From contig NZ_JADKYZ010000005.1 of NCBI RefSeq assembly GCF_015354245.1, positions 124,001 to 188,000 of the forward strand: 64,000 nucleotides of DNA, given 5' to 3'. This document shows positions 1-64,000 of this stretch, piece after piece. The notes below the pieces were generated by a model. The model saw only the letters and a program-made list of their open reading frames with translations. It did not search any database and was not told the DNA's origin. Source of the stretch: Diaphorobacter caeni. Its GTDB lineage: Bacteria; Pseudomonadota; Gammaproteobacteria; Burkholderiales; Burkholderiaceae_C. The stretch's first letter is position 1; every line of letters begins with the position of its first letter. The translations under genes were made by a program, and so were the position numbers.

Positions 1-808
1 AAGTGGTGGCGAACACCACCATCAGTTCTTCGCGCAGATAGCGCAGCAGCTTGATCAGGCTGAAGCCCGAGACGCGCATCACGAAGCCCAGCACCACGAA
101 CACGAACACCGCCACGGCCGCATAGAACAGCAGCACCAGCATGCCCAGCTGCTTGAGCGAGCCGATGCCATATTTGCCCACGGTGAAGGCGATCGCGCCG
201 AGCACGCCCAGCGGCGCGAGCTTGATGATGATGGCCATGATCTTGAACAGCACCAGCGAGGTCGTGTCGATCACCACCGCCACCGGCTTGCCGCGCTCAC
301 CCAGCATCGACAGCGCGCAGCCGAACAGCACCGCGAACAGCAGCACCTGCAGCACGTCGCCCGTCGCGAAGGCGTTGACCACGGTGGTCGGGATGAGCTT
401 CATGAGAAAGTCCACGAAGCCGCCCGAGGTCAGCTTGTCGGCGTTGGTCGCATAGGCGCTCATGGCCGATGCGTCGAGCGCCTTCACGTCGACGTTCATG
501 CCCGCGCCGGGCTGGAACACGAAGGCCAGCACCAGACCCATCACCAGCGCGATGGTGGTGAGCACCTCGAAATACACCAGCGCCTTGATGCCCACGCGCC
601 CCACGCGCCTGAGATCGCCCGCGCCCGCGATGCCATGCACCACCACGCAGAACACCAGCACCGGGATGATCATCTTGATGAGTTTGATGAACCCGTCCCC
701 CAGCGGCTTGAGCTTGACCGCGAACTCGGGCGAGAACAGCCCGACAAGTACCCCGATGACCAGTGCGATGAGCACCTGTCCGAATAGTGATTTGGCGAAA
801 CGTCCCAT
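1..808 (-). CDS. dctA: C4-dicarboxylate/cation symporter, DctA family (3' end outside window)
   Basis: Inner-membrane symporter of the dicarboxylate/amino acid:cation family, expected to import succinate, fumarate and malate. The 269 visible residues start MGRFAKSLFGQ and carry typical DctA segments: LIKMIIPVLVFCVVVHGIAGAGD near residue 45 (in pieces LIKMII, PVLVFC), YFEVLTTIAL near 80, and LREELMVVFATT at the window edge, which in DctA precedes the re-entrant loop region. The start at 808 has an AGAGAAG ribosome site just upstream. The C-terminal substrate- and cation-binding motifs lie beyond the window. Two CTTG-type palindromes sit 31 and 54 bp upstream. A glutamate symporter of the same family is the main alternative, so the substrate is inferred. 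Confidence 0.9.
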   Translation of the reverse strand, partial: MGRFAKSLFGQVLIALVIGVLVGLFSPEFAVKLKPLGDGFIKLIKMIIPVLVFCVVVHGIAGAGDLRRVGRVGIKALVYFEVLTTIALVMGLVLAFVFQPGAGMNVDVKALDASAMSAYATNADKLTSGGFVDFLMKLIPTTVVNAFATGDVLQVLLFAVLFGCALSMLGERGKPVAVVIDTTSLVLFKIMAIIIKLAPLGVLGAIAFTVGKYGIGSLKQLGMLVLLFYAAVAVFVFVVLGFVMRVSGFSLIKLLRYLREELMVVFATT

Positions 809-837
809 GATGGCTTCTCTCCTTTTGGCTGATCTGG

Positions 838-874
838 TCTTGTATGCAAGATATGTTTTTTCTTGAATACAAGA
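838..874 (-). promoter_or_regulatory. Twin operator-like palindromes upstream of dctA
   Basis: Two imperfect palindromes of the form CTTGnATnCAAG: CTTGTATGCAAG at 839-850 and CTTGAATACAAG at 862-873. Their centres are 23 bp apart, about two helical turns. Outer halves TCTTGTAT (838-845) and ATACAAGA (867-874) also form one longer inverted repeat. The pattern resembles operators of GntR/FCD-type repressors. No GntR gene is in the window, so the regulator is unknown. Confidence 0.5.
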
Positions 875-1296
875 ATGTAGACAAGCCAAAAGCGTGCCAA
901 CAGCGGGTTTTCCAGTAGAAAAAGGAATCTTCGTGCGATTCGGAGAGGATTGAACGGACGCTCGGCACCTATTCGGTGCATGCGCCACCGCCGTCAGCTC
1001 GCGCTGGACCGGGAATTCTTCACAATGAAGCAGGGAGTGCCAACGGATCTGTTCCGACATTCACCATTTTGGGTGCGGAGCCCGTGAGCGGGCTTGAATG
1101 CAGCAGGCATGCTAGATGGGGAGGCTGCGACGGTGTCGAAACGGCCAGGAGCTGACTTTCGAAGTGGAGGGACGGCTGCCTGCTTAAGACTGATCGCAGT
1201 CGTTTACCGCAGACTGCTTCTGCAGCAAGCGCACTCGTTTGTGTTGCTGCCACAGCCCAGAGCTGTGAAAAGAACTCAAAGCAAAAATCCGAAGAA
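875..1296. other. Gene-free stretch upstream of dctA and left edge of islet
   Basis: No open frame here has convincing coding character. It contains the dctA upstream region and, at 1018-1032, the left copy of the 15-bp sequence CTTCACAATGAAGCA that recurs at 3321-3335. Short frames on both strands have no ribosome site and no recognisable protein. Confidence 0.5.
1018..1032. repeat. Left copy of 15-bp direct repeat bounding the toxin-antitoxin islet
   Basis: CTTCACAATGAAGCA, identical to 3321-3335 and in the same orientation. The first 13 bases are themselves palindromic (CTTCA-CAA-TGAAG). In the right copy this core forms the top of a transcription terminator; here the rest of the stem is missing. 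Confidence 0.5.
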
Positions 1297-1330
1297 AAAT
1301 GCCAGTCAGTGGCTAAACTGGCTGGCATTT
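1297..1330 (-). terminator. Rho-independent terminator after RES toxin gene
   Basis: Arms AAATGCCAGTCAG and CTGGCTGGCATTT form a 13-bp stem with one G-T type mismatch and an 8-nt loop. Read on the minus strand the hairpin is followed by TTTTTCTTC. It lies 22 bp beyond the toxin stop codon and should end the orf-antitoxin-toxin transcript. Confidence 0.75.
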
Positions 1331-1352
1331 CGCATCAGCGGGTTTCTTAACG

Positions 1353-1931
1353 TCAGGTAATCTCCATTCCAGACCGTCGTGCAGCCTCAACCACTGCACG
1401 GTGCAGGATGTCAGTGCCCGGTTTCACCAGAGGCCAAGCCTGCACAAAGCCCAGCTTCTTGGCACCTGTCTCAAACAAGCACACACATTCGTGGTGCGGA
1501 TGCTGCGCTGAGGCGTACAAGATGCCGTCATAGCATTCGCCAAAGCACTCCTCGGCAAACGATTGCGTATGCTGAATCCGCTGTGACTGCAACACTGGGT
1601 ACTGCTCCTCAAATCCTCTCAAATCCACCAGCCGCAACGGCTTCTTGGATGTAAAAGTACCCAATGCTTTCAACCGCAAATCCTCCAAAGCAACGAAGGT
1701 TTTAAGTTCACGCCTGAAAACTGCCTCATACAACGCCGTCTCTATGCTATCTGCCAGATACGCCGTCACCCCAGTTGCCAGACAAAACCGCCCTGCTTTG
1801 ATACCTGCCGGAGGCAGAATCATGCGATTGATTTTGACACTACCCTTGTGCACAACATTACGTTGCACGCGATGAAAAACCTGCCCTGCGGGCAATTCAA
1901 TTTTTGGAACCTGCTTCGCCGAGATTGTCAT
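1353..1931 (-). CDS. RES-domain toxin (type II toxin-antitoxin)
   Basis: A 192-residue protein of the RES family, whose studied members are NAD+-degrading toxins of RES-Xre/MbcT-type modules. The three family-defining residues are visible: Arg21 in HRVQR, Glu69 in ALYEAVF, and Ser141 in ILYASAQ, followed by the hydrophobic strand CVCLFETG. The gene begins 18 bp after the stop of the putative antitoxin gene on the same strand, the usual antitoxin-first order, and is followed by a strong terminator. Base composition is clearly more AT-rich than the flanking metabolic genes, consistent with acquisition. NADase activity is inferred from the family. Confidence 0.85.
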   Translation of the reverse strand: MTISAKQVPKIELPAGQVFHRVQRNVVHKGSVKINRMILPPAGIKAGRFCLATGVTAYLADSIETALYEAVFRRELKTFVALEDLRLKALGTFTSKKPLRLVDLRGFEEQYPVLQSQRIQHTQSFAEECFGECYDGILYASAQHPHHECVCLFETGAKKLGFVQAWPLVKPGTDILHRAVVEAARRSGMEIT

Positions 1932-1949
1932 TTTTGAAGAACATATTTA

Positions 1950-2426
1950 TCAATGTCCTTCTGCCATGGCCAGTTGCAAGATACGCTCTGCAGATTCACC
2001 CTGTTCCAACGCCACCAAAGGTGTGCGGCGGTCAAGCGCCTCTTGAGAGTTTTCAAGGAATGCCAGCACGCTCCAGCTATCCGTAGTGTCCAGTGCATCA
2101 AACAGAGGCCGAATCAACTCAAAGACTTGCGGCTCAAATTGCCACCTAGGCAGTTTGAAACCACGGCGCAGGTTAGCAATGCCAATGCAACGGTTTTGCT
2201 TAATCCAAGCATTAATCGTTACACGCGAAACGCCAGTCAGCTCTGCAGCCTCTTCAGTCGTCAGCATGTCAGCCGCGGCAATCCGGTTTTTACGGAACTC
2301 CGCACCTGAGCGTAACACCGCAGCAGACTGTGCTGCAGTGGCATACGGATCAGCCTTATCCGCTGTTTTATCCTTGGTATCTGCCTTATACCGAGCAGAA
2401 AGATCAGTTAGTGAGTTAGCTAGCAT
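1950..2426 (-). CDS. Xre/MbcA/ParS-type antitoxin partner of RES toxin
   Basis: A 158-residue DNA-binding protein. A helix-turn-helix is seen at about residues 55-80 (TTEEAAELTGVSRVTINAWI), followed by a basic segment (NLRRGFKLPRWQF) and a C-terminal helical domain (PLFDALDTTDSWSVLAFLEN...ALDRRTPLVALEQGE). That domain matches the toxin-binding MbcA/ParS/Xre region, in which this class plugs the RES active site. The N-terminal 50 residues are polar and probably disordered. It precedes the toxin by 18 bp and probably represses the shared promoter. The HTH looks more MerR/excisionase-like than classical Xre, so the subfamily is less certain than the pairing. Confidence 0.8.
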   Translation of the reverse strand: MLANSLTDLSARYKADTKDKTADKADPYATAAQSAAVLRSGAEFRKNRIAAADMLTTEEAAELTGVSRVTINAWIKQNRCIGIANLRRGFKLPRWQFEPQVFELIRPLFDALDTTDSWSVLAFLENSQEALDRRTPLVALEQGESAERILQLAMAEGH

Positions 2427-2446
2427 TTAATTTCCTGCGGCCATAT

Positions 2447-2860
2447 TCATGGCGTATTCTTCATATTTTCTTTGAACGCAAAGAAGAACCCTGCTCTCAC
2501 AAAAAGAAAACTTCCAATTCTCTTGTCTTGGTGTTTAACCAAAACCTCAAGGATTCGATGCAAGTTCAAAAAACCAAGCAAACTAAAATAGCTGCAGCCA
2601 GATCTTGAGATTAAGTCAAATCCGGAAAATCTATCTGCAAATGCCTGAATATATTTTTCAAGCGCAGAAAATTTTTTCCCAGCTTCCAAAAGAACGGAAA
2701 AAACTTTTTCTAGCTTCCCCTTAATAGCATCAACCAATTCACTAATAGAATTTTGCGAATTAGCTGCATTTTCATGGCTAGGAACAATAGAACCCTCTTG
2801 AATCAATCGCTCACGCAGCGACTGCATAGGATTGGGTGGTGATAGTGCTTCGGCTGTCAT
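2447..2860 (-). CDS. Hypothetical protein upstream of the RES/Xre module
   Basis: I do not recognise this 137-residue protein. The frame runs open upstream to 3301, but residues before 2860 are Cys-rich and look non-coding, so I start at the ATG giving MTAEALSPPNPMQ. The product is helical and mixed-charge (ELVDAIKGKLEKVFSVLLEAGKK in pieces) with a hydrophobic, Phe-rich C-terminus. There is no signal peptide and no clear ribosome site. It ends 20 bp before the antitoxin start on the same strand, so it could be a third member of the operon. Low GC matches the islet. The coding status and the start are uncertain. Confidence 0.4.
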   Translation of the reverse strand: MTAEALSPPNPMQSLRERLIQEGSIVPSHENAANSQNSISELVDAIKGKLEKVFSVLLEAGKKFSALEKYIQAFADRFSGFDLISRSGCSYFSLLGFLNLHRILEVLVKHQDKRIGSFLFVRAGFFFAFKENMKNTP

Positions 2861-3310
2861 GGTGTGAACTGCAAATTGATGGGTGATGACGGCTAGCGTC
2901 GGTTGTTGAGGCGAGCCCATTGTCGCAAACTTTGCGAAGATCGTCAATCTCGTTAAGTTGAGAAGATTGGAGAGAGCAGACTGACCGCAATCGCTGGACA
3001 GCGGACGCCGGCAGCCGAGGCACGAGCGACAGCAGCGGGTCGAAACCGGGCCTGGTTGCTGATCTATCCGGATCAAGCACTGAGTGATTTTTCCGTAAGC
3101 AATTTTTGAAGTGCAAAAGACTCCGAGCGTGGCGTGAGCAGCAATCCCATCTTCAATGTGGAAAAACGCCGAAAATCGCAAGGCAAGTGTGCAATCAACG
3201 CAGAGTCTGACTGCACACGTCAAGCCGATGGCTTGATTGGTTTGAGTAGCGCCGATCCGGTTGAATAAAAATCGACAACCGCACCGGATACAGCAAGGCA
3301 AGCAAAGAAA
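2861..3310. other. Gene-free right part of the islet
   Basis: About 450 bp, AT-richer than the flanks. The only long frame is the implausible upstream extension of the 2447-2860 gene. I see no tRNA, inverted terminal repeats or transposase remnant. It must contain the promoter for the minus-strand toxin-antitoxin operon, but no site is distinctive enough to call. Confidence 0.4.
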
Positions 3311-3343
3311 AAGGCGCGCACTTCACAATGAAGCACGCGCCTT
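3311..3343 (-). terminator. Terminator downstream of the mmsA-like gene, right boundary of islet
   Basis: A 15-bp stem (3311-3325 with 3329-3343, two mismatches) around a CAA loop, followed on the minus strand by TTTTTCTTT (complement of 3303-3312). It would stop transcripts coming from the dehydrogenase gene at 3549. Its apex is the 15-bp sequence repeated at 1018-1032. Confidence 0.7.
3321..3335. repeat. Right copy of 15-bp direct repeat
   Basis: CTTCACAATGAAGCA, identical in sequence and orientation to 1018-1032; flanking bases differ on both sides, so the match is exactly 15 bp. It lies inside the terminator stem-loop. Confidence 0.5.
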
Positions 3344-3364
3344 GCAAAGCGGGCGTTGCGGCCC

Positions 3365-3548
3365 TTCATGGCCTACGGCCTGCGAGGGTTGAGTCGAGCC
3401 GTGGTCGCAGCGCATCCAATGCGCGAGCCCCAGGCGAGAGCAGCCGCGCAAGGGCCGCCCCACCATCACGCCGCGCTGGCTGCGTCCCCCTTCCGCGTTG
3501 CTGCGCAACGCACAGAGAAGGGGAAGGCGCGAAGCGCCTCAGGGGGTG
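3365..3548 (-). repeat. GC-rich intergenic palindromic repeat of Comamonadaceae type
   Basis: Read on the minus strand this begins with a CCCCCTGAGGCGCTTCGCG motif with nested hairpins (GGCGC/GCGCC, CCCCTTC/GAAGGGG, GCGTTGC/GCAACGC), then runs on as GGGGGACGCAGCC and further GC-rich sequence. I recall very similar sequence scattered between genes in Acidovorax, Comamonas and related genomes; only one copy is in this window. It starts immediately after the dehydrogenase stop codon. Family membership is from memory and unverified. Confidence 0.5.
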
Positions 3549-5066
3549 TTATCGAGAACTGGGGAAGCTGAACATCGTGCCTTCGCGTACGCCGGCCGAG
3601 GGCCAGCGCTGCGTGATGGTCTTGCGCTTGGTGTAGAAGCGCACGGCGTCGGGGCCGTAGGCGTGCAGGTCGCCGAACAGCGAGCGCTTCCAGCCACCAA
3701 ACGAGTGGTAGGCGACGGGCACGGGCAGGGGGACGTTCACGCCGACCATGCCGACCTGAATGTGGTCGGTGAAGTAGCGGGCAGCCTCACCGTCGCGGGT
3801 GAAGATGCAGGTGCCGTTGCCGTATTCGTGGTCGTCGATGAGCTTCATCGCTTCCTGCAGGTTCTTGGCGCGCACCACGCCGAGCACGGGGCCGAAGATT
3901 TCTTCCTGGTAGATCTTCATGCCGGGCTTGACGTCGTCGAACAGGCAGGCGCCGAGGAAGTAGCCGTCTTCATGACCGGGGACCTTCACGCCACGGCCAT
4001 CGACCACCAGCTTGGCGCCTTCGGCCACGCCGGAATCCACATAGGCCTTGACCTTCTCGAAGTGCTGCTTGGTGACCAGCGGGCCCATGTCGTTGCCGTT
4101 GTCGGTGCCGGGGCCTACCTTCATCTTGTCGATCTCGACCTTGAGGCTGTCGATCACGGCGTCGGCCGTTTCGTCGCCGATGGCCACGACCAGCGGAATG
4201 GCCATGCAGCGCTCGCCGCAGCTGCCGTAGGCCGCGCCCATCAGCGCGTTGACGGCGTTGGGGATGTCGGCGTCGGGCATGACGATGGCGTGGTTCTTCG
4301 CGCCGCCGAGGGCCTGCACGCGCTTGCCGTGCTTGCAGCCTTCGGCGTAGATGTATTCGGCGATCGGTGTGGAGCCCACGAAGCTCACGGCCTTCACGCG
4401 CGGGTCCTGCAGCAATGTGTCCACGGCCACCTTGTCGCCGTTGACGACGTTCAGCACGCCCGGTGGCAGACCAGCTTCGAGCGCCAGTTGCGCGACGAAC
4501 AGGGTGCTCGACGGATCACGCTCGGACGGCTTGAGCACGAAGGTGTTGCCGCAGGCCACGGCCATGGGCCACATCCACAGCGGAACCATGGCGGGGAAGT
4601 TGAACGGCGTGATGCCGGCCGTCACGCCCAGCGCCTGGAACTCGCTCCAGCTGTCGATGCCGGGGCCGACGTTGCGGCTGTGCTCGCCCTTGAGCAGCTC
4701 GGGCGCGTAGCTCGCGTATTCCACGTTTTCAATGCCGCGCTGCAGCTCGCCGTGCGCATCGGCCAGCACCTTGCCGTGTTCGGCGGTGATCAGCGCGGCG
4801 ATCTTGTCGGCGTTTTCTTCGAGCAGCACTTTGAGCTTGCTCATCACGCGGGCGCGCTTGAGTGGGGGCGTGTTGCGCCAGGCGGGGAAGGCCTTCTCGG
4901 CCGAGGCGATGGCTTCTTCAACCGTGGCCTTGCTGGCCAGAGAGACGTTGGTGGTGGACTGGCCCGTGGCCGGGTTGAAGACCGGTTGCGTGCGGGCCGT
5001 ATCGGCAACGATCTTGCCGTCAATGAGGTGGCCCACGGTAGAAGTGACGTTCTTGTCGTTGTTCAT
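3549..5066 (-). CDS. mmsA: CoA-acylating methylmalonate/malonate-semialdehyde dehydrogenase
   Basis: A 505-residue aldehyde dehydrogenase of the MmsA type, which oxidises malonate or methylmalonate semialdehyde to acetyl- or propionyl-CoA with NAD+ and CoA. Visible features are the NAD-binding segment FVLKPSERDPSS (about 176-187), the family-specific ALGGAKNHAIVMPDAD (252-267) that replaces the general-base Glu of ordinary ALDHs, and the catalytic Cys287 in GERCMA. I start at the ATG at 5066 (MNNDKNVTS); upstream in-frame codons lack family similarity. The aminotransferase gene lies upstream on the same strand, so the role is probably the second step of beta-alanine breakdown. A terminator and a 94-bp repeat separate the two genes. 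Confidence 0.93.
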   Translation of the reverse strand: MNNDKNVTSTVGHLIDGKIVADTARTQPVFNPATGQSTTNVSLASKATVEEAIASAEKAFPAWRNTPPLKRARVMSKLKVLLEENADKIAALITAEHGKVLADAHGELQRGIENVEYASYAPELLKGEHSRNVGPGIDSWSEFQALGVTAGITPFNFPAMVPLWMWPMAVACGNTFVLKPSERDPSSTLFVAQLALEAGLPPGVLNVVNGDKVAVDTLLQDPRVKAVSFVGSTPIAEYIYAEGCKHGKRVQALGGAKNHAIVMPDADIPNAVNALMGAAYGSCGERCMAIPLVVAIGDETADAVIDSLKVEIDKMKVGPGTDNGNDMGPLVTKQHFEKVKAYVDSGVAEGAKLVVDGRGVKVPGHEDGYFLGACLFDDVKPGMKIYQEEIFGPVLGVVRAKNLQEAMKLIDDHEYGNGTCIFTRDGEAARYFTDHIQVGMVGVNVPLPVPVAYHSFGGWKRSLFGDLHAYGPDAVRFYTKRKTITQRWPSAGVREGTMFSFPSSR

Positions 5067-5110
5067 ATGGTTGTCCGTATTGGGTGTTTGTTCAGTGATT
5101 CGTTTTTGGG

Positions 5111-5204
5111 TGACGATACAGGCCCTCATGCGTTGTTGCAGAAGCCTTGCCGTACATGAGTACTGTCTGCGGCTTCGCGCCTAGCCTGAGGGCCTGTCTC
5201 GTCA
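5111..5204. repeat. Covarying hairpin element, copy 1 (94 bp)
   Basis: Outer arms TGACGATACAGGCCCTCA and TGAGGGCCTGTCTCGTCA pair over 18 bp with one mismatch. Inner arms GAAGCC/GGCTTC and apical GTAC-atga-GTAC follow, with the family-constant unpaired TTGCC and TGTCTGC between them. It lies between the aminotransferase and the dehydrogenase. The other copies are at 24424, 32744 and 34750. Confidence 0.85.
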
Positions 5205-5259
5205 TTGTGATGGTGGGTTCGGGCGCTTATTGCGCTGCGAAGCCTGCCGTTTGAAAACC

Positions 5260-5300
5260 AAAAAATGGAGGCTACCGCCGGGGTCGGTGGCGGTAGCTCC
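5260..5300 (-). terminator. Terminator after the omega-aminotransferase gene
   Basis: Arms GGAGGCTACCGCC and GGCGGTAGCTCC (one bulged G) form a stem read on the minus strand as a hairpin followed by ATTTTTTGG. It starts 18 bp beyond the aminotransferase stop codon, suggesting that the downstream dehydrogenase gene has at least partly independent transcription. Confidence 0.75.
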
Positions 5301-5318
5301 TTGGGAAATTTCAAGTTC

Positions 5319-6683
5319 TCAGGCAACCGACTGGATGGTCTCGCCGAGGGCGTTGATCAGGCGGTCGATTTCTGCGCGTTCGCTGATGAACGGTGGCGCG
5401 AGCTGGATGGTGTCGGCGCCGTAGCGCACGTAGAAGCCGAGCTCCCACATCTTCATCGCGATCTCGTAGGGGCGCTTGGCGGGCTCGCCCGGAGCGTGCT
5501 CGATGGAGATGCCTGCGGCGAGGCCGTAGTTGCGGATGTCGGCGATGTGCTTGACGCCCTTGAGGCCATGCACCGCGTTCTCGAAGTAGGGGGCCAGGGC
5601 CTTGACGCGGCCGGGGCCGTCTTCCTTCTCCAGCAGGTCGAGCGCGGCGATGCCGGCGGCGCAGGCGATCGGGTGGGCCGAGTAGGTGTAGCCGTGCGCG
5701 AACTCGAGCATGTACTCGGGGCCGCCCGCTGCCATGAAGGTGTCGTAGATGTCCTTGGTGGCGACGCAGCCGCCGAGCGGCTGTGCGCCGTTGGTCACCT
5801 GCTTGGCGAAGTTCATGATGTCGGGCACCACGCCGAAGGCGTCGGAGCCGGTCATCGTGCCGCAGCGGCCAAAGCCGGTGATGACTTCATCAAAAATCAG
5901 CAGGATGTTGTTCTGCGTGCAGATCTCGCGGATGCGGTCGAGATAGCCCTTGGGTGGAATCACCACGCCTGCGGAACCGGCGAACGGCTCGATGATGACG
6001 GCGGCGATGTTGCTGGCGTCATGCAGCGCGATCACGTCGAGCAGCTTGTCGGCCAGCGCGCGGCCACCTTCCTCGGCCATGCCCTTCTGGAACGTGCCCG
6101 CAGGAGGTTGCGTGTGCGGAATGTGGTCGGCCGCGATGCCCTGGCCGTACATCTTGCGGTTGCCGCCGATGCCGCCCACCGAGATGCCGCCGAAGTTCAC
6201 GCCGTGGTAGCCCTTCTCGCGGCCGATCAGCACGGTCTTGCTGGCCTGACCCTTCAGGCGCCAGTAGGCGCGCGCCATCTTGAGCGAGGTGTCGGCGGCT
6301 TCGGAGCCCGAGCCGGTGAAGAACACGTAGTCGAGGCCCTTGGGGGTCAGGTCCTTGATCTTGTTGGCGAGTTCGAACGAGGCGGGGTGGCCGAACTGGA
6401 AGGCCGGCGCGTAGTCCAGCTGCAGCGCGGCCTTGCCGATGGCTTCGGCGATCTCGCGGCGGCCATGGCCCAGGCCCGTGCACCACAGACCCGAGAGACC
6501 GTCAAAAATCTTGCGGCCCTTGTCGTCACGCAGATAGGCGCCTTCGGCACCGACCACCATGCGCGGATTGGCCTTGAAATTGCGGTTGCCCGTGAACGGC
6601 ATCCAGTGCGCGTCCAGCCAGGCGGCGTCGGTGCGTACGGCTTGGGATGCGGCGTGGGTGTCAGGGGTGGTGGTGATGCTCAT
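5319..6683 (-). CDS. bauA: Omega-amino acid (beta-alanine):pyruvate aminotransferase
   Basis: A 454-residue class III, PLP-dependent transaminase closely resembling Pseudomonas omega-amino acid:pyruvate aminotransferase, which converts beta-alanine plus pyruvate to malonate semialdehyde and alanine. The N-terminal WLDAHWMPFTGNRNFK motif is typical of this subgroup. GSGSEAADTSLKMAR (124-138) binds PLP phosphate, Asp265 in IFDEVITGFGR contacts the ring, and Lys294 in FAKQVTNG forms the Schiff base. The product is the substrate of the downstream MmsA-type enzyme. A LysR gene is divergent with a 138-bp shared control region. Other omega-amines are possible substrates. Confidence 0.9.
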   Translation of the reverse strand: MSITTTPDTHAASQAVRTDAAWLDAHWMPFTGNRNFKANPRMVVGAEGAYLRDDKGRKIFDGLSGLWCTGLGHGRREIAEAIGKAALQLDYAPAFQFGHPASFELANKIKDLTPKGLDYVFFTGSGSEAADTSLKMARAYWRLKGQASKTVLIGREKGYHGVNFGGISVGGIGGNRKMYGQGIAADHIPHTQPPAGTFQKGMAEEGGRALADKLLDVIALHDASNIAAVIIEPFAGSAGVVIPPKGYLDRIREICTQNNILLIFDEVITGFGRCGTMTGSDAFGVVPDIMNFAKQVTNGAQPLGGCVATKDIYDTFMAAGGPEYMLEFAHGYTYSAHPIACAAGIAALDLLEKEDGPGRVKALAPYFENAVHGLKGVKHIADIRNYGLAAGISIEHAPGEPAKRPYEIAMKMWELGFYVRYGADTIQLAPPFISERAEIDRLINALGETIQSVA

Positions 6684-6785
6684 GTGCGTCTCCAGCAGGG
6701 TCGGGCAAAGCGTTGATTGGATTGAGAAAAATCGCCTCTACCAGCGTGGAGGCGTGGGGGCATTGTTGGATGGCGTGATAATCCG

Positions 6786-6811
6786 GTAAATAACGCAATA
6801 TCACTGTTTAC
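6786..6811. promoter_or_regulatory. Candidate LysR operator between aminotransferase and LysR genes
   Basis: GTAAA (6786-6790) and TTTAC (6807-6811) form an inverted repeat with a 16-bp AT-rich spacer. It ends 10 bp before the LysR start, inside the divergent control region of 6684-6821. Position suits autoregulation; the call rests on symmetry alone. Confidence 0.35.
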
Positions 6812-6821
6812 TTGAGGATTT

Positions 6822-7814
6822 ATGCAAGTAAAGAAAACCACTGCGGAACGCACGAAAACCCCTGTCAAAAAGCGCGCCAAGGCCACGCCGCAGGCCACGC
6901 GCAGCCGGGCCGTGCTGGGCCAGATCAGCGACATGGATCTGCGCCTGCTGCAGGTGTTCAAGGCCGTGGTGGACTGCGGCGGCATGTCGGCGGCGGAGCT
7001 GGAGCTCAACATCGGCACCAGCACGGTGAGCCGCCACGTGAAGGATCTGGAGATGCGCCTCGGGCTCACGCTGTGCCGCCGGGGCCGCGCGGGCTTCGCG
7101 CTCACGGCCGAGGGCCAGCGGGTGTACGAGGAAACGCAGCGCCTGCTGGCATCGGTGCGCGGCTTTCGCGACTCCATCGACGACATCCACGCGCGCATGG
7201 GCGGCCAGCTCGCCGTCGCCATCTTCGACAAGACCGCGAGCAACCCGGCAGCGCGCATCGGCGAGGCCATCGGCGCGTTCAACCAGCTCGCGCCCGATGT
7301 GCATCTGCAGCTGCATGTGGGATCGATCAACGAGATCGAGCGCGGCGTGATGGATGGCACCTTCCAGATCGGCATCATCCCCGAGCACCGCAGCTCGCAC
7401 AGCCTGCACTACCACCGCCTGTTCGACGAGCACATGCTGCTGTACTGCGGGAAGGGGCATGCGCTGTTCGGCGCCGACCACGATGCGCTCGACTGGGACG
7501 GCGTGCGCGAGCACCCGTTCGCGGGACTCGGATATCACTCGCCCAACATGGAGCTGACGCACCAGGCACGTCTCTCTCGCGCGGCGACCGGCTTCGATCA
7601 GGAGTCGATCGCCACGCTGATTCTCTCGGGTCGTTACCTCGGCTTCTTGCCAGACCACTACGCCCGCGCCTTCGAGGCGGAGGGCCGCATGCAGCCGGTG
7701 CGCCCGGCGGAGCTGCACTACCACTGCGAGTTCGTGAGCCTCACGCGCAAGTCACCTCAGCCGAGCCGCGCGGCGGCGGCGTTCACCCAATGCCTGGTGG
7801 ACGCGCACCGGTGA
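6822..7814 (+). CDS. LysR-family regulator of beta-alanine catabolism genes
   Basis: A 330-residue LysR-type regulator. A Lys/Arg/Thr-rich N-terminal extension of about 38 residues precedes the winged HTH (LRLLQVFKAVVDCGGMSAAE... TSTVSRHVKDLEMRLG). The effector-binding domain runs from about residue 125 (GQLAVAIFDKTASNPAAR). The N-terminal extension is longer than usual for the family and probably flexible. Divergent orientation to the omega-aminotransferase gene suggests that it controls that gene in response to an amino acid or its semialdehyde. The effector is not deducible from sequence. Confidence 0.88.
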   Translation: MQVKKTTAERTKTPVKKRAKATPQATRSRAVLGQISDMDLRLLQVFKAVVDCGGMSAAELELNIGTSTVSRHVKDLEMRLGLTLCRRGRAGFALTAEGQRVYEETQRLLASVRGFRDSIDDIHARMGGQLAVAIFDKTASNPAARIGEAIGAFNQLAPDVHLQLHVGSINEIERGVMDGTFQIGIIPEHRSSHSLHYHRLFDEHMLLYCGKGHALFGADHDALDWDGVREHPFAGLGYHSPNMELTHQARLSRAATGFDQESIATLILSGRYLGFLPDHYARAFEAEGRMQPVRPAELHYHCEFVSLTRKSPQPSRAAAAFTQCLVDAHR

Positions 7815-8019
7815 CGCTTGCGCGCCGCAAGTCCATGCTGCCCCGTCAGAAACCGGTGGGTGATAGGATTCCCGGACTCTTGCAGGTCCTGCAGTTTCGC
7901 TTGCCGTGTCCGCCGATTCAGAGCGCACATGCGCGCGTTTTCAGTATTCAGGTATCCAGTGCCTGCAAGGGATGCGTTTTCTCTCATTCCCGTCCACTCC
8001 CTTTGCGAGCCCCCATTCC

Positions 8020-9114
8020 ATGCAACGCCGCCAATTCCTTCTTGTTTCCTCCATTGCCGCATCGTCCGGAACCTTCGGCGTGAGCGCCTTTGCTGCTGCG
8101 CCTGCGAAGGGCGAAGGCTGGCGCGAGTACGAGATCACCACCGAGGTGAACGTGGGCGAGAAGACCGGCGAGGCGCGCGTGTGGGTGCCCGTGCCCATGG
8201 CGCAGCTCGACGGCTACCAGCGCACGCTGGACGTGAAGTTCGATGCACCCGGCGCCACCAAGGCCGAACTGTTATCGATGCCGCGTTCGGATGCGCGCAT
8301 GGTGGCAGTGCACTGGAAGAACACCGAAGCGCCGCAGACCGTGAAGCTCACCACCCGCATCGCCCTGCGCGATCCGTCGGTGGATCTCGGCGCCGCCGGC
8401 ACGGCGCGCAGGCTGCCCGCTTCGGCGCTGCGCGAATATCTGCAGCCCACCTCGCTGGCGCCGCTTGGCGGCATCGTCAAGCAGACGTCCGACAAAATTC
8501 TGGCCGAGGCCGGTCATCCCAAAGACGCCATCGGCAAGGCCCGCGCGATCTACGAATGGATGGTGGTCAACGCCTCGCGTGACGGTGCGGTCGCCGGTTG
8601 CGGCACGGGCGACGTCACCTACATGCTCAACTCGGGCAAGATTTCCGGCAAGTGCGCCGATCTGAACGGTCTCTACACCGCACTGCTGCGCGCGAGCGGC
8701 GTGCCCGCGCGCGACGTCTACGGCGTGCGTGTGGACACCTCCGAGCGCGGCTTCAAGAGCCTCGGCAAGGCCGGCGACATCTCCAAGGCCCAGCACTGCC
8801 GCGCGCAGTTCTATGCGGACGGCTACGGCTGGATTCCGGTCGACCCGGCCGACGTCGCCAAGGTCGCGCTCGAAGAGCAACCCGGCGGCCTGCCCAAGGA
8901 CGACCCCAAGGTGCGCGCCGCGCGCGCCATGCTGTTCGGCGCATGGGAAGGCAACTGGATGGCCTACAACACGGCCGCCGACGTGCGCTTCCCCGGCTCG
9001 GAACTGACCGCGGGCTTCTTCATGTACCCCAACGGCGAATCCGCCAACGGCCGTCTCGACAGCCTCGATCCCGCCCACTTCGCGTACCGCATCACGTCGC
9101 GCAAGCTGGCGTGA
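8020..9114 (+). CDS. Exported transglutaminase-like cysteine protease-fold protein
   Basis: A 364-residue transglutaminase-superfamily protein. The start at 8020 gives MQRRQFLLVSSIAASSG, a signal peptide with a twin-arginine flavour cleaved near AFA at residue 25. The core shows Cys212 in ISGKCADLNGLYTALLRASGVPAR, His259 in AQHCRAQFY, and Asp275 in GWIPVDP, the catalytic triad arrangement. The N-terminal half is a beta-rich domain typical of bacterial members. Its stop codon overlaps the start of a TlpA-like gene, so both act in the periplasm. Substrate unknown; bacterial members are often peptidases or amidases rather than cross-linkers. Confidence 0.85.
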   Translation: MQRRQFLLVSSIAASSGTFGVSAFAAAPAKGEGWREYEITTEVNVGEKTGEARVWVPVPMAQLDGYQRTLDVKFDAPGATKAELLSMPRSDARMVAVHWKNTEAPQTVKLTTRIALRDPSVDLGAAGTARRLPASALREYLQPTSLAPLGGIVKQTSDKILAEAGHPKDAIGKARAIYEWMVVNASRDGAVAGCGTGDVTYMLNSGKISGKCADLNGLYTALLRASGVPARDVYGVRVDTSERGFKSLGKAGDISKAQHCRAQFYADGYGWIPVDPADVAKVALEEQPGGLPKDDPKVRAARAMLFGAWEGNWMAYNTAADVRFPGSELTAGFFMYPNGESANGRLDSLDPAHFAYRITSRKLA

Positions 9115-9683
9115 TGATCGCCGCGGAGCATTCCATGGAACAAGGTATCGACCGGCGCAAGAGCCTGCAACTGCTGGGCGGTGCCGCCCTGATGGCCGCC
9201 GCCGGTGGCGTGCGCGCTGCGGGCGGCGACGAGCCCTCCCAGGGCAAGCTCATGCCGTGGACGCGCGGCGCAGCGCCCGCGCTCTCGGCCCTCACCATGG
9301 AAGGCCGCAAGGTCACGCTGCAGGACTACGTCGGTGAGCCGCTGATCCTGAATTTCTGGGCGTCCTACTGCGGCCCGTGCCGCCTCGAGATGCCCACGTT
9401 CAGCATGCTGCTCGATCTCTACAGCGACAAGAAGCTGCGCGTGCTGGCGGTGAACCACGGCGAGATGCCCGCGCGCATCGCGCAGTTTCTCCAAGCCGTT
9501 CCGTTCACCGGCGACGTGCTGCTCGACCGCAGCCAGAAGCAACTGGCCGCGTGGGGCGGGCGCGCGCTGCCCACGAGCTTCATCATCGACGCCAAGGGCC
9601 GCGTGCGCTTCTGGCACATCGGCGAACTCGACTGGACCGCGTGGGACGCGCAGTCCAAGCTGCAGCAGGTCATCGAGGGTTGA
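9114..9683 (+). CDS. TlpA-like periplasmic thiol:disulfide oxidoreductase
   Basis: A 189-residue thioredoxin-fold protein with an N-terminal export signal (DRRKSLQLLGGAALMAAAGG) and the redox motif Cys86-Gly-Pro-Cys89 in FWASYCGPCRLEMPTF, typical of TlpA/ResA reductases. The cis-Pro is in ALPTSFIID. The ATG at 9114 overlaps the transglutaminase stop (TGATG), indicating translational coupling; a second ATG at 9135 is possible. It may keep the catalytic Cys of its upstream neighbour reduced, which is inference from coupling. It is convergent with the PAS-LuxR gene. Confidence 0.87.
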   Translation: MIAAEHSMEQGIDRRKSLQLLGGAALMAAAGGVRAAGGDEPSQGKLMPWTRGAAPALSALTMEGRKVTLQDYVGEPLILNFWASYCGPCRLEMPTFSMLLDLYSDKKLRVLAVNHGEMPARIAQFLQAVPFTGDVLLDRSQKQLAAWGGRALPTSFIIDAKGRVRFWHIGELDWTAWDAQSKLQQVIEG

Positions 9684-9716
9684 GCGCGCTTGCGCTCAGC
9701 GCATGACTCAGACGAT

Positions 9717-10274
9717 TCAGATGCGCCCCACGAGCCGCGCGATCAGCTCGGCCGTGCTCGACACGTCGAACTTGGTGAACAAGCGCCCGCGATGCGCCTC
9801 CACGGTGCGAAAGCTGATGCCCAGATCGGCGGCGATCTGCTTGCTCGACTTGCCCGACACCAACGAGCGCGCGATCTGCCGCTCGCGCGCCGTCAGCGGC
9901 GTGGTCACCGGGCGCTCGGCCGACATGTCCTCGAACACCCAGACCGAGAGCGCGAACGGGTCCGTGCGATCGGCCGTGCGGCCCGCCACATGGCACCAGA
10001 ACAGCGTGCCGTCCTGCTTGCGCATGATGCGGTCATCGGCGTAGTTGCCGGTCTCGCGCATCAGCGCCAACGCGCGCGAGCCCGTGTCCTCGAACTCCGA
10101 AGCCGACGGATAGAGCACCGCAAGCGACTGCCCGAGCAGCGTCTCGGGCGGATAGCCGAAGATGTCGCAGAAGCTCTGGTTGTACGAGCGGATCTGCCGA
10201 TGCTGCGCCACCAGCAGGCCGACGGGCGCGAGGTCAAAGACCAGAAGCTGATGATCGATTGCGCTGTCGGCCAT
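9717..10274 (-). CDS. PAS-LuxR transcriptional regulator
   Basis: A 185-residue two-domain regulator. A PAS sensor occupies residues ~8-120 (LAPVGLLVAQHRQIRSYNQSF... FGYPPETLLGQ...MRKQDGTLFWCHVAGR), followed by a LuxR/GerE helix-turn-helix (LTARERQIARSLVSGKSSKQIAADLGISFRTVEAHR in consecutive segments). There is no receiver domain, so it senses a ligand or redox cue directly. It lies 80 bp downstream of, and on the same strand as, the CoA-transferase genes, so it may be the last gene of that operon or a separate unit controlling it. Small PAS-LuxR proteins like this often accompany aromatic or acid catabolism. Confidence 0.85.
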   Translation of the reverse strand: MADSAIDHQLLVFDLAPVGLLVAQHRQIRSYNQSFCDIFGYPPETLLGQSLAVLYPSASEFEDTGSRALALMRETGNYADDRIMRKQDGTLFWCHVAGRTADRTDPFALSVWVFEDMSAERPVTTPLTARERQIARSLVSGKSSKQIAADLGISFRTVEAHRGRLFTKFDVSSTAELIARLVGRI

Positions 10275-10354
10275 GGCCAGAAGAAGAGGGCGGGATGCGG
10301 TGCGTGGGGGAATGGAAATGCCGCCCGCATGTTACCCCGCCGCGTCCGACTTTT

Positions 10355-11005
10355 TCAGGCTTTGTGCAGCGGCGCTCCCGTCATTGCCTGCAGCGTCTGG
10401 AAATCGAGGCCCGGGACCATGGACCGCACGACGAGTCCGTCCTGGGTCACGTCGATCACAGCGCAGTCGGTGTAGATGCGGTTGACCACGCCCGCGCCGG
10501 TCAGCGGATAGGTGCAGGCCTCGACGATCTTGGGCTTTCCGTCCTTGGTCGTGTGCTCCATCACCACGATGACTTTCTTGGCTCCCGCCACGAGATCCAT
10601 CGCGCCGCCGACGGCGGGAATCGCATCGGGCGCGCCGGTGTCCCAGTTGGCGAGATCACCGTTGCTCGCCACCTGGAAGGCTCCGAGCACCGAGACGTCG
10701 ATGTGTCCGCCGCGCATCATCGCGAACGACATGCTGTGGTCGCAGATGGACGCGCCCGCCAGCAGCGAGACGGGCTCCTTGCTGGCGTTGAGCAGGCTCG
10801 GATCGACCGTGCCGTCCTTGGGGCCGGGGCCCATGCCGAGGATGCCGTTCTCGCTGTGCAGGATCACGTCGCGGCCTTCTGGAAGGCATTTGGAGATCAG
10901 CGTTGGAATGCCGATACCGAGGTTCACGTAGCTGCCGTCGGGGATGTCCATGGCGACGGCGCGCGCCATCTCCTCGCGGCTCAGGCGTTGAAAAGTGGCG
11001 CTCAT
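10355..11005 (-). CDS. 3-oxoacid CoA-transferase, subunit B
   Basis: A 216-residue beta subunit of a family I CoA-transferase (PcaJ/ScoB type), which moves CoA from succinyl-CoA or acetyl-CoA to a carboxylic or 3-oxo acid. The catalytic glutamate is Glu52 in HSENGILGMGP, preceded by VNLGIGIPTLIS. The ATG overlaps the subunit A stop codon as ATGA (11002-11005), so the two subunits are translationally coupled. It is the last enzyme gene of the 10355-19769 operon. Position suggests that it activates the free acid or recycles a ketoacid; the acceptor acid is unknown. Confidence 0.9.
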   Translation of the reverse strand: MSATFQRLSREEMARAVAMDIPDGSYVNLGIGIPTLISKCLPEGRDVILHSENGILGMGPGPKDGTVDPSLLNASKEPVSLLAGASICDHSMSFAMMRGGHIDVSVLGAFQVASNGDLANWDTGAPDAIPAVGGAMDLVAGAKKVIVVMEHTTKDGKPKIVEACTYPLTGAGVVNRIYTDCAVIDVTQDGLVVRSMVPGLDFQTLQAMTGAPLHKA

Positions 11006-11700
11006 GATGGGACTCCTTGCGTGACCGGTATCTTGACCACGCGCTGCACGAAGATGCCGGGCAGCATCACGTTCTCGGGCACGAAGCCGCCCAGCGGCAC
11101 GATCTCGTCGACCTGCGCGACGGCGTTCTTCGCGGCCATGCACATCACCGGACCGAAATTGCGCTCGGCATTGCGGAACATGAGATTGCCCCAGGGGTCC
11201 GCAGCGCGCGCCTTCACGAACGCGAAGTCGCCGTGCAGCGGATTCTCGAGCACGTAGCCGACGCCGTCGATCACGCGCGTCTCCTTGCCCGCCGCGAGCG
11301 TGGTGCCGTAGGACGTGGGCGTGAAGAACGGACCGAGCCCCGAGCCCGCCGCGCGCATGCGCTCGGCCATGGTGCCCTGCGGCACGCATTCGAGCTCGAT
11401 CTTGCCCGCGCGATACCACTCGGCGAAAGCGTCGGCGTTGGGAATCTTGGGATTGGAGTTGCGTGCGAACGAGCACACCATGCGGCGCACGCGGCCGGCT
11501 TCGATGAGCTGGCTCAGGCCGTATTTGCCGTTGCCCGCGTTGTTGTTGACGATGGTGAGCTCGCGCGCGCCCTGATCGAGCAACGCGCAGACCAGCTCGG
11601 TCGGCACGCCCGAGATGCCGAAGCCGCCGATCATGATGACCGCGCCATCGGGCACGCCCTGCACGGCGGCCTGCAGTGAATCGACGACCTTGTTCAGCAT
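11002..11700 (-). CDS. 3-oxoacid CoA-transferase, subunit A
   Basis: A 232-residue alpha subunit (PcaI/ScoA type). The start MLNKVVDSLQAAV at 11700 matches the family N-terminus; the frame is open further upstream but without similarity. The glycine loop GGFGISGVPTELV (about 23-35) binds CoA, and the ELTIVNNNAG, YRAGKIELECVPQGTMAERMRA and GDFAFVKARAADPWGNL segments are typical. It is coupled to subunit B by a 4-bp overlap and follows the thiolase-like gene by 28 bp. Confidence 0.9.
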   Translation of the reverse strand: MLNKVVDSLQAAVQGVPDGAVIMIGGFGISGVPTELVCALLDQGARELTIVNNNAGNGKYGLSQLIEAGRVRRMVCSFARNSNPKIPNADAFAEWYRAGKIELECVPQGTMAERMRAAGSGLGPFFTPTSYGTTLAAGKETRVIDGVGYVLENPLHGDFAFVKARAADPWGNLMFRNAERNFGPVMCMAAKNAVAQVDEIVPLGGFVPENVMLPGIFVQRVVKIPVTQGVPS

Positions 11701-11728
11701 GCCGTGCCTCCCGTGAAAATGCGGTGCG

Positions 11729-12886
11729 TCACAGCGTCTCCTCCAGTCCGAAGAGGGCCGTGGACTGGCTCGACAGCGTGCCGCCGTTGCCATGCGCGAG
11801 CGCGATCTTCGCGTCCTTCACCTGGCGTTCGCCGCATTCTCCGCGCAGCTGTCGCACGGCCTCGATGACGAGGAAGATGCCGTACATGCCCGGATGCACG
11901 CACGAGAGTCCGCCCCCGTTGGTGTTGACCGGCAGGTGTCCGCCGGGCGCGATGCCGCCATTCTGCACGAACGCGCCAGCCTCGCCCTTCTTGCAGAAAC
12001 CGAGGTCTTCAAGGAACAGCAGCGTGTTGATGGTGAACGCGTCATACAGGCCCACCACGTCCACGTCGCTTGGCTTGAGGCCCGCCATCTCGAACGCGCG
12101 CTGGCCCGATTCGCTCGCCGAAGTGACGGTGAGGTTCTCCATGCACGAGATCTGCCGGTTCCACACGGCCGTGGCGTTGCCGAGCACGTAGACGGGCTTT
12201 TGCTTCTGCGCCTTGGCGCGGTCCGCGCGCATGAGCACGAACGCGCCCGCGCCGTCGGTGACGAGGCAGCAGTCGCGCACGGTCAATGGTGTGGAGATCA
12301 TGCGGGCGTTGAGCACGTCGTCGATGCTCAGCGGATCGCGCGCATACGCTTCCGGGTTGAGCTGCGCCCAGCGGCGCGCGGCCACGGCCACCTCGGCGAG
12401 CTGCTCGCGCGTGGTGCCGAACTCGTGCATGTGGCGCGAGGCCGCAAGCGCATAGGCCGTGGGCGGCAGCATCGGCTGGTAGGGGTGCTCGTAGGGCAGC
12501 GGATCGACCAGCTTGAACGCCTCCGACATCGCCTTGCGTGAGAACGTGCCGGTCTTCTGCGTGCTGCCGTAGCAGACCAGCACGGCGTTGCACTGGCCGC
12601 TCTCGAGCGCCAGCATCGCGGGCATCAGATGCGCGATGAAGCTCGATCCGCCCAGCATGGTGCTGTCGATGAACTTGGGGCGCAGGCCCAGATATTCGGC
12701 CGTGGGCATCGCCCACATGCTTGCCGCCGAACTGCAGGTGGCGAGGCCGTCGATGTCCTGCATGGTGAGGCCCGCATCGGCCACTGCCTTGGTCGCGGCC
12801 TGGGCGAGGATTTCCATCGCTGTGAAGCCATGGGCCTCGCCGATGCCGGCCTGGCCCACGCCGACGATGGCGGACTTGCCGCGCAT
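11729..12886 (-). CDS. Thiolase-like protein of lipid-transfer/Ltp2 type
   Basis: A 385-residue thiolase-fold protein of the lipid-transfer-type subgroup. The usual nucleophilic Cys region is replaced by DSTMLGGSSFIAHL (about 74-87), with no Cys; a Cys does occur earlier in LATCSSAAS. The C-terminal GGGLSCVHPGMYG retains the His loop, and GLYDAFTINTLLFLEDLGF contains the YDAF tyrosine motif found in Ltp2-type aldolases. The gene is paired with a DUF35 Zn-ribbon gene 11 bp upstream, as in Ltp2-ChsH2 complexes. The reaction could be retro-aldol rather than retro-Claisen cleavage of an acyl-CoA; sequence alone does not settle it. Confidence 0.8.
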   Translation of the reverse strand: MRGKSAIVGVGQAGIGEAHGFTAMEILAQAATKAVADAGLTMQDIDGLATCSSAASMWAMPTAEYLGLRPKFIDSTMLGGSSFIAHLMPAMLALESGQCNAVLVCYGSTQKTGTFSRKAMSEAFKLVDPLPYEHPYQPMLPPTAYALAASRHMHEFGTTREQLAEVAVAARRWAQLNPEAYARDPLSIDDVLNARMISTPLTVRDCCLVTDGAGAFVLMRADRAKAQKQKPVYVLGNATAVWNRQISCMENLTVTSASESGQRAFEMAGLKPSDVDVVGLYDAFTINTLLFLEDLGFCKKGEAGAFVQNGGIAPGGHLPVNTNGGGLSCVHPGMYGIFLVIEAVRQLRGECGERQVKDAKIALAHGNGGTLSSQSTALFGLEETL

Positions 12887-12897
12887 GTGCTGAAGAC

Positions 12898-13308
12898 TCA
12901 ATGCGTGCCTCCGTTCTGCGTCTGTTTCTGGGACGGTGCAAACACCACGAGCGGGCTTCCTTCCTTGTCCATGATGCGCGCGGTGACCGGCATGCCGATC
13001 GTCACCGTGTGCGGATCGCAGTCGACCACATGGCTCATCATGCGCACGCCTTCGGCGAGGTCGATGAGCACGACGGCGTAGTCGGTGTCGGTGCCGGGCT
13101 TGCCCATCACCACGCCGCAGGCGTAGACGGTTCCGGCGCCGCTGGCGGCCTTCCATGTCAGCTGCGTGCTGCCGCAATGCGGACACAGCACGCGCGGATA
13201 GAAGATGTGGCGCGCGCAGCCGCCGCATTGCTGGATGCGGAACTCGCCGCGCGCGAGATGGTCCTGAAAGGCCGCGTCGGGCCCGTGGGTGGTGTGCTCG
13301 TTCGTCAT
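12898..13308 (-). CDS. DUF35 OB-fold/Zn-ribbon partner of thiolase-like protein
   Basis: A 136-residue protein with an N-terminal rubredoxin-like zinc ribbon (Cys-x2-Cys in QQCGGCARH and Cys-x2-Cys in VLCPHCGST) followed by an acyl-CoA-binding OB fold (GAGTVYACGVV... DYAVVLIDLAEGVRMMSHVV). DUF35 proteins form complexes with lipid-transfer-type thiolases or aldolases. Its ATG overlaps the stop of the upstream FadJ-like gene (ATGA at 13305-13308), and the thiolase-like gene starts 11 bp after it, so stoichiometric production is likely. Confidence 0.88.
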   Translation of the reverse strand: MTNEHTTHGPDAAFQDHLARGEFRIQQCGGCARHIFYPRVLCPHCGSTQLTWKAASGAGTVYACGVVMGKPGTDTDYAVVLIDLAEGVRMMSHVVDCDPHTVTIGMPVTARIMDKEGSPLVVFAPSQKQTQNGGTH

Positions 13309-15446
13309 GTTTTGGAGGTGTGAACTTCGTACGAGGAGATCGGCTTGCCTTCGGCCACCAGCTTTTCGAGCAGCGGCGCGGGCGTCCACAGCTCGCCGTG
13401 GGTCTGGTGGAACTCGCGGATGCGCTCCAGCACCTTGGGCAGGCCCACGGTGTCGGCATGGAACAGCGGGCCGCCGCGACCTGCGGGGAAGCCGTAGCCG
13501 TTCACGTAGATCACGTCGATGTCGCTGCCGCGCTGCGCGATGCCGTCTTCGAGAATGCGCGCGGCCTCGTTGACCAGCGCGTACATCGTGCGCTCGACCA
13601 CCTCCTCGTCGGTGATGGCGCGGCGCGTGATGCCCGACTCGGCGGCGCAGGCCTGGATGATTTCCTCGACCTTGGGATCGGGCAGAGGCGCGCGACTGCC
13701 GGCTTCATAGCGATAGAAGCCTTCGCCGGTCTTCTGGCCGAGGCGGCCCGATTCGCAGAGCCGGTCGGCGATCTTGCAGTAGCGGATGTGCTTGGGGCGC
13801 GTCGGCGCGAGGCGCTTGCGCGCGGCCCAGCTGATGTCCAGACCCGCCATGTCGCCCATGCGCAGCGGCCCCATCGCGAGGCCGAAGCGCTCGAGCGCCT
13901 GATCGACCTGCTGCGGCGTCGCGCCTTCCTCGAGCAGGAAGTGCGCTTCACGCGTGTACGGGCTGACCATGCGGTTGCCGACGAAGCCATCGCATACGCC
14001 GACCACGGCCGGAATCTTGCCGATGCGCTTGGCCACATGCAGCACGGTGGCCAGCACGTCGGGCGCGGTGGCATCGCCGCGCACGATCTCGAGCAGCTTC
14101 ATCACGTTGGCGGGGCTGAAGAAATGCAGCCCGACCACATCCTGCGGACGTTGGGTGACGGCGGCGATGGCGTTGATGTCGAGGCGCGAGGTGTTGGTCG
14201 CGAGGATCGCGCCGGGCTTGCAGATGGCGTCGAGCTGCTTGAACAGATCGTGCTTGACGGCCATGTCCTCGAAGGCCGCCTCGATCACCAGATCGACGTC
14301 GGCGAGCTGGGACATGTCGGTCGTGCCGTGGATGCGGTCCACGCGGGTCTGCATGTCCTTGGCGTCGAGCTTGCCCTTGCTCACGGTGGCCTCGTAGTTG
14401 CGGCGGATGGTGGCAAGACCCTTCTGCAGATTCGCGTCGGTGACCTCGACCAGCGTGACCGGATAGCCCGCGTTGGCGAACGCCATCGAGATGCCGCCTC
14501 CCATGGTGCCCGCGCCGATCACGCCCACGCGCTGCACGGTGCGCAGCGGCGCATCCTGCGCATCGCGTGGTGGCTTGGCGGCCTCGCGCTCGGCGAAGAA
14601 CAGATGGCGGATCGCCTTGGACTGCGTGCCGTTGACCAGCTCCATGAAACGCGCGCGCTCGAACTTCAAGCCGTCTTCGAGCGAGCTCTTCGTGGACTCT
14701 TCCACGCAGGCGATGCACTGCAGCGGCGCGTCCATGCCGCGCGCCGTCTTGCGGGCGCTGGCGCGGGCCTGCTCGAAGAGTTCGGCGGCATTGGCGGGCA
14801 CGTTCTCCGCGAGCGCTCCGGTGGCGCGCAGCGCGGTCGCGGGGGAGAGCTTGGAAGCGAAGGCGACGGCGTTGTCGAGCAGGTGGTCGTCGAACACCGC
14901 ATCCAGCATGCCTGCGGCCAGCGCGGCCGGTGCCTTGACGGTCTTGCCGGAGACGATCCAGTCCAGCGCCTTCTCCACGCCGATGAGGCGCGGCAGCCGC
15001 TGCGTGCCGCCGCCGCCCGGCAGCAGGCCGAGCTTCACTTCGGGCAGCGCCACGTTCGCATCGGACAGCGCCACGCGCCAGTGGCAGCCGAGCGCCATCT
15101 CCAGCCCACCGCCGAGCGCCGACCCGTGGATGGCGGCGACGACGGGTTTGGAGAGATGTTCGATGCGCCAGATGAGCTGCGGCGTCGTGGGTTCCGACGT
15201 GCTTTTGGGTGTGTTGAATTCGCGGATGTCCGCGCCGCCCGAGAACATGCGGCCATCGCCCATCACGACGATGGCGTCGATGTCCGCATCGGCTACGGCC
15301 GCGTCGAGCCCCGCGCTCACCTGCTGGCGCAACGCGAACGAGATGCCGTTGACGGGCGGGTTCGACCAGGTGATGACGGCCACGCGACCATGGCGTGCGA
15401 AGGGGGTGGCGCCGGGCGCTGCCGTGGTGTTGTCTGCGCCGCTCAT
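13305..15446 (-). CDS. Bifunctional enoyl-CoA hydratase/3-hydroxyacyl-CoA dehydrogenase (FadJ-like)
   Basis: A 713-residue fusion. Residues ~15-200 are a crotonase domain (SGGADIREFNT oxyanion segment; HGSALGGGLEMALGCHWRVA; PEVKLGLLPGGGGTQRL). Residues ~305-700 are a 3-hydroxyacyl-CoA dehydrogenase with the NAD loop VIGAGTMGGGISMAFANAG and the HFFSPANVMKLLEIV substrate segment. It hydrates an enoyl-CoA and oxidises the product to a 3-oxoacyl-CoA in the cytoplasm. The ATG overlaps the biotin-carrier stop (ATGA at 15443-15446), and the stop overlaps the DUF35 start. The gene is part of a dedicated acyl-CoA operon and not paired with a FadA, so it is probably substrate-specialised. Confidence 0.9.
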   Translation of the reverse strand: MSGADNTTAAPGATPFARHGRVAVITWSNPPVNGISFALRQQVSAGLDAAVADADIDAIVVMGDGRMFSGGADIREFNTPKSTSEPTTPQLIWRIEHLSKPVVAAIHGSALGGGLEMALGCHWRVALSDANVALPEVKLGLLPGGGGTQRLPRLIGVEKALDWIVSGKTVKAPAALAAGMLDAVFDDHLLDNAVAFASKLSPATALRATGALAENVPANAAELFEQARASARKTARGMDAPLQCIACVEESTKSSLEDGLKFERARFMELVNGTQSKAIRHLFFAEREAAKPPRDAQDAPLRTVQRVGVIGAGTMGGGISMAFANAGYPVTLVEVTDANLQKGLATIRRNYEATVSKGKLDAKDMQTRVDRIHGTTDMSQLADVDLVIEAAFEDMAVKHDLFKQLDAICKPGAILATNTSRLDINAIAAVTQRPQDVVGLHFFSPANVMKLLEIVRGDATAPDVLATVLHVAKRIGKIPAVVGVCDGFVGNRMVSPYTREAHFLLEEGATPQQVDQALERFGLAMGPLRMGDMAGLDISWAARKRLAPTRPKHIRYCKIADRLCESGRLGQKTGEGFYRYEAGSRAPLPDPKVEEIIQACAAESGITRRAITDEEVVERTMYALVNEAARILEDGIAQRGSDIDVIYVNGYGFPAGRGGPLFHADTVGLPKVLERIREFHQTHGELWTPAPLLEKLVAEGKPISSYEVHTSKT

Positions 15447-15658
15447 TGCAGCTCCACGAGTGCTTGGCCTTCCGTCACTTCGTCGCCCTCGGCCACGAGA
15501 AAGCGCGCAACGGTGCCCGCGCTTTCGGCTTCGACGGGAATTTCCATCTTCATCGATTCGACGATGAGCACGGCGTCGCCCGAAGCGACGGAGGATTGCG
15601 GCTCGACGCAGAGGCTCACGACGCGGCCGGAGAGAGGAGAGGAAATGGTGGTGGGCAT
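15443..15658 (-). CDS. Stand-alone 71-residue biotin carboxyl carrier protein
   Basis: A single biotinyl/lipoyl domain of 71 residues with the biotinylation site Lys37 in VESMKMEIPVEA. In methylcrotonyl- and propionyl-CoA carboxylases this domain is normally fused to the biotin carboxylase subunit; here it is separate, between the biotin carboxylase and FadJ-like genes. It should shuttle carboxybiotin between the products of 15700-17097 and 17108-18655. Its stop overlaps the next start by ATGA. Confidence 0.9.
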   Translation of the reverse strand: MPTTISSPLSGRVVSLCVEPQSSVASGDAVLIVESMKMEIPVEAESAGTVARFLVAEGDEVTEGQALVELQ

Positions 15659-15699
15659 GGCGGGTCCTGTCGGGTGAATGGGTTCGTTGAAGCGGTTGT

Positions 15700-17097
15700 T
15701 CAGGCAGCGACGGGCGCGGCCTGTGTTGGGGCGACCGAGGCTTTTGCGGCGATGGCCGCGCCAAGCTGCGTGTGCAGTCGCCCTGCGGCGAAATCCTCAT
15801 CATCGAGAATGCGCAGCACAAAGGGAATATTGGTTTTCACGCCGTTCACGTGGAACGATTCGAGCGCGCCGCGCAGTTTGGCGATGGCGGCGGCGCGGTC
15901 GGGCGCGTGGGCGATCACCTTGGCTATCATCGGGTCGTAGAAAGTGGAGGTGCGCGCGCCTTCGCCGTAGCCGGTTTCCACGCGCAGGCCTTCGCCCGCG
16001 GGCGGCTGGAAGCGGTTCATCACGCCGGGTGAGGGGAAGAAGCGCACGGGATCTTCGGCATAGATGCGGGCCTCGATGGCGTGGCCGCTGCATCCGATCC
16101 GCTCGGGCAGCACCTGCGCGAGCGGTTCGCCCGCAGCAAGGCGGATCTGCGCGGCGACGATGTCGATGCCGGTCACCTCCTCGGTCACCGCATGCTCCAC
16201 CTGCAGACGGGTGTTCACCTCGAGAAAGGTGAATCCGGTCGCGGGCGTGTAGAGCATCTCCACGGTGCCGATCACGTCATAGCCGATGCCGCTGAGGATG
16301 GTTTCGAGGCGGCGCGCCATGCGCTCGACTTCATCGCGCGCGATGCCGGGCGCCGTGGCCTCTTCGACCACCTTCTGGTTGCGTCGCTGCACCGAGCAGT
16401 CGCGCTCGTGGAGGCAGCGCGCACGGCCATGGCGGTCGGCGAGGAACTGGAACTCGATGTGGCGCGGCTTGTCGATCAGCGTCTCGAAATAGAGCTGCGC
16501 GTTGCCGAAGGCCTTGGCGGCCGTGGACTGCGCCTGGCGCAGCGCGCCCGCCACCTCGTCGCGATGGCGCACGGGCACCATGCCGATGCCGCCGCCACCG
16601 TTGGCGGGCTTGAGCATCAGCGGGTAGCCCATCGCGTCGGCGATGGCGGTGACCGCGTCCGCGTCGTCCGGCAGCAGCGCGCTGCTCTGCGTCATCGGCA
16701 TGCCGTGCTGCTGCATGAGGGCGCGTGCGGCGGTCTTGTGGCCGAGCTCGCGGATCCAGCGCGGCGACGGGCCGATGAAGCACAGCCCTGCAGCCTCGAC
16801 CGTCTCGGCGAACTGGGCGTTCTCCGACAGAAAGCCGTAGCCCGGGTGGATGGCGTCGGCGCCGCATTCCTTGGCGGCGCGCAGCACGGCGTCCTGGTTC
16901 AGATAGCTCTGCAGCGCAGGGCCTTCGCCGATGCAGACGGTGGCGTCGGCGTCCTTCAGATAGGGCAGGTCGGCATCGGCGGTGGAGTGCACGGCGACGG
17001 CCTCGAGACCCAGCTTGTGTGCGGCGCGGATCACGCGCGCGGCGACCGCCCCGCGGTTGGCGACGAGGATGCGGCGAACGGTGTGGGGAGATCTCAT
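15700..17097 (-). CDS. Biotin carboxylase subunit of an acyl-CoA carboxylase
   Basis: A 465-residue AccC-type enzyme that carboxylates biotin using ATP and bicarbonate. Features are RRILVANRGAVAARVIRAAH at the N-terminus, the ATP-grasp glycine loop GGGGIGMVPV (about 166-175), RNQKVVEEATAPG, and the EVNTRLQVEHAVTE catalytic region. It ends after a short Ala-rich tail without a fused biotinyl domain, which is encoded separately just downstream. The ATG is 10 bp beyond the carboxyltransferase stop. Context indicates a catabolic acyl-CoA carboxylase, not fatty-acid synthesis. Confidence 0.92.
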   Translation of the reverse strand: MRSPHTVRRILVANRGAVAARVIRAAHKLGLEAVAVHSTADADLPYLKDADATVCIGEGPALQSYLNQDAVLRAAKECGADAIHPGYGFLSENAQFAETVEAAGLCFIGPSPRWIRELGHKTAARALMQQHGMPMTQSSALLPDDADAVTAIADAMGYPLMLKPANGGGGIGMVPVRHRDEVAGALRQAQSTAAKAFGNAQLYFETLIDKPRHIEFQFLADRHGRARCLHERDCSVQRRNQKVVEEATAPGIARDEVERMARRLETILSGIGYDVIGTVEMLYTPATGFTFLEVNTRLQVEHAVTEEVTGIDIVAAQIRLAAGEPLAQVLPERIGCSGHAIEARIYAEDPVRFFPSPGVMNRFQPPAGEGLRVETGYGEGARTSTFYDPMIAKVIAHAPDRAAAIAKLRGALESFHVNGVKTNIPFVLRILDDEDFAAGRLHTQLGAAIAAKASVAPTQAAPVAA

Positions 17098-17107
17098 CGC
17101 ACGGCCC

Positions 17108-18655
17108 TCAAGGACGGAAGCCGAAGCTTGCCCGGCCCGCCTGGCGCAGCGGCGCGGCGATGGTGGCGAACTCGACGAGCGCGGCGCGGGTGTGGGCCGG
17201 ATCGATGATGTCCTCGACCACGAACGCCTCGGCGCTGCGGTAGGGTGACGTGAGTCCGCGCACCCGCTTTTCGATCTTGGCGCGCGTGGCTTCGGGGTCG
17301 TCCGATGCCTCGATGTCGGCCTTGTACGCGACTTCCAGACCGCCCTCGATGGGCAGCGACCCCCATTGCGCGGACGGCCATGCGTAGCGGAAGTTGAAAC
17401 GGTCCGCGTTCTGGTGCCCGCCGCCCGCCACGCCGAAGGCCTTGCGGATGATGATGGTGCACCAGGGCACGGTGCTTTGCGCGATGGCGGTGAGCGCGCG
17501 CACGCCCGCGCGCATCACGCCTTCCTTCTCGGCCTCGAGCCCGATGCGGAAGCCCGGCACGTCGACCAGATTCACCACCGGCAGATGGAACTGCTCGGCC
17601 AGATCGACCATGCGCATGTATTTCTCGGCGGTCTGGCGATCCCAGGCGCCGCCGTAGTGGTAGGGGTCGCTCGCGACGACGACGACCGGCCAGCCGTCGA
17701 TGCGCGCAAGACCTGCGGCGATCGCCTTGCCCCAGTGGCGGCCGATTTCCATGAAGCTGCCGGTGTCCACCAGCGTCTCGACGATGGTGCGGATCTTGTA
17801 GACCGAGCGCGTGTTTTCGGGAATCGCCTTGCGCAGCGCCTTCTGGTCGGCTGCGGCGTCGCGGCCCGATTCGGCGCGCGGAGGCAGCTCGTAGATCGAC
17901 GAGGGCAGATACGAGAGAAAGCGGCGCGCGCGCTCGAATGCGTCAGCCTCGGACACGGCTTCGTCATCGACCACGCCGTTGCGCGTGTGGATCTGGCTGC
18001 CGCCGAGGTCGTTCTTGTCGATGGTCTGGCCGGTGCGCGCGACCACGGGCGGGCCCGCGACGAAGAGCTGCGCCGTGTCCTTGACCATCACCGAATAGTG
18101 GCTGGCCGAGACGCGCGCCGCACCGAGCCCGGCGACCGAGCCGAGACCCAGACCCACCACCGGGACGGTCGCGAGATTGCGGGCGATGTAGGGCCAGGAT
18201 TTCAGCTTGGGCAGCAGCGTGTGGCCCTTGAGCTCGATGTTCTTGACCGAGCCGCCGCCGCCCGTGCCGTCCACCAGCCGCACCAGCGGAATGCGCAGGT
18301 CGTGCGCCATCTGCTCGGCCACGATCATCTTGTCGCCCACGGCGCCGTCGTTGGCGCCGCCGCGCACGGTGAAGTCGTCGCCCATCACCACGGCGGGGCG
18401 TCCCGCGATGCGCGCACGGCCCATGAGCAGGTTGGATGGCGTGAAGTCGGTCAGCTCGCCGTTGTCGTCATAGGCGCCGCTGCCCGCGAGGCCGCCGACC
18501 TCGCGGAACGAGCCTTCATCGACCAGTGCCGCGATGCGCTCGCGCACCGGCAGCTTGCCCGCATCGCGATGGCGCTTGAGCTTTTCCGCTCCGCCCATGC
18601 GTTGCGACATTTCGGTTCTGCGGGCGAGTTCGTCGAGTTCTTTTTCCCAGGCCAC
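17108..18655 (-). CDS. Acyl-CoA carboxylase carboxyltransferase subunit
   Basis: A 515-residue carboxyltransferase of the propionyl-/methylcrotonyl-CoA carboxylase beta family, with two crotonase-like halves. It transfers the carboxyl group from biotin to an acyl-CoA. Visible are the GRPAVVMGDDFTVRGGA segment, the glycine-rich DGTGGGGSVKN, the acyl-CoA oxyanion GLGSVAGLGAARV, and in the second half VDVPGFRIG and RKAFGVAGGGHQ. It is the first enzyme gene after the Bug receptor, 112 bp away. I cannot tell the substrate; MCC, geranyl-CoA or another branched enoyl-CoA type are possible. Confidence 0.9.
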   Translation of the reverse strand: MAWEKELDELARRTEMSQRMGGAEKLKRHRDAGKLPVRERIAALVDEGSFREVGGLAGSGAYDDNGELTDFTPSNLLMGRARIAGRPAVVMGDDFTVRGGANDGAVGDKMIVAEQMAHDLRIPLVRLVDGTGGGGSVKNIELKGHTLLPKLKSWPYIARNLATVPVVGLGLGSVAGLGAARVSASHYSVMVKDTAQLFVAGPPVVARTGQTIDKNDLGGSQIHTRNGVVDDEAVSEADAFERARRFLSYLPSSIYELPPRAESGRDAAADQKALRKAIPENTRSVYKIRTIVETLVDTGSFMEIGRHWGKAIAAGLARIDGWPVVVVASDPYHYGGAWDRQTAEKYMRMVDLAEQFHLPVVNLVDVPGFRIGLEAEKEGVMRAGVRALTAIAQSTVPWCTIIIRKAFGVAGGGHQNADRFNFRYAWPSAQWGSLPIEGGLEVAYKADIEASDDPEATRAKIEKRVRGLTSPYRSAEAFVVEDIIDPAHTRAALVEFATIAAPLRQAGRASFGFRP

Positions 18656-18767
18656 CTGTTGTGCTCCAGATATCTATGTGCAGGCTTGTGCTGCGCGTGT
18701 GTTGATTGACGTTCCAGGGCCCCCATGGGGCCTTGTGTGGACGGCGAGAAAGGCGAGGCGGGCCGAA

Positions 18768-19769
18768 TCAGTCCAGCGTGATGTTGGATTTGCGGATGAT
18801 GTCGGCGTACTGCTTGGTTTCGCTGTCGATCTGGGCCTCGAACTGCGCGGGCGCGAGCATGCGGATGTTGCCCTGCTGCATGAGCTTGGCCTTGACTTCG
18901 GGGTCCTGCACCGCCGTGGCGATCAGGTCGGACAGCGTCTTGACCACCGGGGCCGGTGTTCCGGCCGGGGCGAGCGCGCCCACCCAGAACGAGATGTCGA
19001 AGCCGGGATAGCCCGCCTCCGCAATCGTCGGCACGTCGGGCAGTTCATGCCAGCGCTGGGCCGAGGTGACGGCCATCGCACGCAGCTGGCCGGCCTTGAT
19101 CTTGGGAACCGAGGACGGGTTGTCGAAGGTCGAATCGACCTCCTTGGCGAGCACCGCCACCTGCGCGGGCGCCGTGCCGCGATAGGCCACGTGCGTCATC
19201 TTCACGCCCGCCATGCCGTTGAGCAGCTCGTAGCTCAGCTGCGTGAGATTGCCCACGCCGGCGGAGCCGTAGGAGTACGCCCCGGGCTTGGCCTTGGCGA
19301 GGTCGAGCATGGCCTTGAGGTTGGGCGCGGTGCCGATGGGTTCGTTCTGCGGATTGACGGTGAGGATGAAGGGCACCGAGACCATCAGCGAGACCGGCGC
19401 GAAGTCCTTTTTCGCGTCGTACGCCATTTTCTTGTAGAGCGATGGGTTCACGGTGATGGTGCTGGAATTGCTGATCAGCACCGTGTAGCCGTCGGGCGTG
19501 GCCTTGGCGACGTCGGCCGCGGCGAGCATGCCGTTGGCGCCGGTCTTGTTTTCCACCACCACGGACTGGCCGGTCTTGTTGGTGATGTGCTGCGCAATGA
19601 TGCGTGCGACCGAATCGATGGAATTGCCCGCGCTGAAACCCACGACGAAGCGGATCGGCTTGGCGGGATAGCCGCCGCCGGCCTGCTGCGCCGATGCGCT
19701 GCCCATGGTGATGAACGCGGTTGCCGCGCCAGCGATGGCGGTCAGAAAGATGCGTTTGGTGCTGTTCAC
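18768..19769 (-). CDS. Bug-family (tripartite tricarboxylate transporter) solute receptor
   Basis: A 333-residue periplasmic binding protein of the TctC/Bug family that captures carboxylic acids for uptake. I start at the GTG at 19769 because AGGAGA lies 8 nt upstream and the product then begins with a clean signal peptide (STKRIFLTAIAGAATAFI... cleaved after SASA at residue 27). Family signatures are YPAKPIRFVVGFSAG, GANGMLAA, and PDGYTVLISNSS. No TctA/TctB membrane genes are adjacent, as is common for Bug receptors. Placement as first gene of the acyl-CoA operon suggests that it binds the pathway's acid. Confidence 0.9.
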   Translation of the reverse strand: MNSTKRIFLTAIAGAATAFITMGSASAQQAGGGYPAKPIRFVVGFSAGNSIDSVARIIAQHITNKTGQSVVVENKTGANGMLAAADVAKATPDGYTVLISNSSTITVNPSLYKKMAYDAKKDFAPVSLMVSVPFILTVNPQNEPIGTAPNLKAMLDLAKAKPGAYSYGSAGVGNLTQLSYELLNGMAGVKMTHVAYRGTAPAQVAVLAKEVDSTFDNPSSVPKIKAGQLRAMAVTSAQRWHELPDVPTIAEAGYPGFDISFWVGALAPAGTPAPVVKTLSDLIATAVQDPEVKAKLMQQGNIRMLAPAQFEAQIDSETKQYADIIRKSNITLD

Positions 19770-19805
19770 TGCCTTGTCTCCTGGCCAGGATGGCCGTTTC
19801 TGAAA

Positions 19806-19822
19806 GTTCTGTCTAACGAAAC
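19806..19822. promoter_or_regulatory. Candidate IclR-type operator upstream of acyl-CoA operon
   Basis: On the minus strand GTTTCG-TTAGA-CAGAAC is an imperfect dyad (GTTTCG against GTTCTG), similar in shape to PcaR/PobR-class IclR sites. It lies 37 bp upstream of the Bug receptor GTG and in front of AT-rich promoter-like sequence, in the 309-bp region shared with the divergent IclR gene. The rest of 19770-20078 shows no gene. Confidence 0.35.
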
Positions 19823-20078
19823 TTGAATTCTTTTTTATAGTTTTCAGGAGAACCCCTTTCAAGTCAATTGCTGACGGTAGGTGTTATCCCTGCATCGCTG
19901 CATTTGTCATGCGTGCGTCTTGGCGCGCTCGCTCTGGCGTTTCACAATGGCGTGCTTGGGCAGGGTGAAAAAAGGAAAATTCATTCTGTTGGCCGAAACT
20001 TCAACGCGTGGGCGGCGGGCGGCCGCTTGTCCGTCACAATCGCAGCTCACCCGTCACTAACCGGAATGCAGCTTTTCC

Positions 20079-20825
20079 ATGTCCAAGGTTCTCTCGAGCG
20101 ACTCTTCTGAAAAAAACGACGGCGTCGCGGCCGTTGATCGCGCGCTGGTGATCGCCACCTCGCTGGCCAATGCGGGCAGTGCGCTCACGCTGACCGAGCT
20201 GTCGCAGCGCACGGGCATGTACAAGAGCACGCTGCTGCGGCTGCTGTCGTCGCTGGAGAAGGCGGGGCTGGTCGTGCATCGCACCGACAAGCGCTATGCG
20301 CTCGGGCCGCTGGCCTTCGTGTTCGGGCGCTCCTTCGAGCAGACCAACGGCCTGCAGGGCGCCATCCACCCACAGCTCGTATGGCTGGTGAACCAGGGCA
20401 CGGAAAGCCCGTCGTTCTACGTGCGCCACGATGACGAGCACCGCCTGTGCCTGATGCGCATCGATTCCAACCATTCGACGCTGGACCGCATTCGCGCGGG
20501 GGACTTGCTGCCGATTGCGCGCGGGGCGGCGGGCAAGGTGCTGACGACGTTCGGTCAGGGGCTGCCCGCGACGCCGCTTACGGCCGAGGATCTGCTGTTC
20601 ACCTCGTTCGGGGAGCGTGATCCGCTGTGCGGCGCGATCGCGGCGCCGGTGTTCGGGCCGTCGGCCTCGCTGGTGGGGGCGATGTCGGTGTCGGGGCCTC
20701 TCGAGCGTTTCTCGGAGATGGCCGTGTCGCGCATGAAGTCGCTGATGCTCAAGGCCGCGCAGGAAGCGACTCAGAATCTCGGCGGCAAATGGCCGCTGAA
20801 GGCGACTGAGGCCGTGACGGCCTGA
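20079..20825 (+). CDS. IclR-family transcriptional regulator
   Basis: A 248-residue IclR regulator. The N-terminal winged HTH spans about residues 17-75 (AVDRALVIATSLANAGSALTLTELSQRTG in segments; KSTLLRLLSSLEKAGLV). The effector domain includes SFYVRHDDEHRLCLMRID, ARGAAGKVLTTF and GAIAAPVFGPSASLVGAMSVSGP. It is divergent from the Bug receptor and the nine-gene acyl-CoA operon, so it probably controls that operon in response to the acid or its CoA ester. No other target is nearby. Confidence 0.9.
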   Translation: MSKVLSSDSSEKNDGVAAVDRALVIATSLANAGSALTLTELSQRTGMYKSTLLRLLSSLEKAGLVVHRTDKRYALGPLAFVFGRSFEQTNGLQGAIHPQLVWLVNQGTESPSFYVRHDDEHRLCLMRIDSNHSTLDRIRAGDLLPIARGAAGKVLTTFGQGLPATPLTAEDLLFTSFGERDPLCGAIAAPVFGPSASLVGAMSVSGPLERFSEMAVSRMKSLMLKAAQEATQNLGGKWPLKATEAVTA

Positions 20826-20950
20826 TCAGCCAGCCGTCGATGCATGGTCATTGCATGGATCAATGCACGGCAGCCATGTCCTGCCATTGCCGCTGAAGCC
20901 AGCGCCAGAAGGCACGGCGCAAGGTGGGTGAGGGGCTCATGGGGCCCATC

Positions 20951-21235
20951 TCAGGCTCCCGCAGCGGCGGCGCTCATGCCTTGGTCCGTGGCGGCATCGG
21001 CATGCCGCTGGTCGAGTTCGCGTCGCTGCAAGGCGCGTTCCCATCCCTTTTCATGGAAGAAGAAGGCCACGGCCTGCACGGTGGGCTCGAGCAGGCTCAG
21101 CGTGAGCGAGGCGATGAGGTTGCCGGTGACGGCGTAGGCCACCATTGCGGCCACGCAGATGTGGATGAGGTAGTAGCTGCCGGTCTTCATGAGGGTCAGG
21201 CGGTTCTGGCGGGCGGCTTGGATCAGGCGGGTCAT
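20951..21235 (-). CDS. DUF2061 small membrane protein
   Basis: A 94-residue membrane protein matching DUF2061: KTGSYYLIHICVAAMVAYAVTGNLIASLTLSLLEPTVQAVAFFFHEKGWER (quoted here only as the order of features: SYYLIH, VTGN, LLEP, FHEKGWER). Two hydrophobic helices are predicted at residues ~20-38 and 40-62. The C-terminal 25 residues are Ala-rich and polar. Function is unknown. A Fur-box-like sequence lies 44-58 bp upstream of its start, so iron-dependent control is possible. It is divergent from the SPFH gene. Confidence 0.8.
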   Translation of the reverse strand: MTRLIQAARQNRLTLMKTGSYYLIHICVAAMVAYAVTGNLIASLTLSLLEPTVQAVAFFFHEKGWERALQRRELDQRHADAATDQGMSAAAAGA

Positions 21236-21278
21236 GGAGCAATCTTTCAGTGCGGTCTGTCTATCGAGAATGTGTTAA

Positions 21279-21293
21279 TGATATTTATTCTCA
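21279..21293. promoter_or_regulatory. Fur-box-like site
   Basis: On the minus strand TGAGAATAAATATCA matches 12 of the 14 defined positions of the 7-1-7 Fur consensus TGATAATnATTATCA, and the symmetry extends to TAATGA...TCATTA (21277-21297). It lies between the divergent DUF2061 and SPFH genes, closer to DUF2061, in a short AT-rich patch within GC-rich DNA. Confidence 0.55.
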
Positions 21294-21450
21294 TTAGACA
21301 AGGCCAATCGAAAGTCTTGAACGCGCCGATAGGCGTGGAGCGTAACCGCATGTATCGCGCGTGGAGCGGTTGGCGTTGTCGCTATGATGCGCAGGTTCGC
21401 TGACCGCGAACAAAGACAACCACTTCACTTCACCGAGCGGGAGCGTTTTC

Positions 21451-22512
21451 ATGGCACTCATGGACTTCATCAAGAAACAGTTTATTGACATCATTCAATG
21501 GACTGAGGAGAACGATGGAACGCTTGCCTGGCGCTATCCCATGCGCGACATGGAAATCCAGAACGGCGCGACGCTGGTCGTGCGCGAGTCGCAACTGGCG
21601 ATGTTCGTGAACGAGGGCAAGGTGGCAGACGTCTTCATGCCCGGCACCTACAAGCTGACCACCCAGACGCTGCCGGTGCTGACCTACCTGAAGAACTGGG
21701 ACAAGCTGTTCGAGTCGCCCTTCAAGAGCGATGTGTACTTCTTCAGCACGCGCCAGCAGATCGACCAGAAGTGGGGCACGCCGCAGCCGATCACCATCCG
21801 CGACACGGATTTCGGCATGGTGCGCCTGCGCGCGTTCGGCAACTACGCCTACCGCGTGGCCGATCCCAAGCTGTTCCACACCGAGATCTCCGGCACGCGC
21901 GATGTCTACACCGTCGACGATGTTGACGGCCAGCTGCGCGGCATCATCCTGCAGCACATCAGCACGGCGATTGCCGCAAGCGGCGTGCCCTTCCTCGATC
22001 TGGCGGCCAACCAGATGATCTTTGCCGATGCGCTCGCCAAGGACCTCACGCCCGCGCTTGAAAAGATCGGCCTGAAGCTCGAGGGCATGACCGTGCAGAA
22101 CGTGTCGCTGCCCGAAGAGCTGCAGAAGATCCTCGACCAGAAGATCGGCATGGGCATGGTCGGCAACGACATGGGCAAGTTCATGCAGTACCAGACGGCG
22201 CAGTCCATCCCCAAATTCGCGGAAAGCGCGGGGCAGGGCGGCGGCATTGCGGGCGACGCGATGGGGCTGGGCGCGGGCGTGGCGCTCGGCCAGGTGCTCG
22301 CGCAGAATCTGCAGCAGGGGCTGCAGGGCGGTGCTGCGGCGCAGGCGTCTCAGGCGGCCCCCGCTGCTGCTGCGGCAGCGGCAGCGGCAGCGATGAAGCC
22401 GGAGGAAGTGATGGCGACGCTCGAGAAGCTCGGCGAGCTCAAGTCCAAGGGCATTCTCACGCAGGAAGAGTTCGACGCGAAGAAGACGGAACTGCTCAAG
22501 AAGCTGGTCTGA
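21451..22512 (+). CDS. SPFH/virion-core-like membrane-associated protein with SHOCT tail
   Basis: A 353-residue YdjI-type protein. Residues ~10-220 form an SPFH/band-7-like domain (FIDIIQWTEENDGTLAWRYP near the start; RDTDFGMVRLRAFGNYAYRV; QNVSLPEELQKILDQKIG). A Gly/Ala-rich linker follows, including a run of 15 Ala interrupted by Pro (about 295-314). The C-terminus is a SHOCT motif (ATLEKLGELKSKGILTQEEFDAKK). Such proteins form oligomeric scaffolds at the membrane in envelope-stress clusters. It heads the 21451-27964 gene group and has a GCGGGAGCG ribosome site upstream. Confidence 0.85.
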   Translation: MALMDFIKKQFIDIIQWTEENDGTLAWRYPMRDMEIQNGATLVVRESQLAMFVNEGKVADVFMPGTYKLTTQTLPVLTYLKNWDKLFESPFKSDVYFFSTRQQIDQKWGTPQPITIRDTDFGMVRLRAFGNYAYRVADPKLFHTEISGTRDVYTVDDVDGQLRGIILQHISTAIAASGVPFLDLAANQMIFADALAKDLTPALEKIGLKLEGMTVQNVSLPEELQKILDQKIGMGMVGNDMGKFMQYQTAQSIPKFAESAGQGGGIAGDAMGLGAGVALGQVLAQNLQQGLQGGAAAQASQAAPAAAAAAAAAAMKPEEVMATLEKLGELKSKGILTQEEFDAKKTELLKKLV

Positions 22513-22514
22513 TC

Positions 22515-22537
22515 TGGCAGCCTTGCTGGCCCTTTTT
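22515..22537 (+). terminator. Possible attenuator after SPFH gene
   Basis: Short hairpin GGCAGC-CTT-GCTGGCC (one bulge) followed by TTTTTTC, 4 bp after the SPFH stop. The stem is weak, so partial termination between this gene and the DUF4178 gene is more likely than complete arrest. Confidence 0.45.
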
Positions 22538-22619
22538 TCTTCGTCACATCCGCCATCGCCTCTGGTGAGGAAGGCCGCGGCGGATGTCCATGTCCCCACA
22601 TCAGCACATGATCTGATCT

Positions 22620-24125
22620 ATGGCCGATAGCGCCACCCAGCGTTCGTACACTGCGCCGTGTCCCGGCTGCGGCGCGCCTGTCGAATTCAAGAGCGCGCAG
22701 TCGATCTACGCCGTCTGCCCGTATTGCCAGAGCACCGTGGTGCGCGATGGCGAGGTCTTGAAGCGCATCGGCAAGATGGCCGAGGTGTTCGACGACTACT
22801 CGCCGCTGCAGCTTGGCGCGTCGGGCAGGATGCCGCTCGATGGCAAGGACGTTCCGTTCATGCTGGTCGGCCGCGCGCAATACAAGGGCGAGCAGGGCAG
22901 CTGGAACGAATGGAACGCCTTCCTGCCCGACGGCAATCTGGCGACGCTCAGCGAGGACAACGGCAACTTCGTGTTCACGCGCGGCGCGCCGCTTGGGCGG
23001 GAAGTACCTGCGGCGGACCGCTTCCGTGTGGGCATGACGACGGCGGTCGGCGGCAAGCAGTTCAGCGTCAGCAGCAATCTCACGGCGTCGCTCGTCGCGG
23101 CCCAGGGCGAGCTGCCCAGGCTCGCGCCGCTCGGCAAGCCGTTCACCGTGGTCGAGCTGCGCAGCGACGATGGCGAGGTGCTCTCGATCGACTACGGCAC
23201 CGAGCCGCCGCAGATCCAGCGCGGCTTTGCCGTCAAGCTCGAAGCGCTGAACATGAAGGGCCTCAAGGACGGTGCGTCTGCCAAGGACGAAAAGGCGCGC
23301 CAGTTCAACTGCCCGAGCTGCGGCGCGACGGTGAAGGTGGCGCTCGATTCGACCAAGTCCTGCACCTGTCCGTCGTGCAAGAGCATCATCGATCTGACCA
23401 GCGGCATCGGCGGCGAGATGCACGCGGCGGCCCAGGACGAGCCCGTGGAGCCGTTGATCGCGCTGGGCCGCATCGGCGAGTTCGAGGGCGCGAAGTGGCA
23501 GGTGGTGGGCTTTCAGCACCGCATGGGCGTGGAGCCGGGCGATGACGAATGGTTCGGCTGGGACGAGTACCTGCTCTACCACCGCAAGCGCGGCTTCATC
23601 TTTCTGGTGGATTCGACCGACGGCTGGAGCATGGTGCGCCCCACGACGGGTGCGCCCAAGTACAACAAGGGGGCGCAGAGCACCAGCTATCTCGGCACCC
23701 AGTACGCGCTGCAGTACAGCTACAACGCCGAGACCAACTACGTGCTCGGCGAGTTCTACTGGCCCGTGCAGCGTGGCCAGAAGACGTTCAACAGCGACTT
23801 CGAGAGCTCGAGCGGCAAGGCCATCCTCTCGCGCGAGGAAGGCAAGGGCGAGGTGACCTGGTCACACGGCGAACGCATGGATGCCCGCGTGGTCGCCGAG
23901 GCGTTCAAGATGACCGATCAGTTCGCCAAGTTCAAGCGCGAGGATGCGGCGCCGGCGGTGTCGGCAAGCGGCATCGGCTGCGGCACGGTGATCCTGATTC
24001 TGGTGGTGTTCTTCGTGATCCTGATCCTCATGAGCACCTGCAGCAGTTCGTCGGGCAGCGGCGGCGGCTATCGCAGCTCGGGCGGCTCGTATGGTGGGTA
24101 TTCGTCGGGTGGCGGGCACAAGTGA
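22620..24125 (+). CDS. DUF4178 protein with two zinc ribbons and a C-terminal membrane anchor
   Basis: A 501-residue protein. Zinc ribbon 1 has Cys14-x2-Cys17 and Cys33-x2-Cys36; a first DUF4178 module follows (VFDDYSPLQLGASGRM... WNEWNAFLPDG). Zinc ribbon 2 (FNCPSCGATV ... CTCPSCKS) precedes a second DUF4178 module (GRIGEFEGAKWQVVGF... WDEYLLYHRKRGFIFLVD). One hydrophobic helix (GTVILILVVFFVILILM) sits near residue 460, followed by a Ser/Gly/Tyr-rich tail. DUF4178 has no known activity but recurs with DUF350, SPFH/PspA and polyamine-synthase genes. It lies 107 bp after the SPFH gene. Confidence 0.85.
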   Translation: MADSATQRSYTAPCPGCGAPVEFKSAQSIYAVCPYCQSTVVRDGEVLKRIGKMAEVFDDYSPLQLGASGRMPLDGKDVPFMLVGRAQYKGEQGSWNEWNAFLPDGNLATLSEDNGNFVFTRGAPLGREVPAADRFRVGMTTAVGGKQFSVSSNLTASLVAAQGELPRLAPLGKPFTVVELRSDDGEVLSIDYGTEPPQIQRGFAVKLEALNMKGLKDGASAKDEKARQFNCPSCGATVKVALDSTKSCTCPSCKSIIDLTSGIGGEMHAAAQDEPVEPLIALGRIGEFEGAKWQVVGFQHRMGVEPGDDEWFGWDEYLLYHRKRGFIFLVDSTDGWSMVRPTTGAPKYNKGAQSTSYLGTQYALQYSYNAETNYVLGEFYWPVQRGQKTFNSDFESSSGKAILSREEGKGEVTWSHGERMDARVVAEAFKMTDQFAKFKREDAAPAVSASGIGCGTVILILVVFFVILILMSTCSSSSGSGGGYRSSGGSYGGYSSGGGHK

Positions 24126-24166
24126 TGCACGCCAAGTGAATGATTTGAATTCTGGGGAGATTTGAC

Positions 24167-24388
24167 ATGATGTTCTTTGAGTACCTGAAGCCTTCGGCGC
24201 TGCTGGGATCGCTGGTCTATGCGCTGATGGGGGTGGTGATTTTCTGGGTGAGCTTCGTCATCGTCGACAAGCTCACGCCGTATGACCTGTGGGCGGAGAT
24301 CGTCGAGAAGCACAACAAGGCGCTCGCCATGGTCGTGGCCGCCATGTGTCTCGGCATCTCCATCATCGTCGCTGCTGCGATCCATTGA
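24167..24388 (+). CDS. DUF350 small membrane protein
   Basis: A 73-residue DUF350 (YjfL-like) protein with two hydrophobic helices: LGSLVYALMGVVIFWVSFVI at residues ~13-32 and AMVVAAMCLGISIIVAAAI at ~54-72, separated by the conserved acidic DLWAEIVEKHN. The start has GGGGAG upstream and a second ATG follows at once. DUF350 proteins are small inner-membrane proteins found with DUF4178, ATP-grasp and polyamine genes; some authors have proposed channel-like roles. It follows the DUF4178 gene by 41 bp. Confidence 0.88.
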   Translation: MMFFEYLKPSALLGSLVYALMGVVIFWVSFVIVDKLTPYDLWAEIVEKHNKALAMVVAAMCLGISIIVAAAIH

Positions 24389-24423
24389 TCTTTTTTGGGC
24401 TGGGTTCTTTGGTCGTTCGGAGG

Positions 24424-24517
24424 CGCCAATACAGCCCCTCATGCGTCGTTGTTGAAGCCTTGCCGTACGAGAGTACTGTCTGCGGCTTCACGCCTGGCCT
24501 GAGGGGCTGTCTTGGCG
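24424..24517. repeat. Covarying hairpin element, copy 2 (94 bp)
   Basis: Outer arms CGCCAATACAGCCCCTCA and TGAGGGGCTGTCTTGGCG (18 bp, one mismatch at the same place as copy 1), inner arms TGAAGCC/GGCTTCA, apical GTAC-gaga-GTAC. It sits between the DUF350 and aminopropyltransferase genes. Apart from the element, 24389-24639 holds only a TTTTCTTTTTC pyrimidine tract upstream of the next start. Confidence 0.85.
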
Positions 24518-24639
24518 TTGGGGTGGCCGTTCGAGTGGTGCGCGCGCTTCACAGGCTGCTGCCGTTGATGATTTCCCTTCTGTGATCTTCTGCTTTTCTT
24601 TTTCTTTTTCAGTCTTCTTCGCGTGATGATCTCTCGTTC

Positions 24640-26208
24640 ATGACTTCCAGCAGCGATCCCGTCACCATCCCCGAACCAGAAGATTCCGGCGCGAGCCGCG
24701 CGCGGCCCATCGACGTGGCGCTGCTGGCGAGCGTCTTCGTCATCGCGGCCTGCGGTCTGCTCTATGAGTTGGCGGCGGGGGCGCTGGCGTCGTATGTGCT
24801 CGGCGATTCGGTGCTGCAGTTCTCGACCATCATCGGCACCTACCTGTTCGCGATGGGCGTGGGCTCGTGGCTGTCGCGGTATTTCGAGCGCCAGCTGCCC
24901 GCGCACTTTCTGCGCATCGAGTTGATGGTGGCGCTGGTGGGCGGCGCGCTGCCCGCGACGCTGTTTCTCGCCAACGCCTATGTGCCGGGCGCGTTCCGCG
25001 TGCTGCTCTATGGCATGGTGATGCTGGTGGGCACGCTCGTGGGGCTGGAGATTCCGCTGGTGATGCGGATTCTCAAGCGCAACGTGCAGCTCAAGGACCT
25101 CGTCTCGCAGGTGCTCACGTTCGACTATCTGGGTGCGCTCGCGGTGTCGCTCGCGTTTCCTTTGCTGCTGGTGCCGCAGCTTGGGCTGGTGCGCACGGGG
25201 CTGCTGTTCGGCTTCATGAACGCGGCGGTGGCCGTGTGGGCTCTGTGGCTGTTTCGCAAGGAATTGCGCCGTTTTCGCGCGCACGCGATGGCCTGTGCGC
25301 TGGTGCTTGCCGCGCTGTTGGCGGGCTTGATCGGCGCTGATCACATCACCAAGTTTGCCGAGGACAAGTTCTATCAGGACCGCATCGTGCTTTCAAGCGC
25401 TTCGCCGTATCAGCGCATCGTGGTCACGCACGGCAAGCCCGGTTATCGGCTCTATCTGAATGGCAATCTGCAATTTGCCGAGCGCGACGAATACCGTTAT
25501 CACGAAGCGCTGGTGCACCCCGTGATGGCCGCGCACCTTGCGCCCAAGCGCGTGGCGGTGCTGGGTGGCGGCGATGGCATGGCCGTGCGCGAGGTGCTGA
25601 AATATCCCAGCGTCGAATCGGTCACGCTTGTGGAGCTGGACCCGGCGATGACCGACCTGTTCAGCAAGCACCCGATGCTCACCAAGCTCAATCAACATGC
25701 GCTCGAAGACCCGCGCGTGAAGACCATCAACACCGATGCGTTCCAGTGGCTGCAGGCGGACACCGACACGTTCGACGTGATCATCGTGGACTTCCCCGAT
25801 CCCACCAATTTCGCGATCGGCAAGCTGTTCACCAACAGCTTCTACGCGCTGCTCGAGCAGCGGCTGGCGGCCAGCGGCTACGCGGTGATCCAGACCACCT
25901 CGCCGCTGATCGCGCGCAGGAGTTTCTGGACCGTGGTGGAGACCATCGAATCGGTGGGCCTGAGGGCCTTGCCTTACCACGCACATGTGCCGAGCTTTGG
26001 GGAATGGGGTTTCGTGATCGCGAGCCGCAGGCCGTGGCGAATTCCCGAGAAGCTGCCTGAGGGACTGAGATTCCTGTCGGTGGAGACCACGCCGCTGATG
26101 TTCGATTTCCCGCTCGACATGGCGCGCGTGCCCGCGCAGGTGAATCGACTTTCCAATCAGGTACTGGTGCACACCTATGAAGAGGAGTGGGGCCAGGTGG
26201 GCCATTGA
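24640..26208 (+). CDS. Membrane-fused polyamine aminopropyltransferase (spermidine synthase-like)
   Basis: A 522-residue protein. Residues ~25-235 hold about seven hydrophobic helices (DVALLASVFVIAACGLLYE... FLFANAY-type segments), and residues ~245-522 a SpeE-fold methyltransferase-like domain. The SAM-binding loop VLGGGDGMAVREVL (307-320), VELDPAM, and the acidic substrate loop VDFPDPTNFAIGKLFTNSFY with Asp384 and Asp387 are present. It would transfer an aminopropyl group from decarboxylated SAM to an amine at the membrane. No SAM decarboxylase gene is adjacent. It precedes the flavoenzyme gene by 40 bp. Acceptor unknown. Confidence 0.87.
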   Translation: MTSSSDPVTIPEPEDSGASRARPIDVALLASVFVIAACGLLYELAAGALASYVLGDSVLQFSTIIGTYLFAMGVGSWLSRYFERQLPAHFLRIELMVALVGGALPATLFLANAYVPGAFRVLLYGMVMLVGTLVGLEIPLVMRILKRNVQLKDLVSQVLTFDYLGALAVSLAFPLLLVPQLGLVRTGLLFGFMNAAVAVWALWLFRKELRRFRAHAMACALVLAALLAGLIGADHITKFAEDKFYQDRIVLSSASPYQRIVVTHGKPGYRLYLNGNLQFAERDEYRYHEALVHPVMAAHLAPKRVAVLGGGDGMAVREVLKYPSVESVTLVELDPAMTDLFSKHPMLTKLNQHALEDPRVKTINTDAFQWLQADTDTFDVIIVDFPDPTNFAIGKLFTNSFYALLEQRLAASGYAVIQTTSPLIARRSFWTVVETIESVGLRALPYHAHVPSFGEWGFVIASRRPWRIPEKLPEGLRFLSVETTPLMFDFPLDMARVPAQVNRLSNQVLVHTYEEEWGQVGH

Positions 26209-26248
26209 CGACCATGCGCACCATGCACACCGATGGGAGGCGCCGCTG

Positions 26249-27964
26249 ATGTCGCCATACTCTCGCCGCCAGTTCATGCTCTCTGGCGCGGCGCTGGCCG
26301 GGGGCTCGTTGCTGGCCGGTTGCGAGGCGCCGGTCCGGGAACTCGAGGGTGGCTTCACCGGGGTGAACATCGATCGCGGCCATGCGCTGCGTGATCGCCT
26401 GAAGCGCGGCGGCGACGCGCTCGCGCCGAGCGTGACCCACCGCACCGGCGTGGTGATCGCGGGCGGCGGCATCGCGGGGCTGTCGGCGGCGCGCGCGCTG
26501 CGTCTGGCGGGTGTCGATGACTTCGCGCTGCTCGAACTGGAGGACCGGCCCGGAGGCAACAGCAAGGGCGGCAGCATCAAGGGCATCGAGTGCCCGCTGG
26601 GTGCGCACTATCTGCCCGTGCCCGGCGACGACGCCAGCGAGGTGCAGGACTATCTCGAGGAACTGGGCCTGCGCAAGCGCGTTGCGGGCCGCTGGCAATA
26701 CGACGAGATGAGCCTGTGCCACAGCCCGCAGGAGCGATTGTTCTTCAACGGCCAATGGCAGGACGGCCTGCTGCCGATGCATGAGGTCGGAGCCGGCACG
26801 CTGGCGCAGTACCGGCGTTTTTCCGAACTGGTGGCGGCGCAGTCACGCGTGGCCGCGTTCACCATGCCGACCATGAAGACGTGGATGCGCCACGGCGGCC
26901 TGCCCGCGGCGCATGCGGCGCTGGACGCGATCACTTTTGCCGGGTGGCTTGCGTCGCACGGTCTCGACGATCCGCATCTGCGCTGGTATCTCGACTACGC
27001 CTGCCGCGACGACTACGGCGCGGGTGCGGCGCGGGTGTCCGCGTGGTCGGGCATCGCCTACTTTGCAAGCCGCCATGGCTTTCATGCGCCAAGCCAAGAG
27101 GTGATCGGCGAAGACGAGCGCGATGCCGTGCTCACCTGGCCACAGGGCAACGGCTGGCTCAGCCAGCAGCTCGCCGCGCCGCTGGCCGTCAGGGGGCAAC
27201 TGCGCACCGGCCACAGCGTGATCCGCATCGCGCAGACCGGTCATGCGGTGGAGGTCGATGTGCATGTCGCCGAGTCGGATCGCATCGAGCGCTGGGTGGC
27301 CGCGCACTGCGTCGTGGCGCTGCCGATCTTTCTGGCTGCACGCGTGGTCCAGTCCGCTCCGGATTTTCTGCAGCAGGCCGCGACGCGCATGCAATGGGCC
27401 CCTTGGCTCGTGGCCAACATCCACATCGATGCGCCGCTGGAAGACCGCGCGGGCGCCGCGCCCTCATGGGACAACGTGCTCTATGCCGACGCCGTGCCCG
27501 GTGGGCTCGGCTATGTCGATGCCGGCCACCAGCGGCTCGACCCGCGCCCCGCGCCCACCGTGCTGAGCTACTACCAGGCGCTCGGCGATCTGCCCGACGC
27601 CCGCAAGCTCCTGGTGGAGCAACCATGGACCCACTGGCGCGACCCGATCATCGCCTCGCTCTCCAGCGCGCACCCCGATCTCGCGCAGCGTGCCACGCGC
27701 ATGGAAATCACCCGCTACGGCCACGCCATGTCCGTCCCCGTGCCGGGCGGTCAGGCACTGCTCGGCCGCATCGGCATGGCGGGGATTCAGGGTCGGCGGC
27801 TGGCCTTGTCGAACGGCGAGAAGGTGCCGCTCACCCCCACGCCCGTCAGCGGCCGCCTGAGCTTCGCGCATGCGGACTGGTCGGGCTATTCCGTGTTCGA
27901 AGAGGCCTTCACGCGCGGCTTTGGCGCGGGTGCGCTGGCGGCGACGCGGTTGCGAGGCGCTTGA
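26249..27964 (+). CDS. Tat-exported lipoprotein FAD-dependent oxidoreductase
   Basis: A 571-residue flavoprotein. I start at 26249 because GGGAGG lies 8 nt upstream and the product then begins MSPYSRRQFMLSG, a twin-arginine signal, with the lipobox LLAG-Cys25. The FAD-binding loop VVIAGGGIAGLSAARALRLAG begins near residue 68, and ELEDRPGGNSKGG and the C-terminal WSGYSVFEEAFTRGF are typical of amine-oxidase-like flavoenzymes. Tat export fits a pre-folded flavoprotein. Coupling with the aminopropyltransferase gene suggests a polyamine or polyamine-modified substrate outside the cytoplasm, which is inference. Confidence 0.85.
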   Translation: MSPYSRRQFMLSGAALAGGSLLAGCEAPVRELEGGFTGVNIDRGHALRDRLKRGGDALAPSVTHRTGVVIAGGGIAGLSAARALRLAGVDDFALLELEDRPGGNSKGGSIKGIECPLGAHYLPVPGDDASEVQDYLEELGLRKRVAGRWQYDEMSLCHSPQERLFFNGQWQDGLLPMHEVGAGTLAQYRRFSELVAAQSRVAAFTMPTMKTWMRHGGLPAAHAALDAITFAGWLASHGLDDPHLRWYLDYACRDDYGAGAARVSAWSGIAYFASRHGFHAPSQEVIGEDERDAVLTWPQGNGWLSQQLAAPLAVRGQLRTGHSVIRIAQTGHAVEVDVHVAESDRIERWVAAHCVVALPIFLAARVVQSAPDFLQQAATRMQWAPWLVANIHIDAPLEDRAGAAPSWDNVLYADAVPGGLGYVDAGHQRLDPRPAPTVLSYYQALGDLPDARKLLVEQPWTHWRDPIIASLSSAHPDLAQRATRMEITRYGHAMSVPVPGGQALLGRIGMAGIQGRRLALSNGEKVPLTPTPVSGRLSFAHADWSGYSVFEEAFTRGFGAGALAATRLRGA

Positions 27965-28002
27965 ATCGCGGGTCAGGAGCACGGAGCGTGTGCGCTGCAA
28001 TG

Positions 28003-28041
28003 AAAAAGAGGTCATCGCTCTTCAGCGATGACCTCTTTTTT
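28003..28041. terminator. Strong bidirectional terminator
   Basis: A perfect 17-bp stem (28003-28019 with 28024-28040) around a CTTC loop, with five A on one side and six T on the other, so it works in both directions. It lies between the convergent flavoenzyme and surface-protein genes. Confidence 0.92.
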
Positions 28042-28063
28042 GTTCAGCAATCCGTGGCCGGAT

Positions 28064-30697
28064 TCAGCGCTGCTCGCGGCGACGCAGCGTGAACGCGCCG
28101 ATCAGTGTGGACAGCATGAGCAGGGCCCAGGTGCCCAGGCTGGGCACGCTGTGCGCGGTGCCGGGTGTCGGCGTGGTCACGGTCGTCGCGCTCACCTGCA
28201 CGGTCACCATGGCGGTGGCGCAGACGGTGGGTGCGGAGGCGGCGCAGATTTGATACGGCACGTCATAGAAGCCCGACTTGACGCTGGAATCCACGGAGAT
28301 CGTGCCGTCCGGGTTGATCGTGAAGCCTGAGGGCGGTGCCTTCAGTGGATCGGGATGGTTGCTCACGATCACGTCGGTCTTGGGTACGGGGTTGCTGCTG
28401 CCGTTGAGCGTGTCGTTGCCGAGCACAGAAGTCGTGGACTGACCGGGCTGGATGGGCGTGACGCTGAAATCGTCATCGCTTGCCGAGATCGTGGGCGGGA
28501 CCGATGGGTTCACGGGTGTCGTGATCGGAGGCGTGGCAGGAGTCGACGTTCCCACTTTGATGTTGGCAACGGCCGTCGAGCAGGGGGTCAACGTGTTGGC
28601 CACGCAGATCTGATAGGGCACGCTGTAGTCGCCCGGCGTCACCGATGGGTCGACGGTGATCGTTCCATCGGGTTCGATGCTGAAGCCTGTGGGGGGCGCG
28701 ATGGTGGGATCGTTGCTCACGATGACTTCGGTCCCGGGCGTGGGATTGCCGGAGCTGTTGAGCGTGTCGTTGCCGAGCACCGATGGCGTGGACTTGCCCG
28801 GTGCAGTGGGCACGGTCGTGAAGTCGTCCGTGGTGGCGACGATGACCGGCGGGTTGGCGGGCACCGATGGGGCAACCTTGATCGTTACCACCGCGTCATC
28901 GCACAGCGTGGCATCGCTGACCGCGCAGATGCGGTAGGGCACGCTGTAGTCGCCTGACGGCACCGAAGGGTCGACGCTGATCGTGCCGTCCGGATTGATC
29001 AGGAAGCCAGTGGGCGGCGGGCTGCCCGGCTTGGCGCTCACGCTGACGTCGGACTGCGGCGAGGGGTTGCCCATGCCGTCGAGCGTGTCGTTGCCCAGCA
29101 CGGACGGCGTCTTGCCGCCCGGTGGCGTGGGGGCGGCCGAGAAGTCATCGTCCGTCGCATCGATCAGCGGCTGAACCAGAATGGTCACTGTCGTGGTCTT
29201 GCAGTTGGTGGAGTCGTCTTTGGCGCACACCTCGTAGGTCAGTGTATAGGTGCCGGGTGGAACGCCGGTGCCCACGGTGATGGTGCCGTCGGTCGGGTCC
29301 ATCTTGAAGTCGTCGGGGTCTGCGCCCACCAGTTTGACGGTGACCTTGCCGCCCACGTCGGAGGGGGTGAGCTGTGTGCCGTCGCTGCTGTCGTTGGTGA
29401 TCACGCTGGGTGTCTTGCCGCCCGGTGCGGTGGGCGTGGAGGTGTAGTCGTCGGGCGTGGCGACCAGCTCCGGCGTGCGAACGGGCGCGGGTGTGCTCGG
29501 GACCGTGATCGTGGCCTCGGCCGTGGCGCAGGTGGGCCAGGGCTTGGTTTCCGGTTTGATGCAGATTTCGTACGGCACCGAGTAGGTGCCTGCGGGCGTA
29601 CCGCTCGCGACGTCGATGTAGCCGTCCTCGCGCAGGGTCAGGCCGGTGACGGTCGTGGTCTGGCGAATGCTGGTGTTGCTGCTGGTGATGGGCGTGACCG
29701 TTCCATCGGCCTGCGTGAGCGTGTCGTTGGTACGTACGCTGTCGGAGGAAGACTCGCCCGCATGGATGGTCCAGGTGCCGTCATCGATGGCGGCGATGCT
29801 CGGGACTGCCGCGGTGGGGCAGGTCAGTGTCGACGCGCCTGCGGCAGGGCCGCTGAGCTCGACCAACTGGATGTCATCGACGTAGAAGTCATTGTCTGAA
29901 TTGGACTGCGCGAGGTTGCGCAGGGCGATGCTGTAGTTCGCATTGCTGGCGCAGGTCGCGGGTACGGTGAAGGTCAGTTCCTTGACGTGCCAGATCTTCG
30001 AGGCCAAATAGTTCGCGCCGATGCCGTTGCTGCCGAACGCATCCGATTTGGCGAGCAGTTCGCCGGTCGCGCCGTGCTGGACCTCGAAACGCGAAGACGC
30101 GCTGCTGTTGGTGATGTAGAAGGCCGCGCTCAGGCGGTAGGTCGCACCGGGAGTGAGGGAGGCGGCTCTTCGGTAGTACTCGTTCTGGATCTCGCCCGCA
30201 TTCACCGCGAGAACGGCACCGACTCCGGCGGTCGTGCCGCCATTCGTGCCGGTGTAATCCCCGCCGGGTGCCGCAGTGTTCTGGAACTGGTACCAGCCTT
30301 CATTGGCGAACGACGCGCCGGTCCTGAGGTTGTCCGGATTGCCCACGGCGTAGTAGCCGTTGTCGATGTTGTCGCGATTGAACTTGTCGAAGCTGTCGGT
30401 GCTGCCCAGGTTCGCGAACTTGTAGAACGTGCTGCCGTGACTGAATGTCTTGGACGTCGCCGGGAGATCGATAGCGGGCATGTACGCCTGCGGCACGTAG
30501 GGCGACGTGGTGCGTGTGGTGGAGGCGCCGAAGGTGTCGAGAAAAATGACGTTCTGCGCGAAGGCTGCGGGTGCTGCGGTGCAGGCGGCAATCGCGCAGG
30601 CGGCGATCAGGCGCCGCTTGTTTGCTGAGTGTGGCTGTTGATGGTTGTGCACGGTTGGATGCTCTGTCAGGCGGATGGGGGGCCCCATGAACTCCAT
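28064..30697 (-). CDS. Repetitive surface protein with IPTL-CTERM sorting signal
   Basis: An 877-residue exported protein. A signal peptide (KRRLIAACAIAACTAAPAAFA) ends at residue ~47 after a long polar leader; the exact start is unsure, with a second ATG at 30688. Residues 48-290 form a beta-rich domain. Five repeats of about 95 residues follow (302-399, 413-508, 514-608, 620-715, 739-835), each with a VxxND(T/S) turn and a C-terminal YxICA...C...VTIxV strand with a Cys pair. The C-terminus VPSLGTWALLMLSTLIG plus RRREQR (851-877) matches IPTL-CTERM exosortase-type sorting tags. Probably anchored at or released from the cell surface, as adhesin or matrix protein. No exosortase gene is in the window. 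Confidence 0.85.
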   Translation of the reverse strand: MEFMGPPIRLTEHPTVHNHQQPHSANKRRLIAACAIAACTAAPAAFAQNVIFLDTFGASTTRTTSPYVPQAYMPAIDLPATSKTFSHGSTFYKFANLGSTDSFDKFNRDNIDNGYYAVGNPDNLRTGASFANEGWYQFQNTAAPGGDYTGTNGGTTAGVGAVLAVNAGEIQNEYYRRAASLTPGATYRLSAAFYITNSSASSRFEVQHGATGELLAKSDAFGSNGIGANYLASKIWHVKELTFTVPATCASNANYSIALRNLAQSNSDNDFYVDDIQLVELSGPAAGASTLTCPTAAVPSIAAIDDGTWTIHAGESSSDSVRTNDTLTQADGTVTPITSSNTSIRQTTTVTGLTLREDGYIDVASGTPAGTYSVPYEICIKPETKPWPTCATAEATITVPSTPAPVRTPELVATPDDYTSTPTAPGGKTPSVITNDSSDGTQLTPSDVGGKVTVKLVGADPDDFKMDPTDGTITVGTGVPPGTYTLTYEVCAKDDSTNCKTTTVTILVQPLIDATDDDFSAAPTPPGGKTPSVLGNDTLDGMGNPSPQSDVSVSAKPGSPPPTGFLINPDGTISVDPSVPSGDYSVPYRICAVSDATLCDDAVVTIKVAPSVPANPPVIVATTDDFTTVPTAPGKSTPSVLGNDTLNSSGNPTPGTEVIVSNDPTIAPPTGFSIEPDGTITVDPSVTPGDYSVPYQICVANTLTPCSTAVANIKVGTSTPATPPITTPVNPSVPPTISASDDDFSVTPIQPGQSTTSVLGNDTLNGSSNPVPKTDVIVSNHPDPLKAPPSGFTINPDGTISVDSSVKSGFYDVPYQICAASAPTVCATAMVTVQVSATTVTTPTPGTAHSVPSLGTWALLMLSTLIGAFTLRRREQR

Positions 30698-31186
30698 GCT
30701 CGGATCGGGCTGATCCGTGCACCGGGTCGACGGGGCAATGGCGTTGACAGTGATCCTAGGTGGGGCCTTTGTTGTGAGAGGCTGTAACCGACAATAGGTG
30801 TGGGCTATTTATTTTGTTACTGAATTATTATTAATTGTGAATCGTTGATCAGAACTGAGCAATGGCGTCATTTTCGTGCATTTCTGATCGTGAATTCGGG
30901 TGATGTAAAGTTGCATTTTTGCAACATTTATGCGATTGGTTGAGTAGATGGCGCGAGATGGGCAAATCTGGAACGCGAAATGGTTCGATTGAAAGGGTTT
31001 GCCATAGGGAGGATTTTTTTGAATCGATATCAGGTTATTCGGCTATCGACAATCCGGTACGGCACCTGAGGGTGTGCTTGCGAGAGTTGCTCCTGCCGAA
31101 CACCGGATTGCGCCCTGCCGTTCCTGATGCGTTCACAGGCCTGTCATCGGCCGCTGGCATCGTTTCGCCCAATCTTTCGGAGAAAC
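30698..31186. promoter_or_regulatory. Divergent AT-rich intergenic region with a hairpin
   Basis: This 489-bp region between the surface-protein and esterase genes contains the most AT-rich stretch in the window (about 30780-30960). It includes the palindrome GTTGCA-TTTT-TGCAAC (30910-30925) flanked by TAAA and TTTA. I see no gene here. It must hold promoters for both divergent genes; a nucleoid-protein-silenced region or a regulator site is plausible, but no specific factor can be named. Confidence 0.5.
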
Positions 31187-32572
31187 ATGTCGATGCACCA
31201 CACCAAGATCGCCGTCGCGGCCTGCGCCTTGATGGCCTTGTCCACCCTCGGCGCAGCCACCGCGGCGAATGCGCAGCAACCGTCGCCCCAAGCCTTCAAC
31301 GCCACCCTCGCCGGCCATGCGGTGCTGCCCGCGCAGTCCTTCGTGCCCGCTCCCAAGGATGCTCCGGCCGATCTGCAGATGAGCGGCAAGTTCACCACCG
31401 CCGGTCGCGTCGAGAAGGCGGGCAGCGTGGAAGGGCAGTCCAACGGCCGCCCGACGGGCGTGTCGCTGCCCTTCAAGGGCCAGCCGCTGCAGGGGCACTC
31501 GGGCATCAAGCGCATGGCCGATGGCTCGTTCTGGATCCTGACTGACAACGGCGCAGGCGCCAAGGCGAATTCGCCGGACTTCATGCTCTACCTGAACCAC
31601 TACAAGGTGGACTTCAAGAGCGGCCAGTTCAACCGCCTGAAGACGGTTTTCCTGCATGACCCGGACAAGAAGGTGCCGTTTCGCATCGTTCAGGAAGGCA
31701 CGAAGCAGCGCTATCTGACGGGCTCGGATTTCGATCCCGAGAGCTTTCAGTTCGCCGGTGGCGCGCTGTGGATCGGCGAGGAATTCGGTCCGTTTCTGAT
31801 CAAGGCCGATCTGAACGGCAAGGTGCTCGGCGTGTTCGAGACCAAGGTCGACGGCAAGCTCGTGCGCTCGCCCGATGCGCCCGGCGTCGTCGCTCCCGGC
31901 GCGCCGGACGCGAAGATGGCGGCCTTCCAGGTCAAGCGCTCCAAGGGCTACGAGGGCATGGCCGCGTCCAAGGATGGCAGCAAGCTTTATGCGCTGCTCG
32001 AAGGTCCGCTGTGGAACGAGGACGGCAAGGCGTACGAGAACGTCGATGGCAAGCAGTATCTGCGTGTGCTGGAGTTCGACGTGAAGTCGGAACAATGGAC
32101 CGGCCGTCACTGGAAATATCTGCTCGAGGCGAACCACCACGCAATCGGCGACTTCAACATGATCGACGAGAGCACGGGTCTGATCATCGAGCGCGACAAC
32201 GGCGAGGGAACGGCCGACAAGGCCTGCCCACAAGGGGAGAAGCGCAAGGACTGCTTTGACGATGTGGCCAAGTTCAAGCGTGTCTACAAGGTCGAGCTGA
32301 CCGACGCGAACGCGGGCGGCGAGCTGCGCAAGATCGGCTACATCGATCTGCTCCATCTGCAGGACCCGAACAGGCTCGCGAAGAAGCCGCTCACGGACGG
32401 CGTGCTGAAATTCCCGTTCTTCACGATCGAGGATGTGGACGTGGTGGACGCGAACCACATCGTGGTGGGCAACGACAACAACCTGCCCTACAGCTCGAGC
32501 CGCGATCCGAACCAGCAGGATGACAACGAACTGGTCTTGCTGGAAGTGGGAGAGTTTCTGCGCGCGAAGTGA
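31187..32572 (+). CDS. Exported phytase-like esterase-domain protein
   Basis: A 461-residue protein with a signal peptide (HHTKIAVAACALMALSTLG... cleaved near ANAQQ). I start at the ATG at 31187, 5 nt after CGGAGA. The mature part matches the esterase-like activity of phytase family: GHSGIKRMADGSFWILTDNGAGAK, DPESFQFAGGALWIGEEFGPFLIKAD, GYEGMAASKDGSKLYALLEG and the C-terminal FTIEDVDVVDANHIVVGNDNN segments form a beta-propeller-type fold. It is probably periplasmic. Substrate specificity is not readable; relatives are reported as phosphatase- or esterase-like. Confidence 0.85.
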   Translation: MSMHHTKIAVAACALMALSTLGAATAANAQQPSPQAFNATLAGHAVLPAQSFVPAPKDAPADLQMSGKFTTAGRVEKAGSVEGQSNGRPTGVSLPFKGQPLQGHSGIKRMADGSFWILTDNGAGAKANSPDFMLYLNHYKVDFKSGQFNRLKTVFLHDPDKKVPFRIVQEGTKQRYLTGSDFDPESFQFAGGALWIGEEFGPFLIKADLNGKVLGVFETKVDGKLVRSPDAPGVVAPGAPDAKMAAFQVKRSKGYEGMAASKDGSKLYALLEGPLWNEDGKAYENVDGKQYLRVLEFDVKSEQWTGRHWKYLLEANHHAIGDFNMIDESTGLIIERDNGEGTADKACPQGEKRKDCFDDVAKFKRVYKVELTDANAGGELRKIGYIDLLHLQDPNRLAKKPLTDGVLKFPFFTIEDVDVVDANHIVVGNDNNLPYSSSRDPNQQDDNELVLLEVGEFLRAK

Positions 32573-32665
32573 TTCCTTCTGGAGTTGAAAGACAACTCGA
32601 AGCGGGCGCTGCAGAGGTGGCAGAGGATCGTGCTGCAGCGAGCGCAAAGGTAGAGAGCAACTTGG

Positions 32666-32700
32666 CCCCCACAGATCTTGGTCTGTGGGGGTCTTTTTTT
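32666..32700 (+). terminator. Terminator after esterase gene
   Basis: Perfect 10-bp stem CCCCCACAGA/TCTGTGGGGG with a 6-nt loop, followed by TCTTTTTTT. It lies 94 bp after the esterase stop codon and just ahead of repeat copy 3. Confidence 0.92.
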
Positions 32701-32743
32701 GTTTTTACGCCGCCGGTGGCGGCGATGGTGGGTCGTTTGGGGG

Positions 32744-32836
32744 CGGCAATGCAGCCCCTCATGCTTTGTTGCAAAGCCTTGCCGTACAGGCGTACTGTCT
32801 GCGGCTTTGCGTCGCGCCTGAGGGGCCGCATTGCCG
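32744..32836. repeat. Covarying hairpin element, copy 3 (93 bp)
   Basis: Outer arms CGGCAATGCAGCCCCTCA and TGAGGGGCCGCATTGCCG (18 bp, one mismatch), inner arms GCAAAGCC/GGCTTTGC, apical GTAC-aggc-GTAC. The constant unpaired TTGCC and TGTCTGC are present. It sits after the esterase terminator and before the hemerythrin gene. Confidence 0.88.
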
Positions 32837-32962
32837 TTGTGGTGGTGGGGTTGGGCGCTCGCTTCGCTTCGTTGGCTCGCTGTCTGGGTGTGGGGAACTC
32901 TACAATTTGAGGATGGGCCGTACAGGTTGCGGCTGGAATCACTACAAATTGGAGACTCCCAC

Positions 32963-33430
32963 ATGACCACGATTGAATGGGAAGACGATCTGCTGCTGGG
33001 GCATCCGGCGGTGGACGCGATGCACGAGGAATTCGTCACGGTGGCGCGGGCCGCGCAGCTGGCGAGCGATGAGGATCTGCCGGCGCTTTATGTGCCGCTG
33101 CTCGCGCATCTGCGTCGCCATTTCGAGTCGGAGGACCGGATGATGGTGGAGACCGAGTTTCCGCCGCGCCAGTGCCATATGGACGAGCATGCGGCGGTGC
33201 TGAAGTCGGCGCTGGAGGTCGAGGCGGAGCTGACGATGGGCAATGTGGCGCTGTGCCGTGATCTGATCGCGGAGCTGGTGAACTGGTTTCCCAAGCACTC
33301 GCAGCATCTGGATTCCGCGCTGGTGCACTGGGTCAACAAGAGCCGCCTGGGCGGCAAACCGGTGATCATCAAGCGCAACATCAGCAGCCTGAAGAGCGAG
33401 GCGCTGCCAATGTCCGGCAGCGGCGGCTGA
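32963..33430 (+). CDS. Bacteriohemerythrin
   Basis: A 155-residue single-domain hemerythrin, a four-helix di-iron protein that binds O2 reversibly and may deliver or sense it. The ligand set is complete: His21, His53, Glu57 (HLRRHFESED), His72 and His76 (CHMDEHAA), His112 and Asp117 (FPKHSQHLDSAL). The last 30 residues extend beyond the core. The start at 32963 has TTGGAG 8 nt upstream. It precedes the riboflavin synthase gene by 70 bp on the same strand, without obvious functional linkage. Confidence 0.92.
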   Translation: MTTIEWEDDLLLGHPAVDAMHEEFVTVARAAQLASDEDLPALYVPLLAHLRRHFESEDRMMVETEFPPRQCHMDEHAAVLKSALEVEAELTMGNVALCRDLIAELVNWFPKHSQHLDSALVHWVNKSRLGGKPVIIKRNISSLKSEALPMSGSGG

Positions 33431-33500
33431 ATCCTCAGGGGTGGCAGAATCGAAGTTTCGGCTGGGTCAGCACCTCTTTTTTCATTTTTTCTCTCCCCCC

Positions 33501-34205
33501 ATGTTCACCGGTATTGTTCAAGCCACGGCGGGCATCGCCGCCATCGAAGATCGCGCTGGGCTGCGCACGTTCACGCTGGAGTTTCCCGAGGGGTTCTGCA
33601 AGGACCTCGAGATCGGCGCGAGCGTGGCGACCGATGGCGTGTGCCTGACGGTGACCGAGCTGGTGTCGCCGACGCGCGCCAATTTCGACGTGATGCTGCA
33701 GAGCCTGAACATCACCACGCTCGGCAGCTATGGCCAAGGCGACCGGGTGAACGTGGAGCGCGCGGCCAAGGATGGCGCCGAGATTGGCGGACACCCGCTG
33801 TCGGGCCACATCGATTTTCGCGCGACGCTCGCCGAGGTGAGGCATCTGGAGAACAACGTGGTCTGGCGCGTCGCCGTGCCCGAGGCGTTTCGCCGCTATG
33901 TGTTCGCCAAGGGCTATATCGCGATCCACGGCGCGAGCCTGACCGTGGCCGAGGTGAACCGGCAGGAAGGCTGGTTCGAGGTCTGGCTGATCCCCGAGAC
34001 GCTGCGCGCCACGGTGTTCGCCGCGAAGAAGGCGGGCGATGCGCTCAACATCGAGATCGAGCGCAGCACGCAGGTGGTGGTCGACACCGTGCGCGAGACC
34101 GTGCAGGAAAGCCTCGGCCGGCTGCAGCCGGTGCTGGAGGCGATTCTCAAGGAAAAGGGCCTGTCGCTCGAGGATTTCATCCAGTCGCCCCAGTTGCCCA
34201 AGTGA
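33501..34205 (+). CDS. ribE: Riboflavin synthase alpha-type (lumazine dismutation)
   Basis: A 234-residue protein starting MFTGIVQATAG, the hallmark of riboflavin synthase, which converts two 6,7-dimethyl-8-ribityllumazine to riboflavin. Two lumazine-binding half-domains are seen: GASVATDGVCLTVTEL/NVERAAKDGAEIGGHPLSGHID and GYIAIHGASLTVAEV/NIEIERSTQVVVDTV. The C-terminal 35 residues (ESLGRLQPVLEAILKEKGLS) are longer than in E. coli RibC. No FMN riboswitch precedes it. Its stop overlaps the GNAT start (TGATG). Whether it is the main or a second riboflavin synthase of the cell is not visible. Confidence 0.88.
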   Translation: MFTGIVQATAGIAAIEDRAGLRTFTLEFPEGFCKDLEIGASVATDGVCLTVTELVSPTRANFDVMLQSLNITTLGSYGQGDRVNVERAAKDGAEIGGHPLSGHIDFRATLAEVRHLENNVVWRVAVPEAFRRYVFAKGYIAIHGASLTVAEVNRQEGWFEVWLIPETLRATVFAAKKAGDALNIEIERSTQVVVDTVRETVQESLGRLQPVLEAILKEKGLSLEDFIQSPQLPK

Positions 34206-34723
34206 TGATGGACGGGGCTGTGCGCCCGCTGCAGCCTGATGATTTGCAGGGCTTGCTGCGGGTGCAGCGTGCCTGTTATGGCGATGCTTATGTCGAGGGC
34301 GCGGATGTGTTTTCGCGGCGCATCGCGAGCGCGGCCAATTGCTCGCTGGTGCTCAAAAGTGAAGGCGTTGTGTGTGCTTACCTCGCCGCTTATCGCAGCC
34401 GCATCGGCAAGGTCACGCCCCTGCATGGGGACTTTGATGCGGTGAGCGAGCCCGATACGCTGTATCTGCATGACATGGCCGTGCATCCCGAGTATGTGGG
34501 GCAGGGGCTGGCGCATCTTCTGCTGCTGCGCATGCGGGAGATCGCACGCGATGCGCAGCTGCCGTATTCCGGATTGGTGTCCGTGCAGGGTTCGCAGTTC
34601 TATTGGGCGCGGCAGGGATACGCGCTGCACCCCTTGACCGATCCTCAACAGCAGCAACGTCTCGCCAGCTACGGCGATGATGCGGTTTATATGCTTTGCG
34701 AGTTGGGTTTTACGAAGCCTTAG
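34205..34723 (+). CDS. GNAT-family N-acetyltransferase
   Basis: A 172-residue GNAT enzyme. The acetyl-CoA-binding motif A is DTLYLHDMAVHPEYVGQGLAHLLLLRMRE in consecutive pieces (VHPEYVGQGLAHLLL is the V-x-P-x-Y-x-G-x-G-x-A loop), with strand VCAYLAAYRS before it and the C-terminal FYWARQGYALHPL strand. The start overlaps the riboflavin synthase stop by one base, so the two are translationally coupled; a second ATG follows at 34208. Acceptor amine unknown. Confidence 0.87.
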   Translation: MMDGAVRPLQPDDLQGLLRVQRACYGDAYVEGADVFSRRIASAANCSLVLKSEGVVCAYLAAYRSRIGKVTPLHGDFDAVSEPDTLYLHDMAVHPEYVGQGLAHLLLLRMREIARDAQLPYSGLVSVQGSQFYWARQGYALHPLTDPQQQQRLASYGDDAVYMLCELGFTKP

Positions 34724-34749
34724 GCTTCGAGTAGCTGATCGTTTGAGGG

Positions 34750-34842
34750 CGGCAATACAGCCCTTGATACTTTGTTGCAGAGCCTTGCCGTATCGACATA
34801 CTGTCTGCGGCTCTGCGTCGCGTCTCAAGGGCTGTCTTGCCG
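34750..34842. repeat. Covarying hairpin element, copy 4 (93 bp)
   Basis: Outer arms CGGCAATACAGCCCTTGA and TCAAGGGCTGTCTTGCCG, inner arms GCAGAGCC/GGCTCTGC, apical GTAT-cgac-ATAC. Relative to the other copies the CTCA/TGAG pair has become TTGA/TCAA and GTAC/GTAC has become GTAT/ATAC, both preserving pairing. It lies between the convergent GNAT and acylase genes, 26 bp after the GNAT stop. Confidence 0.88.
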
Positions 34843-34925
34843 TTGTGGGGAGAGATTGAGCGCTCTGAACTCTTCGCTGTTCGTCGTTTGAAGAGACGCC
34901 CGATTGCGTAGAGTTCAGTGCTGTC

Positions 34926-37406
34926 TTACGGCGTCAGCGTGATTCTTTCTTTGGTGACTTTCTCCACCGCATCGCGCGAATAGGTCAGGGGAAAGTACTT
35001 GCCTTCGGCCCAGGTGCTGGCGAGGTCGCGGTAGTGGGGGCTGGACGGGTTGCCCGATTGGCCGGGGGTGTTGACCACGCGTGAGGCGTCCCATTGGCCC
35101 ACGTCGACGACCATGCGGAACGAGGCGCCCGAGGTGAGCTGGTAGGTTGCGGGGTTGTAGCTCGTCGCCATGGGCGTGGCCCAGGAACCGCCCACGCCGC
35201 CTGCGCCGACGTTCAGGCGCTGCTTGGTGGCGTCGTCCACCACTGCCGCGAGCGGGTGAACGAAGTTGGCCTGGTGCAGCGTGCCCCAGCTCCATTTGAG
35301 CGCGTCGGCGCCCTGCTTTTCCTGCATCCACTGCATGGCGGGCGCAATGGACGAGAGCAGCAGCTTGTCGCGGTCTGCCGGGCTCATCCAGCCTTGCGGA
35401 TTTTCGAGCACGGCGATCATGCGGGTGGCGCTGGTGTCCTTGGCGAAGGCGCGCTCGTTCGGAGCGAGCAGCTTTTCACTCACCGCCTTCTTGAGCGTCG
35501 CGCTGCTCCAGACTTCGTACAGAGCGGCGGCGGGGCTGCCCGGCGACATGGTGCCGTTCCAGTTCTTGAGCAGCGCAAGGCCCTCGGCGATCTGGCCGTC
35601 GTCGCTCTCCAGCGGCGCGAGCAGCTTGAGCAGGCGCTGCGCGGGCACGGCGACGATGTCGGTCTGCCAGGCTTCGGAGTCGGCCACGGTGAGCTTTCTG
35701 CCGTCCTTGGCGGCCTGCTCGAACAGGCCGTGCAGGCGCTGCGCGCGCGCCGAATCGCTCCATTCGTAGCCAATGCCTTTCTGGTAGAGCGGATGCTCGG
35801 GCGGCACGTTGTTCTCGTTGGCGGTGACCACGTAGCCGCGCTTCGGGTTGTACTCCCATGGCAGCTCGTCGCCGTTGCGGTAGCCCGACCATTCATAGCG
35901 GCCGTCACCGGGCACGGGCATCAGGCCGTCCCAGTTGTTGCGGATGGGCGTGAGGCCGCCGGGAATCCAGCCGATGTTGCCGCTGCTGTCCGCGTAGACC
36001 TGGTTTTCGCCGGGTGCGCCCCAGCGGTTCATCGCGGCGCGGAACTGGTCGAAATTCTGGGCACGCATGTAGTCCATCGAACCGAAGTACGGCGCCATGC
36101 CGTAGTCCAGCCACGCGGCGCGCAGCGCATAGGCACGGCCCTTGGTGGTGACCAGCACCGGGCCGTGGCGGGTGTACCAGTTGTCGACCTTGCGCGGCGC
36201 GTTCTCGCCCTTGACGACGATGAGCTCGGTCACCTTGGTCATCGGTTCCCAGCGGCCCTGGTACTTGTATTCGCGCTCGTTGGTGCGGAAGGTCTCGTAG
36301 ACGTAGAGGTCCTCCTGGTCCATGTAGAAGCGCGTCAGACCGAACGCGATGCGGCCGTTGTGGCCGATGGAGATGCCCGGCAGAAACGGCTCGCCCGCGC
36401 CGATCACGTCCATGCCCGGTGCCGAGATGTGGGAGATGTAGCGCAGGCTCGGCGCGCCATGCGCGCGGTGCGGATCGTTGGCGAGGATGGGGCGGCCGGT
36501 CTTCGTCATCGACGGCGCGATGGTCCAGTTGTTGCTGCCGTAGCTGGCGAGCGTGTTGGCGTCGGCCACGTTCAAGGTGGAGGCGGAGAGGTCCAGCAGC
36601 CGCTCCGGCGTGGTGTTCGCGGCGAGCACCTTGACGTTGTCCTTGGTGAACTTGGGGCTTGCCGTGGCGAGCGCATAGGCCGCCTTCAGCTCCTTGCCCG
36701 GCAGGCCGCAGACGTTGAGGCCGTCGGGCACCTGGGGCTTCACGTCGGGCACCAGTTCGCGGCGCAGCCAGTCGACGCGCGCGCCGTTGGCCTTGCCGTC
36801 GCAGAAGGCCTGGGCGCGGTCCACCTCGCTGGTGAAATTGAGCGTCAGGCCATGGTGGCGGATGCGCACGATGTCCTCGGGCGTCCATTGCGCGGGCTGA
36901 TAGCCGAGCAGTTTGAACTCCTCGGGCAGCAGCGCGGGGTCGGCTCTGACCTCGGCAACGTAGGCGTTCACTCCGGAGACGAACGCCTCCGCCACGCGCT
37001 TCGAATCGGAGCCGTAGGCCAGCCACTCGCGGTACATGTCGCCGCGGAACAGCACGGCGCGCGCGGCCTTGTCGCTGTCCACCCACGAGGCGCCGAAATC
37101 CGCAGCCATCTCACCGAGCCCGCGCTTGCGCCACAGATCCATCTGCCACAGCCGGTCACGCGCGGCCATGTAGCCCTGGGCGACGAAGGCGTCGTACGTG
37201 GATGCGGCATAGATGTGTGGCACGCCCCATTGGTCGATCAGCACTTCGGCGGGCTTCTCAAGCGCCGTCAGCTTGGCCTGGCGGGAGCTGCTGGAGGTCG
37301 AGATCGAGCTACAACCCGTGACAGTGAGGACCACTGCCAGCACGGCGGCCAGACGCGGCGAGCGCAGGGGAAAAGGGGGAAAAGAGGGCGCGGAATGGCG
37401 CTGCAT
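34926..37406 (-). CDS. Penicillin acylase-family lipoprotein (Ntn hydrolase)
   Basis: An 826-residue periplasmic Ntn-hydrolase precursor. The N-terminus has a lipobox, LTVTG-Cys32. The alpha chain (about 50-270) begins VLIDQWGVPHIYA with MAARDRLWQMDLWRKRGLGEMA, a spacer follows, and the beta chain starts at the nucleophile Ser291 in YGSNNWTIAPSMTKTGRPILANDPH, released by autocleavage. GENQVYADSSGNIGWIPGG and WGTLHQANFVHPL are typical later segments. The family deacylates beta-lactams or acyl-homoserine lactones; the true substrate here is unknown. A solitary gene, divergent from the Nudix gene. Confidence 0.9.
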   Translation of the reverse strand: MQRHSAPSFPPFPLRSPRLAAVLAVVLTVTGCSSISTSSSSRQAKLTALEKPAEVLIDQWGVPHIYAASTYDAFVAQGYMAARDRLWQMDLWRKRGLGEMAADFGASWVDSDKAARAVLFRGDMYREWLAYGSDSKRVAEAFVSGVNAYVAEVRADPALLPEEFKLLGYQPAQWTPEDIVRIRHHGLTLNFTSEVDRAQAFCDGKANGARVDWLRRELVPDVKPQVPDGLNVCGLPGKELKAAYALATASPKFTKDNVKVLAANTTPERLLDLSASTLNVADANTLASYGSNNWTIAPSMTKTGRPILANDPHRAHGAPSLRYISHISAPGMDVIGAGEPFLPGISIGHNGRIAFGLTRFYMDQEDLYVYETFRTNEREYKYQGRWEPMTKVTELIVVKGENAPRKVDNWYTRHGPVLVTTKGRAYALRAAWLDYGMAPYFGSMDYMRAQNFDQFRAAMNRWGAPGENQVYADSSGNIGWIPGGLTPIRNNWDGLMPVPGDGRYEWSGYRNGDELPWEYNPKRGYVVTANENNVPPEHPLYQKGIGYEWSDSARAQRLHGLFEQAAKDGRKLTVADSEAWQTDIVAVPAQRLLKLLAPLESDDGQIAEGLALLKNWNGTMSPGSPAAALYEVWSSATLKKAVSEKLLAPNERAFAKDTSATRMIAVLENPQGWMSPADRDKLLLSSIAPAMQWMQEKQGADALKWSWGTLHQANFVHPLAAVVDDATKQRLNVGAGGVGGSWATPMATSYNPATYQLTSGASFRMVVDVGQWDASRVVNTPGQSGNPSSPHYRDLASTWAEGKYFPLTYSRDAVEKVTKERITLTP

Positions 37407-37540
37407 GGGAGTCTCCTTGGTGTGGCGTCGCCGTCTGCCGGGCGACTTGGGGAAAAATCCATGCTCCGATGCGCGCCGTCGGCAAGAAATACGGGTTTGC
37501 GCGGCAATTTGTTATCAAGTGTGTGTTTCCATAGCGGCCT

Positions 37541-37563
37541 CCGGGGCTTGTAAATTGCCCCGG
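37541..37563. promoter_or_regulatory. Inverted repeat ahead of Nudix gene
   Basis: CCGGGGC and GCCCCGG arms with a 9-bp AT-rich spacer, ending 13 bp before the Nudix ATG. Could be an operator or an mRNA hairpin near the ribosome site. Significance uncertain in GC-rich DNA. Confidence 0.3.
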
Positions 37564-37576
37564 CCATAATGCGCGC

Positions 37577-38062
37577 ATGCCAAATCGCTGGAAGCCCAAC
37601 GTTACCGCAGCAGCCGTCATCGAACGAGACGGTCATTTCTTGTTGATTGAAGAGGACACCGCCGATGGTCTGCGCCTGAACAATCCCGCCGGCCATCTCG
37701 ACCCCGGCGAATCGCCCGTGCAGGCCTGCGTGCGCGAGGTGCTGGAGGAGACGGGCTACGACTTCGTGCCCGAAGCGCTCGTCGGCATCTACATGAACCG
37801 CTTCGTGCGCACCCGCACCGGCGACGACATCACCTACATGCGCTTCGCGTTCTGCGGGAGAGTAAGCGCTCACCATGAATGGCGCTCATTGGATGACGGC
37901 ATCGTGCGCGCGGTGTGGATGACGCTCGAAGAGATCAAGGCCACCCGGGCGCGGCACCGCAGCCCGTTCGTGGTCCAGAACATCGAGGACTATCTGAACG
38001 GCCAGCGCTATCCGCTGTCGATGGTGAACACGCACGACAGCGTCTACAAGTCGCCCCTCTGA
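37577..38062 (+). CDS. Nudix hydrolase (NudJ-like)
   Basis: A 161-residue Nudix hydrolase. The box GHLDPGESPVQACVREVLEETG (in order: G39, E44, then REVLEETG) matches GX5EX7REUXEEXGU and binds the metal ions used to cleave nucleoside diphosphate-linked substrates. The N-terminal strand TAAAVIERDGHFLLIEE and the C-terminal ARHRSPFVVQNIEDYLNG resemble the NudJ phosphatase subgroup, active on HMP-pyrophosphate or nucleotides. It is convergent with the LysR gene at 38070, only 7 bp away. Confidence 0.9.
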   Translation: MPNRWKPNVTAAAVIERDGHFLLIEEDTADGLRLNNPAGHLDPGESPVQACVREVLEETGYDFVPEALVGIYMNRFVRTRTGDDITYMRFAFCGRVSAHHEWRSLDDGIVRAVWMTLEEIKATRARHRSPFVVQNIEDYLNGQRYPLSMVNTHDSVYKSPL

Positions 38063-38069
38063 TGTTCGA

Positions 38070-39035
38070 TCATCTGGCTTGGCGGGGTTGCTTGAGCAGC
38101 CAGGCCAGCAGCAGTGCGTGCACGCTGTCCGGCACCGCCGCCGCGGGCGCGAGCAGGCAGTAGCGCGAGCCGTCTTCAACAAAGCCGAGTGGTGCGCTGA
38201 GCACGCCGCTTTGCAGATCGTCCCTCACCAACTCCTCCGGCCCGATGGCGACGCCAAGTCCCGCAATGGCGGCCTGCAGGCTGAAATAGAAGTGCTCGTA
38301 TACCTGCGAATTCATCCGCGAATTTGCATGCGCTCTGGTCTGTGATGGAAGCGCCTGCCCGCTGATCCGCGACCAGGTGCGCCATGCGTCCGGCCGGGTG
38401 CGCGTGTGCAGCAGCGCCGCGTTGGTGCGCAGCAGCTGCTTCTGGGTGAACCAGCGCGCCACCTGCTCGGTGCGGCAGACCGGGCCGATACGTTCGACGA
38501 ACAGCACATCCGCATGCATGGTGGGCGGCCATGCGAAATCGTCGCGGCGTATCGCGAGATCGATTCCTCCGCCGAACGAGAAGCTCCCGCCGCCCGCGAC
38601 GAGGTGCACCTGGGCGTGCGGATGCGACTTGGCCAGTTGGCGCAGAAACACCGGCCAGCGAGGCAGCAGCCAGCGCATGAGCAGCGTCGGCTCACATGAC
38701 AGCGTGAGGCGCTGCCCATCGGTTGCGCTCGCGCGCAGTCGCTGGCATGCGCTGCGCATGCGCTCCATGCCCTCCCGTACGGCGGTCGCCAGATCGCGTC
38801 CCGCATCGGTGAGGAAAACGCGCCGACTGCGGCGCTCAAACAGCGCGACGCCGAGATCCTCCTCAAGCGCCCGGACAGACCGGCTGATCGCGCCATGCGT
38901 GAGATGCAGCTCATCAGCGGCGCGCCCGAAATGTTCGAGCCGCGCCGCTGCCTCAAAGCATCTGAGCGCGTTGAGTGACGGCATGCGCTGCGCTGCAATG
39001 GGTGAGTTCAACTCACCATCATGGTCAGAATTCAT
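38070..39035 (-). CDS. LysR-family (GcvA-type) regulator
   Basis: A 321-residue LysR regulator with the GcvA-like HTH PSLNALRCFEAAARLEHFGRAADELHLTHGAISRSVRALEEDLG (seen in order: LNALRCFEAAARL, RAADELHLTHGAIS, SVRALEEDLG). The effector domain includes LTLSCEPTLLMRWLLPRWP and IDLAIRRDD. Three starts are possible (39062, 39035, 38984); I prefer 39035 because GGGAG lies upstream. It is divergent from a LysE exporter gene with a 66-bp gap, the classic arrangement in which the regulator activates its exporter. Confidence 0.87.
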   Translation of the reverse strand: MNSDHDGELNSPIAAQRMPSLNALRCFEAAARLEHFGRAADELHLTHGAISRSVRALEEDLGVALFERRSRRVFLTDAGRDLATAVREGMERMRSACQRLRASATDGQRLTLSCEPTLLMRWLLPRWPVFLRQLAKSHPHAQVHLVAGGGSFSFGGGIDLAIRRDDFAWPPTMHADVLFVERIGPVCRTEQVARWFTQKQLLRTNAALLHTRTRPDAWRTWSRISGQALPSQTRAHANSRMNSQVYEHFYFSLQAAIAGLGVAIGPEELVRDDLQSGVLSAPLGFVEDGSRYCLLAPAAAVPDSVHALLLAWLLKQPRQAR

Positions 39036-39101
39036 CGTTTGATTGTGCTCCCTGTCGCTCATACGATCCAGCCGTCACATGAACGAGAGAAGAGTTGCGC
39101 G

Positions 39102-39719
39102 ATGATGAACGAATGGTTCACCGTAGTCACCATCACCACGCTGGCGGTGATCAGCCCGGGGCCGGATTTCGCGATGGTCTCGCGCAACGCGCTGATGCTG
39201 TCGCGGCGCGCGGGCGTGCTCACTGCGCTCGGCATCGCTCTGGGAGTCTGGGTGCATGTGAGCTACACGCTGCTCGGCGTGGGGCTGCTCATGAAGCAGT
39301 CGCTGCCGCTGTTCAACGCCGTGAAGCTGCTCGGCGCGCTGTATCTGATCTACCTTGGCGTGCAGATGCTGCGTGCCCAACCGGGCTCGGAGTTGCGGCA
39401 GACATCCACCCAGCCACCGTCGGACTGGGCGGCGCTGCGCACCGGGTTTCTCACCAACGCGCTGAACCCCAAGACCACGGTGTTCGTCGTGAGCCTGTTC
39501 ATGCAGGTGGTGCAGCCCGCCACACCGTTCGGCGTGCAGCTGGCCTATGGCGCGTTCATTTCGGTGGCGCACCTGCTGTGGTTCGCGGTGGTGGCCCGCT
39601 GCTTCTCCGCCGCATCGGTGCGCGAGCGGCTGCTCGCGGTGCGGCACTGGATCGACCGCGTATTCGGCGCCGTGCTCGTGAGCCTCGGGCTGGCGCTGGC
39701 GGTCTCGCGCAACGCATGA
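39102..39719 (+). CDS. LysE/RhtB-family amino acid exporter
   Basis: A 205-residue membrane protein with about six hydrophobic helices, starting NEWFTVVTITTLAVISPGPDFAMV. The SPGPDF motif followed by RNALMLSRRAGVLTALGIALG is diagnostic of LysE/RhtB translocators, and GFLTNALNPKTTVFVVSLFMQ is the conserved fourth-helix region. It exports amino acids or analogues across the inner membrane. Two adjacent ATGs (39102, 39105) follow GAGAGAAGAG. Divergent LysR at 38070-39035 is the probable regulator. Confidence 0.92.
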   Translation: MMNEWFTVVTITTLAVISPGPDFAMVSRNALMLSRRAGVLTALGIALGVWVHVSYTLLGVGLLMKQSLPLFNAVKLLGALYLIYLGVQMLRAQPGSELRQTSTQPPSDWAALRTGFLTNALNPKTTVFVVSLFMQVVQPATPFGVQLAYGAFISVAHLLWFAVVARCFSAASVRERLLAVRHWIDRVFGAVLVSLGLALAVSRNA

Positions 39720-39773
39720 GGCAGACCGACCGGCACCGAAGCGCCGGGCAATCTCACCGATGCAAACACGTTC

Positions 39774-40391
39774 TTATGCTGACGCTTCCGGGAAGATCGG
39801 CTCGCCCAGATTCAGCATCAGGCGGTTGGCCCACGCGAAGATCGCGTCGGAGTGCAGCAGGTCGAGCACCTCGCCGTCGTTCAGGCCTTGGGCCTTCAGC
39901 GCGTCGATGTCGGCGGCGGCCAGTTCGGCGGGTTTTTCGGTGATCTTCACCGAGAACTCGCCGATCGCCTTTTCACGCGCCGTGGTTCCGGCCGTGCGTG
40001 GCTCGTCGAACACCTGCTCGATCACGTCGGCGCGCTTGGCGAGCTGCTCGAAGCGCTGCGCGTGCACCGACGCGCAGTACACGCAGCCATTGATGCGCGA
40101 GACCACGGTCGCCCCCAGTTCGCGTTCGGCGCGCGAGAGGCCGCCGGGCGCGTACATGATGGCGTTGAACGCGGTCGAGCGCTGGCGCAGGATCTCGGGC
40201 TGGTGCACGAGAAACAGGTAGTAGTCGCTGGTCTTGGCCTTGGGATGGCTTTCCTCCAGCACGGCGATCTGCGCGGGCGTGGCCTTGTCGAGTTCCACGA
40301 CGTCAAGCCAGGCATCCCATTCGAGCGACTCGTTGGTGAAGCCGTGCGACTGGATCAGCTTGGCGGGTTTGAAAACGGCGGGCGTGCTCAT
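39774..40391 (-). CDS. Alkylhydroperoxidase-domain protein (Avi_7169-type)
   Basis: A 205-residue AhpD/carboxymuconolactone-decarboxylase-fold protein. The redox pair is Cys-x2-Cys in INGCVYCASVHAQRFEQLAKR, with the downstream His as in AhpD. Family features include AFNAIMYAPGGLSRAERELGATVVSR and DVIEQVF. I recognise it as the family that occurs next to the Avi_7170-type CMD protein and peptide-type ABC transporters. Its ATG overlaps the stop of that partner (ATGA at 40388-40391). It is the last gene of the 39774-50322 operon. Peroxidase or thiol-redox activity is inferred. Confidence 0.85.
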   Translation of the reverse strand: MSTPAVFKPAKLIQSHGFTNESLEWDAWLDVVELDKATPAQIAVLEESHPKAKTSDYYLFLVHQPEILRQRSTAFNAIMYAPGGLSRAERELGATVVSRINGCVYCASVHAQRFEQLAKRADVIEQVFDEPRTAGTTAREKAIGEFSVKITEKPAELAAADIDALKAQGLNDGEVLDLLHSDAIFAWANRLMLNLGEPIFPEASA

Positions 40392-40921
40392 GCGTGGGCC
40401 TCCTCGGATGCCTTCATCGCTTGGAGACCGGCGATGAGACGAACTTGGTACGACAGGAATGCGATCAGCTGCGACAGCGCGACCACAGCGGGCGTGCTGA
40501 TGCCGGCGGCGGGCAGCGCGAGCAGCGCGGCCTTGTCGCCTTCCACGGGGTCTTCGATCAGCGTGCGCGTGAACTGCAGCATCGCGGCGAGACGCGTGTC
40601 GGCCACGTCCTTGGGCTCGCCGCGGTCGGCGATCTCGACGAGCGCCGCATCGCAGCCCACGGCGAGCAGGCGCTCGCTGTAGTGCGTCGCGAGCTCGGGC
40701 GCGGGCGTGAGGCGGCATGCGTAGAGCGCGACCAGCAGGCGCTCGGTGAGCGAGATGTCCGCGTCGAGCGAAGCGTCGAACAGCGCGTCGTAGCTGCCCT
40801 GGGTGGCCACCGCGACCTTCTCGCGCTGATGGCGCACTTCGTAGGTGCGGCTGCCCGGTTTCAGGCCGACGATGCGATCGATGAGATCGTTCGCCACGTC
40901 ATAGGTAGGTTGGTCTGCCAT
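40388..40921 (-). CDS. CMD-domain protein (Avi_7170-type)
   Basis: A 177-residue all-helical carboxymuconolactone-decarboxylase-fold protein (DVANDLIDRIVGLKPGSRTYEVRHQREKV in order at the N-terminus; LLVALYACRLTP; MLQFTRTLIEDPVEGDKAALLAL). It lacks the Cys-x2-Cys motif of its neighbour, so it is probably a structural or substrate-binding partner. It begins 21 bp after the BAAT hydrolase stop and is translationally coupled to the Avi_7169-type gene. The pair is conserved together, but its reaction is unknown to me. Confidence 0.82.
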   Translation of the reverse strand: MADQPTYDVANDLIDRIVGLKPGSRTYEVRHQREKVAVATQGSYDALFDASLDADISLTERLLVALYACRLTPAPELATHYSERLLAVGCDAALVEIADRGEPKDVADTRLAAMLQFTRTLIEDPVEGDKAALLALPAAGISTPAVVALSQLIAFLSYQVRLIAGLQAMKASEEAHA

Positions 40922-40942
40922 GCAGAGGTTCCTTGGGTTGAT

Positions 40943-42256
40943 TCAGTTGTTGCGATCTGCGTGCGCTGCAACGGCGTTGCGCAGAAAGCGCTGCACGGCG
41001 GGCCATGACTCGGCATCGGCGCGCGCGTTGTCCTTGGGATTGCCGCCGCTGGTGCTGACCATGCCAGAGACCGGATGCGCATACACATGCTGCGTGGTCG
41101 GCACATACGGGAACAGGATCGAGTGACCTGCATCCTCGAAATTCAGCCACTGCACGTCGTGCGGGTGCTTCACTTCGGCGAGCTTGTCGCGCACGATCTG
41201 CGAGAACACATCCGCAGGCCATGAGCCGTCGTCCGTGCCCGAGAGCAGCATCACCGGACCTTCGATGTTCTCCACCGGAATGCGCGCCTTGGCGATGGCC
41301 TCGGGGTCCAGCAGCGCGGTGCGCATCGCGCGGTCGTGGCGATGCGGCGCGGGGCCTTCGTCGAACGGCTTCCAGCTCGCGGTGCGATTGCCTTCCCACC
41401 AGTGGCGCAGCGGCTTTCCATCGAGCAGCCAGGTCGGGCCTTCGCGTCCGACGGCCGGGTCGCAGGCGTTCTGGCCGCTGTGTACGTAGGCGCTTGGCAC
41501 GTAGCCGACGACGGCGTTGACTTCCTTGGGGAAGGTCGCGCCGAGCAGCAGCACCAGCTCGCCGCCGCGCGATTGGCCGCTCACCGCGACGAAGCCGTTC
41601 TTTGGCTGCACATGCTGGCGGATCCACCGCAGGCCCTTCTGGAAGTATTCCAGCGGCGTGTTGGAGATGTAGTCCGACAGGCCTGGGGCCTTGAAGTAGG
41701 CGAGCGTCAGCGCCGCGAAGCCGCGCGATGCGTAGAGCGCCGCGCGCGGCTCGTTGAAGCCGCCGCCAGATCCGTTGAGGATCATCACCGCAGGATGTGG
41801 CCCCTCGCCCGCAGGCAGGTAGAGCGTGCCGACGAGGCCGTCCTCGCGCACCTCGCGGCGCGTCACGCCCTCGGCTGCCAGGCGCTGCGTGAGCGTGGCG
41901 GTGGCGGGCGGCTGCGTGCCGTCCTTGCCGCGCGCGCTGAGCGTGGTGACGAGCGCATCGGTCACGGGCTGGTTGAACAGCTCGCGGCTCTTGGAGTTGA
42001 CGGGCGACTGCGACCAGATCAGCCCCATGCCGTCGACGCCGTCGTAGCTGCCTTCAACTGCCGCGTCCTGCGTGAGGTCGATGCTGCCGTCGGGGCCGGC
42101 GCGAAAGCATGCATGGCTCTGCCACGTCACGCCGCTGCGCACGGTCTCTGCGGTGATCTCGATGCGCTCGCCGGGCTCTGCGCCGCTCACCACGATGCGC
42201 CGCGGTTCGTCGATCAGCCCATCGGCGGGCGTGACCGTGATCTGCAGCGCGCTCAT
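40943..42256 (-). CDS. BAAT-type acyl-CoA thioesterase/acyltransferase hydrolase
   Basis: A 437-residue protein with an N-terminal immunoglobulin-like BAAT domain (residues ~1-130) and a C-terminal alpha/beta-hydrolase. The nucleophile elbow is GQSRGGELVLLLG, so Ser replaces the Cys seen in bile-acid acyltransferases and hydrolysis is likely. The acid and base are in MLLSGTDDGSWPAD and NFEDAGHSI; the oxyanion segment is ILNGSGGGFNE. Start ATG at 42256 overlaps the stop of the solute-binding protein gene. It could release an acid or amide from an imported compound. Confidence 0.83.
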   Translation of the reverse strand: MSALQITVTPADGLIDEPRRIVVSGAEPGERIEITAETVRSGVTWQSHACFRAGPDGSIDLTQDAAVEGSYDGVDGMGLIWSQSPVNSKSRELFNQPVTDALVTTLSARGKDGTQPPATATLTQRLAAEGVTRREVREDGLVGTLYLPAGEGPHPAVMILNGSGGGFNEPRAALYASRGFAALTLAYFKAPGLSDYISNTPLEYFQKGLRWIRQHVQPKNGFVAVSGQSRGGELVLLLGATFPKEVNAVVGYVPSAYVHSGQNACDPAVGREGPTWLLDGKPLRHWWEGNRTASWKPFDEGPAPHRHDRAMRTALLDPEAIAKARIPVENIEGPVMLLSGTDDGSWPADVFSQIVRDKLAEVKHPHDVQWLNFEDAGHSILFPYVPTTQHVYAHPVSGMVSTSGGNPKDNARADAESWPAVQRFLRNAVAAHADRNN

Positions 42257-43824
42257 CACTTGGCCACCTTGGTGACCATCATCGCGGCCGTGCGGTCGCT
42301 GGTCATCGGCGTGACCTTCAGACCCTTCTTGGTGGCCCAGATGTTCTTGTAGTGGAACAGCGGAATGATGCCCGCGTCATCCGAGACCACCTTCGCCGAC
42401 TGGCGCAGGATGGCTTCGCGCTTGGCGGGGTCGAACTCGGCGGTGGATTCGGCCAGCGCCTTGTCCACGGCGGCGTTGCTGTAGCGGCTCCAGTTCGACG
42501 CGCCCAGGCCCTTCTTGGTGTCCACGGTCGCGAGCACGTTCACCAGCGCGTAGCTGGCCTCGCCCGTGCCGTTGCCCCAGGCGAGCATGCTCATCGCGTA
42601 TTCGTTCTTGTTGGCGCGGCCAGAGTACACGGCCCATGGCACGACTTCCACCTGCGTCTTCACGCCGATGCGCGTCCAGAACTGGGCGACGGCCTGCGCG
42701 GTTTCGGGGCCCTGCGGATAGCGGTCGTTGGGCACGTGCATGGTCAGCTTGAAGCCCTCGGGGAAACCGGCATCGGCCAGCAGCTTCTTGGCCTTGGCGG
42801 CGTCGAACGGAATGTTCTTCACGTCGGGGTTGTAGCCGAAGGTGCCCTTGGGCATCCACTGGTTGGCCTCGGTCGCGGCGTCCTGCAGGATGCGCTTGGT
42901 GATCGCGTCGCGGTTGATCGCGAGGTTCAACGCCTGGCGCACGCGCTGGTCGAGCAGCGGGTTCTTGGCGAGCGGCTTGCCCGCGTTGTCGGTGACGAAC
43001 TGGCTGGGCGCGGCGCTGAAGCTCGGCTGCAGCAGCATCACGCGCAGGCCGTCGTAGGGATAGACGCTCACGTTGGACGCGCTCTTGAGCTTGGCGAGGT
43101 CGGACACCGACACCTTGTCGATCACGTCCACGTCACCCGCGAGCAGCGCTGCGGTGCGGGCTGCGGCGTTGTTGATGTAGCGGTAGTTGACCTTCTCCCA
43201 GATCTGCTTCTGGCCCCAGTACGCGTCGTTGCGCTCCATGATCACGCGGTCGCCCGGCGTGTACGAGACGAACTTGTAGGGGCCGGTGCCGACCATGGCC
43301 TTGCCCGAGTTGTAGTCTTCGGTGGAGGACTTCTCGCCCACGTGCTTGCTCACCACATGCACCGACGCGAGGTTCAGCGGCAGATCGGGATTGGGCGTGT
43401 TGGTCTTGACGATCAGCGTGTGCGCGTCCTTGGCGGTCATCGATTCGATGGTGCGCAGGTAGCCCGCGTAGGTCGCGACGCTGCCCGGCACGCCCTTGCC
43501 GCGCGTGTACGAGTAGATCAGGTCATCGGCGGTGAAGGGCTTGCCGTCCTGCCACTTCACGTCCTTGCGCAGCTTGAATTCCCAGGTCGTGGGGTCGAGG
43601 TTCTTCCAGCTTTCGGCGAGGCCCGGCTGCAGCTTGTTCCACTTGTTCTCGATGAGCAGGTCCCAGAAATGCAGCGCCACCGAACGGTCACCCGCGTGGT
43701 TGTTGAGCTGCGGGTCGAGCGAGGACAGCGGGTCGGCGAAGCCGATGCTCAGGTTCTCCGCATGCGCGGCCATGCCGGCCGACAGCAGCGCGGCGGTGAG
43801 GGTGGAGAGAAGGACTTTGTTCAT
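42256..43824 (-). CDS. Peptide-type ABC transporter solute-binding protein (SBP family 5)
   Basis: A 522-residue periplasmic receptor with a signal peptide (NKVLLSTLTAALLSAGMAAHA, cleaved near residue 22). SBP family 5 features are LAESWKNLDPTTWEFKLRKDVKWQDGKPFTADD in order, GTGPYKFVSYTPGDRV, and the C-terminal DDAGIIPLFHYKNIWATKKGL. It feeds the permease and ATPase genes upstream in the operon. The ATG has AAGGAG 8 nt upstream, a strong site fitting the need for excess binding protein; it is also the only internal gene preceded by a 50-bp gap. Confidence 0.9.
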   Translation of the reverse strand: MNKVLLSTLTAALLSAGMAAHAENLSIGFADPLSSLDPQLNNHAGDRSVALHFWDLLIENKWNKLQPGLAESWKNLDPTTWEFKLRKDVKWQDGKPFTADDLIYSYTRGKGVPGSVATYAGYLRTIESMTAKDAHTLIVKTNTPNPDLPLNLASVHVVSKHVGEKSSTEDYNSGKAMVGTGPYKFVSYTPGDRVIMERNDAYWGQKQIWEKVNYRYINNAAARTAALLAGDVDVIDKVSVSDLAKLKSASNVSVYPYDGLRVMLLQPSFSAAPSQFVTDNAGKPLAKNPLLDQRVRQALNLAINRDAITKRILQDAATEANQWMPKGTFGYNPDVKNIPFDAAKAKKLLADAGFPEGFKLTMHVPNDRYPQGPETAQAVAQFWTRIGVKTQVEVVPWAVYSGRANKNEYAMSMLAWGNGTGEASYALVNVLATVDTKKGLGASNWSRYSNAAVDKALAESTAEFDPAKREAILRQSAKVVSDDAGIIPLFHYKNIWATKKGLKVTPMTSDRTAAMMVTKVAK

Positions 43825-43874
43825 GGCTGACTCCTTGAGGTTCGTATGTTCTGAATGAGGGGAATGAATGCGTC

Positions 43875-45900
<2,026 letters not shown>

Positions 45901-45904
<4 letters not shown>

Positions 45905-46827
45905 TTCACGTTCCTTGGGTTCAGCACGTCGCGCAGGCGGTCGCCCACGAGGTTGATCGCCACGATGGTGACGAGCAGCGCGATGCCGGGATAGAAGCTG
46001 ATCCAGTACTCGCCCGAGAGCATGTACTGGTAGCCGTTGGAGATCAGCAGGCCGAGCGATGGCTCGGTGACCGGCACGCCGAGGCCGAGAAAGCTCAGCG
46101 TGGCTTCCAGCGTGATGGCACGCGCGATCTGCAGCGTGCCGATGACGATCAGCGGCGGCAGGCAGTTCGGCAGGATGTGCTTGACCATGATGCGCCAGTT
46201 CGGAATGCCTTGGCAGTGCGCGGCCTCGACGTATTCCTTGCGGCGTTCGACCAGCGCCTGGCCGCGTGCGGTGCGCGCGTAGTAGGCCCATTCCAGAATG
46301 ACGAGCGTGAGCACCACGTTGCCCACGCCCTTGCCCAGCCACGCGAGGATCATCATCGCCACGAGGATCGACGGGAACGAGAGGATCAGGTCGACGAGGC
46401 GCATGATCAGCGCATCCGTCTTGCCGCCCGCATAGGCGGCGAGCAGGCCGAGCAGCGTGCCGATCACGCCCGCGATCAGCGCCGAGCCGACGCCGACGAT
46501 CAGGCTGATGCGCAGACCATAGAGAATGGCCGAGTACAGGTCGCGGCCCTGTCCGTCGGTGCCGAGCACGTAGCGGAAGGTGTCGAGCCCGTTCATGGTG
46601 CCGGGCGTGAGGCGCGCGTCCATCACGTCCAGCTGCATCAGGTCATACGGGTTCTGCGGCGTGATCCACGGCGCGAACAGCGCGGCCAGAATCAGCAGCG
46701 CGGCGACGACGAGGCCGAACAGCGCCAGGCGCGAGGCGAAGAAGTCTCGCAGATGCTCGCGCCAGGGCGACTCCTGCTTGACGGGAGCCGCGGCGGCGGA
46801 ACTTGCATTGGTGATGGGCTGGCTCAT
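45901..46827 (-). CDS. Peptide-type ABC transporter permease (DppC-like)
   Basis: A 308-residue inner-membrane permease with about six helices. The N-terminal cytoplasmic segment with the DppC-type element (REHLRDFFASRLALFGLVV) leads into TM1 and FAPWITPQNPYD. The EAA coupling loop is EAAHCQGIPNWRIMVKHILPN, which contacts the ATPases. LGTDGQGRDLYSAILYG is typical of DppC. Starts at 46827, overlapping the DppB-like stop. Confidence 0.92.
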
Positions 46828-47798
46828 GCTGCACCCTCCAGACGCACGCGTGGATCGAGCACCTTGTAGAGGATGTCCACGATGAGATTGAGCGTGACGA
46901 ACAGGCACACCACGACGACGAGATAGGACACGATCACGGGCCGGTCGAGCGCGTTGATGCTGTCCAGAATCAGCTTGCCCGCGCCGGGCCACGAGAAGAT
47001 GCTTTCGGTGACCACGGCGAACGCGATGGTCGAGCCGAGTTCAAGGCCGAGCACGGTGACCAGCGGGATCATGGTGTTGCGCAGCACGTGCACGCCGATC
47101 ACGCGCAAAGGCGACAGGCCCTTGGCGCGCGCGAACTTCACGAAATCGAGCGGCAGCACCTCGCGCACGCCGGCGCGCGTGAGGCGGATCACCAGCGAGA
47201 TCTTGAACAGCGACAGATTGATCGCCGGAAGCAGCATGTGCTTCAGGCCATTGGCGGTGAGGAAGGACCACTGCGATCCCAGCACCTGCACCGTGTCGCC
47301 GCGGCCGCTCGCGGGCAGCAGGCCGAGCGAGACACTGAAGGTCATGATCAGCATGAGGCCGACCCAGAACGTGGGCAGCGAGAAGCCCACGATGCTGCCG
47401 GCCATGATGGATTTGGAGAACCAGCTGTCGGGATAGAGCCCGGCGTACAGGCCGAGCGGCACGCCCAGCAGTACGGCCAGCAGCAGCGCCGCGACGGCGA
47501 GCTCCAGCGTGGCGGGCAGGCGCTGGAAGATCAGCTCGATGGCGGGCACGTTGTAGACGAAGCTGTTGCCCAGATTGCCGTGCAGCGCGCCGTTCAGAAA
47601 GCCGAGGTACTGGCGCCACAGCGGCTGGTCGAGCCCGAGCTCGGCGATGATGCGCGCGCGCTCGACCTGGTCCACGTCCTGGCCGATCAGAATGTCCACC
47701 GGATTGCCGATGGCGTGCAGGCCCACGAAGACGATCATCGTCATCAGCAGCACGACGAGAATCGCCTGCGCCAGGCGGCGCAGCAGCCAGCCGATCAT
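46824..47798 (-). CDS. Peptide-type ABC transporter permease (DppB-like)
   Basis: A 324-residue permease starting MIGWLLRRLAQAILVVLLMTMIVF, the standard DppB/OppB N-terminus. Conserved GLDQPLWRQYLGFLNGALHGNLG, the coupling loop FVKFARAKGLSPLRVIGVHVLRN, and WPGAGKLILDSINALDRPVI follow. Pairs with the DppC-like permease. Start overlaps the flavoprotein stop (ATGA at 47795-47798). Confidence 0.92.
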   Translation of the reverse strand: MIGWLLRRLAQAILVVLLMTMIVFVGLHAIGNPVDILIGQDVDQVERARIIAELGLDQPLWRQYLGFLNGALHGNLGNSFVYNVPAIELIFQRLPATLELAVAALLLAVLLGVPLGLYAGLYPDSWFSKSIMAGSIVGFSLPTFWVGLMLIMTFSVSLGLLPASGRGDTVQVLGSQWSFLTANGLKHMLLPAINLSLFKISLVIRLTRAGVREVLPLDFVKFARAKGLSPLRVIGVHVLRNTMIPLVTVLGLELGSTIAFAVVTESIFSWPGAGKLILDSINALDRPVIVSYLVVVVCLFVTLNLIVDILYKVLDPRVRLEGAA

Positions 47799-49288
47799 GA
47801 TGGCACTTCCTCTTGCACGGGGGGCGCTGCGGGCGTCCACTCGTCGCCGAAGACCTCGGGTTCCTCGAAGGTCTGCAGATTGCCGAAATGCCAGTCGATG
47901 TCTTCTGCGTAGAGCGTGCTGGCGATGCCCTGGGCGATGCGCTGCGCGCCCACGCTCACGGCCGGGATGTCGCCCGAGATCGTGCCTTGCGAGAGCGCGG
48001 CGGGGTAGGAGAACACATGCACGCGCGAGAGACCGGGGCAGGCGCCGGGTGTCTTTTCCTGCAGCTCGAACGCGGGGCCGAGGTCGGGCGAATCGGCGAG
48101 TTCCTGGTCGTCCTCGCCTGCGGGATGGGTGAAGCGGTCCTTCCACGAACGCGCGAACGGCGCGAGCGCCGCGAACTCGGGGCGCTGACTCCAGTCGATG
48201 CGAAAGCCGGTCGAGAAGATCAGGAAATCGAGCTTGAACACGCCCTTGTTGGTGGTCACGCGGATTTCGTCGTTCACCCATTCGAGATCGAGAATCGAGG
48301 TGCCCAGATTGAAGCGCGCGTTTTCATGGCGCGACACCCGCAGCGTGCTGCCGCGAGGAGGCGGCACTTGCTGCACGTTGATGTAGTGGCGGATCTTCCA
48401 CTTCCATTCGTCGGACAGGCTCTGATGGCCGTGGGTCAGGCCGGGGCTGCCTGCGCCCTTGCCCTTGTTGACGCGTGGAATGTCAGTGCGGCGGATCAGC
48501 AGATCGACGCTGGCCGCGCCGCTCTCGAGCGCCGTCGCCGCGCTGTCCATGGCCGACGCGCCCGCGCCGACCACGCCCACGCGCTTGCCCGCGAGCGTCG
48601 CGTAGTCCATCTCGTCGGACGAGTGCGCCCACACGCTGCGCGGCAGCTTCTCGGAAATGGGCGGCACCCAGGGACCACCCAGACCATCGCGGCCCGTGGC
48701 CAGCACCACATGGCGGGCGAGCACAGTGCGTGCGCCCTCGGGCGTCCGCAGGTCGAGCTGCACCACGCCGTCGGCGCGCGGGTGCACGGCCAGCAGCGTG
48801 TGCTCGTTGCGCACGTCGAGCGCCAGCACCTTGCGGTACCAGCGCAGATAGTCCATCCACTGCAGGCGCGGGATCTTGTCGAGCGCATCCCATTCTTCGG
48901 TGCCGAACTGTGATTCGAACCAGGCGCGGAAGGTCAGCGCGGGCTTGCCGAGCGCGGGGCCGGTGAGCGTCTTGGGCGAGCGCAGCGTTTCCATGCGCGC
49001 GGTGGTGGCCCAGGGGCCCTCGAAACCGGCGGGGGCGCGGTCGAAGATCGGCGCTTCCACGCCGAGAAAGCGCAGCGCGGCCGATGCGGCCATGCCGCCC
49101 ATGCCGCCGCCGATCACGGCCACGGGCAGCACCGCCTCACCATCCACTTCGGTGGTGGGCAGCCAGTTCTTGGCGGGCAGGTCGAGCCAGACGAGGTCCT
49201 GGCGCACGCGGGCTTCCAGCGCGTCAAGGCCCTGCGGTGGTGTGGCCGTGGTGGGCACCATGGTGGGCGCAGTTGTGGGTTGAGTCAT
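47795..49288 (-). CDS. Flavin-containing monooxygenase-like NAD(P)/FAD protein
   Basis: A 497-residue cytoplasmic flavoenzyme. The FAD loop is VAVIGGGMGGMAASAALRFLG (from residue ~56) and the NADPH loop GKRVGVVGAGASAMDSAATAL (about 232-252), the two-dinucleotide layout of class B monooxygenases and FMOs. GPWATTARMETLRSPKTL resembles the FMO/Baeyer-Villiger region between them. It probably hydroxylates, N-oxygenates or S-oxygenates the imported compound. Coupled to LysR upstream and DppB downstream by 4-bp overlaps. Confidence 0.85.
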   Translation of the reverse strand: MTQPTTAPTMVPTTATPPQGLDALEARVRQDLVWLDLPAKNWLPTTEVDGEAVLPVAVIGGGMGGMAASAALRFLGVEAPIFDRAPAGFEGPWATTARMETLRSPKTLTGPALGKPALTFRAWFESQFGTEEWDALDKIPRLQWMDYLRWYRKVLALDVRNEHTLLAVHPRADGVVQLDLRTPEGARTVLARHVVLATGRDGLGGPWVPPISEKLPRSVWAHSSDEMDYATLAGKRVGVVGAGASAMDSAATALESGAASVDLLIRRTDIPRVNKGKGAGSPGLTHGHQSLSDEWKWKIRHYINVQQVPPPRGSTLRVSRHENARFNLGTSILDLEWVNDEIRVTTNKGVFKLDFLIFSTGFRIDWSQRPEFAALAPFARSWKDRFTHPAGEDDQELADSPDLGPAFELQEKTPGACPGLSRVHVFSYPAALSQGTISGDIPAVSVGAQRIAQGIASTLYAEDIDWHFGNLQTFEEPEVFGDEWTPAAPPVQEEVPS

Positions 49289-50322
49289 TGTGGGTTCTCT
49301 TCTTCTTGTTCGGAAAACGGATGCGCAGCGGCATGGCCCGTGGGCGTGGCCGACAGCGCGTGCTGCAGCAGCAGTTCTGCGTGCCGGCTCGCGTCATGCA
49401 GCACGAAGCCGGGCAGCAGCGCGGCGGCGGCATCGGCGAGCGCGCTGCACAGCGCATCCATGGCGGGAGTGAAGGGCGCGGTCTGCTGGGAGACCGCGCC
49501 GAACAGAAACGGAATGTGGGTATCCAGCGCACGCACGGCCAGACCGTCGAGCGGCAGGCCGAGCGCGGTCACCGGCTCGAGCACGGAAACGCCGAGCCCC
49601 GCGCGCACGGCGGCCATGGCGTTGACGCTGGAGTTCGTCTTGATGAACGGAGGCGCGTTGGCGTGGTCGGTGGCGCCGGAGGCGGCCGCGAACGCGCCGT
49701 CGAGCCGGCCGAGCAAGCGGTACGGGTTGGCCATGGTGATCAGGCGGCGCTTTGCGAGTTCGGCGAGCGGCACGACATCGCGGGCAGCCAGCGGATCGTC
49801 CTCGGGCAGCACGGCCACGCAGGGCGCCTCGGCGATCCAGTGCACCTGCAGACCCCGGTGCTCGAGCGGCAGACTGGTCACGCCAAGCTGCGCGGAGCCG
49901 GTGAGCACGCCGTGCGCCACGCGCTCGGGCGAGGCGCTGCGCAGATGGATCTGCGATGCGGCGGCGTCGTTGCCCGAGGCTTCGAGCCGTGCGAGCGCCG
50001 CCGGAATCAGCCCGGAGGCCAGCGCCGACGTGGCCAGCAGATGCAGCGGGCGCTTGAGGCCGTGCTCTATCTCCTTGGCGCGGCGGCGGATCTGCTGCAG
50101 GCTCTGCAGCGCGTGCTCCACGTCCTCGAACAGCAGAAACGCCTGCTCGGTGGGCGATACGCGCGGGCCGTTGCGGCTGAACAGGGGGTAGCCGATCTCC
50201 GCTTCGAGCTCCTGCACGAGGCGCGTGACGGCCGGCTGGGAACGGCCCAGCGCACGTCCGGCCGCGGTGACGCTGCCCGTGGACATGACCGCGGCAAAGG
50301 CTTCCAGTTGTCGGAGTTCCAT
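49285..50322 (-). CDS. LysR-family regulator, first gene of the ABC/monooxygenase operon
   Basis: A 345-residue LysR regulator. The HTH is MELRQLEAFAAVMSTGSVTAAGRALGRSQPAVTRLVQELEAEIG (in order: ELRQLEAFAAVM, SVTAAGRALGRSQPAVT, LVQELEAEIG). The effector domain contains RPLHLLATSALASGLIP and RAGLGVSVLEPV. The C-terminal 40 residues are an unusual Ala/His/Glu-rich tail. Unusually for LysR, it is co-directional with and overlaps its putative target operon (ATGA at 49285-49288), so it would autoregulate the entire cluster. A dyad 25-45 bp upstream is a likely operator. Confidence 0.9.
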   Translation of the reverse strand: MELRQLEAFAAVMSTGSVTAAGRALGRSQPAVTRLVQELEAEIGYPLFSRNGPRVSPTEQAFLLFEDVEHALQSLQQIRRRAKEIEHGLKRPLHLLATSALASGLIPAALARLEASGNDAAASQIHLRSASPERVAHGVLTGSAQLGVTSLPLEHRGLQVHWIAEAPCVAVLPEDDPLAARDVVPLAELAKRRLITMANPYRLLGRLDGAFAAASGATDHANAPPFIKTNSSVNAMAAVRAGLGVSVLEPVTALGLPLDGLAVRALDTHIPFLFGAVSQQTAPFTPAMDALCSALADAAAALLPGFVLHDASRHAELLLQHALSATPTGHAAAHPFSEQEEENPQ

Positions 50323-50346
50323 CGTGTTTTGACTATGCTCAATGCG

Positions 50347-50367
50347 CATTCTGAGATATTGAGAATG
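50347..50367. promoter_or_regulatory. LysR-type dyad upstream of the LysR-led operon
   Basis: Perfect 6-bp arms CATTCT (50347-50352) and AGAATG (50362-50367) around a 9-bp AT-rich centre, containing T-N11-A symmetry. It lies 25 bp before the LysR ATG in an AT-rich stretch (to about 50405) that also has to hold the operon promoter. Confidence 0.5.
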
Positions 50368-50619
50368 TGATTCGCAAATAATAAAAACGCATAAGTAAAA
50401 ACCCTTGTGGATTTGGCGGGCGAACGGCGTGTGTCGGATATGGAAGTTGATGCATTTTGTGTGCCGTTGTCTTTGGATGGTGTGTATATGGCGCAAGTTG
50501 GCTGTCTATTGCTCCGTGTGACATGGGCGCAAGCCAGCCTGCCCGTAGGGGTATCCAGCGCACGGTCGGGCCGCGTTCCCGGCCCGACGGGCGAGCGGCG
50601 CAGCGGGTAACATCCGGCG

Positions 50620-52101
50620 ATGCGATCCAGCTCCGCCCGCGACATTCTTCTGGCCCATGCCATCGAAACCGCAGCGCCCAACGAAGCGCTGCCCGATGCC
50701 GCGCGCTGCGCGGCCATCACGCACGACACGCTGCATGCGATCGGCAGTCCCGACTCCAGAGGCGGCTCGGCCAGCCGCGCGCAGTTTCTGAACTTCATTG
50801 AACAGCGTGCCCAGCGCATCATCGCGGCCAGCCAGTTGCCCGAGGACGTTCGCCAGGTCTGGAAGCAGGCGCCCGGCATCGCCCGCTGGGTGCCGTTCGC
50901 GGTGCTGGTCGGCGCGCTGGTGCTCGGCTTCTGTCTGCACCGCTTCACCGATCCGCACCGCGTGGACCTGCTCGCGCCGTCACTGCTTGGCATCGTGCTG
51001 TGGAATCTGCTGGTCTATCTGTGGATGCTGGTGAGCTGGGTGCGCTCGCTGCTGCGCTCGGGCCATGCCGCGCCCGTGGTGCTCCAGCCTGCCAATGCCT
51101 CGTCTGCACCTGTGGACGCGGTGGGCGGCTGGCGTGGCAAGCTGCGCGCGCGCCTGCCGGTGGCGGGCGGCGGCGGTCTGCGCAGAATGGCGCTGGCCTT
51201 CGAGCGCAACTGGTGGCTGCTCAGCGCCAGGGCGCGGCATGCGCAGTGGCTGCTGTGGCTGCACCTCGGCGCGGCGATGATGGCAGTGGGCGCGCTCGCG
51301 TCGCTCTGGGCCACGGGGCTGACGAACGAATATCAGGTGGGGTGGGAGAGCACATTTCTCTCGGCGCCCATGGTGCAGCAGCTGCTCAACGGCGTCTTCG
51401 CGCCGGTGCAGTGGCTGCTTGGCGCCGCGCCCTGGTCGCTGGCCGACATCGAATCGCTGCGCGGCTGGGTCAGCAGCAGCGTCGCGGCGCCCACCGTGGC
51501 CGACCGCATGTCCCATCTCTCGCGCGGCCAGCAATGGGTGATCGCCTACACCGCGCTGCTGGGCCTGCTGGTGATCGCGCCGCGCCTGCTGTGCGCGCTC
51601 TGGCAGGGGCTGCGCCTTGCGTGGCTGAACCGCAATGTGCCATTGCCGCTCACCCAGCCGTATTTCCAGAATCTGCAGCGCGATTTCGGCGGGCTCGCCG
51701 TCACGCTGCATGTGCTGCCCTACAGCTTCGAGATCACGCCCGAGCGCCGCAAGACCCTCGACGCATTCGTCGCCTCGCAGTACGGCGCGGGCGCGCATCT
51801 GGTGATCGAGCACGCGCTCGCCTACGGTGCCAAGCTGCCCTCCGCCGCGTCGGTGGCGGGCAAGGGCGTGGATGCGGCGGCCGTCCTGCTCATCAACATG
51901 GCGGCGACGCCCGAGGCAGAAATCCACGGCGAACTGCTGCAGACCGCCCGCGAACGCTGGGGCCAGAACGCCGCGATCTGGCTGTGGACGCAGGATTTCG
52001 CCGAGCGCAACACCGGAGCGCCCAAGCGGGTGCAGGAGCGGCGCGAGCTGTGGGGGGAGTTTGTGCGAAACGCGGGGCTGGCGGCGGTGTGGGTGCCGTA
52101 G
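50620..52101 (+). CDS. DUF2868 membrane protein
   Basis: A 493-residue membrane protein of the DUF2868 family. An N-terminal cytoplasmic region (RDILLAHAIETAAPNEALPD; FLNFIEQRAQRIIAAS) precedes two pairs of hydrophobic helices: about 90-135 (WVPFAVLVGALVLGF; GIVLWNLLVYLWMLVSWV) and about 208-320 (WLLWLHLGAAMMAVGALASLW; WVIAYTALLGLLVIAPRLL). A soluble C-terminal domain follows. It is followed 69 bp later by a DUF3482 GTPase gene, an arrangement conserved in betaproteobacteria. Function unknown; probably the membrane partner of the GTPase. Confidence 0.87.
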   Translation: MRSSSARDILLAHAIETAAPNEALPDAARCAAITHDTLHAIGSPDSRGGSASRAQFLNFIEQRAQRIIAASQLPEDVRQVWKQAPGIARWVPFAVLVGALVLGFCLHRFTDPHRVDLLAPSLLGIVLWNLLVYLWMLVSWVRSLLRSGHAAPVVLQPANASSAPVDAVGGWRGKLRARLPVAGGGGLRRMALAFERNWWLLSARARHAQWLLWLHLGAAMMAVGALASLWATGLTNEYQVGWESTFLSAPMVQQLLNGVFAPVQWLLGAAPWSLADIESLRGWVSSSVAAPTVADRMSHLSRGQQWVIAYTALLGLLVIAPRLLCALWQGLRLAWLNRNVPLPLTQPYFQNLQRDFGGLAVTLHVLPYSFEITPERRKTLDAFVASQYGAGAHLVIEHALAYGAKLPSAASVAGKGVDAAAVLLINMAATPEAEIHGELLQTARERWGQNAAIWLWTQDFAERNTGAPKRVQERRELWGEFVRNAGLAAVWVP

Positions 52102-52170
52102 GGGTGCCAGAACTTCTCTCCGTGCCGCCCGCGAGTTGTAAACCGCAGCCATTCCAAGCGATCATTGGCC

Positions 52171-53754
52171 ATGCCTGATACCCACATCCCAGAGTCCGCC
52201 TCCAGCACCCAGCAGATCCAATGGTGCCTGCTCTCGCACACCAACATCGGCAAGACCACGCTCACGCGCACGTTGCTGGCCGACGATGTGGGCGAGGTTC
52301 AGGACGCCGCGCATGTGACCAGCCAGTCGCAGCGCTATCTGCTGCAGACCACGGCGCAGGGCGATCAGCTCTGGCTGTGGGACACGCCGGGCTTCGGCGA
52401 TTCGGTGCGGCTGTATGAACGCCTCAAGCAGCAGGGCAATCCGCTCGGCTGGTTTCTCTCCAACGTGTGGGACCGCTGGCGCGACAAGCCGTTCTACATG
52501 AGCCAGCGCGCGCTGGTGGCGGCGCGGGACCATGCGGACGTGATGCTCTATCTGGTCAATGCCGCCGAGGACCCGGCCGATGCGGGCTACTGGGAGGCCG
52601 AGATGCGCATCCTCGCGTGGATGCGCAAGCCCGTGATCATTCTGCTCAACCAGATCGGCAGCGACACCACGCCCGAGCAGACCTCCGCCGATCTGGAGCG
52701 CTGGCGGACGGCGGTGCAGCCGTTCAGCGAGACGGTGCACGATGTGCTCGTGCTCGATGCGTTCACCCGCAGCTGGTGGCACGAGCGGCGCATGCTGCAG
52801 AGCATTGCGCCGCTGCTGCCCGCCGACAAGTTGCCGGCCTACGAACGCATTCTGGCCGATCGCGAACAGCGCCAGCGCGAGCGTGAATCGGCCAGCATCG
52901 CGGCGCTGGCCGCGCAGCTGATGCAGTCGGCTCAGGTGGAGGAAACCGCGGATCAGGGGTCCTCCGGCAAGCTCTGGGACCGCGCGATCAGCACCATCGG
53001 CAAGCTCTCGCAGAAGCTCGGCAAGACCGCGCAGGAGGATGTGCCGCCCGAGGCGCGCGAGGCCATGAAGCGGCTGCTCGCGGCGCTGCAGAAGATCGAC
53101 GTGCGCGCCACGCAGCGGCTGCTGCAGCTGCACCAGCTCGACGGCGATGCGGCCAGCCAGATCCAGCAGCAGCTCAAGACCGATCTGCAGATCAGCACGC
53201 CGCACGACGCGCAGGCCGCCAGCCTCTGGGGCGCGGTCACCGCCGGCGCGGCCACGGGCATCGGTGCGGATCTGGTGACGGGCGGGCTGACGCTGGGCAC
53301 CGGCGCGATTCTCGGCGCGCTGGTCGGCGCGGTCACCTTCGCGGGCGCGGCCTGGGGCGCGAACAAGATGTTCGATCAGGAGTCGCAGCGCTTTCGACTC
53401 TCCGACGACTACCTCACCGCCATGGCCGCGCAGGCGCTGCTCAAGTACATCGTGATCTCGCATTTCGGGCGCGGGCGTGGCCGCTACACCGCACCATCGG
53501 CGCCCCAGCAGTGGAGCGCCGCAGTGCAGGCAGCGGTGCAGCAGCACGCCGAGGAATGGCGAAGCCTCTGGGCGAAGCTGCGTGCGCTGTCGCCGGAGCC
53601 GTCCGCCGTCGATGCGGCGGGAGCTGCAGGGGCGGCAGGGTCGGACGCCCCGCTGTCATCGGCCCAGCGGGCGGAGCTTCAGGCGACCGAACTGCTGCTC
53701 CAGCGCACGCTCGCGCAGGTGCTGCAGACGCTGTATCCGACGCTCGCGCAATGA
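52171..53754 (+). CDS. DUF3482 GTPase-like protein
   Basis: A 527-residue protein with an N-terminal P-loop GTPase domain. The G1 loop SHTNIGKTT (22-30) has Ser in place of the first Gly, G3 is Asp71-Thr-Pro-Gly, and the G4 position reads Asn160-Gln-Ile-Gly instead of NKxD, so guanine specificity is doubtful. A helical region follows, then a Gly-rich hydrophobic segment (GAATGIGADLVTGGLTLG; ILGALVGAVTFAGAAWG, about 365-400) that could insert in the membrane, typical of DUF3482. An ATG at 52171 is used; an upstream TTG is less likely. Pairs with the DUF2868 protein. Confidence 0.87.
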   Translation: MPDTHIPESASSTQQIQWCLLSHTNIGKTTLTRTLLADDVGEVQDAAHVTSQSQRYLLQTTAQGDQLWLWDTPGFGDSVRLYERLKQQGNPLGWFLSNVWDRWRDKPFYMSQRALVAARDHADVMLYLVNAAEDPADAGYWEAEMRILAWMRKPVIILLNQIGSDTTPEQTSADLERWRTAVQPFSETVHDVLVLDAFTRSWWHERRMLQSIAPLLPADKLPAYERILADREQRQRERESASIAALAAQLMQSAQVEETADQGSSGKLWDRAISTIGKLSQKLGKTAQEDVPPEAREAMKRLLAALQKIDVRATQRLLQLHQLDGDAASQIQQQLKTDLQISTPHDAQAASLWGAVTAGAATGIGADLVTGGLTLGTGAILGALVGAVTFAGAAWGANKMFDQESQRFRLSDDYLTAMAAQALLKYIVISHFGRGRGRYTAPSAPQQWSAAVQAAVQQHAEEWRSLWAKLRALSPEPSAVDAAGAAGAAGSDAPLSSAQRAELQATELLLQRTLAQVLQTLYPTLAQ

Positions 53755-53758
53755 GCGG

Positions 53759-54289
53759 TCAGCGCGTGGGGCGCAGCAGTTCCTCGATCACCGCCTCGAG
53801 AACCTGAAAGCCGCCCGGCGCATCGAACTTTTCACCGTTCACGTAGAACGCGGGCGTGCCGGTCACGCCGCTGCGTTCGCCGCTCGCGATGTCGTCGCGG
53901 ATGCGTTCTTCGAACTCGTCGTTTCTGAGTGCCTGCTCGAGGTCCGACTCCGACAGGCCGAGCGACTTCACCAGCTGCACGTAGAACGGGCCGCCCAGCG
54001 AGCGCTGGTTGGCGTAGAGCGCGTCATGCGCTTCCCAGAATTTGCCATGCCGGGCCGCGAACTCGGCCACCACGGCCGCGTTCTGCGCCTCGGGGTGCAT
54101 GGACAGCGGGAAGTTGCGGAACACGAAGCACAGTTCGTTGCCGAAGCGCTTCTGGATGCGCTGGACGATGGCGGCCGCCGCACCGCAATAGGGGCACTGG
54201 TAGTCGCCATATTCGACCAGCACGATGGGCGCACGGGTGTCGCCGCTGATGTGGTCGCGACTGCTGACGTCGGGGTGAAGCTGGGACAT
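53759..54289 (-). CDS. DsbA-family thioredoxin-fold oxidoreductase, cytoplasmic
   Basis: A 176-residue DsbA-like protein with the active site Cys32-Pro-Tyr-Cys35 in VEYGDYQCPYCGAAAA, an inserted helical domain (EFAARHGKFWEAHDALYANQ; LVKSLGLSESDLEQAL) and the cis-Pro loop SGVTGTPAFYVNGEKFD. I start at 54289, 8 nt after GGAG; there is then no signal peptide, so a cytoplasmic location is likely. It is convergent with the GTPase gene, 4 bp apart. Confidence 0.87.
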   Translation of the reverse strand: MSQLHPDVSSRDHISGDTRAPIVLVEYGDYQCPYCGAAAAIVQRIQKRFGNELCFVFRNFPLSMHPEAQNAAVVAEFAARHGKFWEAHDALYANQRSLGGPFYVQLVKSLGLSESDLEQALRNDEFEERIRDDIASGERSGVTGTPAFYVNGEKFDAPGGFQVLEAVIEELLRPTR

Positions 54290-54448
54290 GGGTGAAGCTC
54301 CTGAACGAAGATCGGGGTGGATGACGAGAAAAAAATCCTTGCTGCTACGATAGAGCGGCTGTGGAGAAATCGTGTCAGCCGATGCCTTGAGTACGCACTG
54401 TTGCGCACTCAAGCGTTTGGAGGAAATTCACTCGAAGGGAGGCGCGGC

Positions 54449-54715
54449 ATGCTGGGAGACGTCATCGGCCAATGGGTGGGCGAGGTGTTCCTGCTCGGGC
54501 TGGGCAAGGCGGTGGCGGCGGTGTGTCTGCCGGGGTACGAATGGGAAGACGCGCGCCGCATGCGCTCTCAGCCCAGAGGCGCTGGGGCGGGCTTCAGCTA
54601 CGAGCGCAACGGCAAGCGCTGTCTCTATCTGGAGTCGCTGCAGCTGCTTGGGCTCGCGGCGCTGGTCGTGCTGGGGCTGCTGGTGTTTGGCGCCTGGTAC
54701 CTGTCGTCCGCCTGA
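54449..54715 (+). CDS. Small hypothetical membrane protein
   Basis: I do not recognise this 88-residue protein. The start at 54449 is chosen because AAGGGAGG lies 9 nt upstream. The N-terminus is amphipathic (DVIGQWVGEVFLLGLGKAVAAV), the middle is charged (YEWEDARRMRSQ; YERNGKRCLYLESLQ), and the C-terminus is one clear transmembrane helix (LGLAALVVLGLLVFGAWYL). Codon usage fits the neighbouring genes. It is divergent from the DsbA-like gene and convergent with the pseudouridine synthase gene. Confidence 0.6.
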   Translation: MLGDVIGQWVGEVFLLGLGKAVAAVCLPGYEWEDARRMRSQPRGAGAGFSYERNGKRCLYLESLQLLGLAALVVLGLLVFGAWYLSSA

Positions 54716-54738
54716 TCCCGGAGATCGCAAACACGCGC

Positions 54739-55395
54739 TCAGATCGGCGGCGGTGCATCCACCCATTGGCCACGTTCGATGCCCTGCAGCGCATACGGGC
54801 CGATGGCCACGCGCGCGAGCCGCAGCGTGGGGTGGCCGATGGCGGCGGTCATGCGCCGCACCTGGCGGTTGCGGCCCTCGCGGATGATGAGTTCGATCCA
54901 GCAATCCGGAATGTTCTGGCGCACGCGGATCGGCGGATCGCGCTGGCCCAGCCATTCAGGCGTGTCGATGCGGCGCGCCTGCGCAGGCAGCGTCAGGCCG
55001 TCATTGAGCTGCACGCCATCGCGCAGGCGCTGCAGCGCGGCCTCGTCGGGGATGCCTTCGACCTGGATCAGGTAGGTCTTGTCCATCTTGAACTTGGGGC
55101 TGGAGATATGCGCTTGCAGCAGACCGTCGTTGGTCAGCAGCAGCAGGCCTTCGCTGTCGGCGTCGAGCCGGCCCGCGACGTACACGTCCGGCACGTCGAT
55201 GAAGTCCTTGAGCCCGCGCCAGCGGCCCTCGGGCGTGAACTGGCTGAGCACGCCGTAGGGCTTGTGAAAGCACAGCAGGCGCGTGGGTTCGTTGCTCTTG
55301 GCGCGGGGCTCGCGCTCGAATCCTGCGTTGCGCTGGCGCAGCTCGGGCTTGCGCAGCGTGGGTTTGTGGAGCGTGTTTCTTCTCGGTGCGTTCAT
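54739..55395 (-). CDS. rluE: 23S rRNA pseudouridine synthase, RluE/RsuA family
   Basis: A 218-residue pseudouridine synthase. Catalytic Asp78 is in VAGRLDADSEGLLLLTNDG; other motifs are LCFHKPYGVLSQFTPE, KTYLIQVEGIPDEAAL and the C-terminal LIIREGRNRQVRRMTAAIGHPTLRLARVAIG in order. No S4 domain precedes the catalytic domain, which suits RluE (23S position 2457) more than RsuA. A basic N-terminal extension of about 38 residues is present. It starts 6 bp after the SDR stop on the same strand. Confidence 0.88.
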   Translation of the reverse strand: MNAPRRNTLHKPTLRKPELRQRNAGFEREPRAKSNEPTRLLCFHKPYGVLSQFTPEGRWRGLKDFIDVPDVYVAGRLDADSEGLLLLTNDGLLQAHISSPKFKMDKTYLIQVEGIPDEAALQRLRDGVQLNDGLTLPAQARRIDTPEWLGQRDPPIRVRQNIPDCWIELIIREGRNRQVRRMTAAIGHPTLRLARVAIGPYALQGIERGQWVDAPPPI

Positions 55396-55401
55396 CTTGG
55401 C

Positions 55402-56160
55402 TCAGGAAATCAGATAGCCGCCGTCCACCCGCAGCACGGTGCCGGTGATGTAGCTGGCGAGCGGGGAGCCCAGGAACGCGATCGGCCCGGCCAGCTCGGC
55501 CGGATCGCCGTAGCGCTTGAGCGGCACGCGGCGCATGATGTACTCCACGTGCTTGGGGTCCTTGCGGGTCGACTCGGTCATCGCGGTGAGCATCACGCCC
55601 GGCGACACCGCGTTCACGCGGATGCCCTGGGGCGCGAGTTCCAGCGCCATCACCTTGGTGAGCATCTCCACGGCGGCCTTGGAGGTGGAATAGGCGATGG
55701 AGCCGGCCGCCGCGCGCGACGCCGCAATCGAGCCCATGTTCACCACGCTGCCGCCGGTGGAGGCGAGCAGCGCCTGGAACGCGTGGATCATGTTGCGCGT
55801 GCCGCCGAGGTTGATGTCCAGCGTGCGCTGCCATTCACTGTCGCGGTCCTCGCTGTCGAAGGCGTGACGGGGCCGCACGCCCGCGTTGTTCACCAGCAGC
55901 AGCCGGTGGCCATGCGGCATCTCCTTGGCGACCAGCTCGGCCATGCTTGTGCAGGCCGCGCCATCGGTCACGTCGAGCTGCAGGCCGCGTGCGCTGGCGC
56001 CGCTCTCGCGGATCAGCGCGGCAGTCTCGGCGGCGGCGTCCTCGTTCACGTCACTTGCGAACACCTGCGCGCCCATGCCCGCGATGCCCAGCGCCACGGC
56101 CTTGCCAATGCCCTGGCCGGCGCCGGTGATGAAAACGGTGTGGTCTTTGAGCAGGTCCAT
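55402..56160 (-). CDS. Short-chain dehydrogenase/reductase
   Basis: A 252-residue classical SDR. Cofactor loop TGAGQGIG (12-19), Asp37 after the second strand suggesting NAD(H), NNAG at 91-94, and catalytic Ser144, Tyr157, Lys161 (YSTSK). PVSPGVM-type loop VNAVSPGVMLTAM and the C-terminal ITGTVLRVDGGYLIS are standard. The substrate is a secondary alcohol or ketone of unknown identity. It is followed closely by the pseudouridine synthase gene, probably without functional linkage. Confidence 0.9.
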   Translation of the reverse strand: MDLLKDHTVFITGAGQGIGKAVALGIAGMGAQVFASDVNEDAAAETAALIRESGASARGLQLDVTDGAACTSMAELVAKEMPHGHRLLLVNNAGVRPRHAFDSEDRDSEWQRTLDINLGGTRNMIHAFQALLASTGGSVVNMGSIAASRAAAGSIAYSTSKAAVEMLTKVMALELAPQGIRVNAVSPGVMLTAMTESTRKDPKHVEYIMRRVPLKRYGDPAELAGPIAFLGSPLASYITGTVLRVDGGYLIS

Positions 56161-56227
56161 GGAGGGTGAGGATTGTGCGTGGGCAAGGGTGGATTATGGA
56201 GGCCGTGGTCGCGACATCGGCCGGTTC

Positions 56228-57430
56228 TCACCGGGTCTGCGTGGAGTTTGGACGTGCCGCGGCGCTCCACTGCAGCATGGCCGGCCCGTTGAGAATGGTG
56301 CGGACCAGCTCCGTCTGTCGCCTCACGCCCACCTTGCTGGTGATCGATTTGAGCTGCACGCGCACGGTGTGGACCGACAGGTCGCGTTCTTCGGCGTACT
56401 CCCGCACGCTCAGACCATTGACCAGCGCCTGGGCCAGCAGCGACTCCGCCATGCTCAGCCCGTAGCAGGTGCGGAGCACCGCATCGAGTTCATGCAGCAC
56501 GGCCGTGGGGTCGCTGATGAACACGGCCGCCGCGGCGCGCGCTCCGAACGGCTCAGTGTGGTGGGGCAGGGGGCTGATGAGCAAGTGCAGATCGTGCATC
56601 AGGCCCTGCAGCCGCATGCCCTGACCGGCCTGTATCGGCACTCCCAGCCCGGTGGAGACGGCGCGGCGCATGCTGGCCTGCAGCCGCAGATCGTCCGCCG
56701 GCCGGAGGGCATGCAATTCTTCCTCGCCCAGAAATTGGCCCTTGATCTGAAGGAGTCCCGATTCCCGCGCGAGCGCGTGCGCCCGCGCGTTGGCGTGCAG
56801 CACCTGGGCCTTCGCATCCAGCAGCACGATGCCCAGCGGAAGTCGGTCCAGCAGTCCCAGCGACGCCTGCGCCAGCGCTTCGGCGCGGTGCAGCCTGCGA
56901 TGCAGCGCAAAGGCCGTCTGCAGGTGCGGCATCAGCGTGCGCAGTTGCTGCTCTTCATAGGGGGTGTAGGGGCCATGCGACTTGGCCCTCAGCGCGGTGA
57001 CGTTGAACGAGCGGTGGTTGCGCTTTTCGACCACGGCCGCGAACGAATAGAACAGGTCCTGCGGCTTCAGCCAGTCACCGAACCATTCGGTGGACGGCAG
57101 CCTGCCGTCGGGACTCAACCGGCTGGAGTTGACGATGTGGCCTTCGTGGTGCAGATGCTCGTTTTCCAGCCACACATTGCAGTGACAGAAATGCCGGGTA
57201 TAGCCGTCGAGAAAGAAATCGTCGACACCGAGCGTGCATCCAATGGATGTCGGACCGCTGATGAGGTCAGCCGATTGGTCGTTGAAGTCATGGGCCCACA
57301 TCAGCGCCTGCTCGGACTGGAAGGTCGCGGCGAAGCGCGCCAGAAAATCGGGCCATTTCTCCGGTGCCATGGAGGCCTCGTAGATGGATCCGATCAGCGG
57401 CACCAGGCCATGTTCCTCAGTTTGCGACAT
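56228..57430 (-). CDS. LuxR-family regulator without receiver domain
   Basis: A 400-residue regulator. Residues ~1-190 form a GAF/sensor-like domain (PLIGSIYEASMAPEKWPDFLARF at the start). A PAS-like part (LDRLPLGIVLLDAKAQVLHANARA) lies near 210, and the C-terminal LuxR HTH at about 330-385 (LSVREYAEERDLSVHTVRVQLKSI). There is no phospho-acceptor domain. ATG at 57430 is preferred over an upstream TTG. A 16-bp palindrome about 100 bp upstream recurs ahead of the sensor kinase gene at 61858. It stands alone; targets unknown. Confidence 0.85.
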   Translation of the reverse strand: MSQTEEHGLVPLIGSIYEASMAPEKWPDFLARFAATFQSEQALMWAHDFNDQSADLISGPTSIGCTLGVDDFFLDGYTRHFCHCNVWLENEHLHHEGHIVNSSRLSPDGRLPSTEWFGDWLKPQDLFYSFAAVVEKRNHRSFNVTALRAKSHGPYTPYEEQQLRTLMPHLQTAFALHRRLHRAEALAQASLGLLDRLPLGIVLLDAKAQVLHANARAHALARESGLLQIKGQFLGEEELHALRPADDLRLQASMRRAVSTGLGVPIQAGQGMRLQGLMHDLHLLISPLPHHTEPFGARAAAAVFISDPTAVLHELDAVLRTCYGLSMAESLLAQALVNGLSVREYAEERDLSVHTVRVQLKSITSKVGVRRQTELVRTILNGPAMLQWSAAARPNSTQTR

Positions 57431-57520
57431 CTCTGTGAAACTCCTCTCCAACGGCGGGTCGTTGTCTGAATGGCGCGTTGCTTCCTGAACGCTTCATTCA
57501 GTGTAATCAAGTGTTTCGAA

Positions 57521-57536
57521 TAACCCAATTGGGTGA
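57521..57536. promoter_or_regulatory. 16-bp palindromic motif, copy upstream of LuxR gene
   Basis: TAACCCAATTGGGTGA, with the perfect core ACCCAATTGGGT. It matches 14 of 16 bases with TCACCCAAATGGGTGA at 61987-62002. Centre about 99 bp upstream of the LuxR ATG. The rest of 57431-57747 contains no gene. Confidence 0.5.
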
Positions 57537-57747
57537 TGCCGGATGAGGGCCAAGGACGTAAAAACGACAGACAACATAGTGGGGAGTCGGGAGGAGTGGT
57601 CGATCGCAACGTGGAGGTGCGATGCGGCGTGCGCCACCGCGCGATCGGTCGAGAGGCTGCCCGTCGTCATGGGCGACGGGTGCCAGCCCCTGGCCCGAGG
57701 AGCGCGGTGGCGCACGCGACCCAGAAAGAAAAAAGGCGGCGCGGCCG

Positions 57748-58647
57748 TCATTGCAGCGCGGCCATGGACGACGCGGGATAGATCTCCCGCACGCATTCCA
57801 GCCACGCCCGCGCCGCGCGTGAGAGATAGCCGGGGCGCCACATCAGCGCCACGTCCCAGCTGAGCGCGGGATCGACCAGCGGACGGCTTGCCACGCGCGT
57901 CGGGTCGTAGCGGGCGATCACGTGCTCGAACATCACGGCGATGCCCACGTCCTGCGCGACCAGGTCGCCGATGAAGTCCCAGTAGCGCGACTGCATGCGG
58001 ATGTGCGGCTCGAAACCCGCAAGTGCGCAGTGCTCGAGCACCGCCTGGTGCAGCTTGAAGCCGGGCGTGTAGAGCACGAAGGGTTCGCCCTGCAGATCGC
58101 GCCAGGCAAGCGGCGCGTTCGCATCGTCCACCCGGTGCGCCGCCATGACCACGCGCGTCGTCTGGCGGGCGATGGTCGTGGTCTGCAGCTCGGGGTCGGG
58201 TCCGCTCAGCAGGCCGAGCGCCATGTCGAGCTGGCCGTCGAGCAGCGCCTGCCTCTGCGCGCTGGCGCCCTGTTCGTCCACCTGCAGGGCCACGCCCGGA
58301 TGGCGCTTCTGGAACAGCGCGACCACCGGAGCCATGTAGTGCCCCGCCGTCGGCATGATGCCCACGCTCAGTTCGCCGCGCGCGATGCCGTCGACTTCGG
58401 CCACCTCCTGGCGCAGGCGGCTGGCCTCGTCGAGCAGCGCGAGGCCGTGCCCATAGACCACCTTGCCCGCGTCCGTGAGCCGCACGCTGCGGCCCTCGCG
58501 CAGCAGCAGCGGGCCGCCGAGCTCGTCTTCCAGCGCCTTGACCATCTTGCTGATGGTCGGCTGGGTCACGTGCAGCGCGCTGGCGGCGCGGGTGAAGCCG
58601 TTCTGGCGGACGACTTCGATGAAGTAGCGCAGGGCTCGCAGGTCCAT
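57748..58647 (-). CDS. LysR-family regulator of the CidA/LrgB genes
   Basis: A 299-residue LysR regulator. HTH: DLRALRYFIEVVRQNGFTRAASALHVTQPTISKMVKALEDELG (in order: LRALRYFIEVVRQ, RAASALHVTQPTIS, VKALEDELG). Effector domain GELSVGIMPTAGHYMAPVVALFQ and GVALQVDEQGAS. It is divergent from the cidA-lrgB pair across 84 bp, the arrangement seen with CidR/YwbI-type activators that respond to acetate or pyruvate overflow. That effector is from the family and not shown here. Confidence 0.9.
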   Translation of the reverse strand: MDLRALRYFIEVVRQNGFTRAASALHVTQPTISKMVKALEDELGGPLLLREGRSVRLTDAGKVVYGHGLALLDEASRLRQEVAEVDGIARGELSVGIMPTAGHYMAPVVALFQKRHPGVALQVDEQGASAQRQALLDGQLDMALGLLSGPDPELQTTTIARQTTRVVMAAHRVDDANAPLAWRDLQGEPFVLYTPGFKLHQAVLEHCALAGFEPHIRMQSRYWDFIGDLVAQDVGIAVMFEHVIARYDPTRVASRPLVDPALSWDVALMWRPGYLSRAARAWLECVREIYPASSMAALQ

Positions 58648-58659
58648 GGCGGGATAGCT

Positions 58660-58674
58660 ATTCTAAAAGAGAAT
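58660..58674. promoter_or_regulatory. LysR-type T-N11-A dyad between LysR and cidA
   Basis: ATTCTAAAAGAGAAT, 5-bp arms ATTCT/AGAAT with T-N11-A spacing, 12 bp upstream of the LysR start and 57 bp upstream of the cidA start. The region to 58715 is AT-rich and probably holds both promoters. Confidence 0.5.
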
Positions 58675-58731
58675 GGAAAAAATAAGAATAAGTCATTTTA
58701 CGAATGTAAGTGAAAACCCTAGACTCTGGGC

Positions 58732-59199
58732 ATGACTTCCAAAACCTCCAACGCTCTGGCCCACGCGCCCGCGTGGTGGGCTGCGCTCCGGCAGGGCGCA
58801 CGCATCGTGCTGCAGATCATGCTGCTCAGCGGCATCTGGGCCGCCATGGACCTGGTGCGCCAGCGCTTTGGCTGGAGCATGCCGGCCGGTCTGATCGGCT
58901 TCGGGCTGCTGGCGGTGGGGCTGTTCACCGGTCTCGTCAAAGTGCAGTGGCTCCAAGGCGGCACCCATTGGCTGCTCGCAGAGATGCTGCTGTTCTTCGT
59001 GCCCGCGATGCTGGTGATCACCGAATACGGCGATCTGGTGCGCCATCAGGGCCTGCGGATTCTGGCCGTGATCGTCGCCAGCACGGCCTGCGTGATGGTC
59101 GTCACCGCGCTTGCGGTGGACCGTGTCTATCGGCTTGAACTGTGGTTCGCGCGTCGCCGCTCCACCCGTGACGCGCACCTGGGGTCGCCCAAGGAGTGA
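58732..59199 (+). CDS. cidA: CidA/LrgA-family holin-like membrane protein
   Basis: A 155-residue membrane protein with four hydrophobic helices (IVLQIMLLSGIWAAMDLV; MPAGLIGFGLLAVGLF; LLAEMLLFFVPAMLVITEY; LRILAVIVASTACVMVVTALAV). The PAGLIGFGLL and FFVPAMLVI motifs are typical of CidA/LrgA, which affect autolysis, programmed death and pyruvate handling. Short charged tails lie at both ends. It is followed 5 bp later by lrgB, with which it forms a functional pair. Confidence 0.92.
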   Translation: MTSKTSNALAHAPAWWAALRQGARIVLQIMLLSGIWAAMDLVRQRFGWSMPAGLIGFGLLAVGLFTGLVKVQWLQGGTHWLLAEMLLFFVPAMLVITEYGDLVRHQGLRILAVIVASTACVMVVTALAVDRVYRLELWFARRRSTRDAHLGSPKE

Positions 59200-59204
59200 A
59201 TTCC

Positions 59205-59903
59205 ATGTTGTCCAATGAAATGATCGGTCTGCTGTCGCTGCTGGCCACCGTGGGCTGCTACTGGGCCAACAAGCGCGTCTACCGCAGCCATCCGCATCCG
59301 CTGCTCATGCCCATCGTGGCGACGCCCATCGTGCTGATCGCGCTCGCGCTGGCCACGCATGTGAGCTATCCGCAATACATCGCCCAGACCCACTGGCTGG
59401 TCTGGCTGCTCGGTCCCACGACGGTGGCGTTCGCGCTGCCGCTGTATGAGAACCGCCAGATGATGAAGAAGCACTGGATGTCGATCGCCACCGGCGTGGT
59501 CGTGGCGAGCGTCGTCTCGGTCGGCACCACCGTGCTGTTCGCCCAGTGGTTCGGCCTCTCGGAGGAGCTGCAGAAGGGCCTGGCCGTGCGCAGCATCACC
59601 ACCCCGTTCGCCATCGAGGCGGAAAAGGTGCTCGGCGGCTCCACCGATCTGGCGGCGCTCTTCGTGCTGCTCACCGGCGTGAGCGGCATGCTCATGGGCG
59701 AGACCGTTCTGCGCCTGCTGCCCCGCGTGCGCAGCAAGCTCGCCGCCGGTTCGATCTTCGGCGGTGCGGCCCACGGCGCGGGTGTCGCCAAGGCCCGCCA
59801 ATGGGGCGGTGAAGCGCCTGCGGTGGTCGCGTCTCTGGTGATGATGATCGCCGGGGCCGTCAATGTGCTGGCCGCGCCCTGGGTGAAGCTGTTGCTTTTC
59901 TGA
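59205..59903 (+). CDS. lrgB: LrgB/CidB-family membrane protein
   Basis: A 232-residue membrane protein with about six helices. Family motifs are HPLLMPIVATPIVLIALALA, LLGPTTVAFALPLYENR, KSITTPFAIE-type VRSITTPFAIEAEKVLGG, and GGAAHGAGVAKARQWGGEA. I start at the ATG at 59205, 8 nt after AAGGAG; an in-frame GTG at 59196 overlaps that site and is less likely. It acts with CidA. Convergent with the sensor kinase gene. Confidence 0.92.
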   Translation: MLSNEMIGLLSLLATVGCYWANKRVYRSHPHPLLMPIVATPIVLIALALATHVSYPQYIAQTHWLVWLLGPTTVAFALPLYENRQMMKKHWMSIATGVVVASVVSVGTTVLFAQWFGLSEELQKGLAVRSITTPFAIEAEKVLGGSTDLAALFVLLTGVSGMLMGETVLRLLPRVRSKLAAGSIFGGAAHGAGVAKARQWGGEAPAVVASLVMMIAGAVNVLAAPWVKLLLF

Positions 59904-59923
59904 GCGTGACCCTGATCGCTTCG

Positions 59924-61858
59924 TCAGCTGGAGAGCCGTGCGAAGGCGCTGTCGGAGGGCTTGTTGTGCAGCGTGATTTCCACGGCGACCTGGGTTCCGC
60001 AGGTGCCGGATTCGATCGTCAGCGTGCCGGCGATGTGTGCGGCGCGGGCGGTCATGCTGCGCATGCCGACGCTGGTGCGCTGCTGCTGCATGCTGGTGAC
60101 GTCGAAACCGACGCCGTTGTCCTCCACGCAGACGACGAAGCGCGTGGCGTCCGGCTGTTCGCAGCGCACGCGCACGCGGGTGGCGCGGCTGTGCTTGATG
60201 ACGTTGGAGAGGGCGTCTTCGACCAGGCGCGAGAGGTTGAGGCTTTGCAGCACGCTCGGGCGCAGTGCGGGGTCCAGCCACTGCGGTGCGACCTGCCAGC
60301 TGCTGTCCACTTCTAGCTCATCGAAGATGCGGGTGAAGCGGTGGCGCAGCGGCGCGATCCATTGCACGGGCGTGTCGGGCACGGCGGTGTCTGCGCCGCC
60401 GCTGGCGCTGTAGTCGATCATCTGGCGCAGGTCATCGCGCAGCGTCTTCAGAATGGAGAGCACGCGTTCGTTGGGCAGCGGCTCGCTGGCCTGCTCCACC
60501 ATCGCCATTCCGCGCACCAGGCTCGCGCCGAGCCCGTTGTGCAGATCGTGCGCAATGCCCATGCGCTCCTGCAGCGTCACGTTGTGCAGCGCCTGAGCGT
60601 GCTCGCGCTCGTTGGCCTGGGCGAGTTCCGTGCGGGCGTTGGCGATGCCGTCGGCCAGCGCGCGATTGAAACGCTCCACGCCGCGCATCTCCTGCACCAA
60701 CTGCGTGCCCAGCACCAGCATGATGAGCGCGATGATCAGGGGGCCGCTCAGCGCCGCCCAGTTGCGCGCGACCTCCCAGAAGCCGAGCATGCCGCTTAGG
60801 TCGTGCAGCGCGACGACCACGAACACCAGCCAGACCAGCGCCAGCAGCATGTCGCGGCGCCGACGTGGCCGCTCGCGCGGGCCGCGCCAGACATGCCACT
60901 GGAACTGCAGCGCATTGAGCAGAAACACCGTCATCGCCACCTGCCAGATCACGCCCCACCAGGCGGAGGCATCTGCACGCGGCGCGAGCAGTGAGGCCGC
61001 CGAGCCGACGGCGGCAAGCACCCAGAGCGCACGCTCCGCCCAGCGCAGACGCTGGTCGCCGTAGCGGAAGGTGAACAGGCAGGCGGCGAGCACGTAGACG
61101 ATGAGCGCCACCATCGACGCGCGCGAGCGCATGATCGAATCGGCAAACGGCCAGGGCGAGGCGGCGAGGTAGGTGCTGAGGTAGGCAAGCCAGGCCAGTG
61201 ACATCAGCGCGAACCAACCGTAGGCGGGCTCCTTGCGGCGCAGCAGCCAGACCAGGAGAAACAGCAGGCCCGCCATGCCGCAGAGCACGGCGTTGATGGC
61301 GTAGATGGTGCGCTGGTGCCATTGCGCGTGTTCGAACTGCGCACGCACGCTGGCTTCGTCGCCCAGGCGCAGCGCACCCGGCCCGGAGCCAACGGCGGCA
61401 AGGCCCACCACGTGCAGCCATACCGAATTCACTCCGGCGTGCAGCGACGCCGCGGGCAGCACCCACCATCGCGGCACGTTCCAGCTGCGCGACAGCGGCT
61501 CGACGAGCGACGGGTCGCGCCACAGCAGATCGTCGTTGATGTACACCGCGCCCGCAACGCCGATGCCGTCAATGCCGAGCGCCACCGGCACGCTGCAGGC
61601 GGAGGCGTCAAAGTCGACGCGATACCAGGCCGAGCCGTCGTAGCCGGGCCAGCGGCGGTTCATCGAGTCGGGCACCTTGGCCTTCTCCCAGCCGTCGGAG
61701 GGACGGATGCCGCCATCACCCGGAGCCTTGGCCGCCTGCACTTCCAAGATGCGCGGCGTGCAGGCGCCCGGCGCGTGCTGCGCCGCCGACGCGGGTGTCA
61801 GCCCACCGGCCAGCACCATCAGGCACAGGGCCATGAAACAACGCAGCCAGCGCGTCAA
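59924..61858 (-). CDS. Orphan NarL-type sensor histidine kinase with 7TM region
   Basis: A 644-residue kinase. A signal peptide (RWLRCFMALCLMVLAGGLTPASA) and a periplasmic beta-sandwich (about 30-175, SAWYRVDFDAS; NSVWLHVVGLAAVG) resemble 7TMR-DISM/glycoside-hydrolase-like sensors. Seven or so helices follow (185-400). The HisKA_3 box is GIAHDLHNGLGASLV with His437, and the ATPase domain has SNVIKHSRA (N box) and CVEDNGVGF (D580). No response-regulator gene is adjacent. The palindrome at 61987-62002 lies upstream and matches that of the LuxR gene at 57430. Confidence 0.88.
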   Translation of the reverse strand: MTRWLRCFMALCLMVLAGGLTPASAAQHAPGACTPRILEVQAAKAPGDGGIRPSDGWEKAKVPDSMNRRWPGYDGSAWYRVDFDASACSVPVALGIDGIGVAGAVYINDDLLWRDPSLVEPLSRSWNVPRWWVLPAASLHAGVNSVWLHVVGLAAVGSGPGALRLGDEASVRAQFEHAQWHQRTIYAINAVLCGMAGLLFLLVWLLRRKEPAYGWFALMSLAWLAYLSTYLAASPWPFADSIMRSRASMVALIVYVLAACLFTFRYGDQRLRWAERALWVLAAVGSAASLLAPRADASAWWGVIWQVAMTVFLLNALQFQWHVWRGPRERPRRRRDMLLALVWLVFVVVALHDLSGMLGFWEVARNWAALSGPLIIALIMLVLGTQLVQEMRGVERFNRALADGIANARTELAQANEREHAQALHNVTLQERMGIAHDLHNGLGASLVRGMAMVEQASEPLPNERVLSILKTLRDDLRQMIDYSASGGADTAVPDTPVQWIAPLRHRFTRIFDELEVDSSWQVAPQWLDPALRPSVLQSLNLSRLVEDALSNVIKHSRATRVRVRCEQPDATRFVVCVEDNGVGFDVTSMQQQRTSVGMRSMTARAAHIAGTLTIESGTCGTQVAVEITLHNKPSDSAFARLSS

Positions 61859-61986
61859 TGCCCCGCTCCTGCGCTGGGCGCGAAATGGTCGTCAGAGGAT
61901 GCGGGATCGGGCGTTCGGGTGTTCACGGCGGAGCATGGGCAATTCGGAGTGCTGCCGATGCTAGGCCAAGCGGCGCGACTTGCATA

Positions 61987-62002
61987 TCACCCAAATGGGT
62001 GA
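61987..62002. promoter_or_regulatory. 16-bp palindromic motif, copy upstream of sensor kinase gene
   Basis: TCACCCAAATGGGTGA: arms TCACCC/GGGTGA around AAAT. It is nearly identical to 57521-57536. Centre about 137 bp before the kinase ATG and 56 bp beyond the stop of the Sel1-like gene. Confidence 0.5.
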
Positions 62003-62058
62003 ATTTGCGTAGGTATTGCAGCTATTTGAAACCACCGACCATTTGGGTTGGCAGGCAC

Positions 62059-62493
62059 TCAGCCCGCCGCGCAGCTTCTGGAGGCATCGCGCATTCCATG
62101 GATCAGCGCTCGTTGGTGCTTGCCCACTTCGCTGCCCTGCGCAGCCGCACGGAGCGCCCAGCGGCGGGCCTCGCAGGGATCGGTGGCGATCGCATTGCCG
62201 TGGAGGCCCGGGTCGGCGAGCAGCACGCTCGCGAGCAGCTCCTGCGCGCGGACCTCGCCCGCCTCACCGGCTTCGCGCAGCAGGCGCAGCATGGCGGGGT
62301 AGTCGCGCTCGGTGCGCGCTTCCAGCGCCATCTGGTAGACCTGCTCGGGCGAGTGCGTCGGCGGGCTCGTCAGGTCGGCAGCCTGTGCGTCGCCGATGAC
62401 CGAGACGCCCCGCGCCAGCGCGAGCGCGGTGCACAGGGCCAGCAGCGCCAGATGCGATCCGGTGGGGTGGGATTTGAGTGGGGAAGCTTGCAT
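62059..62493 (-). CDS. Exported Sel1/TPR-like small protein
   Basis: A 144-residue protein starting MQASPLKSHPTGSHLALLALCTALALARG, a signal peptide cleaved near DAQAA (about residue 39). The mature part has helix pairs of Sel1/TPR type (EQVYQMALEARTERDYPAMLRLLREAGEAGEVRAQELLASVLL in order: YQMALEARTERDYPAM, LLREAGEAGEVRAQELL). I start at 62493 because GAGGAA lies upstream. Probably a periplasmic protein-interaction module; partner unknown. It could be co-transcribed with the sensor kinase gene 200 bp downstream. Confidence 0.65.
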   Translation of the reverse strand: MQASPLKSHPTGSHLALLALCTALALARGVSVIGDAQAADLTSPPTHSPEQVYQMALEARTERDYPAMLRLLREAGEAGEVRAQELLASVLLADPGLHGNAIATDPCEARRWALRAAAQGSEVGKHQRALIHGMRDASRSCAAG

Positions 62494-62647
62494 GGCGGGT
62501 TCCTCTTTCCTTTCATGGAACAGTCGCGAAATGGCTGTCCATGGGGCTGGATTGAATCGATGCAGCGCGCTTGGCACAATGCGGTTGTTTGCCGCGAGCC
62601 TTCGGTTCAGCCGAAGGCGTTGCCCTGTCCTTGCCGCGTCACCGTTT

Positions 62648-62687
62648 CACCGACTCACCGACTCACCGACTCACCGATCCACCGATC
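62648..62687. repeat. Five 8-bp tandem repeats ahead of LysR gene
   Basis: Three perfect CACCGACT units (62648-62671) followed by two CACCGATC units (62672-62687), ending 16 bp before the LysR ATG. The array lies in the leader or promoter region, where slippage would change spacing in 8-bp steps. Confidence 0.85.
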
Positions 62688-62703
62688 CGAAAGAGCCCGA
62701 CCC

Positions 62704-63603
62704 ATGCGACTTGATCTGTCCGACCTTCGCCTGTTTCTCTGCGTGGTGGACGCGGGCAGCATCACGCAGGGCGCGGCGCGCGCGCATCTCGCGCTGGCTT
62801 CCGCCAGCGAGCGGCTGCGCAGCATCGAGGAAGACGCGGGCGTGCAACTGCTCGAACGCAGGCCGCGCGGCGTGATCACCACCGAGGCAGGCGAGGCGCT
62901 TGCGCACCATGCTCGGCGCATTCTGCAGCAGCAGGAGCTGCTCAGGAGCGAGCTCAGCGATTTCGCGCGCGGCTCGCGCGGCACGCTGGTGTTCTACGCG
63001 AGCACGGTGGCGTTGACGGAGTATCTGCCGCGCCAGCTCGCACCGTGGCTGGCGACCCGGCCCCGGCTGCGGGTGGATCTTAAAGAGCGCACCAGCACCG
63101 AGATTTCGCATGGCATCTCGAGCGGGCTGATTGAGGCGGGCATCGTCTCCGACGTGGTGCAGACGCAGGGGCTGGATCTGCAGCTGCAGCCGCTCGTCAA
63201 GGATCATCTGGTGCTGATTGCGCCCGCCGAGCACCGGCTCGCGAAGGAGGGCCGCAGGTCGCTGGCCTTCAACGAAGTGCTCGGCGAGCAGTTCGTGGGC
63301 CTGACGAGCGGCAGTGCGCTGCAGGAGCACATTGCGGAGCACGCCAGCCGCGCGGGGCGCGACATCGCGCTGCGCATCCGCATGAAGACGTTCGGGGGCG
63401 TCTGTGAAATGGTCTCGCACGGCATCGGCGTGGGCATTCTGCCGATCGGCGTGGCGCGGCGCTACAGGCGCCAGCATCCCTTCAGGATCATCCCGTTGAC
63501 GGATGCCTGGGCGCAGCGCCACCTGTGCCTGTGCTGGCGCGACTGGTCACGGCTGTCGCCGTCGATGCGCAGTCTGCTCACGCATCTGGGCGCCACGCAG
63601 TGA
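62704..63603 (+). CDS. LysR-family regulator
   Basis: A 299-residue LysR regulator. HTH: LSDLRLFLCVVDAGSITQGAARAHLALASASERLRSIEEDAG (in order: DLRLFLCVVDAGSIT, ARAHLALASASERL, SIEEDAG). Effector domain RGTLVFYASTVALTEYLPRQLAPWL and MVSHGIGVGILP. It has only a weak ribosome site (AAAGAG) and is preceded by tandem 8-mers. It is convergent with a Bug receptor gene truncated at the window end, which may or may not be its target. Confidence 0.88.
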   Translation: MRLDLSDLRLFLCVVDAGSITQGAARAHLALASASERLRSIEEDAGVQLLERRPRGVITTEAGEALAHHARRILQQQELLRSELSDFARGSRGTLVFYASTVALTEYLPRQLAPWLATRPRLRVDLKERTSTEISHGISSGLIEAGIVSDVVQTQGLDLQLQPLVKDHLVLIAPAEHRLAKEGRRSLAFNEVLGEQFVGLTSGSALQEHIAEHASRAGRDIALRIRMKTFGGVCEMVSHGIGVGILPIGVARRYRRQHPFRIIPLTDAWAQRHLCLCWRDWSRLSPSMRSLLTHLGATQ

Positions 63604-63642
63604 CCGGTCGAGCTGTCGCTTCGTCGATCCGAGCGACGCGAT

Positions 63643-64000
63643 TTACTTGTCGGACCAGGGCGACTCGGCCCAGATGGTCTTGAAGCCTTCGGTCTGCTTG
63701 TCAAGTCGCGCCTTCCACGCATCGCCCTCGAGGTAGTCCATCTCGGTGAACTGGTTGCTCATCTGCTTCTGGAACTCGGGGTCCTTGGCGATGTCGCGCA
63801 GGGCTTCGGTGAGCTTGGTCTTCACGTCGTCAGGAATGCCCTTGGGAGCGACGATGCCGCGCTCGGAGTTGAACACCAGATTCACGCCCTGCTCCTTGAA
63901 GCTCGGCACGTCGGGTGCGAGCTTGGCGCGATCGGGGCTGGCCTGGCCGAGGATGCGCACCTTCTCGCGGAAAGGCATCACCTCGCCCAGATTCATGCCG
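63643..64000 (-). CDS. Bug-family solute receptor, C-terminal part (5' end outside window)
   Basis: About 118 C-terminal residues of a TctC/Bug receptor, recognisable by KVRILGQASPDRAKLAPDVPSFKEQG (in order: VRILGQASPDRAKL, DVPSFKEQGVNLVF), GIVAPKGIPDDVKTKLTEALRDIAKDPEFQ and the final ARLDKQTEGFKTIW. This is the usual end of the second lobe. The frame stays open past 64000, so the N-terminal signal peptide and ligand loop are not visible. It is a second receptor of the family in this window and differs in sequence from 18768-19769. Confidence 0.85.
   Translation of the reverse strand, partial: GMNLGEVMPFREKVRILGQASPDRAKLAPDVPSFKEQGVNLVFNSERGIVAPKGIPDDVKTKLTEALRDIAKDPEFQKQMSNQFTEMDYLEGDAWKARLDKQTEGFKTIWAESPWSDK

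Follow-up and report, generated by a model that had tools for sequence, protein, structure and literature searches.

Among the dispersed repeats of bacteria, REP and REPIN sequences are imperfect palindromes with fixed unpaired bases, and the Correia elements of Neisseria (CREE, NEMIS) alter gene expression. In PMC2649163, CREE are described as having inverted repeats and a target duplication, CREE contained in mRNA are substrates of RNase III, and the 26-bp Correia repeat is stated, as of 2009, to be known only from Neisseria. The literature searched names no enzyme that moves Correia elements, and a search of the literature for their fork orientation found none. The BRE (Hot et al. 2011, PMC3110155) are reported as repeats of ~90 bp that are usually intergenic in Comamonadaceae and Bordetella, that form some tandem arrays and have some copies within genes, and whose orientation in Bordetella does not follow the fork. 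A literature search combining the Correia element with Acidovorax returned this paper only, which names NEMIS among known repeats and describes BRE, and does not join the two. Finally, according to PMC3049150, the BOX, RUP and SPRITE sequences of the pneumococcus are small intergenic repeats over-represented in convergent gaps, 60.8-63.3% of them on the leading strand, which mirrors coding bias.

The repeat described here is present in four copies in the window (the whole stretch of 64,000 nucleotides that was analysed), of which copy 4 is the feature under study. Like REP and REPIN it is a dispersed imperfect palindrome with fixed unpaired bases, and most genomes of the genus carry a single-copy gene resembling a REP transposase; it differs in being several times longer than a REP and in not lying beside the transposase-like gene. 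With CREE/NEMIS it shares the hairpin layout and the core GCGTTGC..CTTGCCGTAC..GTACTGTCTGCGGC..CGCCTnG, along with an intergenic position, tens to more than 100 copies and a similar length to that of the short form of CREE (PMC2649163 and PMC5039591). CREE have TATAGTGGATTAA.. terminal repeats, whereas the Diaphorobacter repeats are without them, have outer stems that vary among copies, and, unlike CREE, have a small additional hairpin to the left as well as conserved sequence in the right flank. Moreover, they are fork-oriented in three relatives, and CREE are not in the gonococcus. In comparison with BOX, RUP and SPRITE, their bias is 74-79% in three genomes and, in the one genome tested for this (Diaphorobacter sp. 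HDW4B), is independent of gene direction.

The four hairpins and the extent of the unit

The first-pass annotation of the window had described four hairpins of 93-94 bp with particular stem variants; all four lie on the + strand at the positions in Table 1, and the variants are seen in their alignment. Each copy folds as one long hairpin with internal loops (z -5.6 to -7.3; 0/200 shuffles as good), and Rfam at gathering thresholds gave 0 matches in the 64-kb window. In the main hairpin, the core CTTGCCGTA..TACTGTCTGCG is fixed and the two stems that enclose it vary. The core bases that had been called unpaired are constant, but part of the core is able to pair; the extent first proposed holds for the hairpin, but conservation reaches further, taking in a T-rich stretch and, in many copies, a small hairpin to the left and ~40 bp to the right. 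A perfect 6-bp hairpin occurs in the left stretch of 116/214 copies, vs 8/214 in a control stretch. At 34710-34728, the last codons and stop of a 360-aa open frame (..TKP, TAG) fall inside the small left hairpin of copy 4, so that the 3' end of this coding sequence may come from the repeat.

Table 1. Parts of the repeat units located in the window
Feature	Position	Strand	Basis or remark
Main hairpin, copy 4 (feature under study)	34750..34842	+	location, alignment, fold, covariance model match
Main hairpin, copy 3	32744..32836	+	alignment, fold, covariance model match
Main hairpin, copy 2	24424..24517	+	alignment, fold, covariance model match
Main hairpin, copy 1	5111..5204	+	alignment, fold, covariance model match
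Small left hairpin, copy 4 (GAAGCC..GGCTTC)	34714..34728	+	overlaps stop codon of upstream 360-aa open frame
Small left hairpin, copy 3 (CGCCGCC..GGCGGCG)	32708..32724	+	other bases than copy 4, pairing kept
Conserved left border of copy 4 (TCGTTTG..)	34739..34749	+	
Right flank of copy 4, conserved (approximate outer end)	34843..34885	+	column conservation to ~+41 over 109 copies

Copy number and distribution

BLAST with copy 4 scored 40 places in the own genome (G000). The covariance-model search proposed in the first-pass annotation was run on this genome and on related Comamonadaceae with a model (R1) built from 39 copies of the own genome only; it returned 109 matches in that genome, of which 84 were counted as distinct copies, opposite-strand echoes and one weak match (C23:636198) being left out. 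The four copies first noticed are real, but the family is far bigger, and its description as dispersed hairpins of conserved structure with constant internal-loop bases was borne out in Comamonadaceae.

All six genus genomes examined have matches, the five relatives ranging from 3 to ~100 copies. In an initial R1 search, the own genome, G003 and G005 (Diaphorobacter sp. HDW4B) gave at least 63 matches apiece; there were 35 in G002, 24 in G004 and 3 in G001 (D. aerolatus KACC 16536). In G005, 129 R1 matches fell at 101 distinct places, of which 100 entered the master table and 99 the polarity test (a copy on the second replicon was omitted; echoes and C2:122679 were dropped). G003 had 109 R1 matches, of which 80 were used after removal of echoes and three weak matches, 30 of these being taken for gene context, and G002 had 35, of which 34 were used after removal of one echo.

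Among the 31 genomes reached through named loci, 23 have an R1 match at E<=0.001. These include 16/16 of Acidovorax/Paracidovorax (3-38 matches each) and 5/5 of Comamonas (9-30 each), counts that may include opposite-strand echoes, as well as D. aerolatus (3 matches) and 1/6 of Achromobacter with one match; at the same threshold 0/3 Pandoraea genomes gave a match. Of 60 relatives, the own genome included, 30 have a match, those outside the genus being weaker (best 1.3e-14). An intergenic repeat of ~90 bp in Comamonadaceae, as described for BRE, is thus found here, with 0/214 copies inside called genes. Carriage by phages or plasmids was considered and set aside: copy 4 had no match in the phage collection and a single one in the plasmid collection, to the 761-kb (761,384-bp) replicon of Diaphorobacter sp. 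HDW4B.

Two local arrangements were observed. In Comamonas sp. B21-038 (G080), four tandem copies at C1:3796901-3797675 are spaced 221 bp apart, approximately the size of the whole unit, and a head-to-head pair ~208 bp apart occupies the same site in two species (G000:C1:757575/757783 and G005:C1:3825991/3826198).

Relation to Correia elements

R1, although made from the own genome, finds 50 places in N. gonorrhoeae NZ_CP119140.1. Six of these were read and are Correia elements with TATAGTGGATTAA.. ends, and two of the six equal variants published in PMC5039591. Core alignment scores were 67-70 for four Correia-type cores, vs a shuffle maximum of 48 (20,000 shuffles each); the characteristic core sequence of CREE is present in the Diaphorobacter repeats, and across genera the stems change and the core largely stays. 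The 26-bp Correia terminal inverted repeats (TATAG[CT]GGATTAA.., from PMC2649163) are absent from the Diaphorobacter repeats, whose outer stems are CGGCAATACAG.. and the like, and variable. As judged from these sequences, the 2009 statement that the Correia repeat is confined to Neisseria is still true of the repeat ends, not of the core, and identification of the repeats as a hairpin family related to Correia elements is strongly supported. BRE, compared by description only, possibly belong to the same wider family.

In IMG/VR, one contig matched the core pattern of 20 fixed bases, with a spacer of 6 bases, and 11 contigs matched a pattern of slightly greater length, with spacers of 4-9; 6 of the 11 show, in our reading, Correia-type ends. 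Two phage-like IMG/VR contigs (L396 and L399; GC 0.64-0.65) carry near-identical hairpins with the same core and an entirely different outer stem, AAAAGCG../..CGTTTTT, and the L396 hairpin as query had no match in the phage collection. The 2.17-Mb N. gonorrhoeae records NZ_CP119140.1 and NZ_CP119142.1 are filed as plasmids and look like chromosomes.

Pairing, and DNA vs RNA

In the 39 own copies, 35 consensus pairs are present, 19 of them with changes on both sides. Of all cells 98.0% are paired; shuffling lowers this to 87.9% and sliding the partners to 29-45%. Two-sided changes affect 138 cells vs 35 in shuffles, and 0/500 shuffles reach any of five pairing measures; the genome-wide disruption of stems that would have spoken against a structured family is not seen in these copies. 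The compensatory changes reported in the first-pass annotation were compared with phylogenetic expectation in 207 of the 214 copies (after a length or score filter), with our own tree-based simulation in the manner of R-scape as the null. With 1000 simulations, 10 pairs were significant at E<0.05, of which 9 belong to the 33 pairs of the structure; a run of 60 simulations in which the tail was fitted conservatively gave 7 significant pairs, all in the structure, so that 24 to 26 of the 33 structure pairs are not significant singly. Paired changes exceed the expectation from relatedness.

If selection acted on one RNA strand, G-U would be expected to be better tolerated than A-C, which in the repeats is hardly the case. 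Stem departures outside three constant G-U pairs comprise 61 G-U and 62 A-C cells in the 207 copies (12 of the 61 in one pair), and events on the tree, over all pairs, comprise 210 two-sided changes vs 60 to G-U, 60 to A-C and 70 to other mismatches. By comparison, a control of tRNAs from fetched loci, small at 8 tRNAs only, gave 14 G-U vs 2 A-C (Fisher p 0.006). When the constant G-U pairs are included, same-site comparisons in three genome pairs give 71 G-U vs 50 A-C over all pairs, and returns to Watson-Crick on the tree number 32 from G-U and 14 from A-C. That the two kinds of departure are about equally rare argues against selection on one RNA strand alone and in favour of a DNA palindrome that copies exchange with one another. 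Selection at the RNA level, one of the two causes initially offered, is therefore not supported as the main one, and an RNA-only account was dropped as the leading view. On balance, the counts fit a palindrome maintained at the DNA level, or both strands having about equal weight. Where paired substitutions occur, DNA palindromes can be told from RNA structures simply by comparing how often G-U and A-C intermediates arise.

Same-site copies and presence/absence

For 46/84 own copies, G005 has a copy at the same site in the same orientation. Between these two genomes, 163 stem pairs changed on both sides vs 94 on one side (Watson-Crick vs another state; 42/46 site pairs), and between G005 and G003 (21 site pairs) the figures are 55 and 30. 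Unlike the other two genome pairs, G000 and G003 (25 site pairs) have more one-sided than two-sided changes (57 vs 31). Identity is 0.83 for same-site pairs vs 0.76 for other pairs; in only 4/42 cases does a copy resemble its same-site partner most closely (median rank 17.5 of 97), and whole stems are often swapped between same-site copies of two species. This suggests replacement by other copies, moving both arms together. Since exchange can carry both arms, paired changes alone are no proof of selection; the paired changes reported in the first-pass annotation are real, but do not by themselves prove the selection on structure read from them.

Copies without a same-site partner number 92 (38 own, 54 in G005), and for 31 of them both flanks were found in the other species. 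At 12 of the 31 sites the other species has a gap of <=60 bp, the difference being 179-264 bp (median 218), and at 19 the gap is >60 bp. At the ribE locus, D. aerolatus is without window copies 3 and 4. Inspection by eye of the empty sites compared between species, whose borders have diverged, revealed neither a target duplication nor an exact insertion end. Three cross-hits between G000 and G005 resembled inverted same-site partners, but two of them trace to the head-to-head pair and the third to a group of three close copies, and none is clearly independent.

Siting relative to genes

Genes were called with our own codon-score caller, which is not an annotation. In the element's frame, the genes flanking the 214 copies are ++ in 72 cases, -- in 69, +- in 63 and -+ in 10, and the copies are thus neutral to gene direction. 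Against a background of 224 gaps (160 tandem, 26 convergent, 38 divergent), sampled in G005 only for copies that come from three genomes, copies avoid divergent gaps (p 5e-5) and are over-represented in convergent ones (63/214 copies vs 26/224 gaps; p 5e-6). A role of the left T-rich stretch as a general terminator tract is not supported, the T fraction being 0.38 where the left gene points away vs 0.35 where it points towards the element. By eye, some copies lie directly after a terminator-like hairpin and T run. A transposon flanked by inverted copies was not found in the one cluster read, three close copies in G005: the two genes among them are, in our reading, dehydrogenase-like and a secreted binding protein.

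Orientation relative to the replication fork

Polarity was scored in closed genomes (the own genome is in 34 contigs), with dnaA as origin and its antipode as terminus. The + strand of the element reads with the leading strand, and hence in the sense of the lagging-strand template, in 73/99 copies of G005 (p 2.5e-6), 63/80 of G003 (p 2.3e-7) and 25/34 of G002 (p 0.009), three tests that are not independent, as these genomes share many sites. From 21 to 26% of copies in the three genomes run against the fork. GC skew agrees with the arms in 18/20 samples of G005 and 10/12 of G003. Fork orientation in three Diaphorobacter-group genomes is thus well supported, and the bias towards the lagging-strand template fits the single-stranded-DNA alternative of the first-pass annotation.

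Gene orientation was rejected as the cause in G005: copies there show no preference relative to gene direction, all four classes of flanking genes have the bias (++ 25/36, -- 22/31, +- 23/28, -+ 3/4), and copies exceed the co-orientation of the genes themselves (193/333; p 0.005). Polarity in G005 is alike for shared (38/49) and unshared (35/50) copies, which leaves room for selection after insertion. From origin to terminus, the quarters hold 37, 28, 20 and 14 copies in G005 and 15, 5, 2 and 2 in Comamonas sp. B21-038; neither G003 nor G002 has such a gradient.

Comamonas sp. B21-038 has no significant bias (16/24, p 0.15; 12/20 after cluster thinning), and N. gonorrhoeae NZ_CP119140.1 has none (25/50; the record starts at an open frame read as dnaA). 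The gonococcal result implies that polarity belongs to the Diaphorobacter lineage and not to the whole Correia-like family.

A candidate mover

One Y1_Tnp gene is present in 5/6 genus genomes, and that of the own genome matches the NCBIfam model of REP-associated transposases (NF047646) at 75.3 bits, the cut-off being 80. The first-pass annotation had anticipated a Y1 transposase gene flanked by the element; at 5/5 genus loci no element lies within ~1.5 kb on either side of the gene. Nor was any enzyme gene found beside the element among the flanks read. Y1_Tnp is present in 23/23 genomes with the element and 4/8 without it (31 genomes; Fisher p 0.002, confounded by phylogeny), and D. aerolatus has Y1 with 3 element matches. 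As a specific partner Y1 was rejected, being present in half of the element-free genomes, and G004 (83% complete) has 24 element matches and no Y1 match. The REP-transposase-like Y1 gene is a candidate mover only.

Interpretation and alternatives

Our preferred reading, to which we give a probability of about 0.45, is that the repeat is a non-autonomous mobile element, the Comamonadaceae branch of a hairpin family that includes Correia elements, moved as single-stranded DNA. The unit measures ~200 bp and is made up of a T-rich stretch, in many copies a small hairpin, the 93-nt main hairpin and the conserved right flank. Its + strand would fold as single-stranded DNA on the lagging-strand template, where an enzyme encoded elsewhere would recognise the fixed core and insert the element, and exchange or hairpin-templated repair between copies would keep the arms matched. 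A single-stranded-DNA mechanism would be consistent with the strand bias and the fixed internal-loop bases. The core shared with CREE, the fork polarity, the presence or absence of ~200-bp blocks and the keeping of pairing in two-base steps speak for this mobile palindrome. Against it stand the gonococcus without polarity, the weak figure in Comamonas (16/24), BRE that are not co-oriented, the absence of an enzyme gene beside the element, and the excess of one-sided stem changes between G000 and G003.

If the repeat were an RNA processing or stability hairpin in untranslated RNA, bound or cut by RNase III as reported for CREE (PMC2649163), its intergenic siting with convergent gaps favoured, its very stable fold and the slight G-U lean of the same-site comparisons would be accounted for; we regard this as unlikely, since neither strand is preferred relative to genes, the 207 copies have no wobble preference, unlike the small tRNA control, and the fork bias is left unexplained. 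The usual view of CREE, a cut-and-paste (DDE) miniature transposon with the outer stem as terminal inverted repeat, draws on the inverted repeats and target duplication of CREE (PMC2649163) and on block presence/absence between species, but outer stems differ among copies of one genome, conservation extends past both ends of the stem, the diverged sites show no target duplication to the eye, and there is a strand bias, all of which makes it distinctly improbable here.

A chromosome signal with polarity, which some protein would read at the fork or in segregation and whose orientation selection would preserve, could explain a gene-independent fork bias, a fixed core, the sharing of 46/84 sites with G005 and the thinning of copies from origin to terminus in G005 and Comamonas sp. 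B21-038; with copy numbers from 3 (D. aerolatus) to ~100 in one genus, 21-26% of copies reversed and no gradient in G003 or G002, we think it very unlikely. It is also possible that paired changes come mainly from copying (ectopic exchange, or a switch of template inside the hairpin) and that structure is not selected: many same-site copies do differ by whole stems, with partners of median rank 17.5 of 97, and two-sided changes exceed each one-sided intermediate kind. Copying alone, however, would not preserve a core that across genera stays largely fixed and asymmetric, and we hold this, too, to be very improbable.

A broader extension of the mobile-repeat reading, which we regard as doubtful, is that Correia elements, BRE and the Diaphorobacter repeats form a single family of hairpin replicators, of ancient origin in the betaproteobacteria, with a fixed internal-loop core and stems of any sequence. 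In the Diaphorobacter branch they would spread as single-stranded DNA into the template of the lagging strand, moved in trans by a single-copy REP-transposase-like protein or another unlinked enzyme. If this were true, the repeats would record fork direction, and the missing mover of Correia elements would be supplied. The Correia core in Comamonadaceae offers a many-copy system with closed genomes, outside pathogens, in which to seek the mover. Fork orientation, which one branch has and the gonococcus lacks, gives a direct clue to the mechanism.

Another repeat-bearing gene in the window

At 28064-30697 on the - strand, the window encodes a secreted-looking protein of 877 aa with internal repeats of ~148-254 nt (families D2 and D3). 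Its C-terminus resembles an IPTL-CTERM sorting signal.
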